Positions 1-64,000 of a DNA stretch of 64,000 nucleotides are shown here, piece by piece. The DNA lies in NCBI GenBank assembly GCA_902782445.1, contig CACZNC010000006.1, positions 1-64,000 of the forward strand, written 5' to 3'. The notes beneath the pieces were generated by a model. That model saw only the letters and a list, made by a program, of their open reading frames with translations, searched no databases and was not told the DNA's origin. The stretch's first letter is position 1. The number at the start of each line of letters is the position of its first letter. The stretch is from an uncultured Ruminococcus sp. GTDB lineage: Bacteria; Bacillota; Clostridia; Oscillospirales; CAG-272. Both the position numbers and the translations under genes were made by a program.

Positions 1-4
1 TCAG

Positions 5-99
5 AGTTATCGTTCGTGAGCTCACAATCATAGATTGTTCGCACTCTACGGAGAGCGATCAAAACCCATATAGTTAGCTTTTTAGAGCGAGAATAGTAT
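5..99 (+). repeat. 95-bp dispersed repeat, left copy
   Basis: This segment is the reverse complement of 62507-62601 with a single difference (c versus t near its outer end). It contains the palindrome GTGAGCTCAC, the hairpin ACAATC-ata-GATTGT and a second imperfect hairpin around the CTCT/AGAG pair. No reading frame is convincing. The two copies flank almost the whole window in opposite orientation. It is most likely a small non-autonomous mobile element or structured intergenic repeat; the family is not recognised. Confidence 0.8.
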
Positions 100-144
100 C
101 ATACCCCGTCGGAACAGGATGAACTCTATCCCGCCTCGGCCGAA

Positions 145-182
145 ACAAAAAACAGAACCCACGTTTTTCGCAGGTTCTGTCA
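145..182 (-). terminator. Intrinsic terminator downstream of rplA
   Basis: On the - strand the stem CAGAACC (173-179) pairs with GGTTCTG (153-159) around a 13-nt loop and is followed by a T-run. It lies about 20 bp after the rplA stop, so the rplK-rplA transcript probably ends or is attenuated here. Confidence 0.8.
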
Positions 183-203
183 TTTTTCTTTTCAGGCAGA
201 AAA

Positions 204-899
204 TCAGCCGCCGATTCTCGAGGGGTTGATCTTGATGCCGGGGCCCATCGTGGAAGCCACGACGCAGCTCTTGATATACTGGCCTTTCGCGGCAGCGGGC
301 TTCGCCTTGATGATCGCGCCGAGGAGCGTGTCGAAGTTCTCGTTCAGCTTCTCGATGCCGAAGGACGCCTTGCCGATGGGGCAGTGGATGATGTTGGTCT
401 TGTCGAGACGGTATTCGATCTTACCGGCCTTGGCTTCCTGAACGGCCTTTGCCACGTCCATCGTGACGGTGCCGGCCTTCGGGTTCGGCATGAGGCCCTT
501 CGGACCGAGGACGCGGCCCAGACGGCCGATGGTGCCCATCATGTCCGGGGTGGCGATGACGACGTCGAAATCGAACCAGTTTTCCTTCTGGATCTTCTCG
601 ACGAGATCGGTGTCGCCCACGAATTCCGCGCCGGCCGCTTTGGCCTGATCCGCGCGCTCGCCCTTGGCGAACACAAGAACGCGGACGGACTTGCCGGTGC
701 CGTGAGGAAGAACGATCGCGCCGCGGACCTGCTGGTCGGCATGGCGGGAGTCGACGCCCAGACGGACGTGAACCTCGACGGTTTCGTCGAACTTAGCCTT
801 GGAGGTCTTCGTCACGAGATCCATCGCCTCGGCGGGATCGTAGAGACGGGACTTTTCAATCAGCTTCGTGCTGTCGATATATTTCTTGCTCTTGAACAT
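204..899 (-). CDS. rplA: 50S ribosomal protein L1
   Basis: L1 binds 23S rRNA at the mobile stalk near the E site and in many bacteria represses its own operon. The 231-residue length is normal. Characteristic segments include [12 protein letters not shown] in the N-terminal half and [17 protein letters not shown] near the middle. The start at 899 is preceded by the strong site GAGGAGG. It follows rplK by 14 bp and precedes a terminator, so the usual rplJ-rplL pair is not in the same short transcript. The identification is secure. Confidence 0.98.
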
Positions 900-913
900 T
901 TTTCCGCACCTCC

Positions 914-1339
914 TCAGTCTGCGACGGTCACGCCCATGGAGCGGGCCGTGCCGGCGATCATGCTCATGGCGGCCTCAATGGAACCGGCGTTCAGATCTTT
1001 CATCTTGGTTTCGGCGATCTGACGGATCTGTTCCTTGGTGATGGAGGCGACCTTCGTCTTGTTCGGGGTGGGAGAAGCGGTTTCGATGCCGCAGGCCTTC
1101 TTGATGAGAACGGGAGCCGGAGGGGTCTTCGTGATGAAGGTGAAGGACCGGTCGGCGTAGACGGTGATGACGACGGGGATGATGAGTCCGATGTCGTTCT
1201 TCGTTCTCTCGTTGAATTCCTTGGTGAAGTTCGGGATGGCGACGCCGTATGCGCCGAGGGCGGGACCTACGGGCGGCTGGGGTGTCGCCTTACCGGCGGG
1301 AAGCTGAAGCTTGATATAGCCGATTACTTTCTTTGCCAT
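914..1339 (-). CDS. rplK: 50S ribosomal protein L11
   Basis: L11 forms the base of the GTPase-associated region and is needed for RelA-type stringent signalling. The 141-residue protein has the conserved N-terminal segment [19 protein letters not shown] and the C-terminal rRNA-binding domain ending in MGVTVAD. It lies between nusG (upstream) and rplA (downstream), the usual Firmicutes order. A GGAGG ribosome-binding site precedes the start. A short hairpin lies in its leader. Confidence 0.98.
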
Positions 1340-1370
1340 AGCAGTTTTTCCTCCGAAGTGGTAATCAATC

Positions 1371-1397
1371 GGGACGTTTCAGAAAAATTAACGTCCC
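1371..1397 (-). other. Hairpin in the nusG-rplK spacer
   Basis: GGGACGTT and AACGTCCC form an 8-bp perfect inverted repeat with an 11-nt loop, about 30 bp before the rplK start. There is no T-run, so it is not an intrinsic terminator. It could be an RNA processing site or an L1/L11 regulatory target, which is inference. Confidence 0.5.
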
Positions 1398-1484
1398 TCC
1401 CACTGAATCGGCGCACGGCGGGGGAAGGTCCCCCTTCTTTCGGGAGGTGCGCCCCTCCCTTCGGCAGGACGGATGCGGTTACGG

Positions 1485-2033
1485 TCAGTCCGCTGCCTTT
1501 TCGACCAGTTTGCGGTCGAGGTTGACGGGGATGTCGCGGCCCACGGTGGAGACGACCACGGTGACCTCGCCGGTCTCCTCGTCGATCCGGGTGAGTCTGC
1601 CGCTGTATCCGCGGAAAACGCCGTCCACGATGTTCACCGTGTCTCCCACCGCAATGGAGGAAACGGCGATCTTGACGGGCTCTTCCTGAATATAGGCGGC
1701 GGTTTCTTCGTCGGTCAGGGGGACCGGTTTGGATCCCGGTCCTACGAAGCCGGTCACGCCCCGGATGTTGCGGACGACATGCCAGGTCTCGTCCGTCATG
1801 ACCATCTTGACGAGGACGTAGGAGGGGAAGATCTTGGATTCGACTTCCTTCTCACGGCCTCCGTCGGACTCCACCACGACTTCCGTGGGAATGCGGATGT
1901 CGGTGATGCGGTCGCTCATGCCGCGGTTCTCGATGATCTTTTCAAGATTGGTCTTGACTTTGTTTTCATAGCCGGAATAGGTATGCACGACATACCATTT
2001 CAGGCCTTCGTTCATTTCATTGATATCGCTCAT
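1485..2033 (-). CDS. nusG: Transcription termination/antitermination protein NusG
   Basis: NusG binds RNA polymerase and modulates pausing, Rho action and coupling to ribosomes. The 182 residues show the NGN domain first (WYVVHTYSGYENKVKTNLEK, then FPSYVLVKM) and a C-terminal KOW domain around residues 127-150 (VGDTVNIVDGVFRGYSGRL). It sits between secE and rplK as in most Firmicutes. The 145-bp gap to rplK contains one hairpin and no obvious promoter, so the five ribosomal-locus genes are probably cotranscribed. Confidence 0.97.
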   Translation of the reverse strand: MSDINEMNEGLKWYVVHTYSGYENKVKTNLEKIIENRGMSDRITDIRIPTEVVVESDGGREKEVESKIFPSYVLVKMVMTDETWHVVRNIRGVTGFVGPGSKPVPLTDEETAAYIQEEPVKIAVSSIAVGDTVNIVDGVFRGYSGRLTRIDEETGEVTVVVSTVGRDIPVNLDRKLVEKAAD

Positions 2034-2084
2034 TGGTCAGTGCTCCTCCGTCGCGGAATAGGGATGGGCGGCGCGGACCCGGAC

Positions 2085-2345
2085 TCAGAAGAGGCGGGAC
2101 AGACCGAGGATCGCGGAATTGAACAGGTAATCCAGGATGCCGAGGGCGACCGCGAACACGATGGAGGTCACGATCACGACGAAGCTGTTCTGCTTCACGG
2201 AATCCCAGCTCGCCCAGGTGATCTTCTTGCACTCCGCGCGGACGGTTTTCAGCCACGCGCCGAATCTCTGGAAGACGGAGGGCTTGTCGCTCTTCTTCTT
2301 TTCGGGCTTCGGGGCTTCGGCGGTTTTCTTTTCGTTGTCAGCCAT
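2085..2345 (-). CDS. secE: Preprotein translocase subunit SecE
   Basis: SecE clamps SecY in the Sec translocon of the cytoplasmic membrane. This is the single-membrane-span Gram-positive form: 86 residues, a lysine-rich N-terminus, an amphipathic stretch (WLKTVRAECKKITW) and one transmembrane helix at about 54-74. It lies between rpmG and nusG, the standard position. Confidence 0.95.
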   Translation of the reverse strand: MADNEKKTAEAPKPEKKKSDKPSVFQRFGAWLKTVRAECKKITWASWDSVKQNSFVVIVTSIVFAVALGILDYLFNSAILGLSRLF

Positions 2346-2363
2346 TTTCCTGCTCCTTGACGA

Positions 2364-2513
2364 TTACTTCGTTTCTCTGTGGAGAGTATGCTTGCGGCAG
2401 AACCGGCAATACTTCTTGAGTTCGAGACGGTCGGGGTCGTTCTTCTTGTTCTTCTTCGTGTCGTAGTTGCGCTGTTTGCATTCTGTGCAGGCAAGGGTAA
2501 TCTTCACTCTCAT
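2364..2513 (-). CDS. rpmG: 50S ribosomal protein L33
   Basis: This 49-residue zinc-ribbon ribosomal protein begins [19 protein letters not shown] and has two CxxC pairs, C9/C12 and C36/C39. The start has an AAGGAGG site a few bases upstream. The small size and the position just before secE fit L33 exactly. The four-cysteine form suggests a zinc-containing paralogue; whether a cysteine-free copy exists elsewhere cannot be seen here. Confidence 0.95.
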
Positions 2514-2640
2514 ATCGGCACCTCCTTGAAAATTTCTGCGCGGCGGGAGACCGGAAGCATGTCCGGAGATCCGGGCCGGTCAGATCTTGTACCTCCCTCT
2601 GCAAGGGGAGCGGACCGCGGCTTGACCGGAGCGGCGGAAC

Positions 2641-2703
2641 GCACAAAAAAGAACCCTCTGACAGAGGTACGCCCATTATACCACAGCCGGAGGGTTTTGT
2701 AAA
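2641..2703 (-). promoter_or_regulatory. Sigma-A promoter and possible attenuator of rpmG-secE-nusG
   Basis: Reading the - strand, TTTACA (2698-2703) and TATAAT (2675-2680) are separated by 17 bp. Transcription would start near 2668. Immediately downstream is CCTCT-gtc-AGAGG followed by TTCTTTTTTG, a small hairpin plus T-run that could act as an early attenuator. The leader to rpmG is then about 150 nt and has no tRNA or known riboswitch that I can recognise. Confidence 0.7.
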
Positions 2704-2737
2704 GAGGTTCCGGAAAGAAAAATCCCACAAAAAAGAT

Positions 2738-2784
2738 GTTAGTTGGGAGAGGTTAGTTGTCAGAGGAGCGAGGGAGGAGTTAAG
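2738..2784 (+). repeat. Stop-rich 7-mer tract, left edge of island 1
   Basis: This degenerate tract is built from GTTAGTT, GAGGAG and GAGTTAG-like words. Similar tracts occur at 3702-3750, 12031-12096, 18182-18240, 18341-18373 and 41206-41282, usually at the edges of gene-free islands. Confidence 0.5.
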
Positions 2785-2860
2785 TTTGGAGTCGGTCCGG
2801 GGCGGGGGGGAGTTTTGCGGGGGATGATCGGGGGGATTTGAGGGGAAAGGAGTCGGCGTT

Positions 2861-3086
2861 GGGACGCGCGGCTGTTCAGCCTGTAAATGGAGCGATCCCC
2901 GCGGGCTGTCACCGATTGCGGATTTGACGAGCCGGAACAGGGAGCCAACCCCGCGCGGTCTTTGTTCGTGCGGCTGAAACATGCGCAGGATAAATCCTGC
3001 GGCCTCCGGCGGAGATTCAGGCGCGCATTCGGCGTTGGACGCGTTTTCAGGATTCCGGATCGGATTGTCTAACCTCGCGCGGATCA
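2861..3086 (+). repeat. Island repeat, copy 1 (forward)
   Basis: About 225 bp starting GGGACGCGCGG and ending CCTCGCGCGGATC. Related copies are at 3420-3626 (reverse), 11766-11992 (forward), 28255-28526 (forward), 28801-29090 (reverse) and 41395-41530 (reverse, truncated). Its most constant part is AACCCCGCGCGGTCTTTG, then AAACATGCGCAGGATAAATC and a TCAGGCGCGCATT block. The hairpin GCAGGAT-aa-ATCCTGC here has base-paired but different versions in other copies. No coding frame is supported. Confidence 0.8.
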
Positions 3087-3111
3087 AGAAAGATACGGAG
3101 TTTGGTGGTAA

Positions 3112-3127
3112 TGTTTCATTTGAAACA
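3112..3127. promoter_or_regulatory. parS-like palindrome, 2 mismatches
   Basis: TGTTTCATTTGAAACA differs from the Spo0J/ParB site TGTTTCACGTGAAACA at the two central positions C8 and G9. It lies in island 1 between copy 1 of the island repeat and the MITE-like unit. The central CG change may abolish ParB binding. Confidence 0.4.
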
Positions 3128-3183
3128 ATCCTGCGGGCTTTTCCGTCAGACAGGCCGCCGCACGTCCCATTCCGCCTTCACGG

Positions 3184-3360
3184 TGTCATTCTGACGCACC
3201 GACACAGTCGTGCTGTCAGCGAAGAATCTTTGCACTGGATTTGCAAGCGTAGTTAAAGTCGGAAAACAGTCTTCATTTCTTCTGCGGGGATCCTCCGACT
3301 ATGACTGCGGCTGTATGATGAAGCGCAAAGATTCTTCGTCGCAGGCTCCTCAGAATGACA
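3184..3360. repeat. MITE-like unit with TGTCATTCTGA ends, copy 1
   Basis: The unit begins TGTCATTCTGA and ends TCAGAATGACA, perfect 11-bp terminal inverted repeats. Inside are subterminal inverted words GAAGAATCTTTG and CAAAGATTCTTC. A shorter copy is at 28649-28742 with the same ends. Repeats with these ends are, to my knowledge, common in Clostridia. No transposase is encoded, so it is non-autonomous. Confidence 0.8.
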
Positions 3361-3403
3361 AAGAAAAGCGGAACCACGGGGTCAGCCGCCCTGAATGAAG
3401 AAT

Positions 3404-3419
3404 TGTTTCACGTGAAACA
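3404..3419. promoter_or_regulatory. parS site, exact 16-bp match
   Basis: TGTTTCACGTGAAACA matches the Bacillus subtilis parS consensus TGTTNCACGTGAAACA at every position and is a perfect palindrome. ParB (Spo0J) loads at such sites to organise and segregate the origin region and to recruit SMC. In Firmicutes these sites cluster near oriC, in keeping with the nearby rplK-nusG locus. Binding is inferred from sequence only. Confidence 0.8.
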
Positions 3420-3626
3420 TCATCCCGACCGACCGCACTCTGTCCCCTTTCAATGCGCGCCTGAATCACCGCCGCAAGGCCGAGGAGCTTGCTCCGAGCA
3501 TGTTTCGGCTGTCCGAACAGAGACCGTGCGGGGTTGGCGCCATGTTCGGCTCGTCAAATCCGCAGTCGGTGAAAACGCGCGGGGATCGCCCCATTTTCCG
3601 GCAAAAGGACCGCGCGTCCCGTGCCC
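3420..3626 (-). repeat. Island repeat, copy 2 (reverse)
   Basis: This is the reverse-oriented partner of 2861-3086, so island 1 is an imperfect inverted repeat around the MITE-like unit. The exact parS site abuts its inner end. The hairpin that reads GCAGGAT-aa-ATCCTGC in copy 1 is here CGGAGC-aa-GCTCC, a different sequence that still pairs. Confidence 0.75.
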
Positions 3627-3701
3627 AATCCTTTTCCCATTAATTACTCCCGAAATTCCCAAACTAAACTCCGCCCCGTCGCGGACAGTTCGTGAGGACA
3701 G

Positions 3702-3750
3702 TCTACTAGCCACTAACCACTAGCCGCTGGCCACTCCTCATTCCTCACTC
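3702..3750 (-). repeat. Stop-rich 7-mer tract, right edge of island 1
   Basis: CTAGCCACTAACCACTAGCC followed by CTCCTCATTCCTCACTC. It is in the reverse orientation relative to the left-edge tracts and overlaps the last few codons of the neighbouring gene. Degenerate 7-mer repetition resembles cyanobacterial STRR repeats in style only. Confidence 0.5.
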
Positions 3751-4584
3751 AAAACTAATCTGTTCCGGCGCAGGAGCGTCTTCCTGCTTTTTCGCCCTTC
3801 CCCGGGGGGATTCGGCCTGGGAGATCACGGCGTCCCGGATGCGGCGGGGACCCGCGCAGAAGAGGAAGGAGAGGGCGGGGGAAAAGATCTGGGCCGCACG
3901 CCAGAGATTCCGCGCTCCGTCCGCCGAACGGGAGGAGCAGAGGAGCGCCGGTTCCCCCTCCGCGATCAGATCCGCAAAGGACCGCCCGCCCGAGAAGACC
4001 GGACGCCGGAGCAGATTCATCCGGCGGCAGAAGGAGGCGAGGTCCAGGGCGAGGATCTGCGCTCCGTCCCCCGTCAGATAGCCGTATACCGGAGCGAACG
4101 CCCGTCCCTGTTCCCGGGCTCCGCCGTCCGGGGGAAGATAGACCGCAGCGCCTGCGTTTCCGATCCCCGGCCCCGCCATGCGCAGGAAATCGCCCAGAGC
4201 GTCCCGCTCGGACGGGGTGTCCGTCAGAAGGAGGATCCGGGCGTACCCCGCCTTCACCAGCTCGTCTGCGGCGGCGGCGATCGCCATGGGACGGTCCCGG
4301 TCCGGGGGCATCAGAAAAAACCGGCGGCGGCGCGACCATAGCTCGAGATCCGCCTCCCCCGCGTCTTTCAAAGACGGCAGGGACGCGAGGGCCTCCGACA
4401 GCGCTGGGACGGGAAGAACGGGCAGATTCCCCCGGGCCGCCTCCTCCCCCGTCATCGTCAGCTGGGGACCTCCCTCCGCCGGGAGCCGGTAGGACCGGGC
4501 CGACGCCGACCCCGCCGAAAGGATCCGCCGGACTGCTTCGCGCGCGCCTGCATCCGCGCCGTTTCGTTTGGATTTCTGTGCCAT
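3745..4584 (-). CDS. Hypothetical protein, unrecognised
   Basis: The chosen start (MAQKSKRNG) lies after GAGGTG; an in-frame ATG at 4614 would add ten residues. The 279-residue product is rich in Ala, Arg, Gly and Pro, with no signal peptide. A central part (ELVKAGYARILLLTDTPSE) alternates hydrophobic strand and polar turn like one half of a nucleotide-binding or helicase-like fold, but no Walker A or DEAD motif is present. Codon usage matches its neighbours, so it is probably real. It is alone between island 1 and ruvC, transcribed divergently from ruvC. Function unknown. Confidence 0.65.
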   Translation of the reverse strand: MAQKSKRNGADAGAREAVRRILSAGSASARSYRLPAEGGPQLTMTGEEAARGNLPVLPVPALSEALASLPSLKDAGEADLELWSRRRRFFLMPPDRDRPMAIAAAADELVKAGYARILLLTDTPSERDALGDFLRMAGPGIGNAGAAVYLPPDGGAREQGRAFAPVYGYLTGDGAQILALDLASFCRRMNLLRRPVFSGGRSFADLIAEGEPALLCSSRSADGARNLWRAAQIFSPALSFLFCAGPRRIRDAVISQAESPRGRAKKQEDAPAPEQISFE

Positions 4585-4700
4585 GACCACACCTCGGGCG
4601 TTCGTTTTATCCATCTTACCACGAAAAAGAGCCGGAATCTATCTGATTTTGTAAAGATCGGACGAAAAAGGGAGGCAATACAAAATTCACAGATTGAGAT

Positions 4701-4729
4701 TTGACATCACGTTCCCTCTGTGGTATAAT
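4701..4729 (+). promoter_or_regulatory. Sigma-A promoter of ruvC
   Basis: TTGACA (4701-4706) and TATAAT (4724-4729) are both perfect and spaced by 17 bp. Transcription should start near 4736, about 65 nt before ruvC. Confidence 0.9.
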
Positions 4730-4801
4730 ATTCTTCTGTAAACTGTTATAATCGGGGCAGGAATCGGCTTGCGCCCGAAGGGACGGGACAGCGGAGGAGA
4801 T

Positions 4802-5467
4802 ATGATCATTCTCGGAATCGACCCCGGGATCGCCATCGTCGGGTGGGGCGTCATCGAAAGTCAGGGGATCGGCAGAAAACTGAAACCCCTCGACTACGGA
4901 TCCATCACCACCTCCTCCGATATGAGGACCGAGGACAGGCTGTGGGAAGTCCACCGGGAACTCACCGCCGTCATCAAAACCTACAAGCCCGATTCCGCCG
5001 CCGTCGAGGAACTCTTCTTCAACACCAACCAGAAGACTGGCATCATCGTCGCGGAGGCGAGAGGCGTCATTCTCCTCGCCTGCCGGCAGAACGGCGTCGG
5101 GATCTTCGAATATACCCCCCTCCAGATCAAGGGAGCCGTCGCCGGGTACGGAAGGGCAGACAAGGGACAGGTCATCCGCATGGTCACCTCCTTCCTCGGA
5201 CTGAAGGAACCCCCGAAGCCCGACGACACCGCCGACGCCCTGGCCGCCGCCATCTGCCACTCCTACACCGGCACGTCGAGGCTGGCGGAATACTACAACC
5301 GCCCCACCACCATGGCCGGAAAGATCGGCGAGGAGGGGAAGGGAAGCCGGGCCGTATGGGCGTCGAAGCTCAACGGAGGGAACGCCGAACTGCTCGCAAA
5401 GGTCGAGAAGATCGAAGAGAGAAGACGGGCGGAGGAAGAAGCCCAGACCCGTCGGACGCCCCAGTGA
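4802..5467 (+). CDS. ruvC: Crossover junction endodeoxyribonuclease RuvC
   Basis: RuvC resolves Holliday junctions as a dimer during homologous recombination. The start MIILGIDPG follows GGAGGAG; an upstream in-frame ATG at 4769 lacks a site. The acidic residues of the RNase H-like active site are visible: D7 in GIDPG, E69/E70 in AAVEELFF, and D142 and D145 in PDDTADALA. At 221 residues it is about 50 longer than E. coli RuvC, with a charged C-terminal tail ending KIEERRRAEEEAQTRR. No ruvA or ruvB follows; the next element is a hairpin-array repeat. Confidence 0.95.
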   Translation: MIILGIDPGIAIVGWGVIESQGIGRKLKPLDYGSITTSSDMRTEDRLWEVHRELTAVIKTYKPDSAAVEELFFNTNQKTGIIVAEARGVILLACRQNGVGIFEYTPLQIKGAVAGYGRADKGQVIRMVTSFLGLKEPPKPDDTADALAAAICHSYTGTSRLAEYYNRPTTMAGKIGEEGKGSRAVWASKLNGGNAELLAKVEKIEERRRAEEEAQTRRTPQ

Positions 5468-5483
5468 AAACGAACGCCGCCAT

Positions 5484-5667
5484 AAAGTTTTTGGTCAAAC
5501 TTTTTTCAAAAAGTTTGCCGGGGATGCGCAGCTCCCCAGTCAAGGGGCAGAGCCCTTGCCGACGTCCGCAGACGTTGGAACACCCATGACTTCCTGGGAG
5601 TTCTTCTTTTGGTACTCGCGTTCAACTTGTTGAACCGGCTCCTCGATAAAGGAGAAAAGTACAGCGT
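5484..5667 (-). repeat. Hairpin-array repeat, copy A (reverse)
   Basis: About 184 bp made of successive hairpins. Read on the - strand: CTCCTTTATCGAGGAG, GTTCAACAAGTTGAAC, CCAACGTCTGCGGACGTCGG, CAAGGG-ctctg-CCCCTTG, GGGGA-gctgcgca-TCCCC, and CAAACTTTTTGAAAAAAGTTTG. Other copies are B (10203-10372), C (23931-24091) and D (30259-30442). Stems are conserved while their bases change in pairs. It fills the ruvC to methyltransferase gap. Confidence 0.85.
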
Positions 5668-5737
5668 AAAAACAGCCGATCATCATTCCGGAAAGAATCA
5701 CAATAACGATATATACAGATAAAGAACGGAATCCGAC

Positions 5738-6634
5738 ATGTTCATCTCCGACCACTGGAAATCCTACGAACTCATCGACGCCGAGGGCGGGGAACGCCTC
5801 GAACGCTGGGGCAGTCATATCCTCGTCCGCCCCGACCCGCAGGTGATCTGGCATCACCCCCGGACGAATCCCCTCTGGAACCGGGCCGACGGCGTCTACC
5901 GGCGTCAGGGCGGGGGCGGCTCCTGGGTCGTCAACCGGATGCCCGAGAGCTGGTGCGTCTCCTATCCCTCCGCCGCGGGGGACCTCACCTTCCGCCTCCG
6001 TCCCATGGGATTCAAGCACACCGGCCTCTTCCCCGAACAGGCCGCGAACTGGGACTGGACCGCCGGGGTGATCCGCGAAGCCCTCGGTTCCGGCCGCAAA
6101 ACGGAGGCCCCGAAAGTCCTCAACCTCTTCGCCTATACCGGAGGAGCCACCGTCGCCGCCGCGAAAGCCGGAGCCTCCCTCGTCCACGTCGACGCCTCGA
6201 AGGGCATGACGAACGCCGCCCGGGAAAACATGCAGCTCTCCGGCCTAGAGGACGCCCCCTGCCGCTACATCGTCGACGACTGCTCGAAGTTCGTCGCCCG
6301 GGAGATCCGCCGGGGGAACACCTACGACGGCGTCATCATGGATCCCCCCTCCTACGGCCGCGGACCCCGGGGCGAGCTCTGGAAGCTCGAGGACTGCGCG
6401 GACGAGCTGGTGGGGGAGGCCGTCAAGCTCCTCTCCCCCGATCCCCTGTTCTTCCTCATCAATTCCTACACCACGGGCCTCTCCCCGGCGGTGATGCAGT
6501 ACATCCTCCTCTCCGCCCTCCCCGCCGGTCTGCGAAGCCGCGCCGAAGTCGAGGTAGGCGAGACCGCCCTTCCCGTCACGGACAGCGGGCTTTTCCTCCC
6601 GAGCGGCGCGTCGGTCCGGGTCTTCTTCCGGTGA
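5738..6634 (+). CDS. Class I SAM-dependent methyltransferase, RlmI-like
   Basis: The protein belongs to the COG1092 group related to 23S rRNA m5C1962 methyltransferase RlmI, but starts without the PUA RNA-binding domain and is shorter (298 residues). Motif I is NLFAYTGGATVAAAKAGA at about 129-146, the SAM acidic residue is in VHVDASKG, and the motif IV catalytic loop is DPPSYGRG at 202-209. No Cys-rich or membrane region is seen. The real substrate could be rRNA or another nucleic acid; I am confident only of the methyltransferase fold. No clear promoter is visible in the gap, so transcription may come through the hairpin array from ruvC. Confidence 0.88.
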   Translation: MFISDHWKSYELIDAEGGERLERWGSHILVRPDPQVIWHHPRTNPLWNRADGVYRRQGGGGSWVVNRMPESWCVSYPSAAGDLTFRLRPMGFKHTGLFPEQAANWDWTAGVIREALGSGRKTEAPKVLNLFAYTGGATVAAAKAGASLVHVDASKGMTNAARENMQLSGLEDAPCRYIVDDCSKFVAREIRRGNTYDGVIMDPPSYGRGPRGELWKLEDCADELVGEAVKLLSPDPLFFLINSYTTGLSPAVMQYILLSALPAGLRSRAEVEVGETALPVTDSGLFLPSGASVRVFFR

Positions 6635-6677
6635 GAGGAAGCGTCACTCCCAAACAGATCTACGATAAGGAAAATCC

Positions 6678-7571
6678 ATGAATCCCATCATAAAAGCCGA
6701 AAACCTCACCTTTTCCTACCCCGGCGACGAAGAGACCGGACCGGTGCGGGCCCTCGACGGCGTGAGCTTCGAGATCCCCGAGGGGTCCTTCACCGCGATC
6801 CTCGGTCACAACGGCTCCGGGAAATCCACCCTCGCCAAACTCCTCTGCATGGTCAATTTCCCCGACAGCGGCCGCCTCTGGGTCGCGGGACGGGAGATCA
6901 CCGCCGAGGACGCCGCGGAGGAGGACATTCTTGCCGCCAGACGGGACGTGGGCATGGTGTTCCAGAACCCGGACAACCAGATCGTCGCCACCATCGTGGA
7001 GGAGGACGTCGCGTTCGGATGCGAAAACCTGGGACTCCCCCCCGCCGAGATCCGCCGCCGCGTGGACGAAGCCCTCGCCGACGTGGGCATGACCGAATTC
7101 GCCCGCCGTCAGACCTACAACCTCTCGGGCGGACAGAAACAGCGCGTCGCCATCGCCGGGACCATCGCCATGGACCGCCGGTGCGTGATTTTCGACGAAT
7201 CCACCGCCATGCTCGACCCCGTGGGACGCCGGGAGGTCATGGAGATCATCGAGCGGCTCAACCGGAAAGAGGGCGTCACCGTCCTGCTCATCACCCACCA
7301 CATGAACGAGGCCGCCCTCGCAGACCGCATCCTCGTCATGAACGGCGGGAAGATCTATCTGGAAGGCACCCCCGAAGAGGTGTTCGGACGCCCCGAAGCC
7401 ATGTGGGCCGCCGGGCTGGACGTGCCCCAGACCACCGAGCTCGCGTACAAGCTGCAAAAGGCCTGCCTCGACGTCCCCCTCACCCTCTTCGACCCGGCTT
7501 CCTGCGCGAAAGCCGTGGCAGATGCCGTGACCCGCGCGAAAGCCGGAGCGGGAAAGGAGGCGCGGAGATGA
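6678..7571 (+). CDS. ecfA1: Energy-coupling factor transporter ATPase EcfA1
   Basis: One of two ATPases that power group II ECF vitamin/metal transporters together with EcfT and interchangeable S components. Walker A is GHNGSGKS at 43-50, the Q-loop VFQNPDNQ near 95-101, the signature LSGGQKQR at 149-156, and Walker B CVIFDE at 169-174. The FQNPDNQ sequence is typical of EcfA. It overlaps ecfA2 by 4 bp (ATGA) and no S-component gene is present in this window, as expected for a shared energising module. Confidence 0.95.
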   Translation: MNPIIKAENLTFSYPGDEETGPVRALDGVSFEIPEGSFTAILGHNGSGKSTLAKLLCMVNFPDSGRLWVAGREITAEDAAEEDILAARRDVGMVFQNPDNQIVATIVEEDVAFGCENLGLPPAEIRRRVDEALADVGMTEFARRQTYNLSGGQKQRVAIAGTIAMDRRCVIFDESTAMLDPVGRREVMEIIERLNRKEGVTVLLITHHMNEAALADRILVMNGGKIYLEGTPEEVFGRPEAMWAAGLDVPQTTELAYKLQKACLDVPLTLFDPASCAKAVADAVTRAKAGAGKEARR

Positions 7572-8500
7572 ACGCCGTCGAACTCGATCACGTCAGCTTC
7601 ACCTATTCCCGGAACATGCCCGGTGCCGTCCCCGCCCTCGACGACGTCAGCCTGAGCGTGAAATCGGGCGGCATCACCGGACTGATCGGACACACCGGAA
7701 GCGGCAAATCCACCCTTGTCCAGCTTTTGAACGGCCTGCTCAAACCCGACAGCGGGACGGTCCTTCTGGACGGACACGATATCTGGGCCGAGCCGAAGAA
7801 GATCCGCGAGATCCGCTTCAAGGCCGGGCTCGTCATGCAGTACCCCGAATACCAGCTTTTCGCCGAGACCGTGGCGGAGGATATCGCCTTCGGCCCGAAG
7901 AACATGGGGATCGGCGGGGAGGAACTGGACGCGAGGGTGAAGGAGGCAGCCCGTTTCGCCGGGATCGGGGAGGAGCTCCTCGGAAAATCCCCCTTCGACC
8001 TGTCGGGCGGACAGAAACGCCGGGCCGCGCTGGCCGGAGTGATCGCCATGAACCCGAAGATTCTGATCCTCGACGAACCCGCGGCGGGCCTCGATCCGGC
8101 GGGCAGGCGGGACATCCTCGGCGGCGTCAAGCGGTTCTCCCGGGAGAGCGGCACCACCGTCATCATCGTCAGCCATTCGATGGAGGATATGGCGATGTAC
8201 TGCGACGACGTCATCGTCATGGCCCGCGCGAAGATCCTCATGCACCGTCCCACGGCGGAGGTCTTCTCCGAAGCGGAACAGCTTGCCTCCGTCGGTCTGG
8301 ACGTGCCCCTCGTCACCCGGGTCGCGGCGGCTCTCGGAGAGCTCGGCGTGGATATCGGCCGGGACGTCTACACGGTGGACTACGCCGTCGGCAAGATCCT
8401 CGAGCACATCGGGGCCGCTCCCGTCAATTTTGAAAACGTGAAAGACGCCGCCGGGAAGAACGGGACCGGTGCGGCGGGAAAGGCCGGGGCCGAACATTGA
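7568..8500 (+). CDS. ecfA2: Energy-coupling factor transporter ATPase EcfA2
   Basis: Second ATPase of the ECF module, 310 residues. The start is the ATG overlapping the ecfA1 stop. Walker A GHTGSGKS is at 41-48, the Q-loop MQYPEYQLF near 90-98, signature LSGGQKRR at 145-152, Walker B ILILDEP at 165-171. YPEYQLF is the EcfA2-type Q-loop. It ends in a low-complexity Ala/Gly tail (about 20 residues) that is not needed for the fold. It overlaps ecfT through TTGA. Confidence 0.95.
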   Translation: MNAVELDHVSFTYSRNMPGAVPALDDVSLSVKSGGITGLIGHTGSGKSTLVQLLNGLLKPDSGTVLLDGHDIWAEPKKIREIRFKAGLVMQYPEYQLFAETVAEDIAFGPKNMGIGGEELDARVKEAARFAGIGEELLGKSPFDLSGGQKRRAALAGVIAMNPKILILDEPAAGLDPAGRRDILGGVKRFSRESGTTVIIVSHSMEDMAMYCDDVIVMARAKILMHRPTAEVFSEAEQLASVGLDVPLVTRVAAALGELGVDIGRDVYTVDYAVGKILEHIGAAPVNFENVKDAAGKNGTGAAGKAGAEH

Positions 8501-9324
8501 GATCCGATATCACCTTCGGTCAGTACGTGGAGGGCGACTCCCTCATCCACCGGCTGGACCCCCGCGTCAAGATCCTCATTTCCCTCGTCTTCATCGTGGT
8601 GATCTTCCTCGCCCGGAGCCTGACGGCCTTCGTCCTTCTGACCGCCGCCGCCGTCGTCTTCGTGCTCATGACGAAGATCCCGCCCCGGCTGATCCTCAAG
8701 GCCATGAAGCCGCTCATGTTCATCATCGTGTTCACGGCGGTCATCAACATCTTCTTCATGCCGGGGGACCACCTGATTTTCGAATTCCATTTCATCCGCA
8801 TCTACCGGGAGGGGATCGTCAACGCCTGCCTGATCGTGTTGCGCATCATGCTTTTGATCGTGGCGACCTCGGTGTTCCTCACCTACACCACCACGCCGCT
8901 GGCTCTGACCGACGCCCTCGAACAGCTTCTGAACCCTCTGAAAAAGCTCCGCGTGCCGGTCCACGAATTCTCCATGATGATGACCATCGCCCTGCGGTTC
9001 ATCCCGACCCTTATCGACGAGACCCGCAAGATCATCAACGCCCAGACGGCCCGCGGCGCGGATTTCACCACCGGGAGCCTGATCCAGAGGGGACGCGCGC
9101 TGATCCCGATCCTCATCCCCCTCTTCATCTCGGCGTTCCGGCGGGCGGACGAACTGGCGACGGCGATGGAGTGCCGCTGCTACACCGGCGGAGAGGGCCG
9201 CACGAGAATGAACTCCCTGAAAAGCGAGCCGAAGGACTGGGCCTTCTTCTGCCTGATCCTCGCGCTGGGAGCCGGGGTTGTCCTGCTCAACCGGTTCTTC
9301 CCGCTCCTCAACGTCACGATATGA
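8497..9324 (+). CDS. ecfT: Energy-coupling factor transporter transmembrane protein EcfT
   Basis: EcfT is the membrane scaffold linking the two ATPases to S components. The 275-residue product begins with TTG, which overlaps the ecfA2 stop, so translation is probably coupled. The usual early motif (SLIHRLDPRVKI) and several membrane helices are present, and the two coupling segments with Ala-Arg-Gly are seen at AQTARGAD and ATAMECRCY. The second motif normally reads AxxxRG; here it ends ECRCY, a common EcfT form. Confidence 0.94.
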   Translation: MRSDITFGQYVEGDSLIHRLDPRVKILISLVFIVVIFLARSLTAFVLLTAAAVVFVLMTKIPPRLILKAMKPLMFIIVFTAVINIFFMPGDHLIFEFHFIRIYREGIVNACLIVLRIMLLIVATSVFLTYTTTPLALTDALEQLLNPLKKLRVPVHEFSMMMTIALRFIPTLIDETRKIINAQTARGADFTTGSLIQRGRALIPILIPLFISAFRRADELATAMECRCYTGGEGRTRMNSLKSEPKDWAFFCLILALGAGVVLLNRFFPLLNVTI

Positions 9325-9343
9325 GCGGCGGGAAATCGCAGAT

Positions 9344-10156
9344 ATGAAACTTCTATGCAAGATCATGTTCGACGGATCCGGGTACGCGGGGTATCAGGCG
9401 CAGAACGACGAAGTCTCGCCGAAGCCTTCGATCCAGCGGACCCTGACCGCCGCCTTTTCGGAGGGATTCGGATTCCCCTGCCGCGTGACGGGGTGCAGCC
9501 GGACGGACGCCGGGGTCCACGCCACCGGATTCTGCCTCACCGCCGAGCCCGCCCGGGATCCCGGAGAATCCCCAGGGGAAGACTGGCTCCGCATTCCCGT
9601 GGGACGGGTGCACCGGGCGATGGCGCGGTTCCTGCCCCCGGACATCTCGATATGCGGGGAGGCAGCGGTCCCGGACAGCTTTCATCCCCGTTATTCTGCC
9701 GTCGGGAAGCAGTACCGCTACCGCATGACGGACGCCCCGTGGCGGGATCCCTTTTCGGACCGGACTTCGTGGCATCTTTCCGCGCCGGTCACGGACGGGG
9801 GATTCGAACGGATGGAGCGGGCGGCGTCCCTCATCCCCGGAAAGCGCGATTTCACCTCCTTCATGGCCGCCGGATCGAAGATCGCCGACGCCACCCGGAC
9901 CGTGACCGCCCTGACGGTAGAGCGGCGGGGGCATGAGATCACGGTCACGGCGGAGGCCGACGGATTCCTCTACAACATGGTGCGCATCATCGCGGGGACC
10001 CTCGCCGACTGCGCCCGGGGAACGCTGGATCCCGGATCCCTCCCGGACATCCTCGAAGCGAAGGACCGCTCCCGTGCCGGAAGGACCGCTCCCGCCCGGG
10101 GACTCTTCCTCTCCCGCGTCGACTATCCGTTCCCCATCGACTGGCGGTGCGAGTGA
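9344..10156 (+). CDS. truA: tRNA pseudouridine38-40 synthase TruA
   Basis: TruA isomerises uridines 38-40 in tRNA anticodon arms. The catalytic Asp is D55 in CSRTDAGVHA. Length is 270 residues, normal for the family. TruA often follows ecfT in Firmicutes. The chosen start (MKLLCKIMFDG) lies after a tiny ATG-initiated frame, MSGGKSQI, which begins inside the ecfT stop and ends overlapping the truA start (ATATGA). That mini-frame could pass ribosomes on by coupling. An upstream in-frame start inside ecfT is unlikely. Confidence 0.95.
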   Translation: MKLLCKIMFDGSGYAGYQAQNDEVSPKPSIQRTLTAAFSEGFGFPCRVTGCSRTDAGVHATGFCLTAEPARDPGESPGEDWLRIPVGRVHRAMARFLPPDISICGEAAVPDSFHPRYSAVGKQYRYRMTDAPWRDPFSDRTSWHLSAPVTDGGFERMERAASLIPGKRDFTSFMAAGSKIADATRTVTALTVERRGHEITVTAEADGFLYNMVRIIAGTLADCARGTLDPGSLPDILEAKDRSRAGRTAPARGLFLSRVDYPFPIDWRCE

Positions 10157-10202
10157 GCGGATTGAGCTTATCGAAATGAAGACACACTATCATTTATCAT
10201 TC

Positions 10203-10372
10203 CGCCGTTCTTTTTCTCCTTCAGCGAGGAGCCGGTTCAACAAGTTGAACGCGAGAACCAAAAAGAGGAACTTTTTTGAAGCAGTGGGTGTTCCGAGGTC
10301 TGCGGACCTCGGGTCAGGACGCTGTCCCGACACCTTGTGACCATTTTGAAAAAAGGTCGATCAAAAACTTTC
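10203..10372 (+). repeat. Hairpin-array repeat, copy B (forward)
   Basis: Stems visible are CTCCT-tcagc-GAGGAG-like, GTTCAACAAGTTGAAC, CCGAGGTCTGCGGACCTCGG, GTCAGGACGCTGTCCCGAC and GACC-attttgaaaaaa-GGTC. Compared with copy C the third stem has swapped A-T to G-C, and the last stem is different but pairs. The GGGGA/TCCCC hairpin of copies A and D is missing. The copy fills the gap between truA and the next gene. Confidence 0.85.
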
Positions 10373-10423
10373 CCGGCGGGTTCGTCAAACTCCCTGCGAC
10401 AACTCCCCGAAAGGACAATTCCC

Positions 10424-11635
10424 ATGCCTGAAGAAACCAAGCGGCGGCTGGCCGTGGCCGGTAAGATCGAGGCGGAAGTCAACCGCTATTACGCCCGGGT
10501 GGCAAAGCGGTACACTGCCGCCGGGGTGGTCTGCATGGCCCTGTTCCTCGTCACGATCTGCGCGATCTTCGTGTTCGGCTCGGACTATATCACCACCGAA
10601 AACCTCTCCTATCTGGCCCGGGATTTCGGGACGGCGGCGGACGAGGGCGGGCGCGATTTCGGCAAGATCGTCTACAACGGATCCTCGAGCACCCGGTTTT
10701 CCTGGTTCCGGGGAGGCGTCGCGGTCACGGGATCCGACTTCTACCGCTATTTCGACAAAAACGGGCTCTCGGTGATCTCCGAATCCCAGAGCTACGCAGA
10801 CCCGGTGCTCGCCCCCTCCGACCGGTACATGCTGGTCTACGATCTCGGGGGGACGGGATGGTCCGTCTACAACCAGCTCGCCCGGATCGTCAGCCGGGAG
10901 ACCGACGAGCCGATCATCGCGGGGGACATCGCCTCCGACGGATCCCTCGTGCTCGTCACCCGTTCGCGGGACACCCGGTTCGTGGTGGAACTCTACAACG
11001 CCGCCTTCAACCGGACGATGCTCAGCTACAAGGACGGCTACGTGCTCTCTGCCGCGATCTCGGAGAAGGGGGATCAGTTCCTCGTCGCCTCCGCGGTCCC
11101 GTCGTCCACTGACTTCGACTGCGAGATCGAGATCTGCCGCCGGGGAGAGGAGACGCCCCTCGCGAAGGATATGCTCTCCCATCAGATGCCCCTCTTGAGC
11201 GCGGCGGCGAACGGCGGTTTCGTGGTGCTCTGCGATTCCGCGGTCTGCTACTACGACGCCTACGGGATCCGGCAGAAAACCGTGTCCCTCACCGGCATGA
11301 CGCTGAAATACGCCGATATCCGCGGAGGTTCGGCGGCGCTCGTGGGACAGGTCAACGCCCTCGGGAGCGAATACCGGGCCCTGGTGCTCGACGCGGCGGG
11401 GGAGGTCCTCTGCGACTCGGTCCTGCGGGAGCGGATCGTCGGGGTGCGGATGGGCCGGAACACGAACGACGCCCTCGCCTATCTGAGGACCGCGGACAGC
11501 GTCGTGCGGATCCTCCCGGGCGGCGGAACGGAGACGTACCGGCCCGAGAACGGCGAGATCCTCGACCTCGTCCCCCTCAACGCCGGAGCCCTCCTCTGCC
11601 AGAAGACCTCGGCCTCCCAGATCTTCGACGACTGA
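10424..11635 (+). CDS. Membrane-anchored protein of unknown function, DUF5711-like
   Basis: The start MPEETKRR follows an AAGGA site; a more upstream ATG lies inside the hairpin-array repeat. The 403-residue protein has a cytoplasmic N-terminus, one membrane helix at about 32-53, and a long extracellular part with repeated short beta-strand blocks (for example GVAVTGSDFYRYFDKNG, SVYDNQ-type turns), like a degenerate beta-propeller. From memory it resembles the clostridial DUF5711 family, whose role is unknown. No catalytic motif is evident. Its nearest coding neighbour is the CvpA-like gene after a repeat island. Confidence 0.75.
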   Translation: MPEETKRRLAVAGKIEAEVNRYYARVAKRYTAAGVVCMALFLVTICAIFVFGSDYITTENLSYLARDFGTAADEGGRDFGKIVYNGSSSTRFSWFRGGVAVTGSDFYRYFDKNGLSVISESQSYADPVLAPSDRYMLVYDLGGTGWSVYNQLARIVSRETDEPIIAGDIASDGSLVLVTRSRDTRFVVELYNAAFNRTMLSYKDGYVLSAAISEKGDQFLVASAVPSSTDFDCEIEICRRGEETPLAKDMLSHQMPLLSAAANGGFVVLCDSAVCYYDAYGIRQKTVSLTGMTLKYADIRGGSAALVGQVNALGSEYRALVLDAAGEVLCDSVLRERIVGVRMGRNTNDALAYLRTADSVVRILPGGGTETYRPENGEILDLVPLNAGALLCQKTSASQIFDD

Positions 11636-11765
11636 GACTGAAAAGCAGTCCTTTTTTGGGAATCTGCAACGCCGGGCTCTCTGATCCGTCTGCGGAAAAG
11701 AAAATCCGCGGCGGGATGGAGTGCGGCGGAAGGATATGATTTGTATTTGAGGGATAAGGATGGAA

Positions 11766-11992
11766 GGGGACGCGCGGAAGGCAGCCGGAGAATCCGCCGA
11801 TCCCTCGCGTGCCTGTTCAAACTGCGGATTTGACGAGCTGAACATGACGTCAACCCCGCGCGGTCTCCGTTCATGCAGCCGAAACATGCGCAGGACAAGC
11901 CCTGCGGCCTCCGGCAGCGTTTCAGGCGCGCATTCGGCGTTGGACGCGTTTCCGTATGTCAGAAACCGTTTGTCCCACCTCGCGCAGATTTT
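11766..11992 (+). repeat. Island repeat, copy 3 (forward)
   Basis: Starts GGGGACGCGCGG and ends CCTCGCGCAGATT. The diagnostic hairpin is GCAGGAC-aa-GCCCTGC. No parS-like palindrome or MITE-like unit is seen in this island. The rest of the 11636-12120 gap is a 7-mer tract and unassigned sequence. Confidence 0.75.
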
Positions 11993-12030
11993 GAAGCGAT
12001 CATATCCGTAAACTCCAAAACTCTGCTCCC

Positions 12031-12096
12031 CAATTCCTCACTCCTCACTCCTAACTCCTCACTCTACCAGCCACCAGCCCCTAACCACTAACAACT
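12031..12096 (-). repeat. Stop-rich 7-mer tract
   Basis: CAATTCCTCACTCCTCACTC then CTAACTC words and CAGCCCCTAACCACTAAC. It ends about 20 bp before the CvpA-like gene, whose GGAGG ribosome-binding site lies just past the tract. Orientation is that of the right-edge tracts. Confidence 0.5.
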
Positions 12097-12120
12097 TCTA
12101 TCCCTTCCCGGAGGTACGCC

Positions 12121-12852
12121 ATGACGCTTGCCATTGATGCCATTCTGATCTTTACCGCCGTTTTCTGCGTCTGGGCGGGCGCGCGGAAAGGCTTTGTCCG
12201 CTCGGTGATGGGATTCATCTCCACCGTGGTCTCCGCCATTGCGGCTTATGCCTTTACTCCCGCTCTCTCCGCTTGGGTGGAGGAACGCTTCCTCAGAGAG
12301 CGGATCACGGACAGGGTACACGAATTTCTGAGGGCGATTACTCCGCCTTCCGACGGGAACGAATTATTCAACCTCGACAAGTTGATTACGGATTTCCCCG
12401 ACCGTTTCCGCGACACGCTTGCCAACTACCATATCGACGTCTCCGTTGTCAAAGACCTCATGACGGGGATCGACCGGGCGGGTGAGGAATCCGTGCGGAG
12501 CCTGTCCGAGCGGATCGCCGCGCCCACTTCCTCCGCCATCGCCTCCGCCGTGTCCTTCGCCGTGATCTTCCTCGGGGCCTTCCTCGTGATGACGCTCATC
12601 ACCGCTCTTCTGGACCTGATTTTCCGCCTTCCGGTGCTGAACGGGGCGAACATGTTTTTCGGGTTCCTCGTCGGAGTCGCGGAGGCCGCCGTGTTCGTGT
12701 CGGTGCTGGCTCTGGTGCTGTCCGTTCTGGTCCGCGCGCTGGGGGCCTTCGATCCGACCCTCTTCGGCGACGAGGCGGTGAACAACACCATTCTGTGCAG
12801 TTTCCTCGAGAAGCACAACATCTTCACGTTCCTCTCAGCGGTGCTGAAATAA
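12121..12852 (+). CDS. CvpA family membrane protein
   Basis: CvpA-like proteins are small integral membrane proteins linked to colicin V production and cell-envelope functions; the molecular role is unsettled. The 243 residues contain about four membrane segments: 1-20, 25-47 (SVMGFISTVVSAIAAYAF), about 136-165 and 172-200. The N-terminal half (ARKGFVRSVMGF) has the CvpA signature G-x-x-K/R-G-F. GGAGG precedes the ATG. It lies 57 bp before the ClpE-like gene. Confidence 0.8.
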   Translation: MTLAIDAILIFTAVFCVWAGARKGFVRSVMGFISTVVSAIAAYAFTPALSAWVEERFLRERITDRVHEFLRAITPPSDGNELFNLDKLITDFPDRFRDTLANYHIDVSVVKDLMTGIDRAGEESVRSLSERIAAPTSSAIASAVSFAVIFLGAFLVMTLITALLDLIFRLPVLNGANMFFGFLVGVAEAAVFVSVLALVLSVLVRALGAFDPTLFGDEAVNNTILCSFLEKHNIFTFLSAVLK

Positions 12853-12909
12853 ACCCGCGGGCTCCTGTCCGAAAACCGTTTTCTTCCAAAAATAAAGGAA
12901 TTCACATCC

Positions 12910-15186
<2,277 letters not shown>

Positions 15187-15332
15187 CCGCGGCGGAACAG
15201 ATGCCGGAATATCCGGGACTTCCCGGGAACTCCTCTTCCGGCGCTTTTCTCCCCGAAACGGAAAAGGCCCGGGAAAGACGACCGATCTTCATTTTTGAGA
15301 AGACCCAAGTTTGACTGTAATATGAGAACGCT

Positions 15333-18185
15333 ATGATTTCCTCAAACTCCTGGCATCTTCTTCTCGGCGGCGAGGTGCTGAACCTCCTCGGGACCGACAT
15401 GTTCCGGGGTCTGAACGCCGCGGAGGCGGAGAAGAGAAAGCATAAGGTCCGGGGGCGGGTCTGGCACGTGCGGAAGACCTCCGCTTCGGAAGCCGCCGTC
15501 GCCTCCCTTTTCGACCTTCCCACCGTCCTCCTCGCCACCGCCGCCGGGGCAGCCGCCCTTTTCGACAAACGCTTCGAAGCCGGAGCCATCGTCGCCGTGC
15601 TCGTCCTCGGAGCCCTGATCCGGACGGCGGTCTATATCCGCGCGAACCGCATCCTCGAGGACATGGCCCGGGCGCGCATCCCCGTCAGTTCCGTGATCCG
15701 GGACGGCAGGATCCTCTTGCTCCCCGCCTCCGAGATCGTCCCGGGGGACATCATTTTCCTCGAAGCCGGGGACACCGTTCCCTGCGACGGACGGGTCATC
15801 ACCGGCGACGATTCCGTCGTCAGCGAGCGGGGGATCACCGGCAACGACCGCCCCGTCCACAAATTCAACACCGTCATCTCCACCGAGGCGGAGAGCGGCG
15901 AGATCCCCTGCGAATTCCGCTCCAACATGCTTTTCGCCGGATCCCTCGTCCTCTCCGGTTCCGTCCGCATCGCCGCCACAGCCTGCGGGGAGGACACCCT
16001 CGTCTCCATGAAGCAGGGCGGGATCACCGTGGACGCCCAGAACGACTTTCCGATGGTCGCCCGCCTGAAAAAGCAGAGCCGCACGGTCTCCCTCGTCATG
16101 CTGGCGGCAGTCCTCGCGCTCTCCGCCCTTTCCCTCTTCACCGGGGACGGCATGTCCCTGCCCGACGTCTTCCTCGGCGCGATGGCAATGGCCGTGGCGT
16201 CCATGAGCGAGTTCTTCTCCACCATCGCCGCCATCATCCTCGCCGTCGCCGTGAGGAGAGCCAGACAGGGCGTCGGACCGGCGGAGGAGGGCGAGGAGGA
16301 GAAGGAGGGGAGCCGGACCCGCGTCCTTTTCCGCGATCCCTCCCGCATCGAGGACGTGGCAGCCCCCGACGCGCTGGTCTTCTGCGGATCGAACTTCTTC
16401 AAGTCCGGGCGGGCGGAGATCCTCGCCTACCGGGTCCGGGGAGCCTATACCGGAGCCGACGAAAAGGGGGAGGACCCCTCGGAACTGATCGGGCTCGCCC
16501 TCGCCGCCTCGACCGTCGCGGGAGGCAGGAACGGACTTGCCCCCGGGGATTCCCCCTCGAAAAAACTCCCCCGCCTCGCCGCCCGCCGCGCATCCCTCGC
16601 CGCACAGGCCGCGGACGCCTATCTGAGACGCACGGGACGCCGCCCCGACACCGCCTATGCCGTCGGCGACCACCGCGATTCCTCCGACCGGCTGGCCGCG
16701 GGCATGGAGATCTCCCTCTGCGAACGGGACGGGAATGTCTGGGCCGTCGGATGCGGATCCGTCGAGGACGTCCTCCGCTGCTGCTCCTCCGTCGAGCGCA
16801 GGGAGGGGACCGCAGATCTCGACCCCCGGGAAGCCGGACGCATCCGGGAGGAGACCGCGGAGCTCGAAGCTTCGGGCGCCCGCGTGCTGGCCGTGGCAAA
16901 GCGGATCTCCCCCTATCCCCATCTGAACCGTCTCGCCGTCCTCACCCAGGCCATGACCTTCGTCGGCTTCTTCGCCGTGTCGGTGGAGCCGGAGAGGGGA
17001 GCGCGGGAGAACGCCGAGATCCTCAAAAAGAGCGGCATCCGCCCGATCCTCTTCACCGAGAACCCCCGGGAGGATCTGAGCTACGGCGTCCGGCTGGGGC
17101 TGTTCGATCCCGACGCCCCCGTCATTCCCGCCTCCGAGTGGGACGCCGTCCGGGCAAGGGAGATCCTCGGCGATCCCGATCCGACGAAGGGGGCCGTCGT
17201 CGCCTTCGACACCATCGGGGACGCCTATCTCGGAAGCGCCTTCGCCCGGGCCATGATCTCCCTGGTGGGAGGCGGAAGGCAGACGGACGGAGAAGACGGG
17301 GAGGAAGAGCCCCCGGTGATCGCCGCGGTCGGCATGGAGGCATGGGACGCCGGCGCGCTCGGAAGGGCAGACTTCGGATTCGCCGTCGCAAGATCCCGTT
17401 TCCACGCCGTGCCGGAATCCATCGCCCGGGGTGCCGCCGTCGTCATCCAGCCCGCGGAAGGGGGAGCGGAAACGGACGCCGGATTCGGAGCGGGAGGGCT
17501 CGAGGGCGTGACGGAGGCCGTCCGGTCGGCAAGATGCGCCGTCACCAACGTGGCCCGCGCCCGGTTCTACCTCACCGCCGCCCAGACCGCCCGCCTTGCC
17601 GTCATGCTCGCCTCCGTCCTCGGATTCCTGCCCCTGCTTTCGGCGGTGCTGATCCTCGTATGGGGCCTGCTCTTCGACTTCGGCGCGGTGCTTGTCCGGG
17701 CCTTCGGTCAGGACGACGAAAAACCCGCCCTCAAAATCGGCAGGGAAGAGCGTGCGAAGGGCGACCGGTCCACCGTCACCGCCGTGGGGATGGGACTGGT
17801 CTGGGGCGTGTCCCTGGCCGCGGTTTCCGCCCTTCTTCTGCGCTCCCTCGACGCCGGGACCCTGATCCCCTCCTTCGCCGGAACGGATGCCGCGAACCGC
17901 GCGTTCCTCTCCGGGGCCGTTCTGCTCTCCGGCGCCGTGTTCTCCCTCGAATGCGGAGGGCGGAAGAGCCTCTTCACCCGCCGCGGATTCAACCCTGCGG
18001 AGATCCTCTTCGTCGCCGCCTCCCTCGTCCTCGCGGGATGGATCCTCTTCTCCTCCGGCGGAGCGGCTGTCTTCGGCGGATCCCCCTGCGGACCTGCCGG
18101 ATTCCTCGCCTTCCTCCCCGCCCTCGCCGTCCTCGCCGCATTGGAGGCGCTCAAGATGATCGAGGGAAGAATGAGGAGTGATTAG
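15333..18185 (+). CDS. P-type ATPase homologue lacking catalytic motifs (pseudo-ATPase)
   Basis: The 950-residue protein has the domain order of P2-type cation ATPases: cation-ATPase N-terminus, paired helices (about 62-102), actuator domain (PGDIIFLEAGDTVPCDGRV, 137-155), helices 3-4, a large cytoplasmic part and C-terminal helices. The key motifs are gone. The phosphorylation sequence DKTGTLT is CGSNFFKSG (351-359), the actuator TGES is TGND (169-172), and the hinge GDGVND is GMEAWD (667-672). The helix-4 PEGL region reads SMSEFFS. The frame is intact and codon usage normal, so it appears maintained rather than decayed. Start has a weak site. It follows clpE by 146 bp. A transport ATPase function is unlikely. 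Confidence 0.85.
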   Translation: MISSNSWHLLLGGEVLNLLGTDMFRGLNAAEAEKRKHKVRGRVWHVRKTSASEAAVASLFDLPTVLLATAAGAAALFDKRFEAGAIVAVLVLGALIRTAVYIRANRILEDMARARIPVSSVIRDGRILLLPASEIVPGDIIFLEAGDTVPCDGRVITGDDSVVSERGITGNDRPVHKFNTVISTEAESGEIPCEFRSNMLFAGSLVLSGSVRIAATACGEDTLVSMKQGGITVDAQNDFPMVARLKKQSRTVSLVMLAAVLALSALSLFTGDGMSLPDVFLGAMAMAVASMSEFFSTIAAIILAVAVRRARQGVGPAEEGEEEKEGSRTRVLFRDPSRIEDVAAPDALVFCGSNFFKSGRAEILAYRVRGAYTGADEKGEDPSELIGLALAASTVAGGRNGLAPGDSPSKKLPRLAARRASLAAQAADAYLRRTGRRPDTAYAVGDHRDSSDRLAAGMEISLCERDGNVWAVGCGSVEDVLRCCSSVERREGTADLDPREAGRIREETAELEASGARVLAVAKRISPYPHLNRLAVLTQAMTFVGFFAVSVEPERGARENAEILKKSGIRPILFTENPREDLSYGVRLGLFDPDAPVIPASEWDAVRAREILGDPDPTKGAVVAFDTIGDAYLGSAFARAMISLVGGGRQTDGEDGEEEPPVIAAVGMEAWDAGALGRADFGFAVARSRFHAVPESIARGAAVVIQPAEGGAETDAGFGAGGLEGVTEAVRSARCAVTNVARARFYLTAAQTARLAVMLASVLGFLPLLSAVLILVWGLLFDFGAVLVRAFGQDDEKPALKIGREERAKGDRSTVTAVGMGLVWGVSLAAVSALLLRSLDAGTLIPSFAGTDAANRAFLSGAVLLSGAVFSLECGGRKSLFTRRGFNPAEILFVAASLVLAGWILFSSGGAAVFGGSPCGPAGFLAFLPALAVLAALEALKMIEGRMRSD

Positions 18186-18240
18186 TGGCTAGTAGCTAGT
18201 GGTTAGTAGTTAGTAGACACTGGTGAGGAATGAGGATGGT
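18182..18240 (+). repeat. Stop-rich 7-mer tract, left edge
   Basis: TTAGTGGCTAGTAGCTAGTG and related words, then GTGAGGAATGAGGATGG. It begins exactly at the stop of the pseudo-ATPase. Between this tract and 18341 are about 100 bp with no gene. Confidence 0.5.
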
Positions 18241-18340
18241 CAGCAGTCAGCAGAACCGTGCGAGCTATGCCTGCAAAGGGAACGGTGGGTTGAACGATCC
18301 CTTTCTCCGCTTTCGAATCAAATCCGGAAAACGGTTCCCC

Positions 18341-18373
18341 AACTCCTCACTCCTCACTCTTAACTCCTAACTC
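18341..18373 (-). repeat. Stop-rich 7-mer tract, right edge
   Basis: AACTCCTCACTCCTCACTCT followed by TAACTCCTAACTCG, the reverse-orientation form, so the two tracts at 18.2 and 18.35 kb flank a 100-bp core in inverted orientation. The remaining sequence to 18484 has no feature I can name. Confidence 0.5.
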
Positions 18374-18484
18374 GTGTTTATATAAACTTCATCCCACAAG
18401 CTGAAAAACGGGGGGCGATGCAAAATCTTCGCTCCCTTTCCTCTTTTTTTATCAATTTTTTTGCCCTCTTTCGGCGCGAATCTC

Positions 18485-18513
18485 TTGATATTCCGGGAGA
18501 TTTGTTATATAAT
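18485..18513 (+). promoter_or_regulatory. Sigma-A promoter of mrp
   Basis: TTGATA (18485-18490) and TATAAT (18508-18513) are 17 bp apart. The leader to mrp is about 85 nt. This may also be the promoter for the first hydrogenase genes, since hydC starts 46 bp after mrp. Confidence 0.8.
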
Positions 18514-18607
18514 ATCTGAGAGTACCATGCGGATCCGCGCGCAAACGGCCCCGGCACCGGTTTTCGGCGCAGGCAGGAAGCCCGGATCCCGAAAGGAATG
18601 ATAACCT

Positions 18608-19453
18608 ATGGCTGAACCCAGCAACTGCACCCACGACTGCTCGACGTGCCAGGCCAACTGCTCCTCCCGCGCGCCGCAGCATGAGGCTCCTCACGCCGGA
18701 TCCAACATCCGCCACGTGATCGGCGTCGTTTCCGGCAAGGGCGGCGTGGGCAAATCCCTCGTCTCCTCCATGCTGGCCGTCACCCTGAAGCGGCGCGATC
18801 TCTCCGTCGCCCTCATGGACGCGGACGTGACCGGCCCCTCCATCCCGAAAGCCTTCGGCGCGAAGGGCGATATCCTCGCCGCCGCCGACGGCCTGATCCC
18901 CCTCGAAACCAAGACCGGCATCAAAACCATCTCCGTGAACCTGCTGCTGGAGGACGAGACCCGTCCCGTCGTCTGGCGCGGACCCGTGATCGCGGGCACC
19001 GTCAAGCAGTTCTGGACCGACGTGATCTGGGGCGACGTGGACTATATGATCGTCGACTGCCCGCCCGGGACCGGCGACGTGCCGCTGACCGTTTTCCAGT
19101 CCGTTCCCCTCGACGGCATCGTGATCGTCACCACCCCCCAGGACCTGGTCTCCATGATCGTGAAAAAGGCCGTCAACATGGCCGGACTCATGAACATCCC
19201 GGTGATCGGCCTGATCGAGAACATGTCCTACGTGAAATGTCCCTGCTGCGGCGAAGAGATCAAAGTCTTCGGCGAATCGAAGGCCGAGGAGGTCGCGGCG
19301 GAATACGGGATCCCGGTCCTCGGGAAAATGCCCGTCGATCCGAAGCTCTCCGCCCTCGTGGACCGCGGCGTGATCGAGCTGATGGAAAACGACTACCTCG
19401 AAAAAGCAGCCGACGCCGTCGAAGCGTTCTGTGAAGCGGAAAAGGCAGAATAA
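18608..19453 (+). CDS. mrp: Mrp/NBP35 family Fe-S cluster carrier ATPase
   Basis: A deviant-Walker ATPase that binds a transferable [4Fe-4S] cluster. The 281 residues carry an N-terminal C7-x3-C11-x2-C14-x3-C18 motif as in eukaryotic NBP35, the P-loop SGKGGVGKS (44-52), and the dimer-interface C213-x2-C216 in KCPCCGEE. Its place directly before the hydrogenase genes suggests it supplies Fe-S clusters to HydABC or the sensory protein; that is inference. GAAAGGA precedes the start. Confidence 0.92.
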   Translation: MAEPSNCTHDCSTCQANCSSRAPQHEAPHAGSNIRHVIGVVSGKGGVGKSLVSSMLAVTLKRRDLSVALMDADVTGPSIPKAFGAKGDILAAADGLIPLETKTGIKTISVNLLLEDETRPVVWRGPVIAGTVKQFWTDVIWGDVDYMIVDCPPGTGDVPLTVFQSVPLDGIVIVTTPQDLVSMIVKKAVNMAGLMNIPVIGLIENMSYVKCPCCGEEIKVFGESKAEEVAAEYGIPVLGKMPVDPKLSALVDRGVIELMENDYLEKAADAVEAFCEAEKAE

Positions 19454-19499
19454 CACCCCCAATCTCATTAACAAACTCCCAAGGAGGAAAGAAATACCC

Positions 19500-19994
19500 A
19501 TGAAAAAAGCGATGACTTCCGTCCCTTTCAAAGGGACACCCGAGCAGCTCGCGGCGCTTGACCTCGTCATCGAGGAAAACAAGACCCAGCCCGGCGCGAC
19601 CCTCGCCATTCTCCAGAAGGCGCAGGACATCTACGGCTATCTGCCCGAAGAAGTGCAGCGTCACATCGCCCTCGCCCTCGACATCCCCTTCTCCGAAGTC
19701 TACGGCATCGCCACCTTCTACGCTCAGTTCCAGCTGAATCCGAAGGGCGAGCATCCCGTGAACGTATGTCTCGGGACCGCCTGCTACGTCAAGGGCTCCG
19801 GCAAGATCATGGAGAAGCTCGAGGAAATGCTCGGCATCCCCGCCGGCGGCATCACCCCGGATCTGAACTTCTCCCTCGACGCCACCCGCTGCATCGGCGC
19901 CTGCGGTCTCGCTCCCGTCATGACGGTCGGCGACGACGTCTACGGCAGACTCGAACCCGGTATGCTCAAGGGCATCCTCGCGAAGTATCAGTAA
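19500..19994 (+). CDS. hydC: NuoE-like [2Fe-2S] subunit of NAD-linked hydrogenase (HydC)
   Basis: The 164-residue thioredoxin-like ferredoxin is the 24-kDa type subunit that passes electrons between HydB and HydA in trimeric bifurcating hydrogenases. Cluster ligands are C90, C95, C131 and C135 (CLGTAC and CIGAC). A strong AAGGAGGAAA lies before the ATG. It heads the hydrogenase region but is separated from hydB by seven reading frames and a repeat. The assignment as HydC rests on family and context. Confidence 0.93.
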   Translation: MKKAMTSVPFKGTPEQLAALDLVIEENKTQPGATLAILQKAQDIYGYLPEEVQRHIALALDIPFSEVYGIATFYAQFQLNPKGEHPVNVCLGTACYVKGSGKIMEKLEEMLGIPAGGITPDLNFSLDATRCIGACGLAPVMTVGDDVYGRLEPGMLKGILAKYQ

Positions 19995-20057
19995 GAGGAT
20001 CCCCGCGGCCCCGAACCGTTCAGACGACACTGTGAAAGGCAGTTTGACGGAAACGAT

Positions 20058-20411
20058 ATGAAAATCGCTAAAATTCAGGAGCTTCTCGGAGCGGACCTGC
20101 TCTGCGGCGAGGAATACCTCGACCACGACGTCTGGGCCGCCTGCTGTTCCGACATGATGAGCGACGTGCTCGCCTTCGTGAAGGATCAGGGCGTTCTCCT
20201 CACCGGGCTGCTCAATTCTCAGGTCATACGCACGGCGAACATGATGGACATGGTGTGCATCGTGATCGTGCGGAACAAAGTTCCCACCGAGGAAATGGTC
20301 GAGCTGGCCGAAGAACACGGGCTCGTGCTGATGCGGTCCCCTCTTCGCGCCTATGAGGCAAGCGGCGTTCTGTATGCCGCCGGACTCGGCCGGGAGGTCG
20401 CCGATGCCTGA
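20058..20411 (+). CDS. DRTGG-domain protein, hydrogenase-linked
   Basis: A 117-residue single-domain protein of the DRTGG type, a fold also found in regulatory parts of phosphotransacetylase and CBS-pyrophosphatases. Ligand is unknown. It begins MKIAKIQELLGADLLCGEEY. It lies after hydC and overlaps the following ATPase by 8 bp, so the two are probably made together. A related DRTGG protein is at 22225. Such genes are found in hydrogenase operons of other Clostridia, to my recollection. Confidence 0.75.
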   Translation: MKIAKIQELLGADLLCGEEYLDHDVWAACCSDMMSDVLAFVKDQGVLLTGLLNSQVIRTANMMDMVCIVIVRNKVPTEEMVELAEEHGLVLMRSPLRAYEASGVLYAAGLGREVADA

Positions 20412-20826
20412 GCCGATCCGATTCCATTTCGACGTTGACGGCGAAAACTTCACCTCCGCCGGAGAGGCGTCCGTGGCGGTGAAGAAGAAGCTCAGACAGC
20501 TCGGTTATTCCCCCGATATCATCCGCAAGGTCTCCATCGCCATGTACGAGGGAGAGATCAACATGGTGATCCACGCGAACGGCGGGAAGGCGGACGTGGA
20601 GGTGAACGACGACGAGATCGTCATCATCCTCGCGGACACCGGCCCCGGCATCCCGAACGTGGAGCTCGCCATGCAGGAAGGCTATTCCACCGCGCGCGAC
20701 AACATCCGGGCCCTCGGGTTCGGCGCGGGCATGGGACTGCCGAACATGAAGAAATACACCGACGAGATGAAGATCGACACCGAAGTGGGCGTGGGCACCA
20801 CGATCACCATGAAGGTCTATCTCTGA
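20404..20826 (+). CDS. GHKL ATP-binding protein, anti-sigma/RsbW-like
   Basis: A stand-alone GHKL ATPase domain of 140 residues. The N-box is MYEGEINMVIHA, G1 is DTGPGI, and G2 is GFGAGMGLPNM, the pattern of RsbW/SpoIIAB serine kinases. No phosphoacceptor or transmembrane part is present. Overlap with the DRTGG gene upstream and position before the sensory hydrogenase-like gene suggest a signalling role. No STAS or PP2C partner is in the window. Confidence 0.85.
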   Translation: MPEPIRFHFDVDGENFTSAGEASVAVKKKLRQLGYSPDIIRKVSIAMYEGEINMVIHANGGKADVEVNDDEIVIILADTGPGIPNVELAMQEGYSTARDNIRALGFGAGMGLPNMKKYTDEMKIDTEVGVGTTITMKVYL

Positions 20827-20860
20827 TTCTCCGTCGCGCGCCCTGCTCAGCGAGGTGATT

Positions 20861-22228
20861 ATGGCAGATTATAAACATTCGGTCTCGCTGGACGTCAGCA
20901 AATGCAAAGGCTGCACAACCTGTCTCCGGCGCTGCCCCACGGAGGCCATCCGCATCCGCGACGGTCACGCCGTCATCAGTTCCGATAAGTGCATCGACTG
21001 CGGCGAGTGCATCAAAATGTGCTCCTACAAGGCGAAGAAGGCGAACCACGATTCCCTTTCCTGCCTCGAAAAGTACAAATACACCGTCGCCCTCCCCGCG
21101 CCCTCCCTCTACGGTCAGTTCGACCACATGGACAACATCGGCTACATCATCCGGGGACTCAAGGATCTCGGCTTTGACGCGGTCTTTGAGGTGGCGTGCG
21201 CGGCGGAGCTCGTATCCGCCTATACCAGACTCTACATCAAGCGGAGCGACGTGAAAAAGCCCGTCATCAGCTCCGCCTGCCCGACGATCTCGCGGATGAT
21301 CTCGATGAACTACCCGTTTCTGATCGAGAACATCCTTCCGATCCTCCCGCCCGTGGATATCGCAGCCTATCTCGCAAGGGAACAGGCGAAGACCGAACAT
21401 CCCGAGCTGAGCGAGGACGAGATCGGCATCGTGTTCATCTCCCCCTGTCCCGCCAAGGTCAGCTACGTGAAGAACGACTTTGCGAAGGAACGGAACTACA
21501 TCACCGACGTGGTGTCCGTCCGCGACGTCTACTTCGCCCTGCTCGACGTGATGAAGAAGCGGGAGGACGAACCCCTCGAGGCCACCGAAAGCGGCATGAT
21601 CGGCATCGGCTGGGCTTCGACCGGAGGGGAATCCACCGCCATCTTCAACGAGCGCTATCTCGCGGCGGACGGGATCGAAAACTGCATCCGCGTCCTCGAC
21701 CAGATCGACAACGAGGACATCACCTCCCTTGACTTCGTGGAGCTCAACGCCTGCAACGGGGGATGCGTCGGCGGGGCTATGACCGTGGCCAACCCCTACA
21801 TCGCGCAGGCCCGGCTCCAGGCTTTGAAGCGGTATCTGCCCGTCTCCCCGAACCGGCCCGCCTCTGAGTGGATCCCGGATGAGTTCTTCAACGAGAATTC
21901 GCTCGAGTATTCCCCGGCGGCCCTCCTCTCCGAGGACAGAAAGGTCGCAAGGCAGATGATGAGCGAGATCGAGTCCATCAAGGCAAGTCTGCCGGGGATC
22001 GACTGCGGATCCTGCGGCGCGCCGACCTGCATGGCCTTCGCAGAAGACATCGTGCGGGGACAGGCCACGGCGGACGAGTGCACCGTCATCATGAAAATGC
22101 TGTTCCACCAGTATCTCGACGAACATAAGAAGAAATCCATCCTTGACAAGCTGACCGCGAAAAACCCGGGGAAGGACGCGGCCGGAAGCGGGGATGCCGA
22201 ACCCAAACCGGAAGGAGTCGCGGAATGA
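20861..22228 (+). CDS. Sensory [FeFe]-hydrogenase-like iron-sulfur protein (HsfB-like)
   Basis: The 455 residues contain two N-terminal [4Fe-4S] ferredoxin motifs (C15/18/21/25 and C44/47/50/54), an [FeFe]-hydrogenase large-subunit domain, and a C-terminal cluster motif C382-x2-C385-x4-C390...C407. The four H-cluster cysteines appear retained: C140 (SSACP), C196 (SPCPAK), C298 and C302 (NACNGGC). The proton-relay Cys of L1 is Ala, which is typical of sensory groups. This layout matches HsfB-type proteins thought to sense H2 or redox state. ATG 20861 is preferred to the in-frame GTG six bases earlier. Confidence 0.87.
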   Translation: MADYKHSVSLDVSKCKGCTTCLRRCPTEAIRIRDGHAVISSDKCIDCGECIKMCSYKAKKANHDSLSCLEKYKYTVALPAPSLYGQFDHMDNIGYIIRGLKDLGFDAVFEVACAAELVSAYTRLYIKRSDVKKPVISSACPTISRMISMNYPFLIENILPILPPVDIAAYLAREQAKTEHPELSEDEIGIVFISPCPAKVSYVKNDFAKERNYITDVVSVRDVYFALLDVMKKREDEPLEATESGMIGIGWASTGGESTAIFNERYLAADGIENCIRVLDQIDNEDITSLDFVELNACNGGCVGGAMTVANPYIAQARLQALKRYLPVSPNRPASEWIPDEFFNENSLEYSPAALLSEDRKVARQMMSEIESIKASLPGIDCGSCGAPTCMAFAEDIVRGQATADECTVIMKMLFHQYLDEHKKKSILDKLTAKNPGKDAAGSGDAEPKPEGVAE

Positions 22229-22563
22229 ATCTCACAGAACTTGCCGCCCGCCTCGGCCTCGAGACCGTCGCGGGGGACACCGAAGGCAGGGAGTGGCACG
22301 GAGTCTACGCCGGAGACCTGCTCAGCCGCGCCATGAGCCACGTGAAGGCGGACAATATCTGGATCACGATCATGTCCAACACGAACGTGATCGCCGTGGC
22401 GAGCCTCACCGAAGCCGCCGCCGTGGTGCTCGCGGAGGGCGTGGAGCTCATCCCCGAAGCGATGGACGCCGCCCTGGACAACGGGATCACAGTCCTGTCC
22501 TCGAAGCATACGGTGTACGAGCTCTGCGCGGCGATCCACGAGACGGAAACCCGCGGAGCATGA
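22225..22563 (+). CDS. Second DRTGG-domain protein
   Basis: 112 residues; start overlaps the previous stop (ATGA). It has the same strand pattern as the 20058 protein: NIWITIMSNTNVIAVASLTEAA and later LDNGITVLSSKHTVYELC. It overlaps the PHP gene by 4 bp. The tight chaining with the hydrogenase-like sensor indicates a shared function that is not known. Confidence 0.75.
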   Translation: MNLTELAARLGLETVAGDTEGREWHGVYAGDLLSRAMSHVKADNIWITIMSNTNVIAVASLTEAAAVVLAEGVELIPEAMDAALDNGITVLSSKHTVYELCAAIHETETRGA

Positions 22564-23327
22564 GGGAGTACGCCTGCGATCTGCACGTTCATTCCTGCCT
22601 GTCCCCCTGCGGCGACGACGACATGACCCCGGGCAACATCGCCGGCATGGCAGTTCTGAACGGACTGGACATCGTCGCCCTGACGGACCACAACTCCTCG
22701 AAAAACTGCCCGGCTTTCTTCAGACAGGCGAAGGCGCAGGGGATCATTCCCGTCGCCGGCATGGAGCTCACCACGGCGGAGGACATCCACATGATCTGCC
22801 TCTTCCGCACGCTGGAGGACGCCATGGCTTTCGACGAATACGTCGCCGGACGAAGGCCGAAGATCCGCAACAAGCCGGAGATCTTCGGGCATCAGACGAT
22901 CCGGGACGAAAACGACGAAGAGATCGGCGAGGAGGAGTACCTGCTCATCAACGCGGCGGACATTTCCCTCGAGGAAGGCTGGCGCGAGGTGATCTCCCGG
23001 GGAGGCGTGGCATATCCCGCCCACATCGACCGGCCCGCGAACGGCATCGTCGCCATGCTGGGCACGGTCCCCGAGGATCCGCCCTTTACCGTCTTCGAGC
23101 TCAACGACGCGGCGAACGAGGCGGAATACCGGGAGAAATGCCCGGTGGTGCGGAATCTCCCCCGCGTGGTCTCCTCGGACGCGCACTACCTCTGGAACAT
23201 GTCGGAGGGAGACTTCAAGATCCCCCTCGACGACGAACCCTATTCATCCGCCCTCGTGCGGAACCGGCTGATCGACTGGCTGCTTGGCCGTCCGACGCCG
23301 GGGAAAGGAACGGACCCGAATGGATGA
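22560..23327 (+). CDS. PHP-domain metal-dependent phosphoesterase
   Basis: 255 residues of the TrpH/YciV-type PHP family. Metal-ligand motifs visible are DLHVHSCLSPCGDD (start), LTDHNSS, PVAGMELTT and YPAHIDRP near the middle, then SSDAHYLW toward the end. Substrate could be a nucleoside bisphosphate or short oligonucleotide. In this operon it could hydrolyse a signalling nucleotide, which is speculation. It overlaps the next gene by 8 bp. Confidence 0.85.
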   Translation: MREYACDLHVHSCLSPCGDDDMTPGNIAGMAVLNGLDIVALTDHNSSKNCPAFFRQAKAQGIIPVAGMELTTAEDIHMICLFRTLEDAMAFDEYVAGRRPKIRNKPEIFGHQTIRDENDEEIGEEEYLLINAADISLEEGWREVISRGGVAYPAHIDRPANGIVAMLGTVPEDPPFTVFELNDAANEAEYREKCPVVRNLPRVVSSDAHYLWNMSEGDFKIPLDDEPYSSALVRNRLIDWLLGRPTPGKGTDPNG

Positions 23328-23889
23328 GCTCTCGCTCTATGTGCTCGATATCACCATGAACTCCGTCCGCGCCGGCGCTACCGAGATCTCCATCACCCTC
23401 CGGGAGGACGGCGAGTGGCTCTGGTTCACGGTGGAGGACAACGGCTGCGGCATGACGAAGGAACAGCTCGCGAAGCTGACCGATCCCTTTTTCACCACCC
23501 GCAAGACCCGCAAGGTCGGCCTCGGCATCCCCTTCCTCAAGATGCTGGCGGAGATGACCGGCGGCTACGTGACCGTCACCTCGGTGCACGAGTCCGTCTC
23601 TCTGAAGCACGGCACGAAGACCGAGGCGAAATTCGGCAAGAACCACATCGACTTCATCCCCCTCGGGGACATCGTGGAGACGGTGAAGACCCTGATCCAG
23701 GGCGCTCCGGACGTGAATTTCACCTTCCGGCACATCTACCCGAACGGGACGGTGGAGCTCTCCTGCGCCGCCATCCGCGAGACCCTCGGCGACGCGATCC
23801 CGCTGTCCGAGCCGGACGTGCTCATCTGGATCGGCCAGTACCTCGAGGAACAGTACGACGAGCTGGGACACCACGCGGCGTCGGTCTGA
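23320..23889 (+). CDS. GHKL ATP-binding protein, histidine-kinase-like
   Basis: 189 residues with a histidine-kinase-type ATPase domain: N-box LDITMNSVRAGA, G1 VEDNGCGM, F-box PFFTTRKT, G2 KVGLGIPFLKM. There is no DHp domain or transmembrane segment, so it cannot autophosphorylate as an ordinary kinase. A C-terminal part of about 70 residues is unassigned. It ends the sensory block; a hairpin-array repeat then separates it from the hydB side. Confidence 0.82.
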   Translation: MDELSLYVLDITMNSVRAGATEISITLREDGEWLWFTVEDNGCGMTKEQLAKLTDPFFTTRKTRKVGLGIPFLKMLAEMTGGYVTVTSVHESVSLKHGTKTEAKFGKNHIDFIPLGDIVETVKTLIQGAPDVNFTFRHIYPNGTVELSCAAIRETLGDAIPLSEPDVLIWIGQYLEEQYDELGHHAASV

Positions 23890-23930
23890 AGAATGAAACC
23901 GTTCTTAATGCCGTCAATCTGGGAATTCCG

Positions 23931-24091
23931 TCGTTCTTTTCTCCTTTATCGAGGAGCCGGTTCAATAAATTGAACACGAGAACCAAAAGAGGAACTCTCT
24001 GGAAGTCAAGGGTATTCCGAAGTCTGCGGACTTCGGGTCAGGACGCTGTCCCGACACCCTGCCACCTTTTGAAAAAGGTGGACGAAAACTT
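23931..24091 (+). repeat. Hairpin-array repeat, copy C (forward)
   Basis: Stems: CTCCTTTATCGAGGAG, GTTCAATAAATTGAAC, CCGAAGTCTGCGGACTTCGG, GTCAGGACGCTGTCCCGAC and CCACCTTTTGAAAAAGGTGG. It is almost identical to copy D apart from a hairpin of about 21 bp missing here. It sits inside the hydrogenase locus and may influence transcription between the sensory block and hydB. Confidence 0.85.
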
Positions 24092-24161
24092 CCGCGCGGT
24101 TGACGTGCAGTCGGTTAATACCCTTGTTACCTAATAATCTATATACGAAAGGATCCAACCC

Positions 24162-24533
24162 ATGAAATCTCTCGCAGAGCTTCAGGCAATCAAGAACAAG
24201 ATGGCGGACAAAGTGGCCATCCGCACGTCTTCCGGCAACACCCGCATCGTGGTGGGCATGGCGACCTGCGGTATCGCTGCCGGCGCGCGTCCCGTTTTGA
24301 ACGCGTTTGTCGAAGGCATCTCCGAAGCGGGCCTCGGCGACGACGTCATCGTCACCCAGACCGGCTGCATCGGGATCTGCCAGTACGAGCCCGTCGTCGA
24401 AGTCTTCGAAAAGGACAGAGAAAAGACCACCTACGTCAAGATGACCGCGGATAAGGCGAAGGAAGTCATCGAAAAGCACATCAAGGGCGGTTCCCCCGTC
24501 ACCGAATACACCATCGGCGCTGCCCAGCTCTAA
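24162..24533 (+). CDS. Thioredoxin-like (2Fe-2S) ferredoxin domain protein
   Basis: A 123-residue protein with the C-terminal part of a thioredoxin-like ferredoxin fold (VGMATCGIAAGARPVLNAF, then QTGCIGICQYEP). Only C36, C69 and C73 are seen where the family normally has four ligands, so cluster binding is uncertain. It starts after a GAAAGGA site and precedes hydB by 21 bp. Genes of this type commonly lie just before hydB in clostridial hydrogenase operons. Confidence 0.8.
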   Translation: MKSLAELQAIKNKMADKVAIRTSSGNTRIVVGMATCGIAAGARPVLNAFVEGISEAGLGDDVIVTQTGCIGICQYEPVVEVFEKDREKTTYVKMTADKAKEVIEKHIKGGSPVTEYTIGAAQL

Positions 24534-24554
24534 TTACAGGAGGAAAAAACACCT

Positions 24555-26387
24555 ATGATTCGTTCACATGTACTGGTCTGCGGCGGTACGGGATGTACCT
24601 CTTCCGGTTCCAAGGCCATCCGTGAAAAGCTGGCCGAAGAACTGAAGGCAAAGGGTCTGGACGAGGAAGTCAAAATTGTGCAGACCGGATGCTTCGGCCT
24701 CTGCGAGCACGGTCCGATCATGATCGTCTACCCGGAAGGCACCTTCTACTCCCGCGTTACCGTGGAAGACGTCCCCGAGATCGTCTCCGAGCACCTGCTC
24801 AAGGGCCGTATCGTCGAGCGTCTCGCCTACACCGACACCGGCGACAAGGAAGAAGAGAAGAAGCCCGCCGCCGAAATCTCCCTGAGCGACACCGCGTTCT
24901 ACAAGAAGCAGAACAGAGTCGCGCTCCGCAACTGCGGCGTCATCAACCCCGAGAGCATCGACGAATACATCGCGATGGACGGGTATTTCGCCCTCAACAA
25001 GGTCCTCACCGAAATGACCCCCGACGACGTCATCAAGACCATGCTCGACTCCGGTCTGCGCGGCCGCGGCGGTGGCGGATTCCCGACGGGCCGGAAGTGG
25101 CAGTTCGCGAAGGCCTCCGTTTCCGATAAGAAGTACGTGGTCTGCAACGCCGACGAAGGCGACCCGGGCGCGTTCATGGACCGTTCCGTTCTGGAAGGCG
25201 ACCCCCACGTCGTTCTCGAGGCCATGGCCATCGCTGGCTATGCCATCGGAGCCGACGAAGGCTGGATCTACGTCCGCGCGGAATACCCGATCGCCGTCAA
25301 GAGACTGAACATCGCCATCGAACAGGCCCACGAATACGGCCTGCTCGGCAAGAACATCTTCGGCACGGATTTCAGCTTTGACATCCACCTCCGTCTCGGC
25401 GCGGGCGCGTTCGTCTGCGGCGAGGAGACCGCGCTGCTCACCTCCGTGGAAGGCAACCGCGGCGAACCGAGACCCCGTCCTCCGTTCCCGGCCGTCAAGG
25501 GTCTGTGGGGCCAGCCGACCATCGTCAACAACGTGGAGACCTGGGCCAACATCCCGCAGATCATCCTGAAGGGCGCCGACTGGTTCGCCTCCATGGGCAC
25601 CGAAGGCTCCAAGGGCACGAAGGTCTTCGCCGTCACCGGCAAGATCAAGAACACCGGTCTTGTGGAGATCCCGATGGGCACGACCCTGAGAGAGATCGTC
25701 GAAGAGATCGGCGGCGGCGTCCCGAACGGCAAGAAGTTCAAGGCGGCCCAGACCGGCGGTCCTTCCGGCGGATGTATCCCGGCCTCCCTGATCGATACTC
25801 CGATCGACTATGACAACCTGACCAAGATGGGCTGCATGATGGGCTCCGGCGGTCTGATCGTCATGGACGAGGACACCTGTATGGTCGACATGGCGAAGTT
25901 CTTCCTCGAATTCACCGTCGACGAAAGCTGCGGCAAGTGCTCCCCCTGCCGGATCGGCACCATGCGCCTGCTCGAGATCTTAAAGAAGATCACCGACGGC
26001 AAGGGCGAAATGGAAGATCTCGACAAGCTCGAAGAGCTCGCCAACTACATCAAGTCCGCTTCCCTCTGCGCGCTCGGCCAGACCGCTCCGAACCCGGTTC
26101 TCTCCACGCTCCGCTTCTTCCGCGACGAGTATATCGCCCACATCGTGGAAAAGAGATGCCCCGCCGGCGTCTGCAAGAACCTGCTTCAGTACACGATCGA
26201 CGAGGACAAGTGCAAGGGCTGCAAGCTCTGCATGAAGAACTGCCCCGGGAACGCCATCTCGATCAACGCCGCCGGCGAGGTCAAGGAAGGCAAGAAGCTC
26301 CCGTATCTCGTCATCGATCAGTCGAAGTGCGTGAAGTGCGGCGCCTGCATGGACAACTGCAAGTTTGGCGCAATCTTCAAGAAATAA
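24555..26387 (+). CDS. hydB: NAD(H)-binding flavoprotein subunit of hydrogenase (HydB)
   Basis: NuoF-like subunit of 610 residues that binds NADH and FMN. Order: thioredoxin-like [2Fe-2S] domain (C9, C14, C46, C50), NADH/FMN-binding core with GRGGGGFPTG at 170-179, SLBB region, [4Fe-4S] site C459/C462/C465/C505, and two C-terminal [4Fe-4S] ferredoxin motifs (C553/556/559/563 and C592/595/598/602). All ligands are present. With HydA and HydC it should couple NADH and ferredoxin to H2 turnover. GGAGG precedes the start; hydA begins 21 bp after. Confidence 0.96.
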   Translation: MIRSHVLVCGGTGCTSSGSKAIREKLAEELKAKGLDEEVKIVQTGCFGLCEHGPIMIVYPEGTFYSRVTVEDVPEIVSEHLLKGRIVERLAYTDTGDKEEEKKPAAEISLSDTAFYKKQNRVALRNCGVINPESIDEYIAMDGYFALNKVLTEMTPDDVIKTMLDSGLRGRGGGGFPTGRKWQFAKASVSDKKYVVCNADEGDPGAFMDRSVLEGDPHVVLEAMAIAGYAIGADEGWIYVRAEYPIAVKRLNIAIEQAHEYGLLGKNIFGTDFSFDIHLRLGAGAFVCGEETALLTSVEGNRGEPRPRPPFPAVKGLWGQPTIVNNVETWANIPQIILKGADWFASMGTEGSKGTKVFAVTGKIKNTGLVEIPMGTTLREIVEEIGGGVPNGKKFKAAQTGGPSGGCIPASLIDTPIDYDNLTKMGCMMGSGGLIVMDEDTCMVDMAKFFLEFTVDESCGKCSPCRIGTMRLLEILKKITDGKGEMEDLDKLEELANYIKSASLCALGQTAPNPVLSTLRFFRDEYIAHIVEKRCPAGVCKNLLQYTIDEDKCKGCKLCMKNCPGNAISINAAGEVKEGKKLPYLVIDQSKCVKCGACMDNCKFGAIFKK

Positions 26388-26408
26388 GAAAGGGTCGGAA
26401 TACAGAAT

Positions 26409-28154
26409 ATGGCTATGGTTAATGTGAAAATCAACGGCGCGGATTATTCCGTTCCGTCCGACGTCACCGTACTGGAAGCTTGTCGGTATGCGAACATCGA
26501 TATCCCGACGCTTTGCTACCTGAAGGACGTCAATCAGATCGGCGCGTGCCGTCTCTGTCTCGTCGAAGTCAAGGGCGCCCGCGGAATGGTCGCCGCCTGC
26601 GTGTACCCCGTGAACGAGGGCATGGAGATCACCACCAACTCCCCGAAGATCCGTCAGATCCGCAAGACGAACCTGGAGCTGGTCCTCTCCGCCCACGAAA
26701 AGAAGTGCCTCTCCTGCATCCGCTCCACCACCTGCGAACTCCAGAAGCTCGCCCAGGAGTACAAGTGCGAAGAGACGAAGTTCTGCTACTCCCCGAAGGA
26801 GAATCTGGAACCCATCGACGCTTCCTCCCCCTCCATCATCCGCGACAACAACAAGTGCATCCTCTGCCGCCGCTGCGTCGCCGCCTGCGAGAAGCTCCAG
26901 GGCATCTCCGCGATCCGCGTGGTGAACCGCGGCTACGACTCCAAGGTTGCGACGATGTTCGAGAAGCCTCTCGCCGAGACCTCCTGCATCAACTGCGGCC
27001 AGTGCATCGTGGCCTGCCCGGTCGGCGCCCTCTATGAGAAGGACGACACCCAGAAGATCCTCGACGCCATCGCCGATCCCACCAAGCACGTGGCGATCTG
27101 CACGGCTCCCTCCGTCCGCGCCACCATCGGCGAATGTTTCGGCTACGAGCCCGGCACCGACTGCGAAGGCAAGATGGTCGCCGCCCTCAAGAAGCTGGGC
27201 TTCGACGGCGTGTACGACATGAACTTCACGGCGGACCTCACCATCATGGAAGAGGCCTACGAGTTCATCGACAGAGTCAAGAACGGCGGCAAGCTGCCTC
27301 TCATGACCTCCTGCTCGCCCGGATGGGTCAAGTACTGCGAGCACTACTTCCCGGAGATGATCGACAATCTCTCCACCTGCAAGTCTCCTCAGCAGATGTT
27401 CGGCGCGGTCTACAAGACCTATTTCGCCGAGAAGATGGGGCTCGATCCCAAGGATATCGTCTTCGTCTCCGCGATCCCCTGCACCGCGAAGAAGTTCGAA
27501 GTGGGCCGCGAAGGTCAGGACGTGAACGGAATGCCCGGCGTCGACATCGCTGTCACCACCCGTGAGCTCGGCCGCATGATCAACCAGGCCGGCATCGACT
27601 TCAAGGCCCTCGCGGACGAGAAGTTCGACCAGCCCATCGACATCGGTTCCGGCGCGGGCGCGATCTTCGGAGCCACCGGCGGCGTTATGGAAGCTGCTCT
27701 CCGCACCGCGGCCGAAGTCCTCACCGGCAAGCCCCTCGAAAAGATCGACTTTGAAGAAGTCCGCGGCACCGAAGGCCTCAAGTTCGCCACCTACAAGATC
27801 GGCGATCTGGAAGTCAAGGTCGCGGTCTGCTCCGGCGCGGCGAACGCGAAGAAGCTGCTCCGCGGCGTTCAGGACGGCACCTACGACGTGCAGTTCATCG
27901 AAGTCATGGCCTGCCCCGGCGGATGCGTCAACGGCGGCGGTCAGCCCACCCAGCCCGCGGAAGTGCGGAACAAGGTCGACCTCAAGAAGGTCCGCGCGGC
28001 CGTTCTCTACGACGCCGACGCGAAGAAGCTGGAGTACCGCAAGTCCCACGAGAACCCGCTCATCAAGAAGATCTACGAGGAATTCCTCGGCGAGCCGAAC
28101 TCCCACAAGGCTCACGAACTCCTTCACACGCACTATGTGAAGAGAGGTCTCTGA
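26409..28154 (+). CDS. hydA: [FeFe]-hydrogenase catalytic subunit HydA
   Basis: 581 residues. N-terminal [2Fe-2S] site C36/C47/C50/C64, His-ligated [4Fe-4S] H96/C100/C103/C109, two ferredoxin motifs (C150-C160 and C193-C203), then the H-cluster domain. L2 is IPCTAKKFE (C358) and L3 is VMACPGGCVNGGG (C502, C506). L1 reads TSCSPGW (300-306) where the textbook form is TSCCPxW; by spacing, Ser303 aligns with the ligand cysteine C300 of Clostridium pasteurianum CpI. Such TSCSP variants are, as far as I recall, not rare in NAD-linked enzymes. A strong terminator follows. Maturation genes hydEFG are not in this window. Confidence 0.96.
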   Translation: MAMVNVKINGADYSVPSDVTVLEACRYANIDIPTLCYLKDVNQIGACRLCLVEVKGARGMVAACVYPVNEGMEITTNSPKIRQIRKTNLELVLSAHEKKCLSCIRSTTCELQKLAQEYKCEETKFCYSPKENLEPIDASSPSIIRDNNKCILCRRCVAACEKLQGISAIRVVNRGYDSKVATMFEKPLAETSCINCGQCIVACPVGALYEKDDTQKILDAIADPTKHVAICTAPSVRATIGECFGYEPGTDCEGKMVAALKKLGFDGVYDMNFTADLTIMEEAYEFIDRVKNGGKLPLMTSCSPGWVKYCEHYFPEMIDNLSTCKSPQQMFGAVYKTYFAEKMGLDPKDIVFVSAIPCTAKKFEVGREGQDVNGMPGVDIAVTTRELGRMINQAGIDFKALADEKFDQPIDIGSGAGAIFGATGGVMEAALRTAAEVLTGKPLEKIDFEEVRGTEGLKFATYKIGDLEVKVAVCSGAANAKKLLRGVQDGTYDVQFIEVMACPGGCVNGGGQPTQPAEVRNKVDLKKVRAAVLYDADAKKLEYRKSHENPLIKKIYEEFLGEPNSHKAHELLHTHYVKRGL

Positions 28155-28177
28155 TCTCAGATCCGTTTGATCCATGG

Positions 28178-28210
28178 ACCCGGAGGAGAGAAAATCTCCC
28201 CCGGGTTTTT
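28178..28210 (+). terminator. Intrinsic terminator of the hydrogenase operon
   Basis: ACCCGGAGGAGA pairs with TCTCCCCCGGGT around a short A-rich loop and is followed by TTTTT. It lies 24 bp after the hydA stop. Confidence 0.85.
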
Positions 28211-28254
28211 GAATTTGCCTGGGTATTGAGAGAGGCGGAAACGGAATGGAGTGC

Positions 28255-28526
28255 AGTGGGAGATTTATGTTTTTTGTATGGGAGCGCTCCGCTGGAATTC
28301 GGGGGACGCGCGGTCGTTTGGCTGGAGAGTGGAGCGATCTTCGCGGGTTTTTGCAGATTCAGAAATGACGAGCGGAACATGGAGACAACCGCGCTTGATC
28401 GCCGGTCGTGCGGTTGAAACATGCGCAGGACAAGTCCTGCGGCCTCCGGCGGAGATTCAGGCGCGCATTCGGCGTTGTCGCGTTTTCGGGTGTCGGGATC
28501 TGAAAGTCTGTCCTCGCGCGGATCAA
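28255..28526 (+). repeat. Island repeat, copy 4 (forward)
   Basis: Longer than copy 1 at its left end; it starts with TTTTTTGTATGGGAGCGCT-like sequence that is also at the outer end of copy 5. The hairpin is GCAGGAC-aa-GTCCTGC. With 28801-29090 it forms an inverted pair around two parS-like motifs and the second MITE-like unit. Confidence 0.8.
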
Positions 28527-28547
28527 GAGAATCAAGGGGGGCGGTAA

Positions 28548-28563
28548 TGTTTTACGTGAAACG
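28548..28563. promoter_or_regulatory. parS-like motif, 2 mismatches
   Basis: TGTTTTACGTGAAACG differs from the parS consensus at positions 6 and 16. The CG centre of the palindrome is retained. Located just after copy 4 of the island repeat. Confidence 0.45.
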
Positions 28564-28580
28564 ATTTCTTTTTCTGCCAG

Positions 28581-28596
28581 TGTTTCGTGTGAAACG
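28581..28596. promoter_or_regulatory. Degenerate parS-like motif, 3 mismatches
   Basis: TGTTTCGTGTGAAACG. It occupies the same relative place as the motif at 3112 in island 1, so it is probably a decayed relative. Binding by ParB is doubtful. Confidence 0.3.
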
Positions 28597-28648
28597 ATTC
28601 TGCTACTCCGTCAGACAGGCCGCCGCACGTTCCATTTCGCCTTCACGG

Positions 28649-28742
28649 TGTCATTCTGAACGAAGTGAAGAATCTCCCAACATCAAGGCTAACCCATCCT
28701 CCACGTGCGGAGATTCTTCGTCGCAGGCTCCTCAGAATGACA
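28649..28742. repeat. MITE-like unit with TGTCATTCTGA ends, copy 2
   Basis: 94 bp, same perfect 11-bp ends as 3184-3360, with inner words GAAGAATCTCC and GGAGATTCTTC. The flanking sequence also matches island 1 (CAGACAGGCCGCCGCACGT on the left), so the whole island was duplicated, not the MITE alone. Confidence 0.8.
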
Positions 28743-28784
28743 ACGAGAAGCGGAACGCGGGGGTCAGCCGTCCTGAATGAAAAA

Positions 28785-28800
28785 CTTTTCACGTGAAACA
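28785..28800. promoter_or_regulatory. parS-like motif, 2 mismatches
   Basis: CTTTTCACGTGAAACA: the right half and centre of parS are perfect and the left two bases differ. It corresponds in position to the exact site at 3404-3419 of island 1. Confidence 0.5.
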
Positions 28801-29090
28801 TTATCCCGACCGACCGCACTCTGTCCCCTTCAATGCGCGACTGAATTACCGCCGCAAGCCAGCACGACTGCGTCGGTGCGCACGACTGCGTCGGTGCGTC
28901 AGACATTGTCTGCGCATGTTTCGGCTTCACGAACACAGACCGCGCGAGGAAAACGCCATGTTCCGCTCGTCATGTCTAAATCGGCAGAAGCCCGCGAGGA
29001 CCGCCCCATTCCCCGGCTGAACGACCGCGCGTCTCCCGAATCCTTGCGAAGCGGGCGAAGCGCTCCCATACAAAAAACGTAAATCCCGCA
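28801..29090 (-). repeat. Island repeat, copy 5 (reverse)
   Basis: The reverse copy of island 2, about 290 bp. It has a local tandem duplication of CACGACTGCGTCGGTGCG (each unit itself a CGAC/GTCG hairpin) that other copies lack. The main hairpin is CAGAC-att-GTCTG. The gap 28211-29160 otherwise contains no supported gene. Confidence 0.8.
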
Positions 29091-29160
29091 CGGCACAAGC
29101 CCAGACACGGACAAACACCCACTCTTCTTTGAATTTTCGGTAAATATCGGCGAAAGGTTC

Positions 29161-29189
29161 TTGACAAGCGGAGCCGGCGGGGGTATAAT
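29161..29189 (+). promoter_or_regulatory. Sigma-A promoter of the beta-helix lipoprotein gene
   Basis: TTGACA at 29161-29166 and TATAAT at 29184-29189, spacer 17 bp, both perfect. The leader is about 75 nt and contains the hairpin CCCC-gcctcc-GGGG just before the favoured start codon. Confidence 0.9.
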
Positions 29190-29272
29190 CGTTCTATATG
29201 GAACGACATATTTGGTCATCGTGACCGCCAAGAAAGGATATGCCCCGCCTCCGGGGTTCAAACCAAACCGAC

Positions 29273-30223
29273 ATGAAGAAAACGCTTGCTCTCCTCCTCG
29301 CCGCGCTGACCGTGGCAGCTTCCGCGCTCTTCTCCTCCTGCTCGACCGGGACGGGCGACGACGGAACGACCGCCGGCGCCGCGCTGGAAAAGAAATCCAC
29401 CGAAATCGTCCTGAACGGCTCCACCGCGACGTGCGATTCCTCCTCGGTCTACATCGGGGAAGACGGCAAGATCACGGTTTCCTCCGCGGGGACCTATCTC
29501 GTCACCGGCACCCTTGACAACGGATCCATCTACGTGGACTGCGTCGACGCCGGGGTCATCACCCTCGTGCTGAAGGACGCCCACATCACCAACGACGACG
29601 GCGCGTGCATCCACATCAAGAAGGCGCAGGACGCGGTCGTCACGCTCTACGAGGGCACCACGAACACCCTCACGGACGGATCGGTCTACAAGTTTGACAA
29701 TCCCGAGGACACCGAACCCGACGCCGCGCTGTATTCGAAGGAAGACCTGACGATCAACGGCACCGGCACCCTCGTCGTGGACGGCAACTATTCGAACGGC
29801 ATCGTCTCGAAGGACGGGCTGAAGATCGAGAGCGGCACGATCCAGGTCGACGCGGCCCGCCACGGTATCAAGGGCAAGGACTACCTCGTGATCAACGGCG
29901 GCACGATCACCGTCAACTCCCTCCGCGACGGCATCAAGTCCACAAACTACGACAACGAGACGGTGGGCTACATCCAGATCAACGGCGGCACCGTCAACGT
30001 GATGTGCGAGGACGAAGCGGTCCAGGCCGTCACATCGATCAGCTTCAACGGCGGTCAGGTCAGCCTCGGCTCCACCAACAACGGTGTGAAGTGCGACGGC
30101 ACGATCAACTTCAACGGCGGCACGGTATCCATCGACGTGGAGGACAATGCTCTGAACGCATTTGTCATCAACAAGAAGGAAGCCTGCACTGTGACCATCA
30201 GCGGCGCGCCTTACAACGGCTGA
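29273..30223 (+). CDS. Carbohydrate-binding beta-helix lipoprotein (DUF4353-like)
   Basis: 316 residues beginning with a lipoprotein signal peptide, MKKTLALLLAALTVAASALF then SSC. The rest is made of repeated short strands with the Asn/Gly ladder of a parallel beta-helix (for example LTINGTGTLVVDGNYSNG, INGGTITVNSLRDGIKS). From memory it belongs to DUF4353, where the C. thermocellum protein Cthe_2159 binds cellulose and pectic sugars. It should be lipid-anchored outside the cell. An earlier ATG at 29240 has AAAGGA only two bases upstream and would give MPRLRGSNQTD before the signal; a hairpin separates the two starts. Confidence 0.82.
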   Translation: MKKTLALLLAALTVAASALFSSCSTGTGDDGTTAGAALEKKSTEIVLNGSTATCDSSSVYIGEDGKITVSSAGTYLVTGTLDNGSIYVDCVDAGVITLVLKDAHITNDDGACIHIKKAQDAVVTLYEGTTNTLTDGSVYKFDNPEDTEPDAALYSKEDLTINGTGTLVVDGNYSNGIVSKDGLKIESGTIQVDAARHGIKGKDYLVINGGTITVNSLRDGIKSTNYDNETVGYIQINGGTVNVMCEDEAVQAVTSISFNGGQVSLGSTNNGVKCDGTINFNGGTVSIDVEDNALNAFVINKKEACTVTISGAPYNG

Positions 30224-30258
30224 GACAATCTGATAGTGATTTCACGCTAACCCATGTC

Positions 30259-30442
30259 AAAGTTTTCGTCCACCTTTTTCAAAATGGTGGCCGGGGATGC
30301 ACAGCTCCCCTGGTGTCGGGACAGCGTCCTGACCCGAAGTCCGCAGACTTCGGAACACCCATGACTTCCAGAGAGTTCCTCTTTTGGTTCTCGTGTTCAA
30401 TTTATTGAACCGGCTCCTCGATAAAGGAGAAAAGAACGGCTG
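30259..30442 (-). repeat. Hairpin-array repeat, copy D (reverse)
   Basis: On the - strand it matches copy C nearly base for base but has an extra hairpin, GGGGA-gctgtgca-TCCCC, shared with copy A. Last stem is CCACC-attttgaaaaa-GGTGG. It lies just after the beta-helix lipoprotein. From its end to the groES promoter (30443-30634) I see only a lone CIRCE half-site. Confidence 0.85.
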
Positions 30443-30634
30443 GAATCTTAGATTAACATGATTCAGACGGAAACAGTATAAAATAAACGGGGAAGGGGTT
30501 TCGGACTCCTTCCTCATTTTTTGCGTCCAACCGATGTCAAGCAGTCCGGGAACCGGGCCCTTTGATTTAGCACTCTCCTCCCCGATCTGCGCAAAAAGCG
30601 GTTGTGAATAAATTGTAAACTCTTCCGAAAACCC

Positions 30635-30702
30635 TTGATTTTTCCACCGGGTGAGCGTACAATAGGGACACGAGGTTAGCAGTCAGATAATTTGAGTGCT
30701 AA
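30635..30702 (+). promoter_or_regulatory. groESL promoter with CIRCE operator
   Basis: TTGATT (30635-30640) and TACAAT (30658-30663) are 17 bp apart. CIRCE lies at 30676-30702: TTAGCAGTC, nine bases, GAGTGCTAA; the left arm has one mismatch from TTAGCACTC. HrcA binding here should repress groESL until heat or protein stress. A perfect but unpaired left half-site, TTAGCACTC, is at 30567-30575. Confidence 0.9.
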
Positions 30703-30718
30703 ACCGCGAAAATCATAA

Positions 30719-31039
<321 letters not shown>

Positions 31040-31053
31040 TTCACCGAAATTAA

Positions 31054-32706
<1,653 letters not shown>

Positions 32707-32721
32707 TCCCCGAAAAATCAG

Positions 32722-32757
32722 GAAGGGAGGAATCCGAAAGGGTCCCTCCCCTTTTTC
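32722..32757 (+). terminator. Intrinsic terminator after groEL
   Basis: GGGAGG pairs with CCTCCC over a 14-nt loop and a CTTTTTC run follows, about 17 bp past the groEL stop. Confidence 0.75.
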
Positions 32758-32798
32758 GTAAAGAGACCGCTTTCCGTCATGGGACGGCACGGAAAATC

Positions 32799-32827
32799 GG
32801 GACAGGCCCCGCGAAAAGGAGTATGAT
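32799..32827 (+). promoter_or_regulatory. Probable promoter of the AraC/GyrI regulator gene
   Basis: GGGACA and TATGAT separated by 17 bp. The -35 is weak at its first two bases. Start codon follows at 32864. Confidence 0.5.
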
Positions 32828-32863
32828 AAAGGCACGACGGGCAGAGGAACGGGAGGGAAGGCC

Positions 32864-33784
32864 GTGAACTGGATCGAAGGGATCATGCGCTCCATCGACT
32901 ACGTGGAGGACCACCTCGCGGACGAAATCGACTACGCGGAAGCCGCAGCGCGGAGCTATTCGTCGCCGTACCATTTTCAGAGGGTGTTTTCGATCCTCTG
33001 CGGCTGCACCCTCGGCGAGTATATCCGGTGCCGGAGGCTGACGCTGGCCGGCGCGGAGCTCGCGGGAGGGGACGCGAAGGTGATCGACGTCGCGCTGAAA
33101 TACGGCTACGATTCCCCGGACAGTTTTGCGAAGGCCTTCCAGAAATTCCACGGCATCACCCCCTCCGAAGCGCGCCGGAAGGGGAGCATGCTGAGATCCT
33201 ATTCCCGCCTGTCGGTCAAAATCTCTTTGGAAGGCGGAAACATCATGGATTACAGGATCGAAAACAAAGAAGCGTTCCGGCTGCTCGGATTCAAAAGACG
33301 CTTTTCCGGGACGCCCGGCGAACCCCCCGAGACCCGCGTGAAAAAGGAAGCGGATTTCTTCACCTCCACGCGGTGCGGACAGTTTTTGCTGGCGGGCATG
33401 GCAAAGGACTCGGATACCCAGTACGGCATTCTCGGCAATTTCGGGGAGGACGGCTACGATTTCTGGATCGCCGGAAAGGTGCCGGAGGATCTGATCGACG
33501 TATATCGGAAACCGGAATATGTCGGAGATCAAATCGCGGATCTGCTCGGCCTGGAACCGGTCGAAATCCCGGCGGGGCTCTGGCTGGTCTGCGAGACCGA
33601 ACGGTGTCAGTACCCCACGGACAAATTCCTCTTCCTCCGTCAGGAAGCTGTGTCAAACTGGCTCCCCGATTCGGGATATGAACTGCGGGAGGGCCCGGAG
33701 ATCGAGGTCGCGCACTGGTATGACGACGACCGGTATCTGGAACGCTACATCGAAATCTGGCTCCCGATCCGGAAGAAGGAATGA
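32864..33784 (+). CDS. AraC-family regulator with GyrI-like effector domain
   Basis: 306 residues. The N-terminal third is a pair of HTH motifs of the AraC/XylS type (for example YHFQRVFSILCGCTLGEYIR and IDVALKYGYDSPDSFAKAF). The C-terminal part (about 125-306) is a GyrI-like small-molecule binding domain, as in Rob/BmrR-type regulators. It starts with GTG after GGGAGG. The target genes are not visible; it is monocistronic, facing the ArsR operon tail to tail. Confidence 0.88.
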   Translation: MNWIEGIMRSIDYVEDHLADEIDYAEAAARSYSSPYHFQRVFSILCGCTLGEYIRCRRLTLAGAELAGGDAKVIDVALKYGYDSPDSFAKAFQKFHGITPSEARRKGSMLRSYSRLSVKISLEGGNIMDYRIENKEAFRLLGFKRRFSGTPGEPPETRVKKEADFFTSTRCGQFLLAGMAKDSDTQYGILGNFGEDGYDFWIAGKVPEDLIDVYRKPEYVGDQIADLLGLEPVEIPAGLWLVCETERCQYPTDKFLFLRQEAVSNWLPDSGYELREGPEIEVAHWYDDDRYLERYIEIWLPIRKKE

Positions 33785-33815
33785 AAAAAGGGAAGGACCT
33801 GATGCAAAAACCGCG

Positions 33816-34394
33816 TCAGGTCCCTTTTCCCGCGTCCCCGTCCGTCACCCGGTACAGATCCGCCCCGCCGTCGGGGTTTTTGCGCCGCGCGAGCATCCCG
33901 AAGGCGATCATTTCCCGGCGGACAAAGCAGTAGTCCGGGACGGAGATCTCCTCCAGCAGGGCGTCGAGCTCCTTTTCCCCGTATTCCCGACCCGGGTCGA
34001 GGAAGCGCAGAAGATGCCGGAGCACGATCTCCCGCTTTTTCCGCTGGGAGGGCATTTTCGAGAGCTTCCCGTTTTCGAAGAACGCCGCGAGCACCTCCTC
34101 CCTGTACCGCGTGTCGTCGTCCGGCTGGGGGACCGTTCCGACAAGCGAGGCGAGGGTCGCGCCGAAGACCTCCCGGTTCGCGGAATAGATCCGGTAAAAC
34201 TGCGTCCGGCTGCAGGTCACGAGTCCCGCGGATTCCAGCTTTTTGAGGTGGAAGCTCACCGTCGCCGAGGTCAGGCCGAGCCTCGACGCCAGAAGCTCCA
34301 CGTAGGAATCCTCCGTGAGCAGGATGCGCAGGATCGCAAGCCGGGATTCGTCCCCGAGGGCCTTGAAGACCGCGAGCGCGCTTGTGTCCGCCAT
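33816..34394 (-). CDS. ArsR-type HTH regulator with DUF2087 domain
   Basis: 192 residues. Winged-helix DNA-binding domain at about 1-80 (LASRLGLTSATVSFHLKKLE is the recognition region); the C-terminal RKKREIVLRHLLRFL...YGEKELDALL segment matches DUF2087, which often follows ArsR domains. No metal-binding CxC is present in the HTH, so a metal inducer is unlikely. It begins 1 bp after the stop of 34396-34977 and shares that gene's promoter. Confidence 0.85.
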   Translation of the reverse strand: MADTSALAVFKALGDESRLAILRILLTEDSYVELLASRLGLTSATVSFHLKKLESAGLVTCSRTQFYRIYSANREVFGATLASLVGTVPQPDDDTRYREEVLAAFFENGKLSKMPSQRKKREIVLRHLLRFLDPGREYGEKELDALLEEISVPDYCFVRREMIAFGMLARRKNPDGGADLYRVTDGDAGKGT

Positions 34395-34395
34395 C

Positions 34396-34977
34396 TCAGC
34401 CCTCCTCCTCCTGTACGTTCTCCCGCCACGGCTCGTCCTCGTAGGTCCAGCGTTCGAAGGGATAGGTCCCGTTCTCCCTCCACCATGCGAGCCATTCTCT
34501 GAGGACGGCGTACAGCGTTCCGAGTACGATCCGGCTCTCGAAGACCTGCTCCGCGTTCCCGGAATCGACCCCGGCGCGCAGCTTTGCGAGATGCTGGTCG
34601 ATGAACGCCTGATGGAGGAATGCGGTCGATCCTGCGAACTGTGCCCACGCGCTCTTTTCGTCCTCCGTCAGCGCGGCGTATTCCGGCCCGTCGGGTTCCG
34701 GAATGCCGAACCGCCGCAGCATGTTCTTCCGGGCATGGCTCTGTTCTTTCATCGGAACGCGGTTGTAGTTGAAGCAGACGAACGTCCGCGCGAGCTTCGC
34801 CATATTCAGCTGAATGGACAGCGCGCGCTTTTCGAGCTTCTTCTCCTTCGGCGCGGATCTCAGAGCCGATTCATATTCGCCGACGTACCGCTCCGCGATG
34901 CCGCACAGGACATCCCGGGCCGCGCAGGTGACGGGGTAGGCCGCCCGGTCTTCGGGTGTGAAATTGTGATCGCTCAT
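34396..34977 (-). CDS. Hypothetical protein in ArsR operon
   Basis: 193 residues, mostly alpha-helical, with no membrane segments or motifs I recognise. It is rich in Ala, Glu and aromatic residues (LREWLAWWRENGTYPFERWTYED near the end). GGAGGTG precedes the ATG. It is the first gene of a two-gene operon with an ArsR-type regulator, driven by a perfect promoter with an inverted repeat nearby. Function unknown; probably the target or sensor partner of the regulator. Confidence 0.7.
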   Translation of the reverse strand: MSDHNFTPEDRAAYPVTCAARDVLCGIAERYVGEYESALRSAPKEKKLEKRALSIQLNMAKLARTFVCFNYNRVPMKEQSHARKNMLRRFGIPEPDGPEYAALTEDEKSAWAQFAGSTAFLHQAFIDQHLAKLRAGVDSGNAEQVFESRIVLGTLYAVLREWLAWWRENGTYPFERWTYEDEPWRENVQEEEG

Positions 34978-34999
34978 GGAATCACCTCCTGACAGTATT

Positions 35000-35051
35000 A
35001 TTATAACCGTCTAAATACTTTTTGTCAAGAGTTTTTAGATAAATATCTAAA
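35000..35051 (-). promoter_or_regulatory. Promoter and operator of the ArsR operon
   Basis: On the - strand TTGACA (35023-35028) and TATAAT (35000-35005) are spaced 17 bp. Just upstream is the palindrome TTTAGATA-aa-TATCTAAA (35034-35051), and a TATTTAGA half-site lies between -35 and -10. The arrangement fits autorepression by the ArsR-type protein. Confidence 0.8.
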
Positions 35052-35076
35052 TAATTTCCGGAAGAACCCGGAAAAG

Positions 35077-35105
35077 AAAAAAGCCCCCGTTCAGACGCGG
35101 GAGCC
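35077..35105 (-). terminator. Intrinsic terminator of the cyclo-ligase gene
   Basis: Reading the - strand, GCTCCCG and CGGGGGC pair around an 8-nt loop and are followed by TTTTTT. The left arm lies within the last codons of the gene. Confidence 0.75.
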
Positions 35106-35702
35106 GGTTTTGCAGGAGAAGATCCCCTCCTCCGTCGCCAGATAGTCCGCCGGGACGTCGTGGGGTTCCGTCGGGACCGAATCCGAGAGCAGGGCTTCAA
35201 AACAGAGGCAGAGAGTCACGGGCTTTCTGCCGGCCGCGAGAAACCGGTCGTAATATCCCCCGCCATGGCCGAGCCGTTCTCCCTTCCGCGTGACGGTGAC
35301 GCAGGGGACGAGGGCGAGGTCGATTGCACAGGGTTCCGCCGTCTCCGGGGGATTTGCCGGATCGAAAGCCGGTTCCGGGATCGAGAACAGTCCCGGGACG
35401 AGATCGGCGAGGGAGCGGATCCGCACGGCAAGCATCGCCGGGGTTCCGTCTTCCGTCCGGAGGCATTTCGGGACGTACACTGCCTTGCCCTCCGAAAGCG
35501 CGGATCCGATCAGACGGCGGGTATCCGGCTCCTTCCCCATGCTGACGTAGAGAAAGACCGACCGGGCGTTTTTCCAGAGCGCCGAGGAGAGGATCTTCTC
35601 CCCGATCTCTGCCCCGGATCTCGCGGCTTCCTCCGCCGTCACGGCTTCCAGTCTTCGCCGGACCGACGCCCGCAGTACGCGCTTTTCCTCCGCGATCCCC
35701 AT
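35091..35702 (-). CDS. 5-formyltetrahydrofolate cyclo-ligase
   Basis: Converts 5-formyl-THF to 5,10-methenyl-THF using ATP. The start MGIAEEKRVLR is preceded by GGAGGGAA; longer in-frame starts run through the promoter. 203 residues is typical. Motifs include the N-terminal KRVLRASVRRRL, and GERLGHGGGYYDRFLA near residues 150-165. It is a stand-alone gene; the other C1-folate genes in the window are at 58.9-62.4 kb. Confidence 0.93.
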   Translation of the reverse strand: MGIAEEKRVLRASVRRRLEAVTAEEAARSGAEIGEKILSSALWKNARSVFLYVSMGKEPDTRRLIGSALSEGKAVYVPKCLRTEDGTPAMLAVRIRSLADLVPGLFSIPEPAFDPANPPETAEPCAIDLALVPCVTVTRKGERLGHGGGYYDRFLAAGRKPVTLCLCFEALLSDSVPTEPHDVPADYLATEEGIFSCKTGSRV

Positions 35703-35735
35703 GCCGTATTCCCTCCGGTTTCCGCTTTTTTCTTC

Positions 35736-35765
35736 ATTATAGCACGCCGGGGGAGCGTATGTCAA
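35736..35765 (-). promoter_or_regulatory. Promoter of the cyclo-ligase gene
   Basis: TTGACA (35760-35765) and TATAAT (35736-35741) on the - strand, spacer 18 bp. Confidence 0.8.
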
Positions 35766-35869
35766 GGCGGCCCCTCGGTGCTTCTGTCCAGTTTCGCCCT
35801 CTCCGTTCTCCCCTCCGCTGTGAAGATTCACGATTTTCATCCGCCGGGGGTTTTGTTTCCCGAAACCAC

Positions 35870-35905
35870 TTGACAGGGAGGGGGAAAACGCGTATAATTA
35901 TGCAT
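35870..35905 (+). promoter_or_regulatory. Promoter of argCJBD with possible ARG box
   Basis: TTGACA (35870-35875) and TATAAT (35893-35898) with 17-bp spacing. Overlapping the -10, the - strand reads TGCAT-AATT-ATACG, which matches eight of ten half-site positions of an ArgR box (TGAAT-N4-ATTCA). ArgR control is therefore likely but not certain. Confidence 0.75.
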
Positions 35906-35943
35906 ACACTCTGAAAAAGTATACCGAACGGGAGGGAGCGGAT

Positions 35944-36882
35944 ATGGCGAAAGTCTTCATCGACGGCGCGGCGGGCACCACCGGCCTCGCGATCCGGGAA
36001 AGGCTGGCGGGACGGCGGGATCTCGATCTCATCACCCTGCCCGAGGAGTTTCGAAAGGATCCCGCGGCACGGGCGGAGGCTCTGAACCGGGCGGACGCCG
36101 CCATCCTCTGTCTCCCCGACGCGGCTGCCGTCGAGGCTGTGGGACTGATCGACCCGGCGAACACCCATACCGCGGTGATCGACACCTCCACGGCCCACCG
36201 GACTGCCGAAGGCTGGACCTACGGCTTCCCGGAGCTCGCGGGCCAGAGGGAGAAGATCCGGGCCTCGAAGCGCATCGCCAACCCCGGATGCCACGCCAGC
36301 GGATTCATCGCCCTCGCCGCCCCTCTGAGAGACGCTGGTGTCCTCCCGGCGGACGCGCGGCTGACCGTCACCTCCTTCACCGGCTATTCCGGCGGCGGGA
36401 AGAAGATGATCGCGGAGTACGAGGCGGCGGGACGGGATCCCCTCCTCGACGCGCCCCGGATGTACGGCCTCTCCCAGACCCACAAGCACCTGCCGGAGAT
36501 GAAGGCGGTGTGCCGGCTGGACCGGGAGCCGATCTTCTGCCCCATCGTCGCGCCGTTCTACGCCGGGATGGAGGTCATCCTCCCCCTCTTCGCCGAAGAG
36601 ATCGGAACGGACGCGGAAGGGATCGCCGAGATCTACCGCTCGTATTACGGAGAGGGCGGAGCCGTGCGGTTTTCGGGATCGGCGGGCGAAAAAGAGGGGG
36701 GCTTCCTCTCGGCCGGAGCCTTCGCCGGACGGGACTCGATGGAGATCACCGTCGCGGGGAACGGCGAAAGGATCCTCCTCACCGCCCGTTTCGACAACCT
36801 CGGCAAGGGGGCGTCGGGGGCGGCGGTCCAGAATATGAATCTGCTCCTCGGATTTGAGGAATACGCCGGACTGAATCTCTGA
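35944..36882 (+). CDS. argC: N-acetyl-gamma-glutamyl-phosphate reductase
   Basis: Second reductive step of arginine synthesis. 312 residues, the shorter type-2 ArgC. NADPH-binding GAAGTTGLAIRERL is at the N-terminus and the catalytic cysteine is C116 in NPGCHASGF. GGGAGGGAG precedes the start. First gene of argCJBD. Confidence 0.95.
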   Translation: MAKVFIDGAAGTTGLAIRERLAGRRDLDLITLPEEFRKDPAARAEALNRADAAILCLPDAAAVEAVGLIDPANTHTAVIDTSTAHRTAEGWTYGFPELAGQREKIRASKRIANPGCHASGFIALAAPLRDAGVLPADARLTVTSFTGYSGGGKKMIAEYEAAGRDPLLDAPRMYGLSQTHKHLPEMKAVCRLDREPIFCPIVAPFYAGMEVILPLFAEEIGTDAEGIAEIYRSYYGEGGAVRFSGSAGEKEGGFLSAGAFAGRDSMEITVAGNGERILLTARFDNLGKGASGAAVQNMNLLLGFEEYAGLNL

Positions 36883-36901
36883 GCCGGCAGGGAAGGAGTT
36901 T

Positions 36902-38128
36902 ATGACAATGGAAATAAAGAAAATTACGGGCGGCGTCTGCGCGGCGAAGGGATTTACGGCGTCGGGGGTCCACTGCGGAATCCGCAGGAACCGGACGAAA
37001 CGGGACCTCTCCCTCATCCTCAGCGAAAAACCGGCGTCCGCCGCGGCGGTGTATACCTCCAATCTGGTGAAAGGCGCGCCCCTCGCCGTCACGAAGGCCC
37101 ATATCGCCGACGGGTACGCCCGGGCCGTGATCTGCAACAGCGGCAACGCCAATACCTGCAACGCCGACGGAGTCGAGGTCGCCGAGAAGACCTGCGAACT
37201 GCTGGCGAAGGAACTGGGGATCGGACCGGAGGACGTCGTCGTGGCCTCCACCGGCGTGATCGGACAGCCCCTCGATATCGCCCCCATCGCCGCCGGGATC
37301 CCGGAGCTGGTGAAAGCGCTCAGCCCCGACGGATGCGACGACGCCGCGGAGGGCATCATGACCACGGACACCGTCAAAAAGGAAGTCGCCGTGGAATTCG
37401 AGCTCGGCGGGAAGATCTGCCGGATGGGCGGGATCGCGAAGGGCAGCGGCATGATCCACCCGAACCTCGCCACCATGCTGGTCTTCATCACCACCGACGC
37501 CGCCGTGGCTCCCGCCATGCTCGACAAAGCTCTAAAAGCGGATGTGAAGGACTCCTTCAACATGGTCAGCGTGGACGGCGACACCTCCACCAACGACATG
37601 GTCACGGTCCTCGCGAACGGCGCGGCGGGCAACGAGACCGTCGACGGGGAAGGGGAGGACTTCGATACCTTCCGGGCCGCCCTCGCCGAGGTCACGAAAA
37701 CCCTCTGCCGCATGATCGCCGGGGACGGGGAAGGCGCGACGAAGCTCCTCGAATGCCGCGTCACCGGAGCGAAGGACGTCAAGAACGCCAAGATCGCCGC
37801 GAAGGGGGTCATCACGTCGTCCCTCCTCAAAGCCGCCATGTTCGGCGCGGACGCCAACTGGGGCCGTGTGCTCTGCGCCATCGGATACAGCGGCGCGGAC
37901 GCGGATCCCGAAAAGATCGGAGTCTCCTTCGCGAGCAGGGCCGGGAGCATCCGGGTCTGCGAAAACGGCGCGGGGGTGGAGTTCTCCGAAGAGCTGGCGA
38001 AGAAGATCCTCTCGGAGGACGAGATCCTCATTCAGGTCTCGCTCGGAGACGGAGAGGGAGAGGCCGCCGCGTGGGGATGCGATCTCACCTATGACTACGT
38101 CAAGATCAACGGGGATTACAGGACCTGA
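36902..38128 (+). CDS. argJ: Bifunctional ornithine acetyltransferase/N-acetylglutamate synthase
   Basis: Transfers acetyl from acetylornithine to glutamate (and can use acetyl-CoA). The precursor of 408 residues self-cleaves before Thr191 in PNLATMLVF. KGSGMIHPN and the GDGEGATK region are also conserved. GGAAGGAG precedes the start. No argA is needed if this enzyme recycles acetyl groups. Confidence 0.96.
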   Translation: MTMEIKKITGGVCAAKGFTASGVHCGIRRNRTKRDLSLILSEKPASAAAVYTSNLVKGAPLAVTKAHIADGYARAVICNSGNANTCNADGVEVAEKTCELLAKELGIGPEDVVVASTGVIGQPLDIAPIAAGIPELVKALSPDGCDDAAEGIMTTDTVKKEVAVEFELGGKICRMGGIAKGSGMIHPNLATMLVFITTDAAVAPAMLDKALKADVKDSFNMVSVDGDTSTNDMVTVLANGAAGNETVDGEGEDFDTFRAALAEVTKTLCRMIAGDGEGATKLLECRVTGAKDVKNAKIAAKGVITSSLLKAAMFGADANWGRVLCAIGYSGADADPEKIGVSFASRAGSIRVCENGAGVEFSEELAKKILSEDEILIQVSLGDGEGEAAAWGCDLTYDYVKINGDYRT

Positions 38129-38184
38129 TCATCATCCGAACCGACAGAGAGAACCGCATACAGGCAGAAAGGACGTCCATTAAC

Positions 38185-39051
38185 ATGAATCCGATTTCCG
38201 GGGTCGAGCGCGCTCAGGTGCTGACGGAGGCGCTCCCCTATATCCGGCAGTATAACGGCAAGACCGTCGTCGTCAAATACGGCGGGAACGCCATGGTGAA
38301 CGCGAGGCTGAAGCAGCAGGTCATGGAGGATATCGTCCTGCTCTGGCTGATCGGCGTCAAGGTCGTGCTGGTCCACGGGGGAGGCCCCGAGATCAGCGAA
38401 CTCATGGAAAAGCTCGGCAAGAAGCCTGAATTCGTCGACGGCCTCCGCGTCACGGACCGGGAGACCGCGGATATCGCCCAGATGGTGCTCGCCGGAAAGG
38501 TCGGGAAGACCCTCGTCAACCTGCTCCAGATGAACGGCGGCCGGGCGGTGGGGATCTCCGGCATGGACGGGCGGCTCATCGAAGCGAAGGTCAAGGATCC
38601 GCGGCTCGGCTACGTCGGCGAGATCACCGAAGTCAACACCGACCCGGTGCGGGATCTCTTGGACAAAGGCTATATCCCCGTCGTCTCCACCCTCGGATGC
38701 GACGCGGAAGGGAATACCTACAACATCAACGGCGACACAGCGGCGGCAAGGATCGCGGGAGCTCTCGGCGCGGAACGCATGATCCTCATGACGGACACCC
38801 CGGGGATCCTGCGGGACAAGGACGATCCCGCGACCCTCATCCCCGAGGTCACGGTGGAGGAGGCGGCGAATCTGCGCGCTGAGGGCATCGTGTCCGGCGG
38901 CATGATCCCGAAGGTCGAGTGCTGCGTCGAAGCCATCCGGCGGGGCGTGAACAAGGTCATCATCATGGACGGCAGAGTCCCCCACGCCATCCTCACGGAG
39001 CTCCTCACCGACGAAGGCGCGGGCACGATGGTCACGGGAGGCGCGGAATGA
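38185..39051 (+). CDS. argB: Acetylglutamate kinase
   Basis: Phosphorylates N-acetylglutamate. 288 residues; KYGGNAMVN at about 31-39, HGGGPEIS at about 66-73, and the C-terminal ADGR-type segment IIMDGRVPHAILTELLT. The N-terminal helix (VERAQVLTEALPYIRQYNG) is the type found in arginine-sensitive hexameric kinases. Overlaps the argD frame by 4 bp. Confidence 0.96.
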   Translation: MNPISGVERAQVLTEALPYIRQYNGKTVVVKYGGNAMVNARLKQQVMEDIVLLWLIGVKVVLVHGGGPEISELMEKLGKKPEFVDGLRVTDRETADIAQMVLAGKVGKTLVNLLQMNGGRAVGISGMDGRLIEAKVKDPRLGYVGEITEVNTDPVRDLLDKGYIPVVSTLGCDAEGNTYNINGDTAAARIAGALGAERMILMTDTPGILRDKDDPATLIPEVTVEEAANLRAEGIVSGGMIPKVECCVEAIRRGVNKVIIMDGRVPHAILTELLTDEGAGTMVTGGAE

Positions 39052-39077
39052 ACAATCTGACGAACGGAGACTGTAAA

Positions 39078-40244
39078 ATGAGCATCCGGGAACTGGACCG
39101 GCAGTATGTCGCGGGGACCTACAAACGCTTCCCCGTGGAGATCGTCGAGGGAAAGGGCTCCCTCGTGAAGGCAGCAGACGGCCGGGAGTACATCGACATG
39201 GGATCCGGCATCGCGGTCACCTCCTTCGGGATCGCGGACCCCGTCTGGGCAAAGGCGGTGGCGGATCAGGCCGCGAAGGTGCAGCACACCTCCAATCTCT
39301 ATTACACCGAGCCCTGCGCGAAGCTGGCCGAACAGCTCTGCCTGAGGACCGGCATGAAGAAGGTCTTCTTCGGCAACTCCGGCGCGGAGGCCAACGAATG
39401 CGCGATCAAGGTCGCCCGTAAATACGCCGCGGAGAAGAAGGGACCGGAGTTTTCCACTATCGTGACCCTCAGAAACAGCTTCCACGGCCGCACCCTCACC
39501 ACCCTCGCCGCCACGGGACAGGACCACTACCACGAGCTCTTCGGCCCCCTGACCCCCGGATTCGTCCACGTCACCGCCGGGGATCTCGACGAGCTGAAAG
39601 AGGTCTGCGAACGCGAAAAGGTCGCCGGAGTCCTCGTCGAATGCGTGCAGGGCGAGGGCGGCGTCGTTCCGCTGGACGGGGATTACGTCAAAGGCGCCGC
39701 GGAGTACCTGAACGAAAACGACATCCTCTTCATGGTAGACGAGGTCCAGACCGGCAACGGCCGCACCGGACAGCTTTACGCCTATATGAACTTCGGCGTC
39801 ATGCCCGACGTGGTCTCCACCGCGAAGGGACTGGCGGGCGGACTTCCCCTCGGCGCCTGCCTGATCGGGGAAAAGGCGGAAAACGTGCTGGGCTTCGGCG
39901 ACCACGGATCCACCTTCGGCGGCAATCCCGTCTGCTGCGCCGCGGCCCTGAGCATCCTCGACCGCATCGACGACAATCTCCTCTCCGAAGTCCGCCGCAA
40001 GAGCAAATACCTCTTCGACACCATCGGCGGAGGGGAGGGCATCGAATCCGTCTCCGGCATGGGCCTGATGATCGGGATCAAGACCGCAAAGCCCGCGTCC
40101 GAAGTCGTCGCGAAGTGCATGGAGCGGGGCGTCCTCTGCCTCACCGCCAAGGACCGCGTCCGCCTGCTCCCCGCCCTGAATATCCCCGACGCGCTTCTCG
40201 AAAAGGCCGCCGCAGTCATCCTCGAGGCCGCAAAAGAAGACTGA
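39078..40244 (+). CDS. argD: Acetylornithine aminotransferase
   Basis: PLP-dependent class III aminotransferase of arginine synthesis. The start at 39078 (MSIRELDRQYV) is favoured by family length; an in-frame ATG at 39048 overlaps the argB stop and would add ten residues, so coupling is also possible. PLP lysine is K250 in STAKGLAGG; other motifs are GNSGAEANE and the DEVQTG aspartate. 388 residues. Last gene of the arg operon; argF and argGH are not here. Confidence 0.95.
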   Translation: MSIRELDRQYVAGTYKRFPVEIVEGKGSLVKAADGREYIDMGSGIAVTSFGIADPVWAKAVADQAAKVQHTSNLYYTEPCAKLAEQLCLRTGMKKVFFGNSGAEANECAIKVARKYAAEKKGPEFSTIVTLRNSFHGRTLTTLAATGQDHYHELFGPLTPGFVHVTAGDLDELKEVCEREKVAGVLVECVQGEGGVVPLDGDYVKGAAEYLNENDILFMVDEVQTGNGRTGQLYAYMNFGVMPDVVSTAKGLAGGLPLGACLIGEKAENVLGFGDHGSTFGGNPVCCAAALSILDRIDDNLLSEVRRKSKYLFDTIGGGEGIESVSGMGLMIGIKTAKPASEVVAKCMERGVLCLTAKDRVRLLPALNIPDALLEKAAAVILEAAKED

Positions 40245-40386
40245 CGGGGGCTCTTCTCCTGCCGACAAACGCCCCCCGACTCCTGATTCCTCCTTGCCGC
40301 ACCTCGTTCTGCCTGCTTCTGACCGCCAGCCGCTGACAACTTCCCCTCCCCTGTATTTTTCTCCATACTTTATTTTCCCCCCGCCC

Positions 40387-40450
40387 TTGACTTCACCCCG
40401 CAAAACTGCTATACTGTACAAAGAACAGCGCGGTTTTTGCGGGGTGTTTT
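40387..40450 (+). promoter_or_regulatory. Promoter and operator-like palindrome of the alpha/beta hydrolase gene
   Basis: TTGACT (40387-40392) and TATACT (40410-40415) are 17 bp apart. CCCCGCAAAAC in the spacer and GTTTTTGCGGGG before the start codon form a long imperfect inverted repeat that spans the start point. Because its left arm is upstream of the transcript start it is more likely an operator than an RNA hairpin. Confidence 0.65.
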
Positions 40451-41206
40451 ATGGAAGGTGCGGTTTCAAGATTTTACGATTACGAACGGCTCGATTTCCG
40501 TTTCGAGGACCGGGACGCGCTGATCGTGTTCCCGAAGGGGAAGGACGGGGCGAAAAACGGCCGGTGGATGGTCAAGACCGAGTATTTCGGGGCCTTCCCG
40601 AATCTCGAGCTCGAACTGCTCTCCCGCGGGTGGTGCCTCGCGTATCTCCGCAATGTCAACCGCTGGGGCACGGACGCGGATTCCGACGCAAAAGCCCGGT
40701 TCTGCCCCTTCGTCTCCCGGGAATTCGGACTCGAAAACCGCTTTGCCTGCGTCGGCATGAGCTGCGGCGGGCTCTGCGCGATCAATTTCGCCGCGAAATA
40801 CCCGGATCTCGTCTCCGTCCTCTACCTCGACGCGCCGGTCGTCAACCTGCTCTCCTGCCCGATGGGATTCGGGGTCGGGGAGCCGCTGGGCGAGGGAGAC
40901 GCGGGCTGGCGGGAGATCCGGGACGCCATCGGATTCCGGGACATTTCGGAACTGCTCGTCTGGCGGGGGCATCCCCTCGATAAGCTCGGGATCCTCGCCG
41001 AACACCGGATCCCGGTCGCCCTCGTCTACGGGGATTCCGACGTCACGGTCCCCTACCGGGAGAACGGGATCGCCCTTGAACGCCTCTACCGGGAGCGCGG
41101 CCTGCCCCTCCTCTGCGCCGGAAAACCCGGATGCGGCCACCATCCCCACGGCCTCGAAAACCCGAAGCCCCTCGCGGACTTCATCGAAGCCTGGACGGGA
41201 GAGTAG
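40451..41206 (+). CDS. Alpha/beta hydrolase
   Basis: 251 residues with an alpha/beta-hydrolase triad: nucleophile S104 in GMSCGG, an acid in YGDSDVTVP (D195 or D197), and histidine in GCGHHPHG (229-233). There is no signal peptide. The second strand (GRWMVKTEYFGAFP) suggests a small, soluble esterase or peptidase-like enzyme; substrate unknown. A weaker 7-mer tract starts right at its end. Confidence 0.78.
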   Translation: MEGAVSRFYDYERLDFRFEDRDALIVFPKGKDGAKNGRWMVKTEYFGAFPNLELELLSRGWCLAYLRNVNRWGTDADSDAKARFCPFVSREFGLENRFACVGMSCGGLCAINFAAKYPDLVSVLYLDAPVVNLLSCPMGFGVGEPLGEGDAGWREIRDAIGFRDISELLVWRGHPLDKLGILAEHRIPVALVYGDSDVTVPYRENGIALERLYRERGLPLLCAGKPGCGHHPHGLENPKPLADFIEAWTGE

Positions 41207-41282
41207 TTGTTAGTCGTAAGTGGCTAGTGGCTAGTAGAGGACGAGTTAGGAGTGAGGAGTTAGGAGTGAATGAGGAATTAGG
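41206..41282 (+). repeat. Stop-rich 7-mer tract
   Basis: TTAGTCGTAAGTGGCTAGTG, GGCTAGTAGAGGACGAG and repeats of GAGTTAGGAGTGAGG. Orientation is that of left-edge tracts. It is followed directly by a parS-like site and part of an island repeat. Confidence 0.5.
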
Positions 41283-41288
41283 GTTCCT

Positions 41289-41304
41289 TGTTTCACGTGA
41301 AACT
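41289..41304. promoter_or_regulatory. parS-like site, 1 mismatch
   Basis: TGTTTCACGTGAAACT differs from the parS consensus only at the last base. It is the second-best match in the window and likely functional if the cell has ParB. Confidence 0.7.
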
Positions 41305-41394
41305 TCCGAACTATTTCCCAAAACTCTATGTTTCGCCCAAACAGATTTTTGATCGCTCGGTTCTGTCTGCACGTCTGTCTGAATCTGAGCATGT

Positions 41395-41530
41395 GCGCGA
41401 GGACAGAAAAACAGTTTTAGGATCCCGTCTGCGCGTCCCTGTGCCCAATGCGCGCCTGAATCTCTGCCGAAGGCCGCAGACTTGTCTGCGCATGTTTCAG
41501 CTGCACGAACAAAGACCGCGCGAGGACCGT
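41395..41530 (-). repeat. Island repeat, copy 6 (reverse, truncated)
   Basis: Contains the GCGCATT/TCAGGCG block, the hairpin GCAGAC-aa-GTCTGC and ACAAAGACCGCGCG, then stops matching. The head half found in copies 1-5 is missing. Confidence 0.7.
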
Positions 41531-41595
41531 GGGATGCAGATTCGAATTTCGATTCCGAGACGAGCTGTAAGTTTATGCCATACGGCCAAGGACCC

Positions 41596-41742
41596 GCAGG
41601 GGGGACTTCGGCCTGAGATGTTCCCCCTGCCGCCCGTCCCGCGCAGGGACATAAAATCTGAAACGCGGAGCGTTTCATTCCTTATTTCCCTTCGAGAAGG
41701 GATGAACAAATCCTTCTCCGCCGACGGACAGGGATGTCCGTC
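41596..41742 (+). repeat. Chain of five hairpins of a different type
   Basis: Five successive stems: GCAGGGGGGAC/GTTCCCCCTGC (41596-41630), GTCCC/GGGAC (41636-41650), TGAAACGC/GCGTTTCA (41659-41677), TCCCTT/AAGGGA (41687-41702) and GACGGACA/TGTCCGTC (41723-41742). It is built like the hairpin-array repeats but with other sequences. The short frames here look non-coding. Confidence 0.65.
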
Positions 41743-41767
41743 ACGGCTGATTTCGAAAGGCGGAGTC

Positions 41768-41799
41768 TTTCAAACCTCATAGTGCGGGCACTATACAAT
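41768..41799 (+). promoter_or_regulatory. Promoter and palindrome before the Gfo/Idh gene
   Basis: TTTCAA (41768-41773), 18 bp, TATACA (41792-41797). The palindrome ATAGTGC-gg-GCACTAT (41779-41794) occupies the spacer and touches the -10, a natural repressor site. The repressor is unknown. Confidence 0.5.
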
Positions 41800-41827
41800 A
41801 TCTATACATTTTCCGGAGGAAAAAACT

Positions 41828-42814
41828 ATGGTCAGAGTCGCAATGTTATCGAAGTGGCACGTCCATGCGGGCGGATATGCGGGCATGGTCAAGGGCAGCG
41901 GCAAGGCGGAGATCGCCGCGGTCTGGGACGACGACAAGGCGCGGGGCGAGGCGTGGGCCAAAGAGCTCGGCGCGGAGTTCATCCCGGATCTCGACGCTCT
42001 TCTCGCCCGGAAGGACATCGACGCCGTGGTCTGCGACGCCCCGACGACCGCTCACCGCGACATCCTCGTCAAAGCCGCGAAGGCCGGGAAACACATCTTC
42101 ACCGAAAAAGCCCTCGCGCCCACCGTGGCCGAATGCCTCGACGTCAAGAAGGCCGTGGAGGAATCCGGCGTCACCTTCGTCATCAGCTATCCCCAGAGAG
42201 GCCGTCCCTGCGTGCTCTTCGCCAAGAAGATGATCGCGGAAGGCGCGTTCGGCAAGATCACCCTCGTGCGGACCCGCGACGCGCACAACGGCGTTTCCGG
42301 CAACTGGCTCCCGGACTACTGGTTCGACAAGGGCGCGGCGGCCGGCGGAGCCATGATGGACCTCGGATGCCATCCGATGTACCTCCTCGCCTACTTCCTC
42401 GGCAAGCCGAAGAGAGTCACCGGCATGTTCACCGCGCCTTACGGCAAGCCCGTCGACGAAAACGCGGTCGCCATCGCGGAATTTGCGGACGGCGCTCTCG
42501 GCGTCGCGGAAACCGGATTCATCTCCTCCGGTTCTCCCCAGACCCTCGAGATCTACGGCACGGAGGGATCCCTCATTGCCCACGGCGAGGACGTGACCTT
42601 CCAGAGCGCGAAGTATTCCGCCATCCACCGCGGTGCCTTCAAGCCGAATCTGCCCGAGGGCAAGCCCGCGCCGCTCTATCAGTTCCTCGACGCCGTGGCG
42701 AACGGGACCGGATCCCCGGAAGGACTCGGGATCGACGACGCCATCGCCCTCACCGAACTGCTCGAGAACGCCTATAAGGGCGACGAGAACAACGCCATCG
42801 AAGTGATCGGCTGA
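41828..42814 (+). CDS. Gfo/Idh/MocA family oxidoreductase
   Basis: 328 residues. NAD(P)-binding Rossmann domain at the N-terminus, then the catalytic EKALAPTVAE (EKP-like motif with Ala in place of Pro) near residues 96-105, and the C-terminal beta-sheet domain with GGAMMDLGCHPMY carrying the usual DxGxH. The substrate is probably a sugar or inositol derivative. The N-terminal glycine motif is not the usual GxGxxG but SKWHVHAGGYAG, a subgroup feature. GGAGG precedes the start. Confidence 0.88.
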   Translation: MVRVAMLSKWHVHAGGYAGMVKGSGKAEIAAVWDDDKARGEAWAKELGAEFIPDLDALLARKDIDAVVCDAPTTAHRDILVKAAKAGKHIFTEKALAPTVAECLDVKKAVEESGVTFVISYPQRGRPCVLFAKKMIAEGAFGKITLVRTRDAHNGVSGNWLPDYWFDKGAAAGGAMMDLGCHPMYLLAYFLGKPKRVTGMFTAPYGKPVDENAVAIAEFADGALGVAETGFISSGSPQTLEIYGTEGSLIAHGEDVTFQSAKYSAIHRGAFKPNLPEGKPAPLYQFLDAVANGTGSPEGLGIDDAIALTELLENAYKGDENNAIEVIG

Positions 42815-42955
42815 GATTGACCCGCGGAGAACGGGACATCCCCGCTGTCCGAACGGTTTTTCCAGACAAAGCTCCGCCCGGGGGGGACAGGAGGTGCGAT
42901 TGCATGTCCCTGTTTCCCCCTCGCTTTTTCCCATCGGAGGGATAAGGAGACAAAG

Positions 42956-44251
42956 ATGAAATGCCCGAACTGCGGCAGATCGGTCCGAAAGGGGGCGGCG
43001 GTCTGTCCGAAATGCCAAACCCCGCTGCATTCCCCCGATCCGAAGAAGAACGCCGTGCCGGACGCCGACGCCATCATCCGCGAAGAGGCCCTCAAACTCC
43101 TCGAAGCCCAGAGAGCGGAGGACGAGGGCAGGACCGCGTGGATCGGGGAAGCCGCCCGCCGGACCCGGAATCCGAACCCCGGCGTGAATTCCCGCCCGGC
43201 AGCGCCCGCTCCCGACGCTCCCCCCGTTTACGACGCGCGGACACGCCGGACCGCACAGCCTCCCCGGAATTCCAGACCCTCCCGCCCGAACGACGAACCG
43301 CGCCGACGGGAGAGTTCCCTTTCCCGCGCCTACGGGGACGGCGGAGGTCCGAAGCGGAACGGCAGGGGGGACGGCTGGCAGACCGGTCGGGGAGCGGCGT
43401 ACTATGCCCCGCTGTCCCGTCCCGCCGCGGTTTCGGTGGTGCGGGATCCTCTCAGAGAGACGGGCCGGTCCGGGCTGTTTCTGATCGCCGCTCTGGTCTT
43501 CGCTCTGGCCGCCGCCGCAAGGATCCTGTGGCCGGACGCGATCCTCTCGGGAACGGTGAACGCCCTCGGAACGGTCCAGAGATTCGCATCGGCCCTCGGA
43601 GCCGGCGGATCGAAGATCTACGCGGAGCTCGGGAGCCTTCTGACTCTGATCACCGGGATCGGGGATCTCACCTCCGTCCTCTCGGGGCTCGGGCTGAACC
43701 TGACCGGCGTGAAGATCGCCTATTACGCCGGGGTTTTCCTCGCCGTCCTGCCGGATCTCATTGCTTTTGCCGGGCTGCTCGCTGCCTATGCCCGATCCCG
43801 GAAGGGCCTCGGAAAGAGCGGGGGACGGGCCACCGGAAACGTCCGCGGATGCCTCACCGTGATCCAGACCGCCGAGATCCTCGGATTCCTCTTCCTGACC
43901 GTCTCCGCGCTGGCCTTCGGTTTCACCTGCCTCGCCGAGGGACTGAGGAACGGAGCCGCCCGGATGCAGAGAGCCGGATTCGCCGCCTTCCTCGCCTGCT
44001 TCGTTCTGATCGCCCTGGCCCTGCTGCGCTGCGTGCTGACCTTCCGGGCCATGTCGGCGGCCAAACGCGACGTCTACGGCGTCCTCGGGAAGAAGATCCC
44101 CGGATTCACCGTGTTCTTCCTCATCGCCGAGGGCGTGATCTGCCTCTTCTCGGCCGTCTTTGCCCCCGCCGCCGCGCCCGCTGGACTGTCGACGATCCTT
44201 TTCGCCGCCGTCCTGATCCGCTACCGCCGCAAAGCCACCGCGGAAGTCTGA
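42956..44251 (+). CDS. Zinc-ribbon membrane protein, unknown function
   Basis: 431 residues. N-terminal zinc ribbon (CPNCG at 3-7 and CPKCQ at about 22-26), a long Pro/Arg-rich disordered linker to about residue 165, and then five or more membrane helices in the C-terminal half (for example LFLIAALVFALAAAARIL, FFLIAEGVICLFSAVFA). This architecture is common for uncharacterised clostridial membrane proteins. No enzyme motif is seen. The next gene is an M48-type protease 55 bp downstream. Confidence 0.78.
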   Translation: MKCPNCGRSVRKGAAVCPKCQTPLHSPDPKKNAVPDADAIIREEALKLLEAQRAEDEGRTAWIGEAARRTRNPNPGVNSRPAAPAPDAPPVYDARTRRTAQPPRNSRPSRPNDEPRRRESSLSRAYGDGGGPKRNGRGDGWQTGRGAAYYAPLSRPAAVSVVRDPLRETGRSGLFLIAALVFALAAAARILWPDAILSGTVNALGTVQRFASALGAGGSKIYAELGSLLTLITGIGDLTSVLSGLGLNLTGVKIAYYAGVFLAVLPDLIAFAGLLAAYARSRKGLGKSGGRATGNVRGCLTVIQTAEILGFLFLTVSALAFGFTCLAEGLRNGAARMQRAGFAAFLACFVLIALALLRCVLTFRAMSAAKRDVYGVLGKKIPGFTVFFLIAEGVICLFSAVFAPAAAPAGLSTILFAAVLIRYRRKATAEV

Positions 44252-44306
44252 TTTTCGCGCGTCCCCGTTTTCCCGGCCATCAATTCCTCCCCGGAGATTT
44301 TTCACC

Positions 44307-45548
44307 ATGAACTGCCGTACCCTGTTTCTCATCCTCATCGCGCTGGATCTCGCCTACGACGTGATTCTGCGGATCCTCGCGGCCTCGAGAAGGGGACTCC
44401 CCCTGCCGGAAGCCGTGCGCGATCTCTACGACGCGGACGACTATGCCCGCTGGCTCGACTATTCCGCCGAGAAAAGACGCCTCGGGCTCATCGAAAAGGT
44501 CTTTGACGCCCTGATCCTCACCGCCCTGTTCGCGACGAATGTCTTCGCGGCGGTCCGGGACCGTCTGCCGGGCGGGGAGGGAGCGAAGGACATGCTTCTG
44601 ATCCTTTTGTTCGTCACCTTCACCTCCGTCCTCAGCCTGCCCTTCGACTGGATCCGGGAAATGCGGATCGAGGCGAAATACGGGTTCAGCCGGACCTCGA
44701 AGGGGATCTTCGTCCGCGACGAGATCACCGGTTTTCTCGTGAACGCCGGGCTCACCTGCCTCCTCTGCCTCTTCCTCTCGAAGGTCTGGGAACGCTTCGG
44801 GGCCCGGGGATTTTTCGTCCTCTTCGCCGGGCTTTCGGTCTTCGTCGTCGTCTTTTCCATGCTCTCCACCTTCTTCATGCGGCTCTACAACAAATTCACG
44901 CCGCTGGAGGAGGGGACGCTCAGGGAGACCCTCACCGAACTCTTCTCCCGGGCGGGATACCGGCTCGAGAACATCTACGTGATGGACGCCTCCCGCCGCA
45001 CCACCAAGGTCAACGCCTTCTGCTCCGGCCTCGGGAAATTCAAGAAGATCGTGCTCTACGACAACCTCGTGAACGGCTATTCCGAGGATGAGATCGCGGC
45101 GGTCTTCGCCCATGAACTCGGGCATTACAAACGGCGCGATACCATGAAAAACACGTTTTATACCGTTCTGCTCATGGCGGTCGTGACGGCGGCGGCCGCG
45201 TGGTTCGCCCTGAATCCCGGGATCTCGGCGGAGTACGGATTTTCCGCCATGAACCCGGCCTTCGGCGTGATCCTGCTGGAATCCGTCGTTCTGAACCCGA
45301 TCATCACGGTGCTGACGATCCCCCGGGCCGCGATGGCGAGACGGTACGAATACCGGGCGGACGGGGAAGCCGTGGAATCCGGGTACGGCGAGGCCCTCGT
45401 CTCCGCCCTGAAAAAGCTCTCCCGGGACAATTTCAGCGACCTCAATCCCCATCCCCTGATTGTCAGGCTGGAATACGACCATCCCACCACGGCGGACCGG
45501 ATCGTGGCCATCCGCAGGCGGGACGCGGAGAGGGAGAGGGACGCATGA
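44307..45548 (+). CDS. M48 family metalloprotease (Ste24/HtpX-like)
   Basis: 413 residues with several membrane helices, zinc motif HELGH at 269-273 and third ligand E348 in YEYRADGEA. The length and N-terminal helices match the CAAX-protease/Ste24 branch, which cleaves membrane or lipidated proteins. Possible job is membrane protein quality control. Overlaps the next gene by 4 bp. Confidence 0.9.
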   Translation: MNCRTLFLILIALDLAYDVILRILAASRRGLPLPEAVRDLYDADDYARWLDYSAEKRRLGLIEKVFDALILTALFATNVFAAVRDRLPGGEGAKDMLLILLFVTFTSVLSLPFDWIREMRIEAKYGFSRTSKGIFVRDEITGFLVNAGLTCLLCLFLSKVWERFGARGFFVLFAGLSVFVVVFSMLSTFFMRLYNKFTPLEEGTLRETLTELFSRAGYRLENIYVMDASRRTTKVNAFCSGLGKFKKIVLYDNLVNGYSEDEIAAVFAHELGHYKRRDTMKNTFYTVLLMAVVTAAAAWFALNPGISAEYGFSAMNPAFGVILLESVVLNPIITVLTIPRAAMARRYEYRADGEAVESGYGEALVSALKKLSRDNFSDLNPHPLIVRLEYDHPTTADRIVAIRRRDAERERDA

Positions 45549-46099
45549 TCTTCGAAAAATTCCTCACGCCGGACGACATGCGCGACAGCTTCCGGGACAT
45601 CACCCCGGAGGAACTCGGAGCGCGGGGGATCCGCTGGGTTTTCTCCGACATCGACAACACCCTCGCCACCTACGACGATCCCCTGCCGCCCGGGGCAGTC
45701 TCGGACTGGCTCCGCCGGATGGAAGAGGCCGGGATTTCGGTGATCTTCGTCTCGAACAACGACCGCGCCCGGGTCGAAGGATTCAACTCCGCCCGGCCTG
45801 ACAGCGCGAGACCGACCTACTGGAAATCGGCCAAGCCTTTTACGAAAAGCCTCCGCCGCGCCATGCGGGAAGCCGGAGCCCGGCGGGAGGAATCCATGCT
45901 CCTCGGGGACCAGCTTCTGACGGACGCCGCCGCCGGAAAACGCGCGGGCCTGTACACGGTGATCGTGCCGCCCATCAAGGACCGGACCTCCCTCTTCTGG
46001 CGGGTAAAGCGGCGGATCGAGCGGCCATACATAAAAAAATACCTCCGCCTCAACCCGGGACCGGACCGGAAGAGCCGCGGATGGGAGGTGTGGAAATGA
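45545..46099 (+). CDS. YqeG family HAD-IIIA phosphatase
   Basis: 184 residues. HAD motif I is DIDNTL (D35, D37), motif II is SNND (70-73), motif III Lys is in the KPFTKSL stretch and motif IV is GDQLLTD (121-127). YqeG-like proteins have phosphatase activity; the best known relatives are mitochondrial PGP phosphatases. The physiological substrate here is not established. It is translationally coupled to the protease and the next small membrane gene. Confidence 0.9.
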   Translation: MIFEKFLTPDDMRDSFRDITPEELGARGIRWVFSDIDNTLATYDDPLPPGAVSDWLRRMEEAGISVIFVSNNDRARVEGFNSARPDSARPTYWKSAKPFTKSLRRAMREAGARREESMLLGDQLLTDAAAGKRAGLYTVIVPPIKDRTSLFWRVKRRIERPYIKKYLRLNPGPDRKSRGWEVWK

Positions 46100-46302
46100 A
46101 TCCGAAAACGGTCGATCTCCTCTGGGGGCTCAGCCTGATCCTCATCGGGATCTCGGCGCTCGTGCTCGCCGCCGGAAGCATATTCGGGATCGAGCTCGGC
46201 GACGTCCTCGTGCGGATTTTGGGCGGGACCGCTCTTCTGATGCTTCCCGTCCTCGCCTTCACGACGGTCGTGAAAATCAAAAACGCAGACAAAAACAAAT
46301 AA
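46096..46302 (+). CDS. Small membrane protein
   Basis: 68 residues starting within the yqeG stop (ATGA), with a GGGAGGTG site upstream. Two membrane helices at about 5-27 and 38-60. No motif. Conserved position unknown. Accepted because of coupling, ribosome site and codon usage. Confidence 0.65.
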   Translation: MNPKTVDLLWGLSLILIGISALVLAAGSIFGIELGDVLVRILGGTALLMLPVLAFTTVVKIKNADKNK

Positions 46303-46328
46303 ACCGACAACAGGAAAGGTACTCTGAC

Positions 46329-47405
46329 ATGAACAAAATGGAACTCCGCTACGCGAAACTGAGAGCGAAAATGAAGGAGCTGGGGCTCGACGCCATCTAT
46401 ATCAACTCCCCCGAAAACCACCTCTATATGACCGATTTCGACAACCCGGACGGCTGGGCCTTCGTCACCCTCGAAAAAGCGTGGGTCTGGGCCGATATGC
46501 GGTATTACGAGGCGGCGAAGGCTGAGGTCACCTCCCTCTGTGAAGTCTGCCTCCCCGGCAAGCCCTCCTTCGAGGAGATCGCGTCGGAATACGGCCTGAA
46601 GACCATCGGCTACGAGGACAGACGGCTGACCTGCTCCTCCTTCGCAAGCCTTGAAAACGCCCTCAAAAACTGCAAGGTCGAATTCGCGCCGGTGGGGGGC
46701 CTCTTCACCGATCTGCGCACGGTCAAGACCGACGACGAGGTCGAGAACATCGAGGCCGCCCAGAGGATCGCGGAGGCCGCTTTCGACCACATCGTCAAAA
46801 CCATCACCTACGACATGACCGAGACCGAAGTCGCCGCGGAGCTCGAATACTTCATGAAGCGGCACGGGAGCGAAAAGCCCTCCTTCGACACCATCGCGGT
46901 CTCCGGCTCCGCGAGCTCCCGTCCCCACGGCGTCCCGCGTCCGGTGAAGCTGGAAAAGGGCTTCCTCACGATGGACTACGGCGCGCTGGTGAAGGGATAC
47001 CACTCCGACATGACCCGGACCGTGGTGATCGGGAAGGCCGACGAAGAGATGAAGAAGCTCTACAACACCGTTCTGAGAGCGCAGGTCGCCGCCATCGAAG
47101 CCGTGACGGACGGGGCGAAGAACGCCGACATGGACAGAATCGCCCGGGAGATCATCGACGGCGCGGGGTATGCGGGCCTGTTCAGCCACGGACTCGGCCA
47201 CGGTGTCGGATTGGAGATCCACGAGAGCCCGAACCTCAACGGACGGATGGGCGACGCGGTCCTGCATCCCGGCGAGATCGTCACGGTGGAGCCCGGCATT
47301 TACATCGAGGGCAAATACGGCTGCCGGATCGAGGACATGGTGCTCGTCACCCCGGGCGGAAGCAGGGATCTGACCAACTGCCCAAAAGAGCTGATCGAGA
47401 TCTGA
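46329..47405 (+). CDS. M24 family Xaa-Pro aminopeptidase
   Basis: 358 residues in two parts, an N-terminal creatinase-like domain and a pita-bread catalytic domain. Dinuclear metal ligands are D216 and D227 (MDYGALVKGYHSDMT), H291 (SHGLGHGVG), E321 (TVEPGIY) and E335. It removes N-terminal residues before proline. GAAAGG lies before the start. Confidence 0.93.
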   Translation: MNKMELRYAKLRAKMKELGLDAIYINSPENHLYMTDFDNPDGWAFVTLEKAWVWADMRYYEAAKAEVTSLCEVCLPGKPSFEEIASEYGLKTIGYEDRRLTCSSFASLENALKNCKVEFAPVGGLFTDLRTVKTDDEVENIEAAQRIAEAAFDHIVKTITYDMTETEVAAELEYFMKRHGSEKPSFDTIAVSGSASSRPHGVPRPVKLEKGFLTMDYGALVKGYHSDMTRTVVIGKADEEMKKLYNTVLRAQVAAIEAVTDGAKNADMDRIAREIIDGAGYAGLFSHGLGHGVGLEIHESPNLNGRMGDAVLHPGEIVTVEPGIYIEGKYGCRIEDMVLVTPGGSRDLTNCPKELIEI

Positions 47406-47484
47406 GCCGAACCGGACTGTGACACAGTCCCCCGGAGCGGGATCCGCAGATTTTACGGCTGAAAAAAGAAAAGGAGTATGAACG

Positions 47485-49467
47485 ATGGTCGATTTCAATT
47501 CCTTTCCCGTAAGCGATCTGAACCCGGAGGGCGTGACTGTCCGTCAGGTCCTCCCGGCGTGCGGCGCCTTCGTTTTCACCTTTCCGAAGGGGGAGGGAAG
47601 ACTCTCTGCCGAAATGCACGACGGCGCGCTCGACATTTACCCCCTCGGAGAAGGCCGCTGGCTCGGGATGGACGTCACCTGCCTCGGGACCAGAGCCGCC
47701 GTGTTCTCCTGGTTCTTCGAGACGGCGGACGGAAGGTCCTGCGGCGTGAAGATGGGAGTCCTGCCCGGGATCCGCACCCGCATCGCCCTGCCCGTCGCCG
47801 AAGTCACCCAGGGGAAGAACCTCTTCCTCCGCCGCACCCCCGGCAAGCTGAAATCCGTGACCCAGGGGGCTCCCATCGACTACCGGGAGGCGGTGCGCTT
47901 CGTCGTGAAGTCCGAGAGGGCCCCCGAGGATGTGACCTTCCGCATCGACTCCGTATGCGTTTACGAGGGAGAGCCGGACTTCCCGGTGGAAACGAGGACC
48001 CTCGTGGACGAATTCGGGCAGAAAGCCATCGCCGACTGGCCGGGGAAGACCAAGACCTATGCCGAAATGGAGGCCCGGATGAAAAAAGTCCTCTCCGATC
48101 CCGCTCCTGATCGGGGAGACGACGGACGGAGCCGGTGGGGCGGGGATCTCTCCCTCCGGCTGACGGAAGGGAACGGCTTCTTCACCCTCGAAAAGTGGAA
48201 CGGGCGGTATCTTCTGGCCGATCCCGACGGGTATGCCTTCTTCTCCACCGGCCTCGACTGCGTGAACATCGACGGGGACGCCAACCTCGAAGGGATCCGC
48301 TGCCTCGCCGGGGAGATCGACCCCGATTCCGCCGGATGGGTGCACGGGGAGTTCTTCTCCTGGCACCGGCACAATCTCTGGCGGGTCTTCGGGGCGGACT
48401 ACAATGAGAAATGGCGCGAAATGACCGCCCGCCGGATGGTGAAATGGGGCTTCAATACCGTCGCCTGCTGGTCGGACGTGGAGTTCGCGAGAGAGCGGTC
48501 CATCCCCCATGTCGTCATCATGCACGGCTATCCGAAGACCGGGACCTACATCTTCCGCGATTTTCCGGACGTCTTCGCGCCGGAGTTCACCGAAAACGCC
48601 GCGGGCTGGGCGAAGCAGATCCTTCCCCACAGGGACGACGCCTCTCTCATCGGCTATTTCCTCGGCAACGAACCCCAGTGGGCCTTCGTCAACGGGCTGA
48701 ATATCGCGGCCTTCGCGCTGGAATGCGAAGAAAGCAGTTATTCCCGCCGGGCCCTCATCGAATTCATGCGGGAGCGGTACGCCTCCATCGACGAACTCAA
48801 TACCGCCTGGGGATCGGACTACACCTGCTTCGAGGACATGGACCGGCCCGTGCGCGCGAGGAGATTCACGAAAGAGGGACTGCGGGTCTTGAACCTCTTC
48901 TCCGAGGAGATGATCCGGGCGTACATCCGCATCCCCTCCGAGGCCATCCGCGCCTTCGACCCGAACCACCTCAACCTCGGCATCCGCTACGCGTGGCTCT
49001 CCTCGAAGGAACTGGCGGCGGGATCGGAGTTCACGGATGTGTTCAGCTTCAACTGCTATTCCATGGACCCGACGGAGAGCATCGAGAATTTCTCCTCCCT
49101 CGTCGGCAAGCCGGTGATGATCGGGGAATTCCACTTCGGCGCGCTGGACCGGGGACTCGACGCGACGGGCATCCGCGGGGTCACCTCCCAGGCGGAGCGG
49201 GGCGCGGCCTACCGGTACTACATGCAGAAAGCTGCCGCCCATCCCATGTGTCTCGGCGCCCACTATTTCACCCTCAACGATCAGGCGTATCTCGGCCGCT
49301 TCGACGGGGAGAACTACCAGATCGGCGTGGTGGACGTGACCCAGAGGCCCTACGAGGACTTCGAGGCCGGGATCATCGAGACCCACCGGGAGATCTACGA
49401 CATCGCCGAGGGCAAAAAGCCTGCCGACGCGAGAAAAGCGGAAGAAATTCCGGCGATCTTCTTCTGA
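47485..49467 (+). CDS. Clan GH-A glycoside hydrolase, GH50/GH42-like
   Basis: 660 residues without a signal peptide. An N-terminal beta-sandwich-like part (about 1-200) leads into a TIM barrel. Acid/base E396 in GNEPQW and nucleophile E548 in GEFHFG are separated by about 150 residues. FFSTGLDCVN at the first barrel strand looks like beta-agarase-type GH50, but GH42-like beta-galactosidase cannot be excluded. The enzyme would act on imported oligosaccharides in the cytoplasm. AAGGAG precedes the ATG. Confidence 0.75.
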   Translation: MVDFNSFPVSDLNPEGVTVRQVLPACGAFVFTFPKGEGRLSAEMHDGALDIYPLGEGRWLGMDVTCLGTRAAVFSWFFETADGRSCGVKMGVLPGIRTRIALPVAEVTQGKNLFLRRTPGKLKSVTQGAPIDYREAVRFVVKSERAPEDVTFRIDSVCVYEGEPDFPVETRTLVDEFGQKAIADWPGKTKTYAEMEARMKKVLSDPAPDRGDDGRSRWGGDLSLRLTEGNGFFTLEKWNGRYLLADPDGYAFFSTGLDCVNIDGDANLEGIRCLAGEIDPDSAGWVHGEFFSWHRHNLWRVFGADYNEKWREMTARRMVKWGFNTVACWSDVEFARERSIPHVVIMHGYPKTGTYIFRDFPDVFAPEFTENAAGWAKQILPHRDDASLIGYFLGNEPQWAFVNGLNIAAFALECEESSYSRRALIEFMRERYASIDELNTAWGSDYTCFEDMDRPVRARRFTKEGLRVLNLFSEEMIRAYIRIPSEAIRAFDPNHLNLGIRYAWLSSKELAAGSEFTDVFSFNCYSMDPTESIENFSSLVGKPVMIGEFHFGALDRGLDATGIRGVTSQAERGAAYRYYMQKAAAHPMCLGAHYFTLNDQAYLGRFDGENYQIGVVDVTQRPYEDFEAGIIETHREIYDIAEGKKPADARKAEEIPAIFF

Positions 49468-49481
49468 GGAGGGAAATGTGA

Positions 49482-49940
49482 ATGAATGAAAGCGCAAAAT
49501 CAATCAGGAAAGTCATAATTCCTTTGACTTGGGCTGCGACTATTGTATCGGCAATCGGATATGGTATCTATGCGCTGGTAATCAATAGTCCGGCTCCCTC
49601 ACAACATGGAGGGGAAGCGGTTAGTGTTTCGCTTTTTCCGGCCATTCTTACGGTGTTGGCTATCATTGTGGGAGGCTTTTTTGCAACTGTATTATGGATG
49701 GTTTTGGCGGACCTGATTGATAATCTCTCTGTAATAGCAGATAACACAACTGCGATGGCGGATGTACTTTACAAATCATCATACAATAATGACGAATTGC
49801 GTGTTGAATCGTTAAAAAAGAAACAGCGTGAACTTGTCCAGAAGTTCAGGCAAAATGATTTGGACTACTCGGAAAAGGCGGCCATTTATAACGAAATTGA
49901 GAAAATTGAAGCTGAAATAAAAAGGCTCCAGAGAAGTTGA
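49482..49940 (+). CDS. AT-rich small membrane/coiled-coil protein, likely acquired
   Basis: 152 residues with two membrane helices (12-34 and 50-78) and a charged C-terminal coiled coil (about 105-152). The base composition is visibly lower in GC than every gene around it, and codons such as ata, tta and aaa are used freely, unlike its neighbours. It starts 14 bp after the glycoside hydrolase with a GAGGGAAA site. Function unknown. Composition indicates recent horizontal arrival between two glycosidase genes. Confidence 0.75.
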   Translation: MNESAKSIRKVIIPLTWAATIVSAIGYGIYALVINSPAPSQHGGEAVSVSLFPAILTVLAIIVGGFFATVLWMVLADLIDNLSVIADNTTAMADVLYKSSYNNDELRVESLKKKQRELVQKFRQNDLDYSEKAAIYNEIEKIEAEIKRLQRS

Positions 49941-49987
49941 TAATATCAGTCCGGTTCAAAAAATCCAATTGCAGGAGAAAATGAATC

Positions 49988-50926
49988 ATGAAAAACGGTC
50001 AGCCATTTCCCGACACAAACGGCAATCCGATCCACGCCCACGGCGGATGGATGCTGAACTTCGGGGGATATACCTACTGGTACGGCGAGGACAGACGGGG
50101 GGAAAACTACGTCTCCGTCTACCGCGCCTCGGAGAACGATCTCCGAAACTGGGAATTCCGGGGGCACATCCTGACGACGGACACGCCCTATGAAGCGACC
50201 TCTGCCCGGTTCGATCCGAAGCTCTCCTGGGAGAGGGACGGAAAGCGGCGCAAGGTCAACATCGAGCGGCCGAAGGTCCTCTACAACGAAAAGACCGGGA
50301 AATTCGTCCTCTGGGCCCACTACGAGAACGGGGAGGACTATCGGGAAGCCCGGGCCTGCGTCGCCTCGTCGGACTTCCCGGACCGGGATTTCGTCTATCA
50401 CGGATCCTTCAACCCCTTCGGCCAAATGTCCCGGGACTGCACCCTCCACCTCGATTCCGCGGGGGACGCCTATTTCGTCTCCGCCTCCCGGGACAACGCG
50501 GATCTGCACGTCTACCGGCTGACGGAGGACTATCTCAACGCGGACGAATGGGTGAAATCCCTGTACTGCCACGAATTCCGCGAGGCCCCGGCCCTCTTCG
50601 AGCGAAACGGGCGGACCTATATGATCTCCTCCTACTGCACGGGCTGGGCTCCGAATCAGGGCAAGTGGTGTTCGGCGGATTCCGTCACGGGCCGCTGGGG
50701 ACTGCTCCGGGATTTCGGGGATTCGACCACCTTCCGGTCCCAGAGCGCGTTCGTTCGGCGGCAGGGGGACCGGTACTGGTACGTCGGCGACCGCTGGATG
50801 GGCGGGGAACCGAAGTATTTCGAATCCACCTACGTCGCGCTGGAAATTCAGTTCGACGGGGAAGGGAACCCCTTCATCGAATGGACGGAGGAACCGGAAC
50901 TGTTCAACGCCGCCTCCCCGTCCTGA
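49988..50926 (+). CDS. Family 43-type five-bladed propeller glycosidase
   Basis: 312 residues, no signal peptide. The start contains IHAHGGWMLNFGGYTYWYGE, the GH43 pattern of galactan-acting subfamilies, followed by repeats of short beta-sheet blades. Acidic residues (for example EAPALFERNG, RDCTLHLD) fit the propeller active site. Likely acts on galactan or arabinogalactan fragments, together with the GH50/42-like enzyme upstream. Substrate not proven. Confidence 0.8.
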   Translation: MKNGQPFPDTNGNPIHAHGGWMLNFGGYTYWYGEDRRGENYVSVYRASENDLRNWEFRGHILTTDTPYEATSARFDPKLSWERDGKRRKVNIERPKVLYNEKTGKFVLWAHYENGEDYREARACVASSDFPDRDFVYHGSFNPFGQMSRDCTLHLDSAGDAYFVSASRDNADLHVYRLTEDYLNADEWVKSLYCHEFREAPALFERNGRTYMISSYCTGWAPNQGKWCSADSVTGRWGLLRDFGDSTTFRSQSAFVRRQGDRYWYVGDRWMGGEPKYFESTYVALEIQFDGEGNPFIEWTEEPELFNAASPS

Positions 50927-51003
50927 TGGACCCGTTCTGAAAGGGCCGGGAGAATGAAAAAACGACCGTCGGGGCCAAACCTCGGAGGTCAGTTTTATGA
51001 AAT

Positions 51004-51543
51004 TCAGGGTTCCGGACTCTCAGTCAAAAGGAGCCGCAGGGAGGTGAGCTTTTCGCTGTCCGCTCCCTCCGTCACGGAGAGGGAGAACATCCGGTCCCCG
51101 GAGAGCCAGAGCAGAACGCCGCTGCCCTCCGCCCGGTTACAGATGCACCGGGGTGTTTCGGGAGGGATGAGGTCGTCGTGTTCGCCCCGCACATAGTCGT
51201 CTGGGAAGGGAGAGATGTTTTCGAGTCTTCCGGTGATCTCCGAACGGAAGGTGAAGGTGTCTCCGCCGTACAGGAAGACAACCTCGTCGAGAGAGGAGCC
51301 CGTATCCGGATCGGGGAAGGAGGACCGGCTGATCTCTTCCGCTCCTTCCGGGATCCGCAGTTCAAATCCTTCCCCGCCGGGATCTTCTTCCGGGGCCGCC
51401 TGTTCCGGTTCGGCTTCGACCTGGCCGGCGGCGGGGGTCGGCTCTCCGGGTCCTTCCGATTGCGCGCAGCCGGAAAACGGGAGCCAAAGGACGAGCAGAA
51501 GCGGAACGAGCTTCATGGAGAGAGCTTTCGGAATCATATTCAT
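51004..51543 (-). CDS. Hypothetical lipoprotein, third gene of radical SAM operon
   Basis: 179 residues. The start overlaps the radical SAM stop (ATGA); internal starts at Met3 and Met10 are possible. A lipoprotein signal peptide ends in LPFSGC (C26). An acidic linker rich in Glu, Pro and Gly follows, then a small beta-rich domain of about 110 residues. No known motif. Exported and lipid-anchored by inference. Confidence 0.75.
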   Translation of the reverse strand: MNMIPKALSMKLVPLLLVLWLPFSGCAQSEGPGEPTPAAGQVEAEPEQAAPEEDPGGEGFELRIPEGAEEISRSSFPDPDTGSSLDEVVFLYGGDTFTFRSEITGRLENISPFPDDYVRGEHDDLIPPETPRCICNRAEGSGVLLWLSGDRMFSLSVTEGADSEKLTSLRLLLTESPEP

Positions 51544-52259
51544 TTCCCTTTCGGCAGGACATAGTCGAATCGGTCGATGTTTTCGAATCCCATGTCTCGG
51601 AGCGTCTTTTCCGAGCGGACGCAGGCTTCGGGGGTGTTGTAACCGGGGATGAGGGGGACGCGGACGACGGCGCGGGAAGGGCAGAGCGCGGCAAGCCGTC
51701 CGAGGTTTTTCCGCATCCGGTCCGGGGGGAGTCCTGTATATGCCTCGTAGACCGCTGGATCCGTGTCCTTCACGTCGACGATCCATTCGGACACGAGGGG
51801 CCCGCCGTTTTCGTCCTCTCCGAGCAGGAACGAGAGATTTTCCTCCGGCACGGCAAGGGAGGTCTCGACGGCAAACCGCCAGCTTTTCCCGAGGGAGCGG
51901 ACAAATCCGATGAATTCCCGGATGAACGCGGCCTGCAAGAGCGGTTCCCCGCCGCCGAAGGTCACGCCCCCGTTCGTCGCCTCGAAATAGAGGTCGTCGA
52001 TTTTCAGCCTCTCATAGAGCTCCGCCGCGGTGAAGATCTTCGGTTTGTACGCCGGGTCCCGGCAGACGGCGTTGATGCACCAGCGGCAGGAGAGGGGACA
52101 GCCGATCCCCCCGACGAGAGTCGTCACGCCCTGCCCGTCCCGGAACAGCCTGTGGCGGGAGATCCCGAAGGCGGCGAAGCGGAGCCCCGGATTTTCATTT
52201 TCCGCATCCCTGCCCGGCTCCTGTCCGCGTTCGGCCTCGTCCACCCCCGCCGCGGTCAC
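51540..52259 (-). CDS. Radical SAM enzyme, glycyl-radical-activase-like
   Basis: 239 residues starting with GTG that overlaps the upstream stop (GTGA). Radical SAM cysteines C54, C58 and C61 form CPLSCRWC, and the SAM-binding GGGEP is at 102-106. FEATNGGVTFGGGEPLLQ and the length are like pyruvate-formate-lyase activating enzymes. There is no auxiliary ferredoxin insertion. No glycyl radical enzyme is encoded here; the flanking genes are a Cys-rich membrane protein and a lipoprotein, so the substrate may be one of them. Confidence 0.88.
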   Translation of the reverse strand: MTAAGVDEAERGQEPGRDAENENPGLRFAAFGISRHRLFRDGQGVTTLVGGIGCPLSCRWCINAVCRDPAYKPKIFTAAELYERLKIDDLYFEATNGGVTFGGGEPLLQAAFIREFIGFVRSLGKSWRFAVETSLAVPEENLSFLLGEDENGGPLVSEWIVDVKDTDPAVYEAYTGLPPDRMRKNLGRLAALCPSRAVVRVPLIPGYNTPEACVRSEKTLRDMGFENIDRFDYVLPKGK

Positions 52260-52945
52260 GGATTTGCTCCTTCGGCTTCGGCGTCGGCGGAGGAGGGATC
52301 GGCATTCTCACCGGCGATGTCCCAGTCCGTCGGGGCCATGATCCCGGCGAGGGGCGGAAATTCCTCCTCGTCCCCGCAGGCTTCCCCGTCCTCCGGGAAG
52401 GTGTCGGGAGGGGGGACATCGCCTTCCAGTTCATATTCCCATTCCGGATCGGGATCGGCGGGAAGGACGCCTCCGAACTCGGTTTCCTCTTCCGGCTCGA
52501 AATCGGGAGCGACGAGTTTGCCTTCTATGAGTCTCTCGTCTGGCTCCTCCTCGGTCCCGGGCTCGATCGCGATTTCGCCGGCGGTCGGCTGGGCTTCGAT
52601 TTCGGTCCGTCCTTCCGTATTCTCGGAGGCGGCGGTCTCGATCTGTTCGGTGAAGGACCCGCCTGGATCCTGATGATTGTCCTCCGCGCCGACGGGGGTG
52701 CAGGAGACGAGGCTTGCGGCGAGCAGTCCGGCGGAGATCCCGGCGACCGCGGTCTGAATGCCCCTGCGCTTTTTTTCGGCGAGGGCTTTTTCGAGCAGGC
52801 GCACTTCGGCTTCGCATTTCGGGCAGGTGCCGGAGCAGTTCCCCTGATAGGTGCATTCGGAGATGGTGAGGGCGATGTCGTTCTTCTCGGCGATATCGCG
52901 GCGGATCTGTTTTAAGATCGCGCAGGTAGCTTTTCCGCGGTTCAT
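52256..52945 (-). CDS. Cys-rich, single-span protein with acidic exported tail
   Basis: 229 residues. The chosen ATG (MNRGKATCAIL) follows AGGAGG; longer frames lack a site. The N-terminal cytoplasmic part has C31-x5-C37-x3-C41-x2-C44 in ECTYQGNCSGTCPKCE, a candidate iron-sulfur or zinc site. One helix at about 63-82 ends in LVSC (C82). The rest is a very acidic, Pro-rich tail without folded motifs. It is the first gene of the operon and might be modified by the radical SAM enzyme. Family not recognised. Confidence 0.78.
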   Translation of the reverse strand: MNRGKATCAILKQIRRDIAEKNDIALTISECTYQGNCSGTCPKCEAEVRLLEKALAEKKRRGIQTAVAGISAGLLAASLVSCTPVGAEDNHQDPGGSFTEQIETAASENTEGRTEIEAQPTAGEIAIEPGTEEEPDERLIEGKLVAPDFEPEEETEFGGVLPADPDPEWEYELEGDVPPPDTFPEDGEACGDEEEFPPLAGIMAPTDWDIAGENADPSSADAEAEGANP

Positions 52946-52994
52946 GTCGGTCCTCCTCTGCAGGATTGAGCGGCGTCGGTTTCGTTTTCTGTAG

Positions 52995-53025
52995 GTTAGA
53001 CGCCGGGGAAGGGAAAAAAGTTCCC
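52995..53025 (-). promoter_or_regulatory. ECF-sigma-type promoter of the radical SAM operon
   Basis: On the - strand GGGAAC (53020-53025) followed by a T-run, then CGTCTAAC (52995-53002), 17 nt between the GGAAC and CGTC cores. This is the classic extracytoplasmic-function sigma pattern (GGAAC-N16/17-CGTC). It is unlike the TTGACA/TATAAT promoters elsewhere in the window. The sigma factor gene is not nearby. Confidence 0.75.
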
Positions 53026-53125
53026 GGGACGCAGAGAATTTTGTAAAAGATTTCGGATCGGACCGGAGATCGGGGGAGAGGGTCGGAATCGGATCCACGC
53101 GCCGGGCAGTTTTTTCCGAAACGCC

Positions 53126-53154
53126 TTGACAGGACCGGCCCGCGGGAGTATAAT
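53126..53154 (+). promoter_or_regulatory. Sigma-A promoter of the tRNA-Ser locus
   Basis: TTGACA (53126-53131) and TATAAT (53149-53154), 17-bp spacer, all perfect. Transcription would begin near 53161, three bases before a truncated tRNA copy and about 200 bases before the intact tRNA. Confidence 0.9.
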
Positions 53155-53163
53155 AAGATCCGT

Positions 53164-53197
53164 GCAGGGTTATCGAAGCGGTCATAACGAGGCGGTC
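53164..53197 (+). repeat. Truncated 5' half of tRNA-Ser (34-bp direct repeat)
   Basis: The 34 bases are identical to 53362-53395, that is the 5' acceptor strand, D-arm and first half of the anticodon arm. The sequence then diverges and no 3' half can be folded; a T-arm-like word GGTTCGAATC at about 53284 does not pair properly. Between the copies (53198-53361) lie A/G-rich repeats of GAGAAAACGG type. Confidence 0.85.
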
Positions 53198-53361
53198 CCC
53201 GAAACTTGTGGCTCAAACGCACCTCGGTCCGCAGAATCCCCCGAAAAAGCGAGAAAAACGGCGGAAAACCGAGAAAACGGCGGGTTCGAATCGGCAGTAT
53301 GCAGGCTTTCTAACGGTTTTTCTAACGTTTTTCCGAAACAGGCATCACCCCCCACAAATAC

Positions 53362-53446
53362 GCAGGGTTATCGAAGCGGTCATAACGAGGCGGTCTTGAA
53401 AACCGTTTGACGTCAAGTCACGTGGGTTCGAATCCCACACCCTGCG
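53362..53446 (+). tRNA. tRNA-Ser(UGA)
   Basis: Seven-base acceptor stem GCAGGGT/ACCCTGC with discriminator G, short D-stem TCG/CGA, anticodon stem GCGGT/ACCGT with loop CTTGAAA (anticodon TGA), a long variable arm built on TTGACGTCAA as in class II tRNAs, and T-arm GTGGG/CCCAC with TTCGAAT. CCA is not encoded. The anticodon reads UCN serine codons. Confidence 0.95.
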
Positions 53447-53456
53447 GGAAATAAAG

Positions 53457-53500
53457 GAAAGGCATCTCGGCGCTCACATGGGCGGGAGGTGCCTTTTCCT
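53457..53500 (+). terminator. Hairpin after tRNA-Ser
   Basis: GGAAAGGCATCTC and GAGGTGCCTTTTCC pair imperfectly around a GC-rich loop of about 17 nt. Only a short T-run follows, so termination strength is uncertain. Confidence 0.6.
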
Positions 53501-53503
53501 ATG

Positions 53504-53605
53504 AGAATTGCACTGCAAAAACAAGCAAAAAGGAGATTTCGGATGGAAAACAACCTGTACAAACTGTCACGAAAACGCCGGTCAGTCAGACGACAAGACA
53601 TGGAA
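53504..53605 (+). pseudogene. Possible 5' gene fragment next to tRNA
   Basis: A good ribosome site (AAAAAGGAGA) precedes ATG at 53543 and MENNLYKLSRKRRSVRRQ, then the frame runs into the antisense solute-binding-protein remnant at about 53600. It looks like the start of a gene cut off by a rearrangement. The family cannot be told from 18 residues. Confidence 0.35.
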
Positions 53606-53997
53606 TTCAGCCCCTCCAGAACGATCGAGACATATTCCGGGTCTGCCGCGCTCACGGGAATGTTCATGCCGAAGTAACTGCCCACGGAGACGTTGTAGTA
53701 CCGGTCCTGTTCTTCGTCCAGGTTCGGAGCCGGGATGATGCCGAAATCCGTTTCCATGTCGCGCAGCGCCTTTGCCCACGCGATGTTTTCGTTCCAGAAA
53801 AGCGCTTGATTGTTCGGAAACATGATTTCCTGAACACGGTGATTGTGCGAAAGTCCTATCGTGTTCTGACGGTTCGCGTTGTACATGACGGCATCGCCCT
53901 CCACGTGGCACATAACTCCGCAGGGTTTGCAATTATTCATATTCAAAACGGTATCTTTTCCGACAAACCGCAGAGTCAGCTGTTCAGGTTTCCTGTC
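53604..53997 (-). pseudogene. Remnant of an extracellular solute-binding protein gene
   Basis: The - strand frame contains RKPEQLTLRFVGKDTVLNMN, then WNENIAWAKALRDMETDFGI, IPAPNLDEEQDRYYNVS and DPEYVSIVLEGLNSMS. These match the central and C-terminal parts of family 1 sugar-binding proteins of ABC importers. The N-terminus is missing behind a stop near 53997, there is no signal peptide, and at about 53605 the frame runs into unrelated DNA. No permease genes are nearby. Clear debris of a lost transporter operon. Confidence 0.75.
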
Positions 53998-54097
53998 ATT
54001 TTACCGGAACCGGCTTCGTCCGGTATGAATGAATCTCCCGCAAACACCGCTTCCGCGCCGCAAGGATGTAAAATTTCAGTGTCGGGTCCGTGCATAC

Positions 54098-54126
54098 TTG
54101 ACAAGGACGGGGATTTCCTGTATAAT
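54098..54126 (+). promoter_or_regulatory. Sigma-A promoter of the ATP-grasp operon
   Basis: TTGACA (54098-54103) and TATAAT (54121-54126), both perfect, 17-bp spacer. It probably serves the run of tightly packed genes up to 58.8 kb and maybe to 62.4 kb. Confidence 0.9.
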
Positions 54127-54165
54127 ATACCAAATCAAAAACCTACTTGGAGAGTTGGTAAATCA

Positions 54166-55368
54166 GTGAATTTTATCTTCATTTCCCCCAATTTCCCGCA
54201 CACCTACTGGCAGTTCTGCGACCGGCTGAAGAAAAACGGCGCGAACGTCCTCGGGATCGGCGACGCGGCGTTCGACGCGCTGGATGAGCCGCTCAAGAAC
54301 GCGCTCACCGAGTATTACCGCGTCACCTCCCTCGAAAACTACGACGAGGTCTACCGCGCCGTCGCATATTTCGCCTCCCGGTACGGACACCCGGATTGGC
54401 TTGAATCCAACAATGAGTACTGGCTGGAGCAAGACGCGCACCTCCGCACGGATTTTCACATCACAACGGGGATCCAGGCCTCCGGGATCGGCGCGTGGAA
54501 GCACAAGTCCTCCATGAAGCCGGTCTATGCCTCCGCCTCCATTCCCACCGCCCGCTGCCATCCCGTCTCCACGCTCACTGTAGCCCGGGATTTCATTGCG
54601 CAGAACGGCGGCTATCCGGTCATCGCAAAGCCGGATGTCGGCGTAGGCGCGGCGAACACATGGAAGCTGGAGGATGACCGTGAGCTGGAAGCCTTTTTTG
54701 AGGACAAGCCGGACGTGCCCTATCTCATCGAGGAATTCGTCGAGGGCGATATCTGCTCCTACGACGCCGTCGTCGATTCCCACAACATGCCGCTGTTCGA
54801 ATCCATGACGGTCTGGCCGCCGTCCGTCGCCGATATCGTCAACCGCGACCTCGATCTCTCCTACTATACCTGTCCCGCCGTCCCGGAGCCGCTCGAAAAG
54901 CTCGGACGCGCCGCGCTCGCCGCCTTCGGGGTGAGAAGCCGCTTTGTCCATCTCGAGTTTTTCCGGCTCACGAAGGCGCGGGCAGGACTGGGTGAGATCG
55001 GCGATTTCGTCGCGCTCGAGGTCAACATGCGTCCGGCGGGCGGCTATACGCCGGACATGATGGACTTTGCCCACTCCACCGACGTCTATCAGATCTGGGC
55101 GGATATGGTGACGGCGGACAAAAGGCTCCTGCCGGACAGCGGCGAGCATCACTGGTGCGTTTACGCCAGCCGGAAGGACAGCCACCGTTACCGCCACACC
55201 CATGAAGAGATCCTCGAAAAGTACGGGGACCGGATCGTCATGTGCGAGCGGATGCCGGAATTGATGTGGGCGACCATGGGATGCCAGATGTACACGGCGC
55301 ACGCGTACAGCGAAGAAGAGGTCCACGCGTTTGTCGCGTTCGTGCACGAGAGGGAGGCGGAAGCATGA
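54166..55368 (+). CDS. ATP-grasp carboxylate-amine ligase-like protein
   Basis: 400 residues from a GTG start (NFIFISPNFPHTYW); the long upstream extension crosses the promoter. ATP-grasp landmarks are PVIAKPDVGVGAANTWKL (nucleotide-binding strand-loop), YLIEEFVEGDICSYD and the metal-binding ALEVNMRPAGGYTPDM. Such enzymes join a carboxylate to an amine via acyl phosphate. Substrates are unknown. It overlaps the esterase gene by 4 bp. Confidence 0.86.
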   Translation: MNFIFISPNFPHTYWQFCDRLKKNGANVLGIGDAAFDALDEPLKNALTEYYRVTSLENYDEVYRAVAYFASRYGHPDWLESNNEYWLEQDAHLRTDFHITTGIQASGIGAWKHKSSMKPVYASASIPTARCHPVSTLTVARDFIAQNGGYPVIAKPDVGVGAANTWKLEDDRELEAFFEDKPDVPYLIEEFVEGDICSYDAVVDSHNMPLFESMTVWPPSVADIVNRDLDLSYYTCPAVPEPLEKLGRAALAAFGVRSRFVHLEFFRLTKARAGLGEIGDFVALEVNMRPAGGYTPDMMDFAHSTDVYQIWADMVTADKRLLPDSGEHHWCVYASRKDSHRYRHTHEEILEKYGDRIVMCERMPELMWATMGCQMYTAHAYSEEEVHAFVAFVHEREAEA

Positions 55369-56120
55369 AGGAGGAATATCCGAAACGCTTCAGCCCCATC
55401 CTCGGGCGGGACATGGAATGCGCCGTGTTCGCGGGAGAGGGGGAGGCGGAGAGGCTCTGTATCGCGTTCCCGCCGCAGAACGGGCGGTTTTACGATTTCG
55501 GGAATTTCGGCATGGTACAAAGCATTGCGCCGTGGATCGAATCCGGAAAGATCCGGCTTGTCTGCGCGGACGGCATCGACGGGGAGACCTGGTCCCGGTC
55601 GGACGGCGATCCCCGGGAGCGGATCGCGCTGCAGGAGCGGTGGTTCCGGTATGTGACGGACGAGCTTCTGCCCGCCTTCGCGGTGGAAGGAAGGGGGACG
55701 CTCGTCTGCGGATGCAGCATGGGCGGCGTTCACGCGGGCAATTTCTTTTTCCGCCGGCCCGATCTCTTCGACGCCGTGATCAGCCTGAGCGGCCTTTTCA
55801 ACGCACAGTATTTCTTCGGTGATTACATGGATGAGACCGTCTACGCAAACTCCCCGGTCCACTTCTTGCCGAATATGCCCGCGGATCACCCCTGGATGGA
55901 ACTCTACCGCCGCGGCCGGATCATTCTCTGCTGCGGACAGGGCGCGTGGGAGGAGGATCTTCTCGCCGGAACGCTCGAGCTGGACCGGATCCTCAATGAA
56001 AAAGACATCCCCCACTGGACGGATCTCTGGGGAAGCGACGTCTCCCACGACTGGGTCTGGTGGCAGAAGCAGCTGCCGTATTTCTTCCGGAGTCTGGCGG
56101 AGGACGGGTACTGGGGCTGA
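55365..56120 (+). CDS. Esterase family alpha/beta hydrolase
   Basis: 251 residues of the putative-esterase (esterase D/antigen 85-like) type. Nucleophile S118 is in GCSMGGVHAGN, and a histidine lies in SHDWVWW near the C-terminus. No signal peptide. Start and stop of the preceding ATP-grasp gene overlap, so the two are probably cotranslated; a joint role on one small molecule is plausible. Confidence 0.82.
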   Translation: MKEEYPKRFSPILGRDMECAVFAGEGEAERLCIAFPPQNGRFYDFGNFGMVQSIAPWIESGKIRLVCADGIDGETWSRSDGDPRERIALQERWFRYVTDELLPAFAVEGRGTLVCGCSMGGVHAGNFFFRRPDLFDAVISLSGLFNAQYFFGDYMDETVYANSPVHFLPNMPADHPWMELYRRGRIILCCGQGAWEEDLLAGTLELDRILNEKDIPHWTDLWGSDVSHDWVWWQKQLPYFFRSLAEDGYWG

Positions 56121-56135
56121 GGCGATGGTGTGCGT

Positions 56136-57443
56136 ATGAAGCAAAAACTGTTTGTCCGGATAGACGGGATTTTCTGCGAACACTGTGTCGAGACGATCAC
56201 GCGCGCGCTCGAAGCCGTCCATGGCATTGAGCGCGTATCCATACGGAACAACGTCGCAGAGATCGCGGGGGAATCCCTTCCCTCGTCCGACGTGATCGTC
56301 GAAACGATCCGCCGCGTCGGATACGATACGGATGAGACAAAGATCTCCGAGGATCGGCGAGTTGCCGCGCGGACCGTCCGATGGACCGAATTTCTTCTGA
56401 TCGCCGCCCTGATCCTGCTCTTCGCCTTCGTTTTGCGGCTGGTTTTCGGCTACAACGTCTTTCATGCGATCCCCGCTGTTGACAGTTCTCTCTCCTACGG
56501 GATGCTCTTCGTCACGGGCATTCTCACAAGCGTCCACTGTATCAGCATGTGCGGCGCGATCGGGATTTTCGCCTCCTATGAATCCGGATCCGCGCGGAGT
56601 ATCGGGCGTCCGCTTCTCTACAACGCCGGGCGCGTGATCTCCTATACGGCAGTCGGCGGTCTGGCGGGGCTGGCGGGCAGTGTGTTCAGCGTCAGTATGA
56701 CCCTGCGCGGCGTCGTTATCCTCACGGCGGCCCTCGTGATGTTCTTCATGTCGCTCTCGATGCTCGGGCTCCTCTCCTTCCGCCTCCCGCGCTTCTTCGA
56801 GATCCGCGCGAGGGGTAAGAGGAGGGGCGCGTTCGTGATCGGGCTGTTAGGCGGCCTCATGCCGTGCGCACCTCTTCAGGCCATGCAGATCTACGCGCTG
56901 TCTACGGGCAGTTTCATAAAGGGCACACTCTCGATGGCCCTGTTCGCGCTTGGGACCGTCCCGCTGATGCTGACGGCAGGCGCGGCGCTGAATCTGGCAA
57001 AGGGAAAGGCGAAGATCCTGTTCGGCAAGATCGCCGCGGTGCTCATGGTGCTCCTTTCCCTGTCGATGCTTGTCCGGGGCCTTTCCTCGCTCGGCATCGA
57101 CGTGACGGGTTTCTTTTCCCCCCGGTACGACGGGATCGCCGCGGTCATGGGGGAGGACGGTGTCCAGACGGCAGAATTCGATCTGGAATTTGATTCCTAT
57201 GCCGACATCGTCGTGCAGAAAGGCGTCCCGGCGCGGATCGTCGTTCACGCGAACGCCGGGAAGATCACCGGGTGCAACAATGAAATCGTCAGCCGCGATT
57301 TCGGCTTTGACGTGAAGCTCGTCCCGGGGGACAACATCATCGAGTTTCTGCCGGAAAAAGAAGGGGACTACGTCTATTCGTGCTGGATGAATATGATCCG
57401 GAACCACATCCGGGTCATTGACGATCCGGACTATTTCAAATGA
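56136..57443 (+). CDS. HMA-SafE-cupredoxin fusion membrane protein
   Basis: 435 residues. N-terminal heavy-metal-associated domain with C14-x2-C17 (GIFCEHCVET), then about six membrane helices of the TauE/SafE type with HCISMCG (134-140), as in copper-related relatives of cytochrome biogenesis proteins, and finally a cupredoxin-like extracellular domain (about 340-435) with GCNNEIV and YSCWMNM. It probably moves or senses copper at the membrane. Start could also be GTG at 56130. The DUF2318 gene begins inside its last codons. Confidence 0.85.
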   Translation: MKQKLFVRIDGIFCEHCVETITRALEAVHGIERVSIRNNVAEIAGESLPSSDVIVETIRRVGYDTDETKISEDRRVAARTVRWTEFLLIAALILLFAFVLRLVFGYNVFHAIPAVDSSLSYGMLFVTGILTSVHCISMCGAIGIFASYESGSARSIGRPLLYNAGRVISYTAVGGLAGLAGSVFSVSMTLRGVVILTAALVMFFMSLSMLGLLSFRLPRFFEIRARGKRRGAFVIGLLGGLMPCAPLQAMQIYALSTGSFIKGTLSMALFALGTVPLMLTAGAALNLAKGKAKILFGKIAAVLMVLLSLSMLVRGLSSLGIDVTGFFSPRYDGIAAVMGEDGVQTAEFDLEFDSYADIVVQKGVPARIVVHANAGKITGCNNEIVSRDFGFDVKLVPGDNIIEFLPEKEGDYVYSCWMNMIRNHIRVIDDPDYFK

Positions 57444-57496
57444 GGAGAATCCGCGCGGCTCTGTCGGGCAGCGGGAACTTGATACCAGAGAAAGCC

Positions 57497-58018
57497 ATGA
57501 TGAAAAACGGAAAGAACCGGATTTGTACGGTCCTGCTCGCCCTGCTCTGCGCCCTTCTGCCGGCCTGCTCGGGCGGCGCTGAGGACACACGCGCGGAAGC
57601 CGCGATTTACAGCGAGTTGAAAGCGGACGGCGAAACGGTGACGATACCAACAGAAGGCATTGCGCAGACGGCAGGATTTTTCAACTACAACGCCGACGGG
57701 GTTACGGTCCAGCTGGTCGCCCTGCGGGACGGGGGCGGCAAAGTGCACGCGGCTTTCAATACCTGTCAGAGCTGTTCCCCCTCCCCGAAGGCGTATTACC
57801 GGCAGACCGGCGAACTTCTCGAATGCGCCAACTGCGGGTTTACGTTCGCGCCGGAGGAGGTCGGCATCACGCACGGAGGGTGCAACCCATGGCCCGTCGC
57901 GGGCATTGTGATCGGTGACGATGTGATCACGGTCCCCACCGCTTCCCTCGATGAGATGAGACCGGCCTTCCTTTCATGGGCAGGTCCGACGGGCCGCTCT
58001 GCAGGTCAGGGAGAATGA
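57497..58018 (+). CDS. DUF2318-like lipoprotein with CxxC pairs
   Basis: 173 residues. Lipoprotein signal peptide with LPAC (C24). The C-terminal domain carries two CxxC motifs, TCQSC and CANCGFTF, separated by 16 residues, the DUF2318 pattern. Related proteins occur with iron or copper uptake systems. An ATG at 57440 overlapping the preceding stop would add 19 residues before the signal. Location after the copper-type fusion protein suggests a metal or redox partner. Confidence 0.8.
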   Translation: MMKNGKNRICTVLLALLCALLPACSGGAEDTRAEAAIYSELKADGETVTIPTEGIAQTAGFFNYNADGVTVQLVALRDGGGKVHAAFNTCQSCSPSPKAYYRQTGELLECANCGFTFAPEEVGITHGGCNPWPVAGIVIGDDVITVPTASLDEMRPAFLSWAGPTGRSAGQGE

Positions 58019-58019
58019 T

Positions 58020-58802
58020 ATGCTGAATCAGTTTTCAAGAACACAGTTGCTCTACGGCGCGGAGACGATGGACCGGCTGGCGTCTTCCCGTGTCGCGGTA
58101 TTCGGGATCGGCGGCGTCGGCGGATATGCGGTCGAAGCCCTTGCCCGGTCCGGGATCGGCGCGCTCGATCTGATCGACGACGACAAGGTATGCCTGACAA
58201 ACCTCAACCGCCAGATCCTCGCCACCCGGAAGACGGTCGGACATTACAAAGTGGACGCTGCGGAAGAGCGGATCCGGGAAATCAATCCCGCCTGCGAAGT
58301 CCGGACCCACAAGACCTTTTTCCTCCCGGAAACGGAGGATCAGTTTGATTTTCGGGAGTACGACTACGTCGTCGACGCGATCGATACGATTTCGGGAAAG
58401 CTCGCGATCGTCATGAAAGCGAAGGAAGCGGCGGTCCCGGTCATCTCTTCCATGGGGGCGGGGAACAAGGTAAACGCTTCGCTGTTCGAAGTCGCCGACA
58501 TCTATGAGACCTCTGTCTGCCCGCTTGCGCGCGTGATGCGGATCGAATGCAGGAAGAGGGGCATCGACTCGCTGAAAGTGGTCTACTCAAAGGAAAAGCC
58601 GAAGAGACCGCTTGAGGATATGTCCATCAGCTGCCGTCAGCACTGCATCTGTCCTCCGGGGACCGCCAGAAAGTGCACCCAGCGGAGGGACATCCCGGGA
58701 TCGACGGCGTTCGTTCCTTCCGTTGCCGGATTGATCATCGCGGGGGAGGTCGTGAACGATCTCGCGGGAAGAACGGCGGGCGCCTTCCACTCCGCTCTGT
58801 AA
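58020..58802 (+). CDS. tcdA: tRNA threonylcarbamoyladenosine dehydratase
   Basis: TcdA cyclises t6A37 to ct6A in ANN-decoding tRNAs. 260 residues of the E1/ThiF-MoeB fold: GIGGVGGYAVEALARSG near 29-45 for ATP, the Arg in LTNLNRQI, and the catalytic-cysteine region ISCRQHCICPPG. The CxxC zinc cysteines of E1 relatives are absent, as normal for TcdA. It starts one base after the previous stop. Confidence 0.9.
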   Translation: MLNQFSRTQLLYGAETMDRLASSRVAVFGIGGVGGYAVEALARSGIGALDLIDDDKVCLTNLNRQILATRKTVGHYKVDAAEERIREINPACEVRTHKTFFLPETEDQFDFREYDYVVDAIDTISGKLAIVMKAKEAAVPVISSMGAGNKVNASLFEVADIYETSVCPLARVMRIECRKRGIDSLKVVYSKEKPKRPLEDMSISCRQHCICPPGTARKCTQRRDIPGSTAFVPSVAGLIIAGEVVNDLAGRTAGAFHSAL

Positions 58803-58926
58803 AAACGAGCCTGTCCGCCCGCATCTTCCAAAGCGCGTTCCATGAAACGGAAAATCCCGCGGCATCCGTCTCATTCTTTCAAACGATCCGTCAGAAATCG
58901 CCGCAGCCGCACGGCACAGGTTCATT

Positions 58927-59742
58927 ATGGCATTCACAAAAGGCGCACCGCCCGGTTTTCACGTCGAGATCATCCCGCCGAAGCAGGATTCCGGGAAACT
59001 GGAAGAGGACCTCGAACTGTTCGCGTCCAAGTTCGAGCGGGTGATGGACAGCGGATTCACCGCTTCGATCACCGACAACGCGATGGGGCTTCTGGCGTTT
59101 CAGGGACACGAATGCATCGAGGAGCTCGGACTCCGCCCGCGCCCGGATCAGGTTCTGATCCATCTCAACACCTTCCACACGAAACGGAACCTCGACGAGA
59201 TCCTCGAATCCTGCGAAAAACTGGGGATCACTTCGATCCTCGCCATCAGCGGGGACGGCTCTCCCCGGCTCCCGAAGCTGAAACCCGCGGACGTGGAAGC
59301 AGAGGGCACCGCTTCCGTCACCTCCGTGGAGCTGACGCGGTACATCCGGAAGCATTATCCGTCCTTCACGGTCGGCGTCGCGTTCAACCCCTACGAACCG
59401 GAAGCACATGAATTCGAAAAGCTGAAAAGAAAGCTCGACGCCGGCGCGGCCTTTGTCATCACGCAGCCGATCATCGAACGAAACGCCGTGGTGGACAGGC
59501 TTCTCACGGAATACCCCGATCTGCCCGTGACCGTCGAGGCGTGGATGTCGAAAAAGCTGTTCCTGCTTTCGGACGTGGTGGGCTATCCCATCCCGGAGGA
59601 CGCGGCTTTCGACCCGGTCGGGACGCTGGGAGAGCTTCGCGGACTGTACCCGGGGTGCGGCTTCTATCTCTCCCTCCTCGGCTTCAAGACGCAGTACCCG
59701 GTGATCGAAGAAATGGCGGCGGAGAGGAGGGACAGCAAATGA
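58927..59742 (+). CDS. Methylenetetrahydrofolate reductase-like protein
   Basis: 271 residues with the MetF TIM-barrel: HVEIIPPK at the start (catalytic Glu), NAMG, ILAISGDGSPR (family GD motif) and AGAAFVITQPI toward the second half. It is short, with no MetV-type cysteine partner next to it. It reduces methylene-THF to methyl-THF or runs in reverse. The immediate overlap with etfB, and the methyltransferase downstream, point to ETF as its electron partner. Confidence 0.87.
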   Translation: MAFTKGAPPGFHVEIIPPKQDSGKLEEDLELFASKFERVMDSGFTASITDNAMGLLAFQGHECIEELGLRPRPDQVLIHLNTFHTKRNLDEILESCEKLGITSILAISGDGSPRLPKLKPADVEAEGTASVTSVELTRYIRKHYPSFTVGVAFNPYEPEAHEFEKLKRKLDAGAAFVITQPIIERNAVVDRLLTEYPDLPVTVEAWMSKKLFLLSDVVGYPIPEDAAFDPVGTLGELRGLYPGCGFYLSLLGFKTQYPVIEEMAAERRDSK

Positions 59743-60527
59743 TAATCGTGGTTTGTGTCAAGCAGGTCCCCGCGACGACCGACGCAAAGATCGATCCCGA
59801 AACCAAGAGGATCATCCGGGAGGGGACGAAATCGGTCCTCAACCCCTTCGATCTGTATGCGATCGAAGAGGCGATCCGCATCCGCGAAAAGGTCGGCGGC
59901 GAGGTCTGTGTGCTGTCGATGGGCCCGGAGAGCGCGAAAAACGTCCTGATCGAGGCGCTGTCCATGGGAGCGGACCGGGCGTTTCTGCTCTGCGGAAGAG
60001 AGTTTGCCGGCTCCGATACGTGGGCGACGAGCTATGCGCTCTCGCGGGCCATCAAGACCGTCGGCGGTGTCGATCTGATCCTGTGCGGCAAACAGGCGGT
60101 CGACGGGGACACGGCGCAGGTCGGTCCCGGGATCGCCGCCCAGCTGGATCTCATGCAGGCGGCAAACGTCTCGAAAGTGGAGGAAATCACCTCAGACGCC
60201 GTCACGGTCTCCCGCATGACCGAGAACGGGTTTGACGTGCTGAGGCTGAAACTGCCCGCGCTGCTCACCGTGCTGAAGGACATCAACGAGCCGCGCGTCC
60301 CCACGCTGAAAGACGCGAGGAAGGCGAGGGCGGCCGAAATCACGGTCTGGGGGTCCGGGGACATCGGAGCGGATCCGGATCTGATCGGCCTGAACGCGTC
60401 TCCCACGCGCGTCGTGAAAACGGAGCCTCCCGCCGTGCGGAACACCGTCACCGTGAAGCTCGGGGGAGAACCCGCGGACGCGGCGAAAGCGCTTGTCGGC
60501 GAGATGATCGGCCGCGGATTGCTGTGA
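59739..60527 (+). CDS. etfB: Electron transfer flavoprotein subunit beta
   Basis: 262 residues; start overlaps the preceding stop (ATGA). VKQVPATTDAKIDPETKRI at the N-terminus and KQAVDGDTAQVGPGIAAQLD near the middle are typical of FixA/EtfB. The latter contains the AMP/FAD-binding DGDTAQVGP motif of the ETF group used in anaerobic metabolism. GAGGAGG after its end serves etfA. Whether it bifurcates cannot be told from sequence alone. Confidence 0.94.
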   Translation: MIIVVCVKQVPATTDAKIDPETKRIIREGTKSVLNPFDLYAIEEAIRIREKVGGEVCVLSMGPESAKNVLIEALSMGADRAFLLCGREFAGSDTWATSYALSRAIKTVGGVDLILCGKQAVDGDTAQVGPGIAAQLDLMQAANVSKVEEITSDAVTVSRMTENGFDVLRLKLPALLTVLKDINEPRVPTLKDARKARAAEITVWGSGDIGADPDLIGLNASPTRVVKTEPPAVRNTVTVKLGGEPADAAKALVGEMIGRGLL

Positions 60528-60540
60528 GGAGGGGACGGAA

Positions 60541-61566
60541 ATGAAAGTACTTGACGAACTGGACAGAAAGACATACAAGAACGTCTGGACGATTTCGGAA
60601 TGCACGGGCGGCGCGGTCCATCCGGTCTCCTACGAACTGCTCGGCGCCGCGCGGAAACTCGCCGCAGAGCGGGGCTGCGAGGTCTGGACGATCGCGCTCG
60701 GCCATGGGATCGGCGCCCGTCTCGAATCGCTCTTCGCCTACGGCGCGGATAAGATCATCGCCGTGGACGACGAACGGCTCCGCGTGTTCAACGACGAGCT
60801 GGAATGCCATATCCTCGAGAGGCTTGTGAAGAAATACCGCCCCGAGATCATCCTCTGCGCCGCCACAAGCCGCGGACGCGCGCTCATCCCCCGTCTCGCG
60901 GGCAGAATCCGCTCGGGACTCACGGCGGACTGTACGGGACTGGCGATCGATCCGGAAAACGGCGATCTGCTCCAGACCCGTCCCGCGTTCGGCGGCAACA
61001 TCATGGCGACCATCCGCAGCGGGGAATACCGGCCTCAGATGGCGACGGTGCGGCCGCGCGTGATGCCGATGCCCGAGCCGGAGGTGGGCCGGATGGGAGA
61101 GATCATCCGCGAGACCGTGACGCCGGAGGACGCCTTGAACGTCAAGGAGATCCTCGGGACCATCGGGCGGCATGAGCCCACGGTCAATCTCACCGACGCC
61201 CGGATCATCGTCGCCGGGGGCCGCGCCATGAAGGGCCCGGAGGGCTTCAAACTGCTTGAGGCGTTTGCAGACCGGATCGGAGGGGCGGTGGGAGCGAGCC
61301 GCGCCGCGGTGGACAACGGTTGGATCGCCTATCCGCATCAGATCGGGCAGACCGGCACGACGGTGCAGACGGACGTGTACATCGCCTGCGGGATCTCGGG
61401 CCAGATCCAGCACCTGATCGGCATGCAGTCCTGCAAAACCATCATCGCCATCGACATCGACGACACGACGCCCATGATGAAGCTTGCGGATATCGCAGTC
61501 AAGGGCGATCTCTTTGAGATCATCCCCGCGGTCATGAAGGAGCTGGACGAAAGAAGCGGCGCATAA
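60541..61566 (+). CDS. etfA: Electron transfer flavoprotein subunit alpha
   Basis: 341 residues. FAD-binding C-terminal domain with GGRAMKGPEGF, VGASRAAVDNGW, QIGQTGTTV and YIACGISGQIQHL. No ferredoxin domain is fused to the N-terminus, unlike some bifurcating EtfA. It follows etfB by 13 bp. With EtfB it should shuttle electrons to or from the MTHFR-like enzyme. Confidence 0.95.
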   Translation: MKVLDELDRKTYKNVWTISECTGGAVHPVSYELLGAARKLAAERGCEVWTIALGHGIGARLESLFAYGADKIIAVDDERLRVFNDELECHILERLVKKYRPEIILCAATSRGRALIPRLAGRIRSGLTADCTGLAIDPENGDLLQTRPAFGGNIMATIRSGEYRPQMATVRPRVMPMPEPEVGRMGEIIRETVTPEDALNVKEILGTIGRHEPTVNLTDARIIVAGGRAMKGPEGFKLLEAFADRIGGAVGASRAAVDNGWIAYPHQIGQTGTTVQTDVYIACGISGQIQHLIGMQSCKTIIAIDIDDTTPMMKLADIAVKGDLFEIIPAVMKELDERSGA

Positions 61567-61625
61567 GTACGCATACCGCCGGTTTTCACCATATACCAAA
61601 TGAAATCATAACAAGGAGACATGCC

Positions 61626-62432
61626 ATGCTGATCATCGGAGAAAAACTGAACGGAGCCATCAAATCCGTGGCGGAGGCGATCCGGAACCGGGACGGGGCG
61701 TTCATCCGCGATCTCGCTTCGCGCCAGCTCGACAGCCGGGCGGATTATCTCGATATCTGTTCCGGGGTGCCGGAGGGAGACGCGGACGTACTCAAGTGGA
61801 TGATCGACCTCATTCAAACCGATCACCCCGACGTGCGCTTCAGCCTCGACAGCCCCAATCCCGACACCATTCTTGCGTGTATTCCCCTCTGCAATAATCC
61901 GGGCATCATCAATTCGGTCTCCCTCGAAGGGGACAAGATCGACAAAATCCTCCCGGCTGTCAAAGGACAGAACGGCTGGAAGGTCATCGCGCTCCTCTTG
62001 GACGAGAGCGGTATGCCGGAGACGGTGGAGAAGCGGATGGAGAGCTTTCACCGGATCATGGAGAAGGCGGCGGAGATCGGCGTCTCCATGGATCGGATGT
62101 ACTTTGACCCTCTGGTGTTTACGGTCGCCACCTCGCCCGACAGCTTTCTGAATTTCATCGGCACATCCCGGCGAATCCGTGAGGAATACCCGGATGCCCA
62201 CATCATCAGCGGGCTCTCCAACATTTCCCACGGCCTGCCGAGCCGGAAGACGCTGAATCACGCGTTTCTCATCGGCGCGATGATGAACGGCATGGACAGC
62301 GCAATCATGGACCCGACGAACCGTGACATGCTCGGCGGCGTCTACGCGGCGGAAGCGCTCCTCGGGATCGACGAATACTGCATCGAATATCTGTCCGCCT
62401 ACCGGGAGGATCTCTTCGGGGTGCAGAAGTGA
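61626..62432 (+). CDS. Methyltetrahydrofolate:corrinoid methyltransferase-like protein
   Basis: 268 residues of the pterin-binding (DHPS-like) barrel. GEKLNGAIKSVAEAI, LDICSG, FSLDSPNP, and SGLSNISHGLPSRKTLNHAFL are the family signatures; the last is characteristic of AcsE/MtvB-type enzymes. It moves the methyl group between methyl-THF and a corrinoid protein. No corrinoid protein is encoded in the window. It ends the MTHFR-EtfBA run and has a strong terminator. Confidence 0.9.
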   Translation: MLIIGEKLNGAIKSVAEAIRNRDGAFIRDLASRQLDSRADYLDICSGVPEGDADVLKWMIDLIQTDHPDVRFSLDSPNPDTILACIPLCNNPGIINSVSLEGDKIDKILPAVKGQNGWKVIALLLDESGMPETVEKRMESFHRIMEKAAEIGVSMDRMYFDPLVFTVATSPDSFLNFIGTSRRIREEYPDAHIISGLSNISHGLPSRKTLNHAFLIGAMMNGMDSAIMDPTNRDMLGGVYAAEALLGIDEYCIEYLSAYREDLFGVQK

Positions 62433-62444
62433 TTCTGCCAAACC

Positions 62445-62485
62445 AAAACGCCGTGTTTGCTCCTGCGCGGGCATCACGGCGTTTT
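62445..62485 (+). terminator. Intrinsic terminator after the C1 module
   Basis: AAAACGCCGTG and CACGGCGTTTT form an 11-bp perfect stem with a 19-nt loop; T- and A-runs at both ends mean it could work in both directions. Confidence 0.85.
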
Positions 62486-62506
62486 CTGCGTTCTGTGTCG
62501 GTTTTC

Positions 62507-62601
62507 ATACTATTCTCGCTCTAAAAAGCTAACTATATGGGTTTTGATCGCTCTCCGTAGAGTGCGAACAATCTATGATTGTGAGCTCACGAATGATAAC
62601 T
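62507..62601 (-). repeat. 95-bp dispersed repeat, right copy
   Basis: Reverse complement of 5-99 with one mismatch. It follows the terminator of the C1 operon and lies tail-side of the GNAT gene. See the left copy for internal palindromes. Confidence 0.8.
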
Positions 62602-62628
62602 GTTTTCCCTTTTAGTTTGAGATTAGTA

Positions 62629-63144
62629 TCAGGAACGCTCGTTCCCGCTCCCGAGCAGTTTTTCCATATATACCACGACGAACCGGGGGTTTCGTGTCTC
62701 CCCGCCGGGGGTCTCGTCCGGCTTTTTTTCTTTCGGCGGGAAAAGGGCGCGTGCGTCGACCGAATAGTCCGCCGTGTAGCCGAGCTTTTCATAAAACCCG
62801 ACGGCTTCGTCCCGGCTGGTGATGACAATCTTGCCGTATCCCCGCTCCCGGATCCAGTCTTCCGCCGCTTCGACAGCCAGACGGCCCGCGCCTTTTCCCC
62901 TGGCGTAGGACACCGTTGCCACACGCTCGATTTTGGCAAAGCCCTTCTCCGGGATCAGACGGATCCGCGCGGTGGAGAGCGGTCTCCCGACGTCGTCCGT
63001 CACAAGGATGAACTCGCTCTCCTTCGTATCCTCCGAGAATTCGCCCGCGAGACTCACGCCAAACCCTTCCACCATCGCTTCCGTCCGGACATAGTACACC
63101 CCGGCCCGCGCCCATTCTTCATCTTTGACCCGTATGCTTTTCAT
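62629..63144 (-). CDS. GNAT family N-acetyltransferase
   Basis: 171 residues. The acetyl-CoA loop is ARGKGAGRLAVEA and the family arrangement continues with ITSRDEAVGFYEKLGYT. The N-terminus (MKSIRVKDEEWARAG) has no extra domain. GGGAGGAAAT precedes the ATG. Substrate not inferable. It lies 30 bp after the ABC permease gene on the same strand. Confidence 0.88.
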   Translation of the reverse strand: MKSIRVKDEEWARAGVYYVRTEAMVEGFGVSLAGEFSEDTKESEFILVTDDVGRPLSTARIRLIPEKGFAKIERVATVSYARGKGAGRLAVEAAEDWIRERGYGKIVITSRDEAVGFYEKLGYTADYSVDARALFPPKEKKPDETPGGETRNPRFVVVYMEKLLGSGNERS

Positions 63145-63174
63145 GATTTCCTCCCGTCTGTCAGTGTCAGTCTC

Positions 63175-64000
63175 TCAGTCCGTCCAGCGGACGAGGATGG
63201 TTTCCAGCTTCCGCACGCCGATATCGATCAGGGTCGTCACCACGCCCACGGTGAAGATCCCGGCGAGGACGCAGCGGTAATCGGCGAAGCTCTTGTACTT
63301 TTCGATGAAAAATCCGATGCCGAGATTGATCCCGAGCATCTCCGCCCCGGAGAGGCACATGAACGCTCCGCGGAGACTTTTCGACACGCTGCCGATGATC
63401 CCCGGCAGGCAGTAGGGAAAGATCACCTTCCAGAGCATTCCGGAGGTGCCGACCCCCATGGTTCGCGCCGCTTCGATCACCGCAGGGTCGATCTGCCCCA
63501 CGCGGGCCACCATGCCCTGAAACGTGGGCCAGAACACCGCGAAGAAGATCACCCCCGTCGCCGCGGCCCGGAATGTGGGCAGCAGCATGATGAGATAGGC
63601 GGAGAACATGAGCGGCGGGATCAGCGTGACCACGTTCGAGATCGGGAGAAGTACCTCTCTGACCCGGGCGATCCAGCCGGCAAGCAGGCCGAGAACCGTC
63701 CCGAGCGCAATGGCGAACACGACTCCGGTGAAGAGCAGACGCACGGATGACAATACGTCCGCGAAAATCTCCCCGGGCTTTTCGACGAATACGTGGAACA
63801 GTCCTTCCGGGGACGGGATCAGAAGATCGTTGTGAATCCAGCCCAGCTTATAGGACGTCTCCCACAGCAGAAAGAAGGCAAAGAGGACGAGGGCGATATC
63901 CGACGTGCTCTTTTTCTTCCCGCGGAGAAGCTGCAGGACATAAAGAAGATACGCCGTTGTCAGAAGGACGGCATACGGCCCAGGCGCGTAGGTCGCCTTG
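63175..64000 (-). CDS. ABC transporter permease, SsuC/nitrate-taurine type (partial)
   Basis: The frame stays open to the right edge of the window, so the true start is outside; the TTG at 63751 is internal. The visible 274 residues begin with membrane helices and LLIPSPEGLFHVFVEKPGEI, then SVRLLFTGVVFAIALGTVLG and the EAA loop EAARTMGVGTSGMLWKVIFP. These identify the permease of a sulfonate/nitrate/thiamine-precursor-type importer. The ATPase and binding protein would lie beyond 64000. Confidence 0.88.
   Translation of the reverse strand, partial: KATYAPGPYAVLLTTAYLLYVLQLLRGKKKSTSDIALVLFAFFLLWETSYKLGWIHNDLLIPSPEGLFHVFVEKPGEIFADVLSSVRLLFTGVVFAIALGTVLGLLAGWIARVREVLLPISNVVTLIPPLMFSAYLIMLLPTFRAAATGVIFFAVFWPTFQGMVARVGQIDPAVIEAARTMGVGTSGMLWKVIFPYCLPGIIGSVSKSLRGAFMCLSGAEMLGINLGIGFFIEKYKSFADYRCVLAGIFTVGVVTTLIDIGVRKLETILVRWTD

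Follow-up and report, generated by a model that had tools for sequence, protein, structure and literature searches.

The window, by which we mean the whole 64,000-nt stretch of DNA analysed, carries a gene block with the order (methyltransferase)-ecfA-ecfA-ecfT-truA-DUF5711-cvpA-clpC-pseudoATPase, the last gene being the subject of this study. All features located below lie on the plus strand. The conserved neighbours are ecfT (CbiQ family, 8497..9324), truA (tRNA pseudouridine synthase, 9278..10156, start codon uncertain), the gene of a DUF5711 protein (10337..11635) and cvpA, which encodes a membrane protein of the Colicin_V family (12121..12852). Directly upstream of the pseudo-ATPase gene lies a gene for a ClpC-like AAA+ unfoldase (12910..15186). 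Its product has two Walker A motifs, a putative ClpP-binding xGF loop and an N-terminal CxxC...CxxC zinc finger, putatively of the McsA type; a Clp_N domain was not detected. ClpC proteins with this double-CxxC finger are conserved across the home family. The pseudo-P-type ATPase gene itself (15333..18185, 950 aa), identified by its ORF, a Pfam match and structure prediction, is uninterrupted from ATG to stop over 950 codons, and its ATG aligns with the starts of the orthologues.

Of 54 loci, 53 have clpC as the gene directly upstream; the remaining one is cut by the contig end. Among the loci examined a pseudo gene without upstream clpC was never seen. The opposite case occurs: in several genera truA-DUF5711-(cvpA)-clpC is present but no pseudo gene was detected (L206, L210, L211, L213, L215, L233). 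Because clpC occurs without the pseudo gene and not the reverse, the pseudo protein appears to depend on ClpC and not vice versa, as far as can be inferred from gene order. A strict dependence on DUF5711 was rejected, since DUF5711 is wider (157 of 196 genomes) and is present in some lineages that lack the pseudo gene. The link to ClpC is itself an inference limited to gene order, with no data on expression, localisation or interaction, and the adjacency may partly reflect inertia, because the whole ecfA-truA-cvpA-clpC block is syntenic.

The gap between clpC and the pseudo gene is typically below 100 nt; in the window it is 147 nt. It holds a weak terminator-like stem (15223-15241) and a promoter-like TTGAGA-17-TAATAT (15295-15323) that ends about 10 nt before the ATG, so co-transcription with clpC is unsure here and the pseudo gene may possibly have its own promoter. 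Downstream (18608-22228), a gene for an Mrp-type P-loop NTPase (Pfam NUBPL/ParA) is followed by what appear, by inspection, to be electron-transfer/hydrogenase-type genes, an order common to genus-mates and some other genera, though not all.

Catalytic motifs, ion site and nucleotide-binding domain

By homology and fold, the protein belongs to the P-type ATPase superfamily. The Pfam model E1-E2_ATPase matched residues 119-311 (111 bits, 6e-32); in the same search neither a phosphatase nor an N-domain family matched, and the cation-ATPase C-terminal family stayed far under its threshold. The nearest NCBIfam models were those of Mg2+/Ca2+ pumps, with scores no higher than about 100 bits where the cut-offs are 600-800, and TIGR01494 also fell short (45.8 versus 62.3). 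An AF2 model built from 34 homologues/orthologues (pLDDT 84.8, pTM 0.83) was compatible with a complete P-type fold, with predicted A, P and N domains and the 10-helix architecture. Many P2 pumps matched this model in Foldseek, the best global fit among the listed matches being human SPCA1 in its CaE1 state (8iwp, TM 0.76/0.80), and the closest solved relative by sequence was Listeria LMCA1 (phmmer 1.2e-26).

P-type ATPases are defined by a phosphorylated aspartate. Motifs were compared in an alignment that contained 42 pseudo members and 28 canonical clostridial P2A pumps. Residues D351, K352, T353, E183 and D703 (SERCA numbers) were invariant in all 28 canonical pumps and replaced in the pseudo members, which have Cys (C351) or Pro/Ser/Gly at the position of the phosphorylated Asp, mostly Asn/Val for E183 and mostly Arg/Ser for D703. 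In the window, CGSNF replaces DKTGT (residues 351-355, 16383..16397) with C351 at the position of the phosphorylated Asp, TGND (T169-G-N-D172, 15837..15848) replaces the actuator TGES, and GMEAWD (G667-MEAW-D672, 17331..17348) replaces GDGVND. The SERCA IPEG site in M4 reads MSEF (residues 291-294, 16203..16214), in which S292-E293-F294 aligns with the PEG of canonical pumps; Pro and Gly are thus lost and Glu is kept. None of 94 distinct pseudo homologues has DKTG, TGES or GDGxND in place. Asp occurs at position 351 in a single sequence (L101), within DREG and not DKTG; Glu stands at the TGES Glu position in 10 of the 94, without a complete TGES in any of them, and GDG.ND was found in 0/94. 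Consequently none of the criteria for a functional P-type ATPase (the DKTGT Asp, TGES, GDGxND) is met, the absence of hydrolysis and transport being inferred from sequence only.

Some residues of the ancestral machinery persist. The window protein retains the M4 Glu (SERCA E309), the M6 Asp (D800, here D782) and the equivalent of the hinge D707 (D672). Across the pseudo members, Glu309 is present in 38 of 42 (Pro of the M4 motif in 1/42) and elsewhere varies to Q/N/S/G/D, the D707 equivalent is acidic in 36/42, and 27/42 have K/R at the K684 equivalent. An RG-like motif in the N domain and the Cys that is C484 in the window are also retained by many members. The earlier note had described a full-length P-type ATPase homologue with DKTGT, TGES and GDGVND all replaced in an uninterrupted frame, and this held. 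Its statement that the M4 PEGL region was changed held in part, since Pro and Gly are lost but Glu (E309) is kept; the retained M4 Glu, M6 Asp and D707 equivalent were absent from it.

The ion site has been rewritten. The P2A Ca2+-ATPase ligand set (M4 PEGL, M5 Asn/Glu, M6 Asn/Thr/Asp) is not met, only the M4 Glu and M6 Asp being kept. Glu771 of M5 is Arg/Lys in 42/42 (Arg754 in the window, 17592..17594) and Asp800 of M6 is kept in 42/42 (Asp782, 17676..17678), while Asn796 of M6 is Gly in 41/42 and Thr799 is mostly hydrophobic. The two charges covary: of 90 sequences aligned at both positions, 84 have the basic M5 and acidic M6 residues, 6 have neither and none is discordant (Fisher 1.6e-9, uncorrected for phylogeny). 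The pair was lost jointly in at least three lineages, the f20 genus (g134, where it has become Val/Asn), g71 and g56, and in the proteins of g80, which lack the N domain, no pair was aligned. An M5 Arg and M6 Asp pair is a feature of P3A H+-ATPases, and on this point the pseudo members qualify (R/K and D in all 42 of the tree set); the P3A model TIGR01647 (54.5 bits, cut-off 615.5) and the catalytic motifs are not met. In the plant pump AHA2, Arg655 and Asp684 are stated to correspond to SERCA Glu771 and Asp800 (PMC5387105). Our comparison rests on this published equivalence because no bacterial H+-ATPase was available for direct alignment, none scoring above the cut-off when 61 genomes of the phylum were searched. 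The resemblance to AHA2 is limited to two residues and is probably convergent. That an Arg-Asp salt bridge replaces the bound cation is an inference, without a measured Arg-Asp distance.

The N (nucleotide-binding) domain, which spans approximately residues 369-540 in the window (16437..16952), is missing from the orthologues of two genera: from all four inspected genomes of g80 (L216, L218, L219, L220; 689-702 aa) and from one genome of g74 (L214, 759 aa). By HMM placement only, what these forms have lost is the stretch of the model that follows the phosphorylation strand and precedes the second P-domain half. Their A domain, the remainder of the P domain and the membrane helices are present, and their genes too lie directly after clpC. 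No role that depends on ATP binding can therefore be general in the family. Conservation is inverted with respect to pumps. In canonical pumps the P1 region is the most conserved (mean pairwise identity 0.74) and falls to 0.22 in the pseudo members, which conserve most strongly the A domain (0.36) and M5-M6 (0.32).

Distribution, descent and selection

The motifs were absent from every full-match genus-mate. When 196 genomes of the home family were surveyed with a profile of the part after M4, the matches fell into two groups separated at about 175 bits. None of the members inspected above this value has DKTGT; the four full-length members inspected below it carry all motifs. Pseudo members above the cut occur in about 93-95 of the 196 genomes and, by hand count, in about 39 genera. 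In about 12 further genera this locus holds a more divergent member that had escaped the profile, so that roughly 50 of the approximately 94 sampled genera of the home family carry the pseudo-ATPase; these genus counts are estimates from sampled genomes. In a class-wide search, the best matches outside were all canonical. A second family, f20, has pseudo members in one genus (g134; L110, L119, L121, L130, L131). The named relatives come from Oscillospiraceae, 'Ruminococcus' and Clostridia MAGs, many of them from ruminant or other gut sources, and every named sequence record is a MAG.

In the tree, the 42 pseudo members of the home family (f1) form one clade (SH-aLRT 100), which the f20 members join with equal support (SH-aLRT 100); the stem is long, at 1.17 changes per site. 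Long branches weaken this tree. Synteny gives independent support: the f20 genus has the identical block order, which is therefore independent evidence of common descent, and a long-branch artefact as the only cause of the grouping was rejected on account of the eight-gene synteny common to both families. A canonical pump beside clpC, as a living intermediate, was not found in about 50 canonical loci, of which flanks of only about 1.5 kb were available.

Most members have open frames of about 900-950 aa. In close pairs, dN/dS (NG86) was 0.10-0.19 for the pseudo-ATPase, similar to the values for CvpA and DUF5711 encoded at these loci, and 0.05-0.09 for ClpC, below the pseudo-ATPase value; pairs with dS well above 1 were saturated and not relied on. 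In both families the fold, the frame, the locus and purifying selection have persisted, showing that the protein is used; being maintained, it must have a function. Recent decay to a pseudogene is ruled out by the dN/dS values and the breadth of occurrence.

Two genomes deserve separate mention. Genome G035 has two full-length pseudo-ATPase paralogues (L178 and L179), and in G107 one copy (L225) measures 721 aa, its family-model match ending before the last membrane helices, through a frameshift or a real truncation.

Proposed role and alternatives

We propose that the gene encodes a true pseudo-P-type ATPase, derived from P2A (SERCA/LMCA1-like) pumps and unable to run the E1-E2 cycle, that acts as a partner of ClpC. 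As a whole, this proposal has the balance of probability slightly on its side, and its parts are of unequal strength. Very likely the protein does not pump and is under selection, though biochemical data are lacking and the loss of ATP hydrolysis and transport is inferred. That it is not a conventional P-type pump is nearly certain from sequence. The membrane-partner role with ClpC, taken alone, was inferred from gene order without interaction data, and remains tentative, with the odds somewhat against it. In fold and ancestry the protein is a P-type ATPase, but by sequence it fails as an ATPase, and its inferred mode of action, in the absence of biochemistry, is unlike that of the rest of the superfamily.

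The sequences show that the aspartate for phosphorylation is missing, that the nucleotide pocket is eroded and that the N domain has disappeared in two genera. According to the proposed mechanism, the Arg-Asp pair would lock the membrane domain through a salt bridge that substitutes for the bound cation. The result would be a static 10-helix platform with the actuator domain and M5-M6 as putative working surfaces. Such a pseudo-ATPase may anchor the upstream-encoded zinc-finger ClpC, serve as its adaptor or regulate it, an inference held with modest confidence. The putative partner ClpC lacks the adaptor-binding Clp_N and keeps the ClpP-type xGF loop, and the pseudo-ATPase, along with CvpA and the DUF5711 protein, would deliver ClpC(P) to membrane clients. 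We favour a platform or adaptor of ClpC(P) because the N domain is deletable, the ion site is neutralised, the A domain and M5-M6 are conserved and the dependence on ClpC runs one way.

The earlier note had suggested a repurposed pseudo-ATPase, perhaps a sensor, scaffold or channel. Repurposing is supported by the retained fold and purifying selection. Neither observation that it had named as refuting was made: no orthologue with intact motifs was found and dN/dS is about 0.10-0.19 instead of elevated, and AF2 and Foldseek rule out a different fold, the prediction giving a complete P-type one. Among its three suggestions the evidence favours the scaffold or partner, because the Arg-Asp pair would neutralise the transport site, two genera have deleted the N domain and the gene is bound up with clpC; a sensor is not excluded and a channel has no positive support.

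Compared with known systems, the pseudo-ATPase shares with LMCA1 (lmo0841), SERCA and SPCA the domain order, the 10-helix membrane domain and the fold, and with LMCA1 and other P2A pumps also the A-domain sequence, the M4 Glu and the M6 Asp. Unlike these pumps it has no DKTGT, TGES or GDGxND, has lost the M4 Pro, has Arg for the M5 Glu and Gly for the M6 Asn, has an eroded or deleted N domain and lacks any evidence of transport. It is like AHA2 in the M5 Arg and M6 Asp at the equivalents of SERCA Glu771 and Asp800 (PMC5387105), and differs from it in having no catalytic motifs and in scoring far under the TIGR01647 cut-off. For a role independent of pumping, C. elegans CATP-1 is the closest functional precedent (title cited in PMC11631496); this is, however, a eukaryotic Na,K-type alpha subunit, called a Na+/K+ pump (PMC11631496), with no known relation to the pseudo-ATPases. 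The neighbouring ClpC shares the xGF loop and a putative McsA-type finger with ClpC systems that use McsA/McsB adaptors, but unlike the ClpC of those systems it has no Clp_N that we could find. To our knowledge, no ClpC partner is a P-type ATPase. A full-text literature search, which left most subscription papers outside its scope, found no family-wide inactive or pseudo P-type ATPase branch, and a 2023 superfamily review mentions no pseudoenzyme branch under the terms searched (PMC10654040). The novelty of the family is therefore probable, not proven.

A scaffold kept across two bacterial families without phosphorylation, ion ligands or even the ATP domain reveals which pump parts remain of use once pumping is lost. 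The proposed role would further mean that a Clp protease of gut and rumen bacteria has a membrane partner that has gone unrecognised, and the genes are at risk of automatic annotation as cation pumps. A bolder reading, which we regard as no more than possible, is that a SERCA machine became a non-catalytic platform, or a pH- or PMF-sensing regulator, of a membrane-directed ClpC protease, having exchanged its Ca2+ site for a proton-pump-like Arg-Asp pair and, in some lineages, dispensed with its nucleotide-binding domain.

The main rival to the platform or adaptor reading is a sensor of ions, pH or proton-motive force, in which the M4 Glu, M5 Arg and M6 Asp would still titrate or bind a ligand, their state being signalled by the cytosolic domains to ClpC or some other partner. 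It is possible: the M4 Glu and M6 Asp are retained under selection, and the M5 Arg/M6 Asp arrangement matches Arg655/Asp684 of AHA2 (PMC5387105). Against it, the gene is kept where the pair was lost jointly, in three or more lineages (f20 genus, g71, g56), and in g80, whose N-less proteins have no aligned pair, and the M4 Glu varies to Q/N/S/G/D. Ranked after it, and unlikely, is a pseudo-subunit that regulates an active P-type ATPase by pairing with it, in the manner of pseudokinases. P-type ATPases can oligomerise, as in MgtA dimers (8uy7, among the Foldseek matches), and an active pump gene is the divergent neighbour in one genome (L138), but only in this one of about ten inspected contexts. 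The neighbour (L138:6529-9102, plus strand) is a canonical Ca2+-type P-ATPase, 64% identical to one of the family's canonical pumps.

A passive ion channel or leak pathway through the old transport site is very unlikely. The transmembrane domain is retained and palytoxin can turn the Na,K-ATPase into a channel (9vj0, among the Foldseek matches), but the N768, T799 and Glu771 ligands are replaced, an Arg has been put into the site and the charge pair is neutralised. We consider still less probable a cryptic, unconventional ATP-driven transporter that uses other residues. The K684 equivalent (K/R, 27/42), the acidic D707 equivalent (36/42), the RG-like motif and C484 would speak for it; the missing phosphorylated Asp, the loss of TGES and D703 and the two genera without an N domain speak against it. 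A decaying pseudogene or MAG artefact, to which the origin of all named members in MAGs and a few split or truncated copies might point, is all but excluded by about 50 genera, open frames, dN/dS of 0.10-0.19 and synteny in two families.
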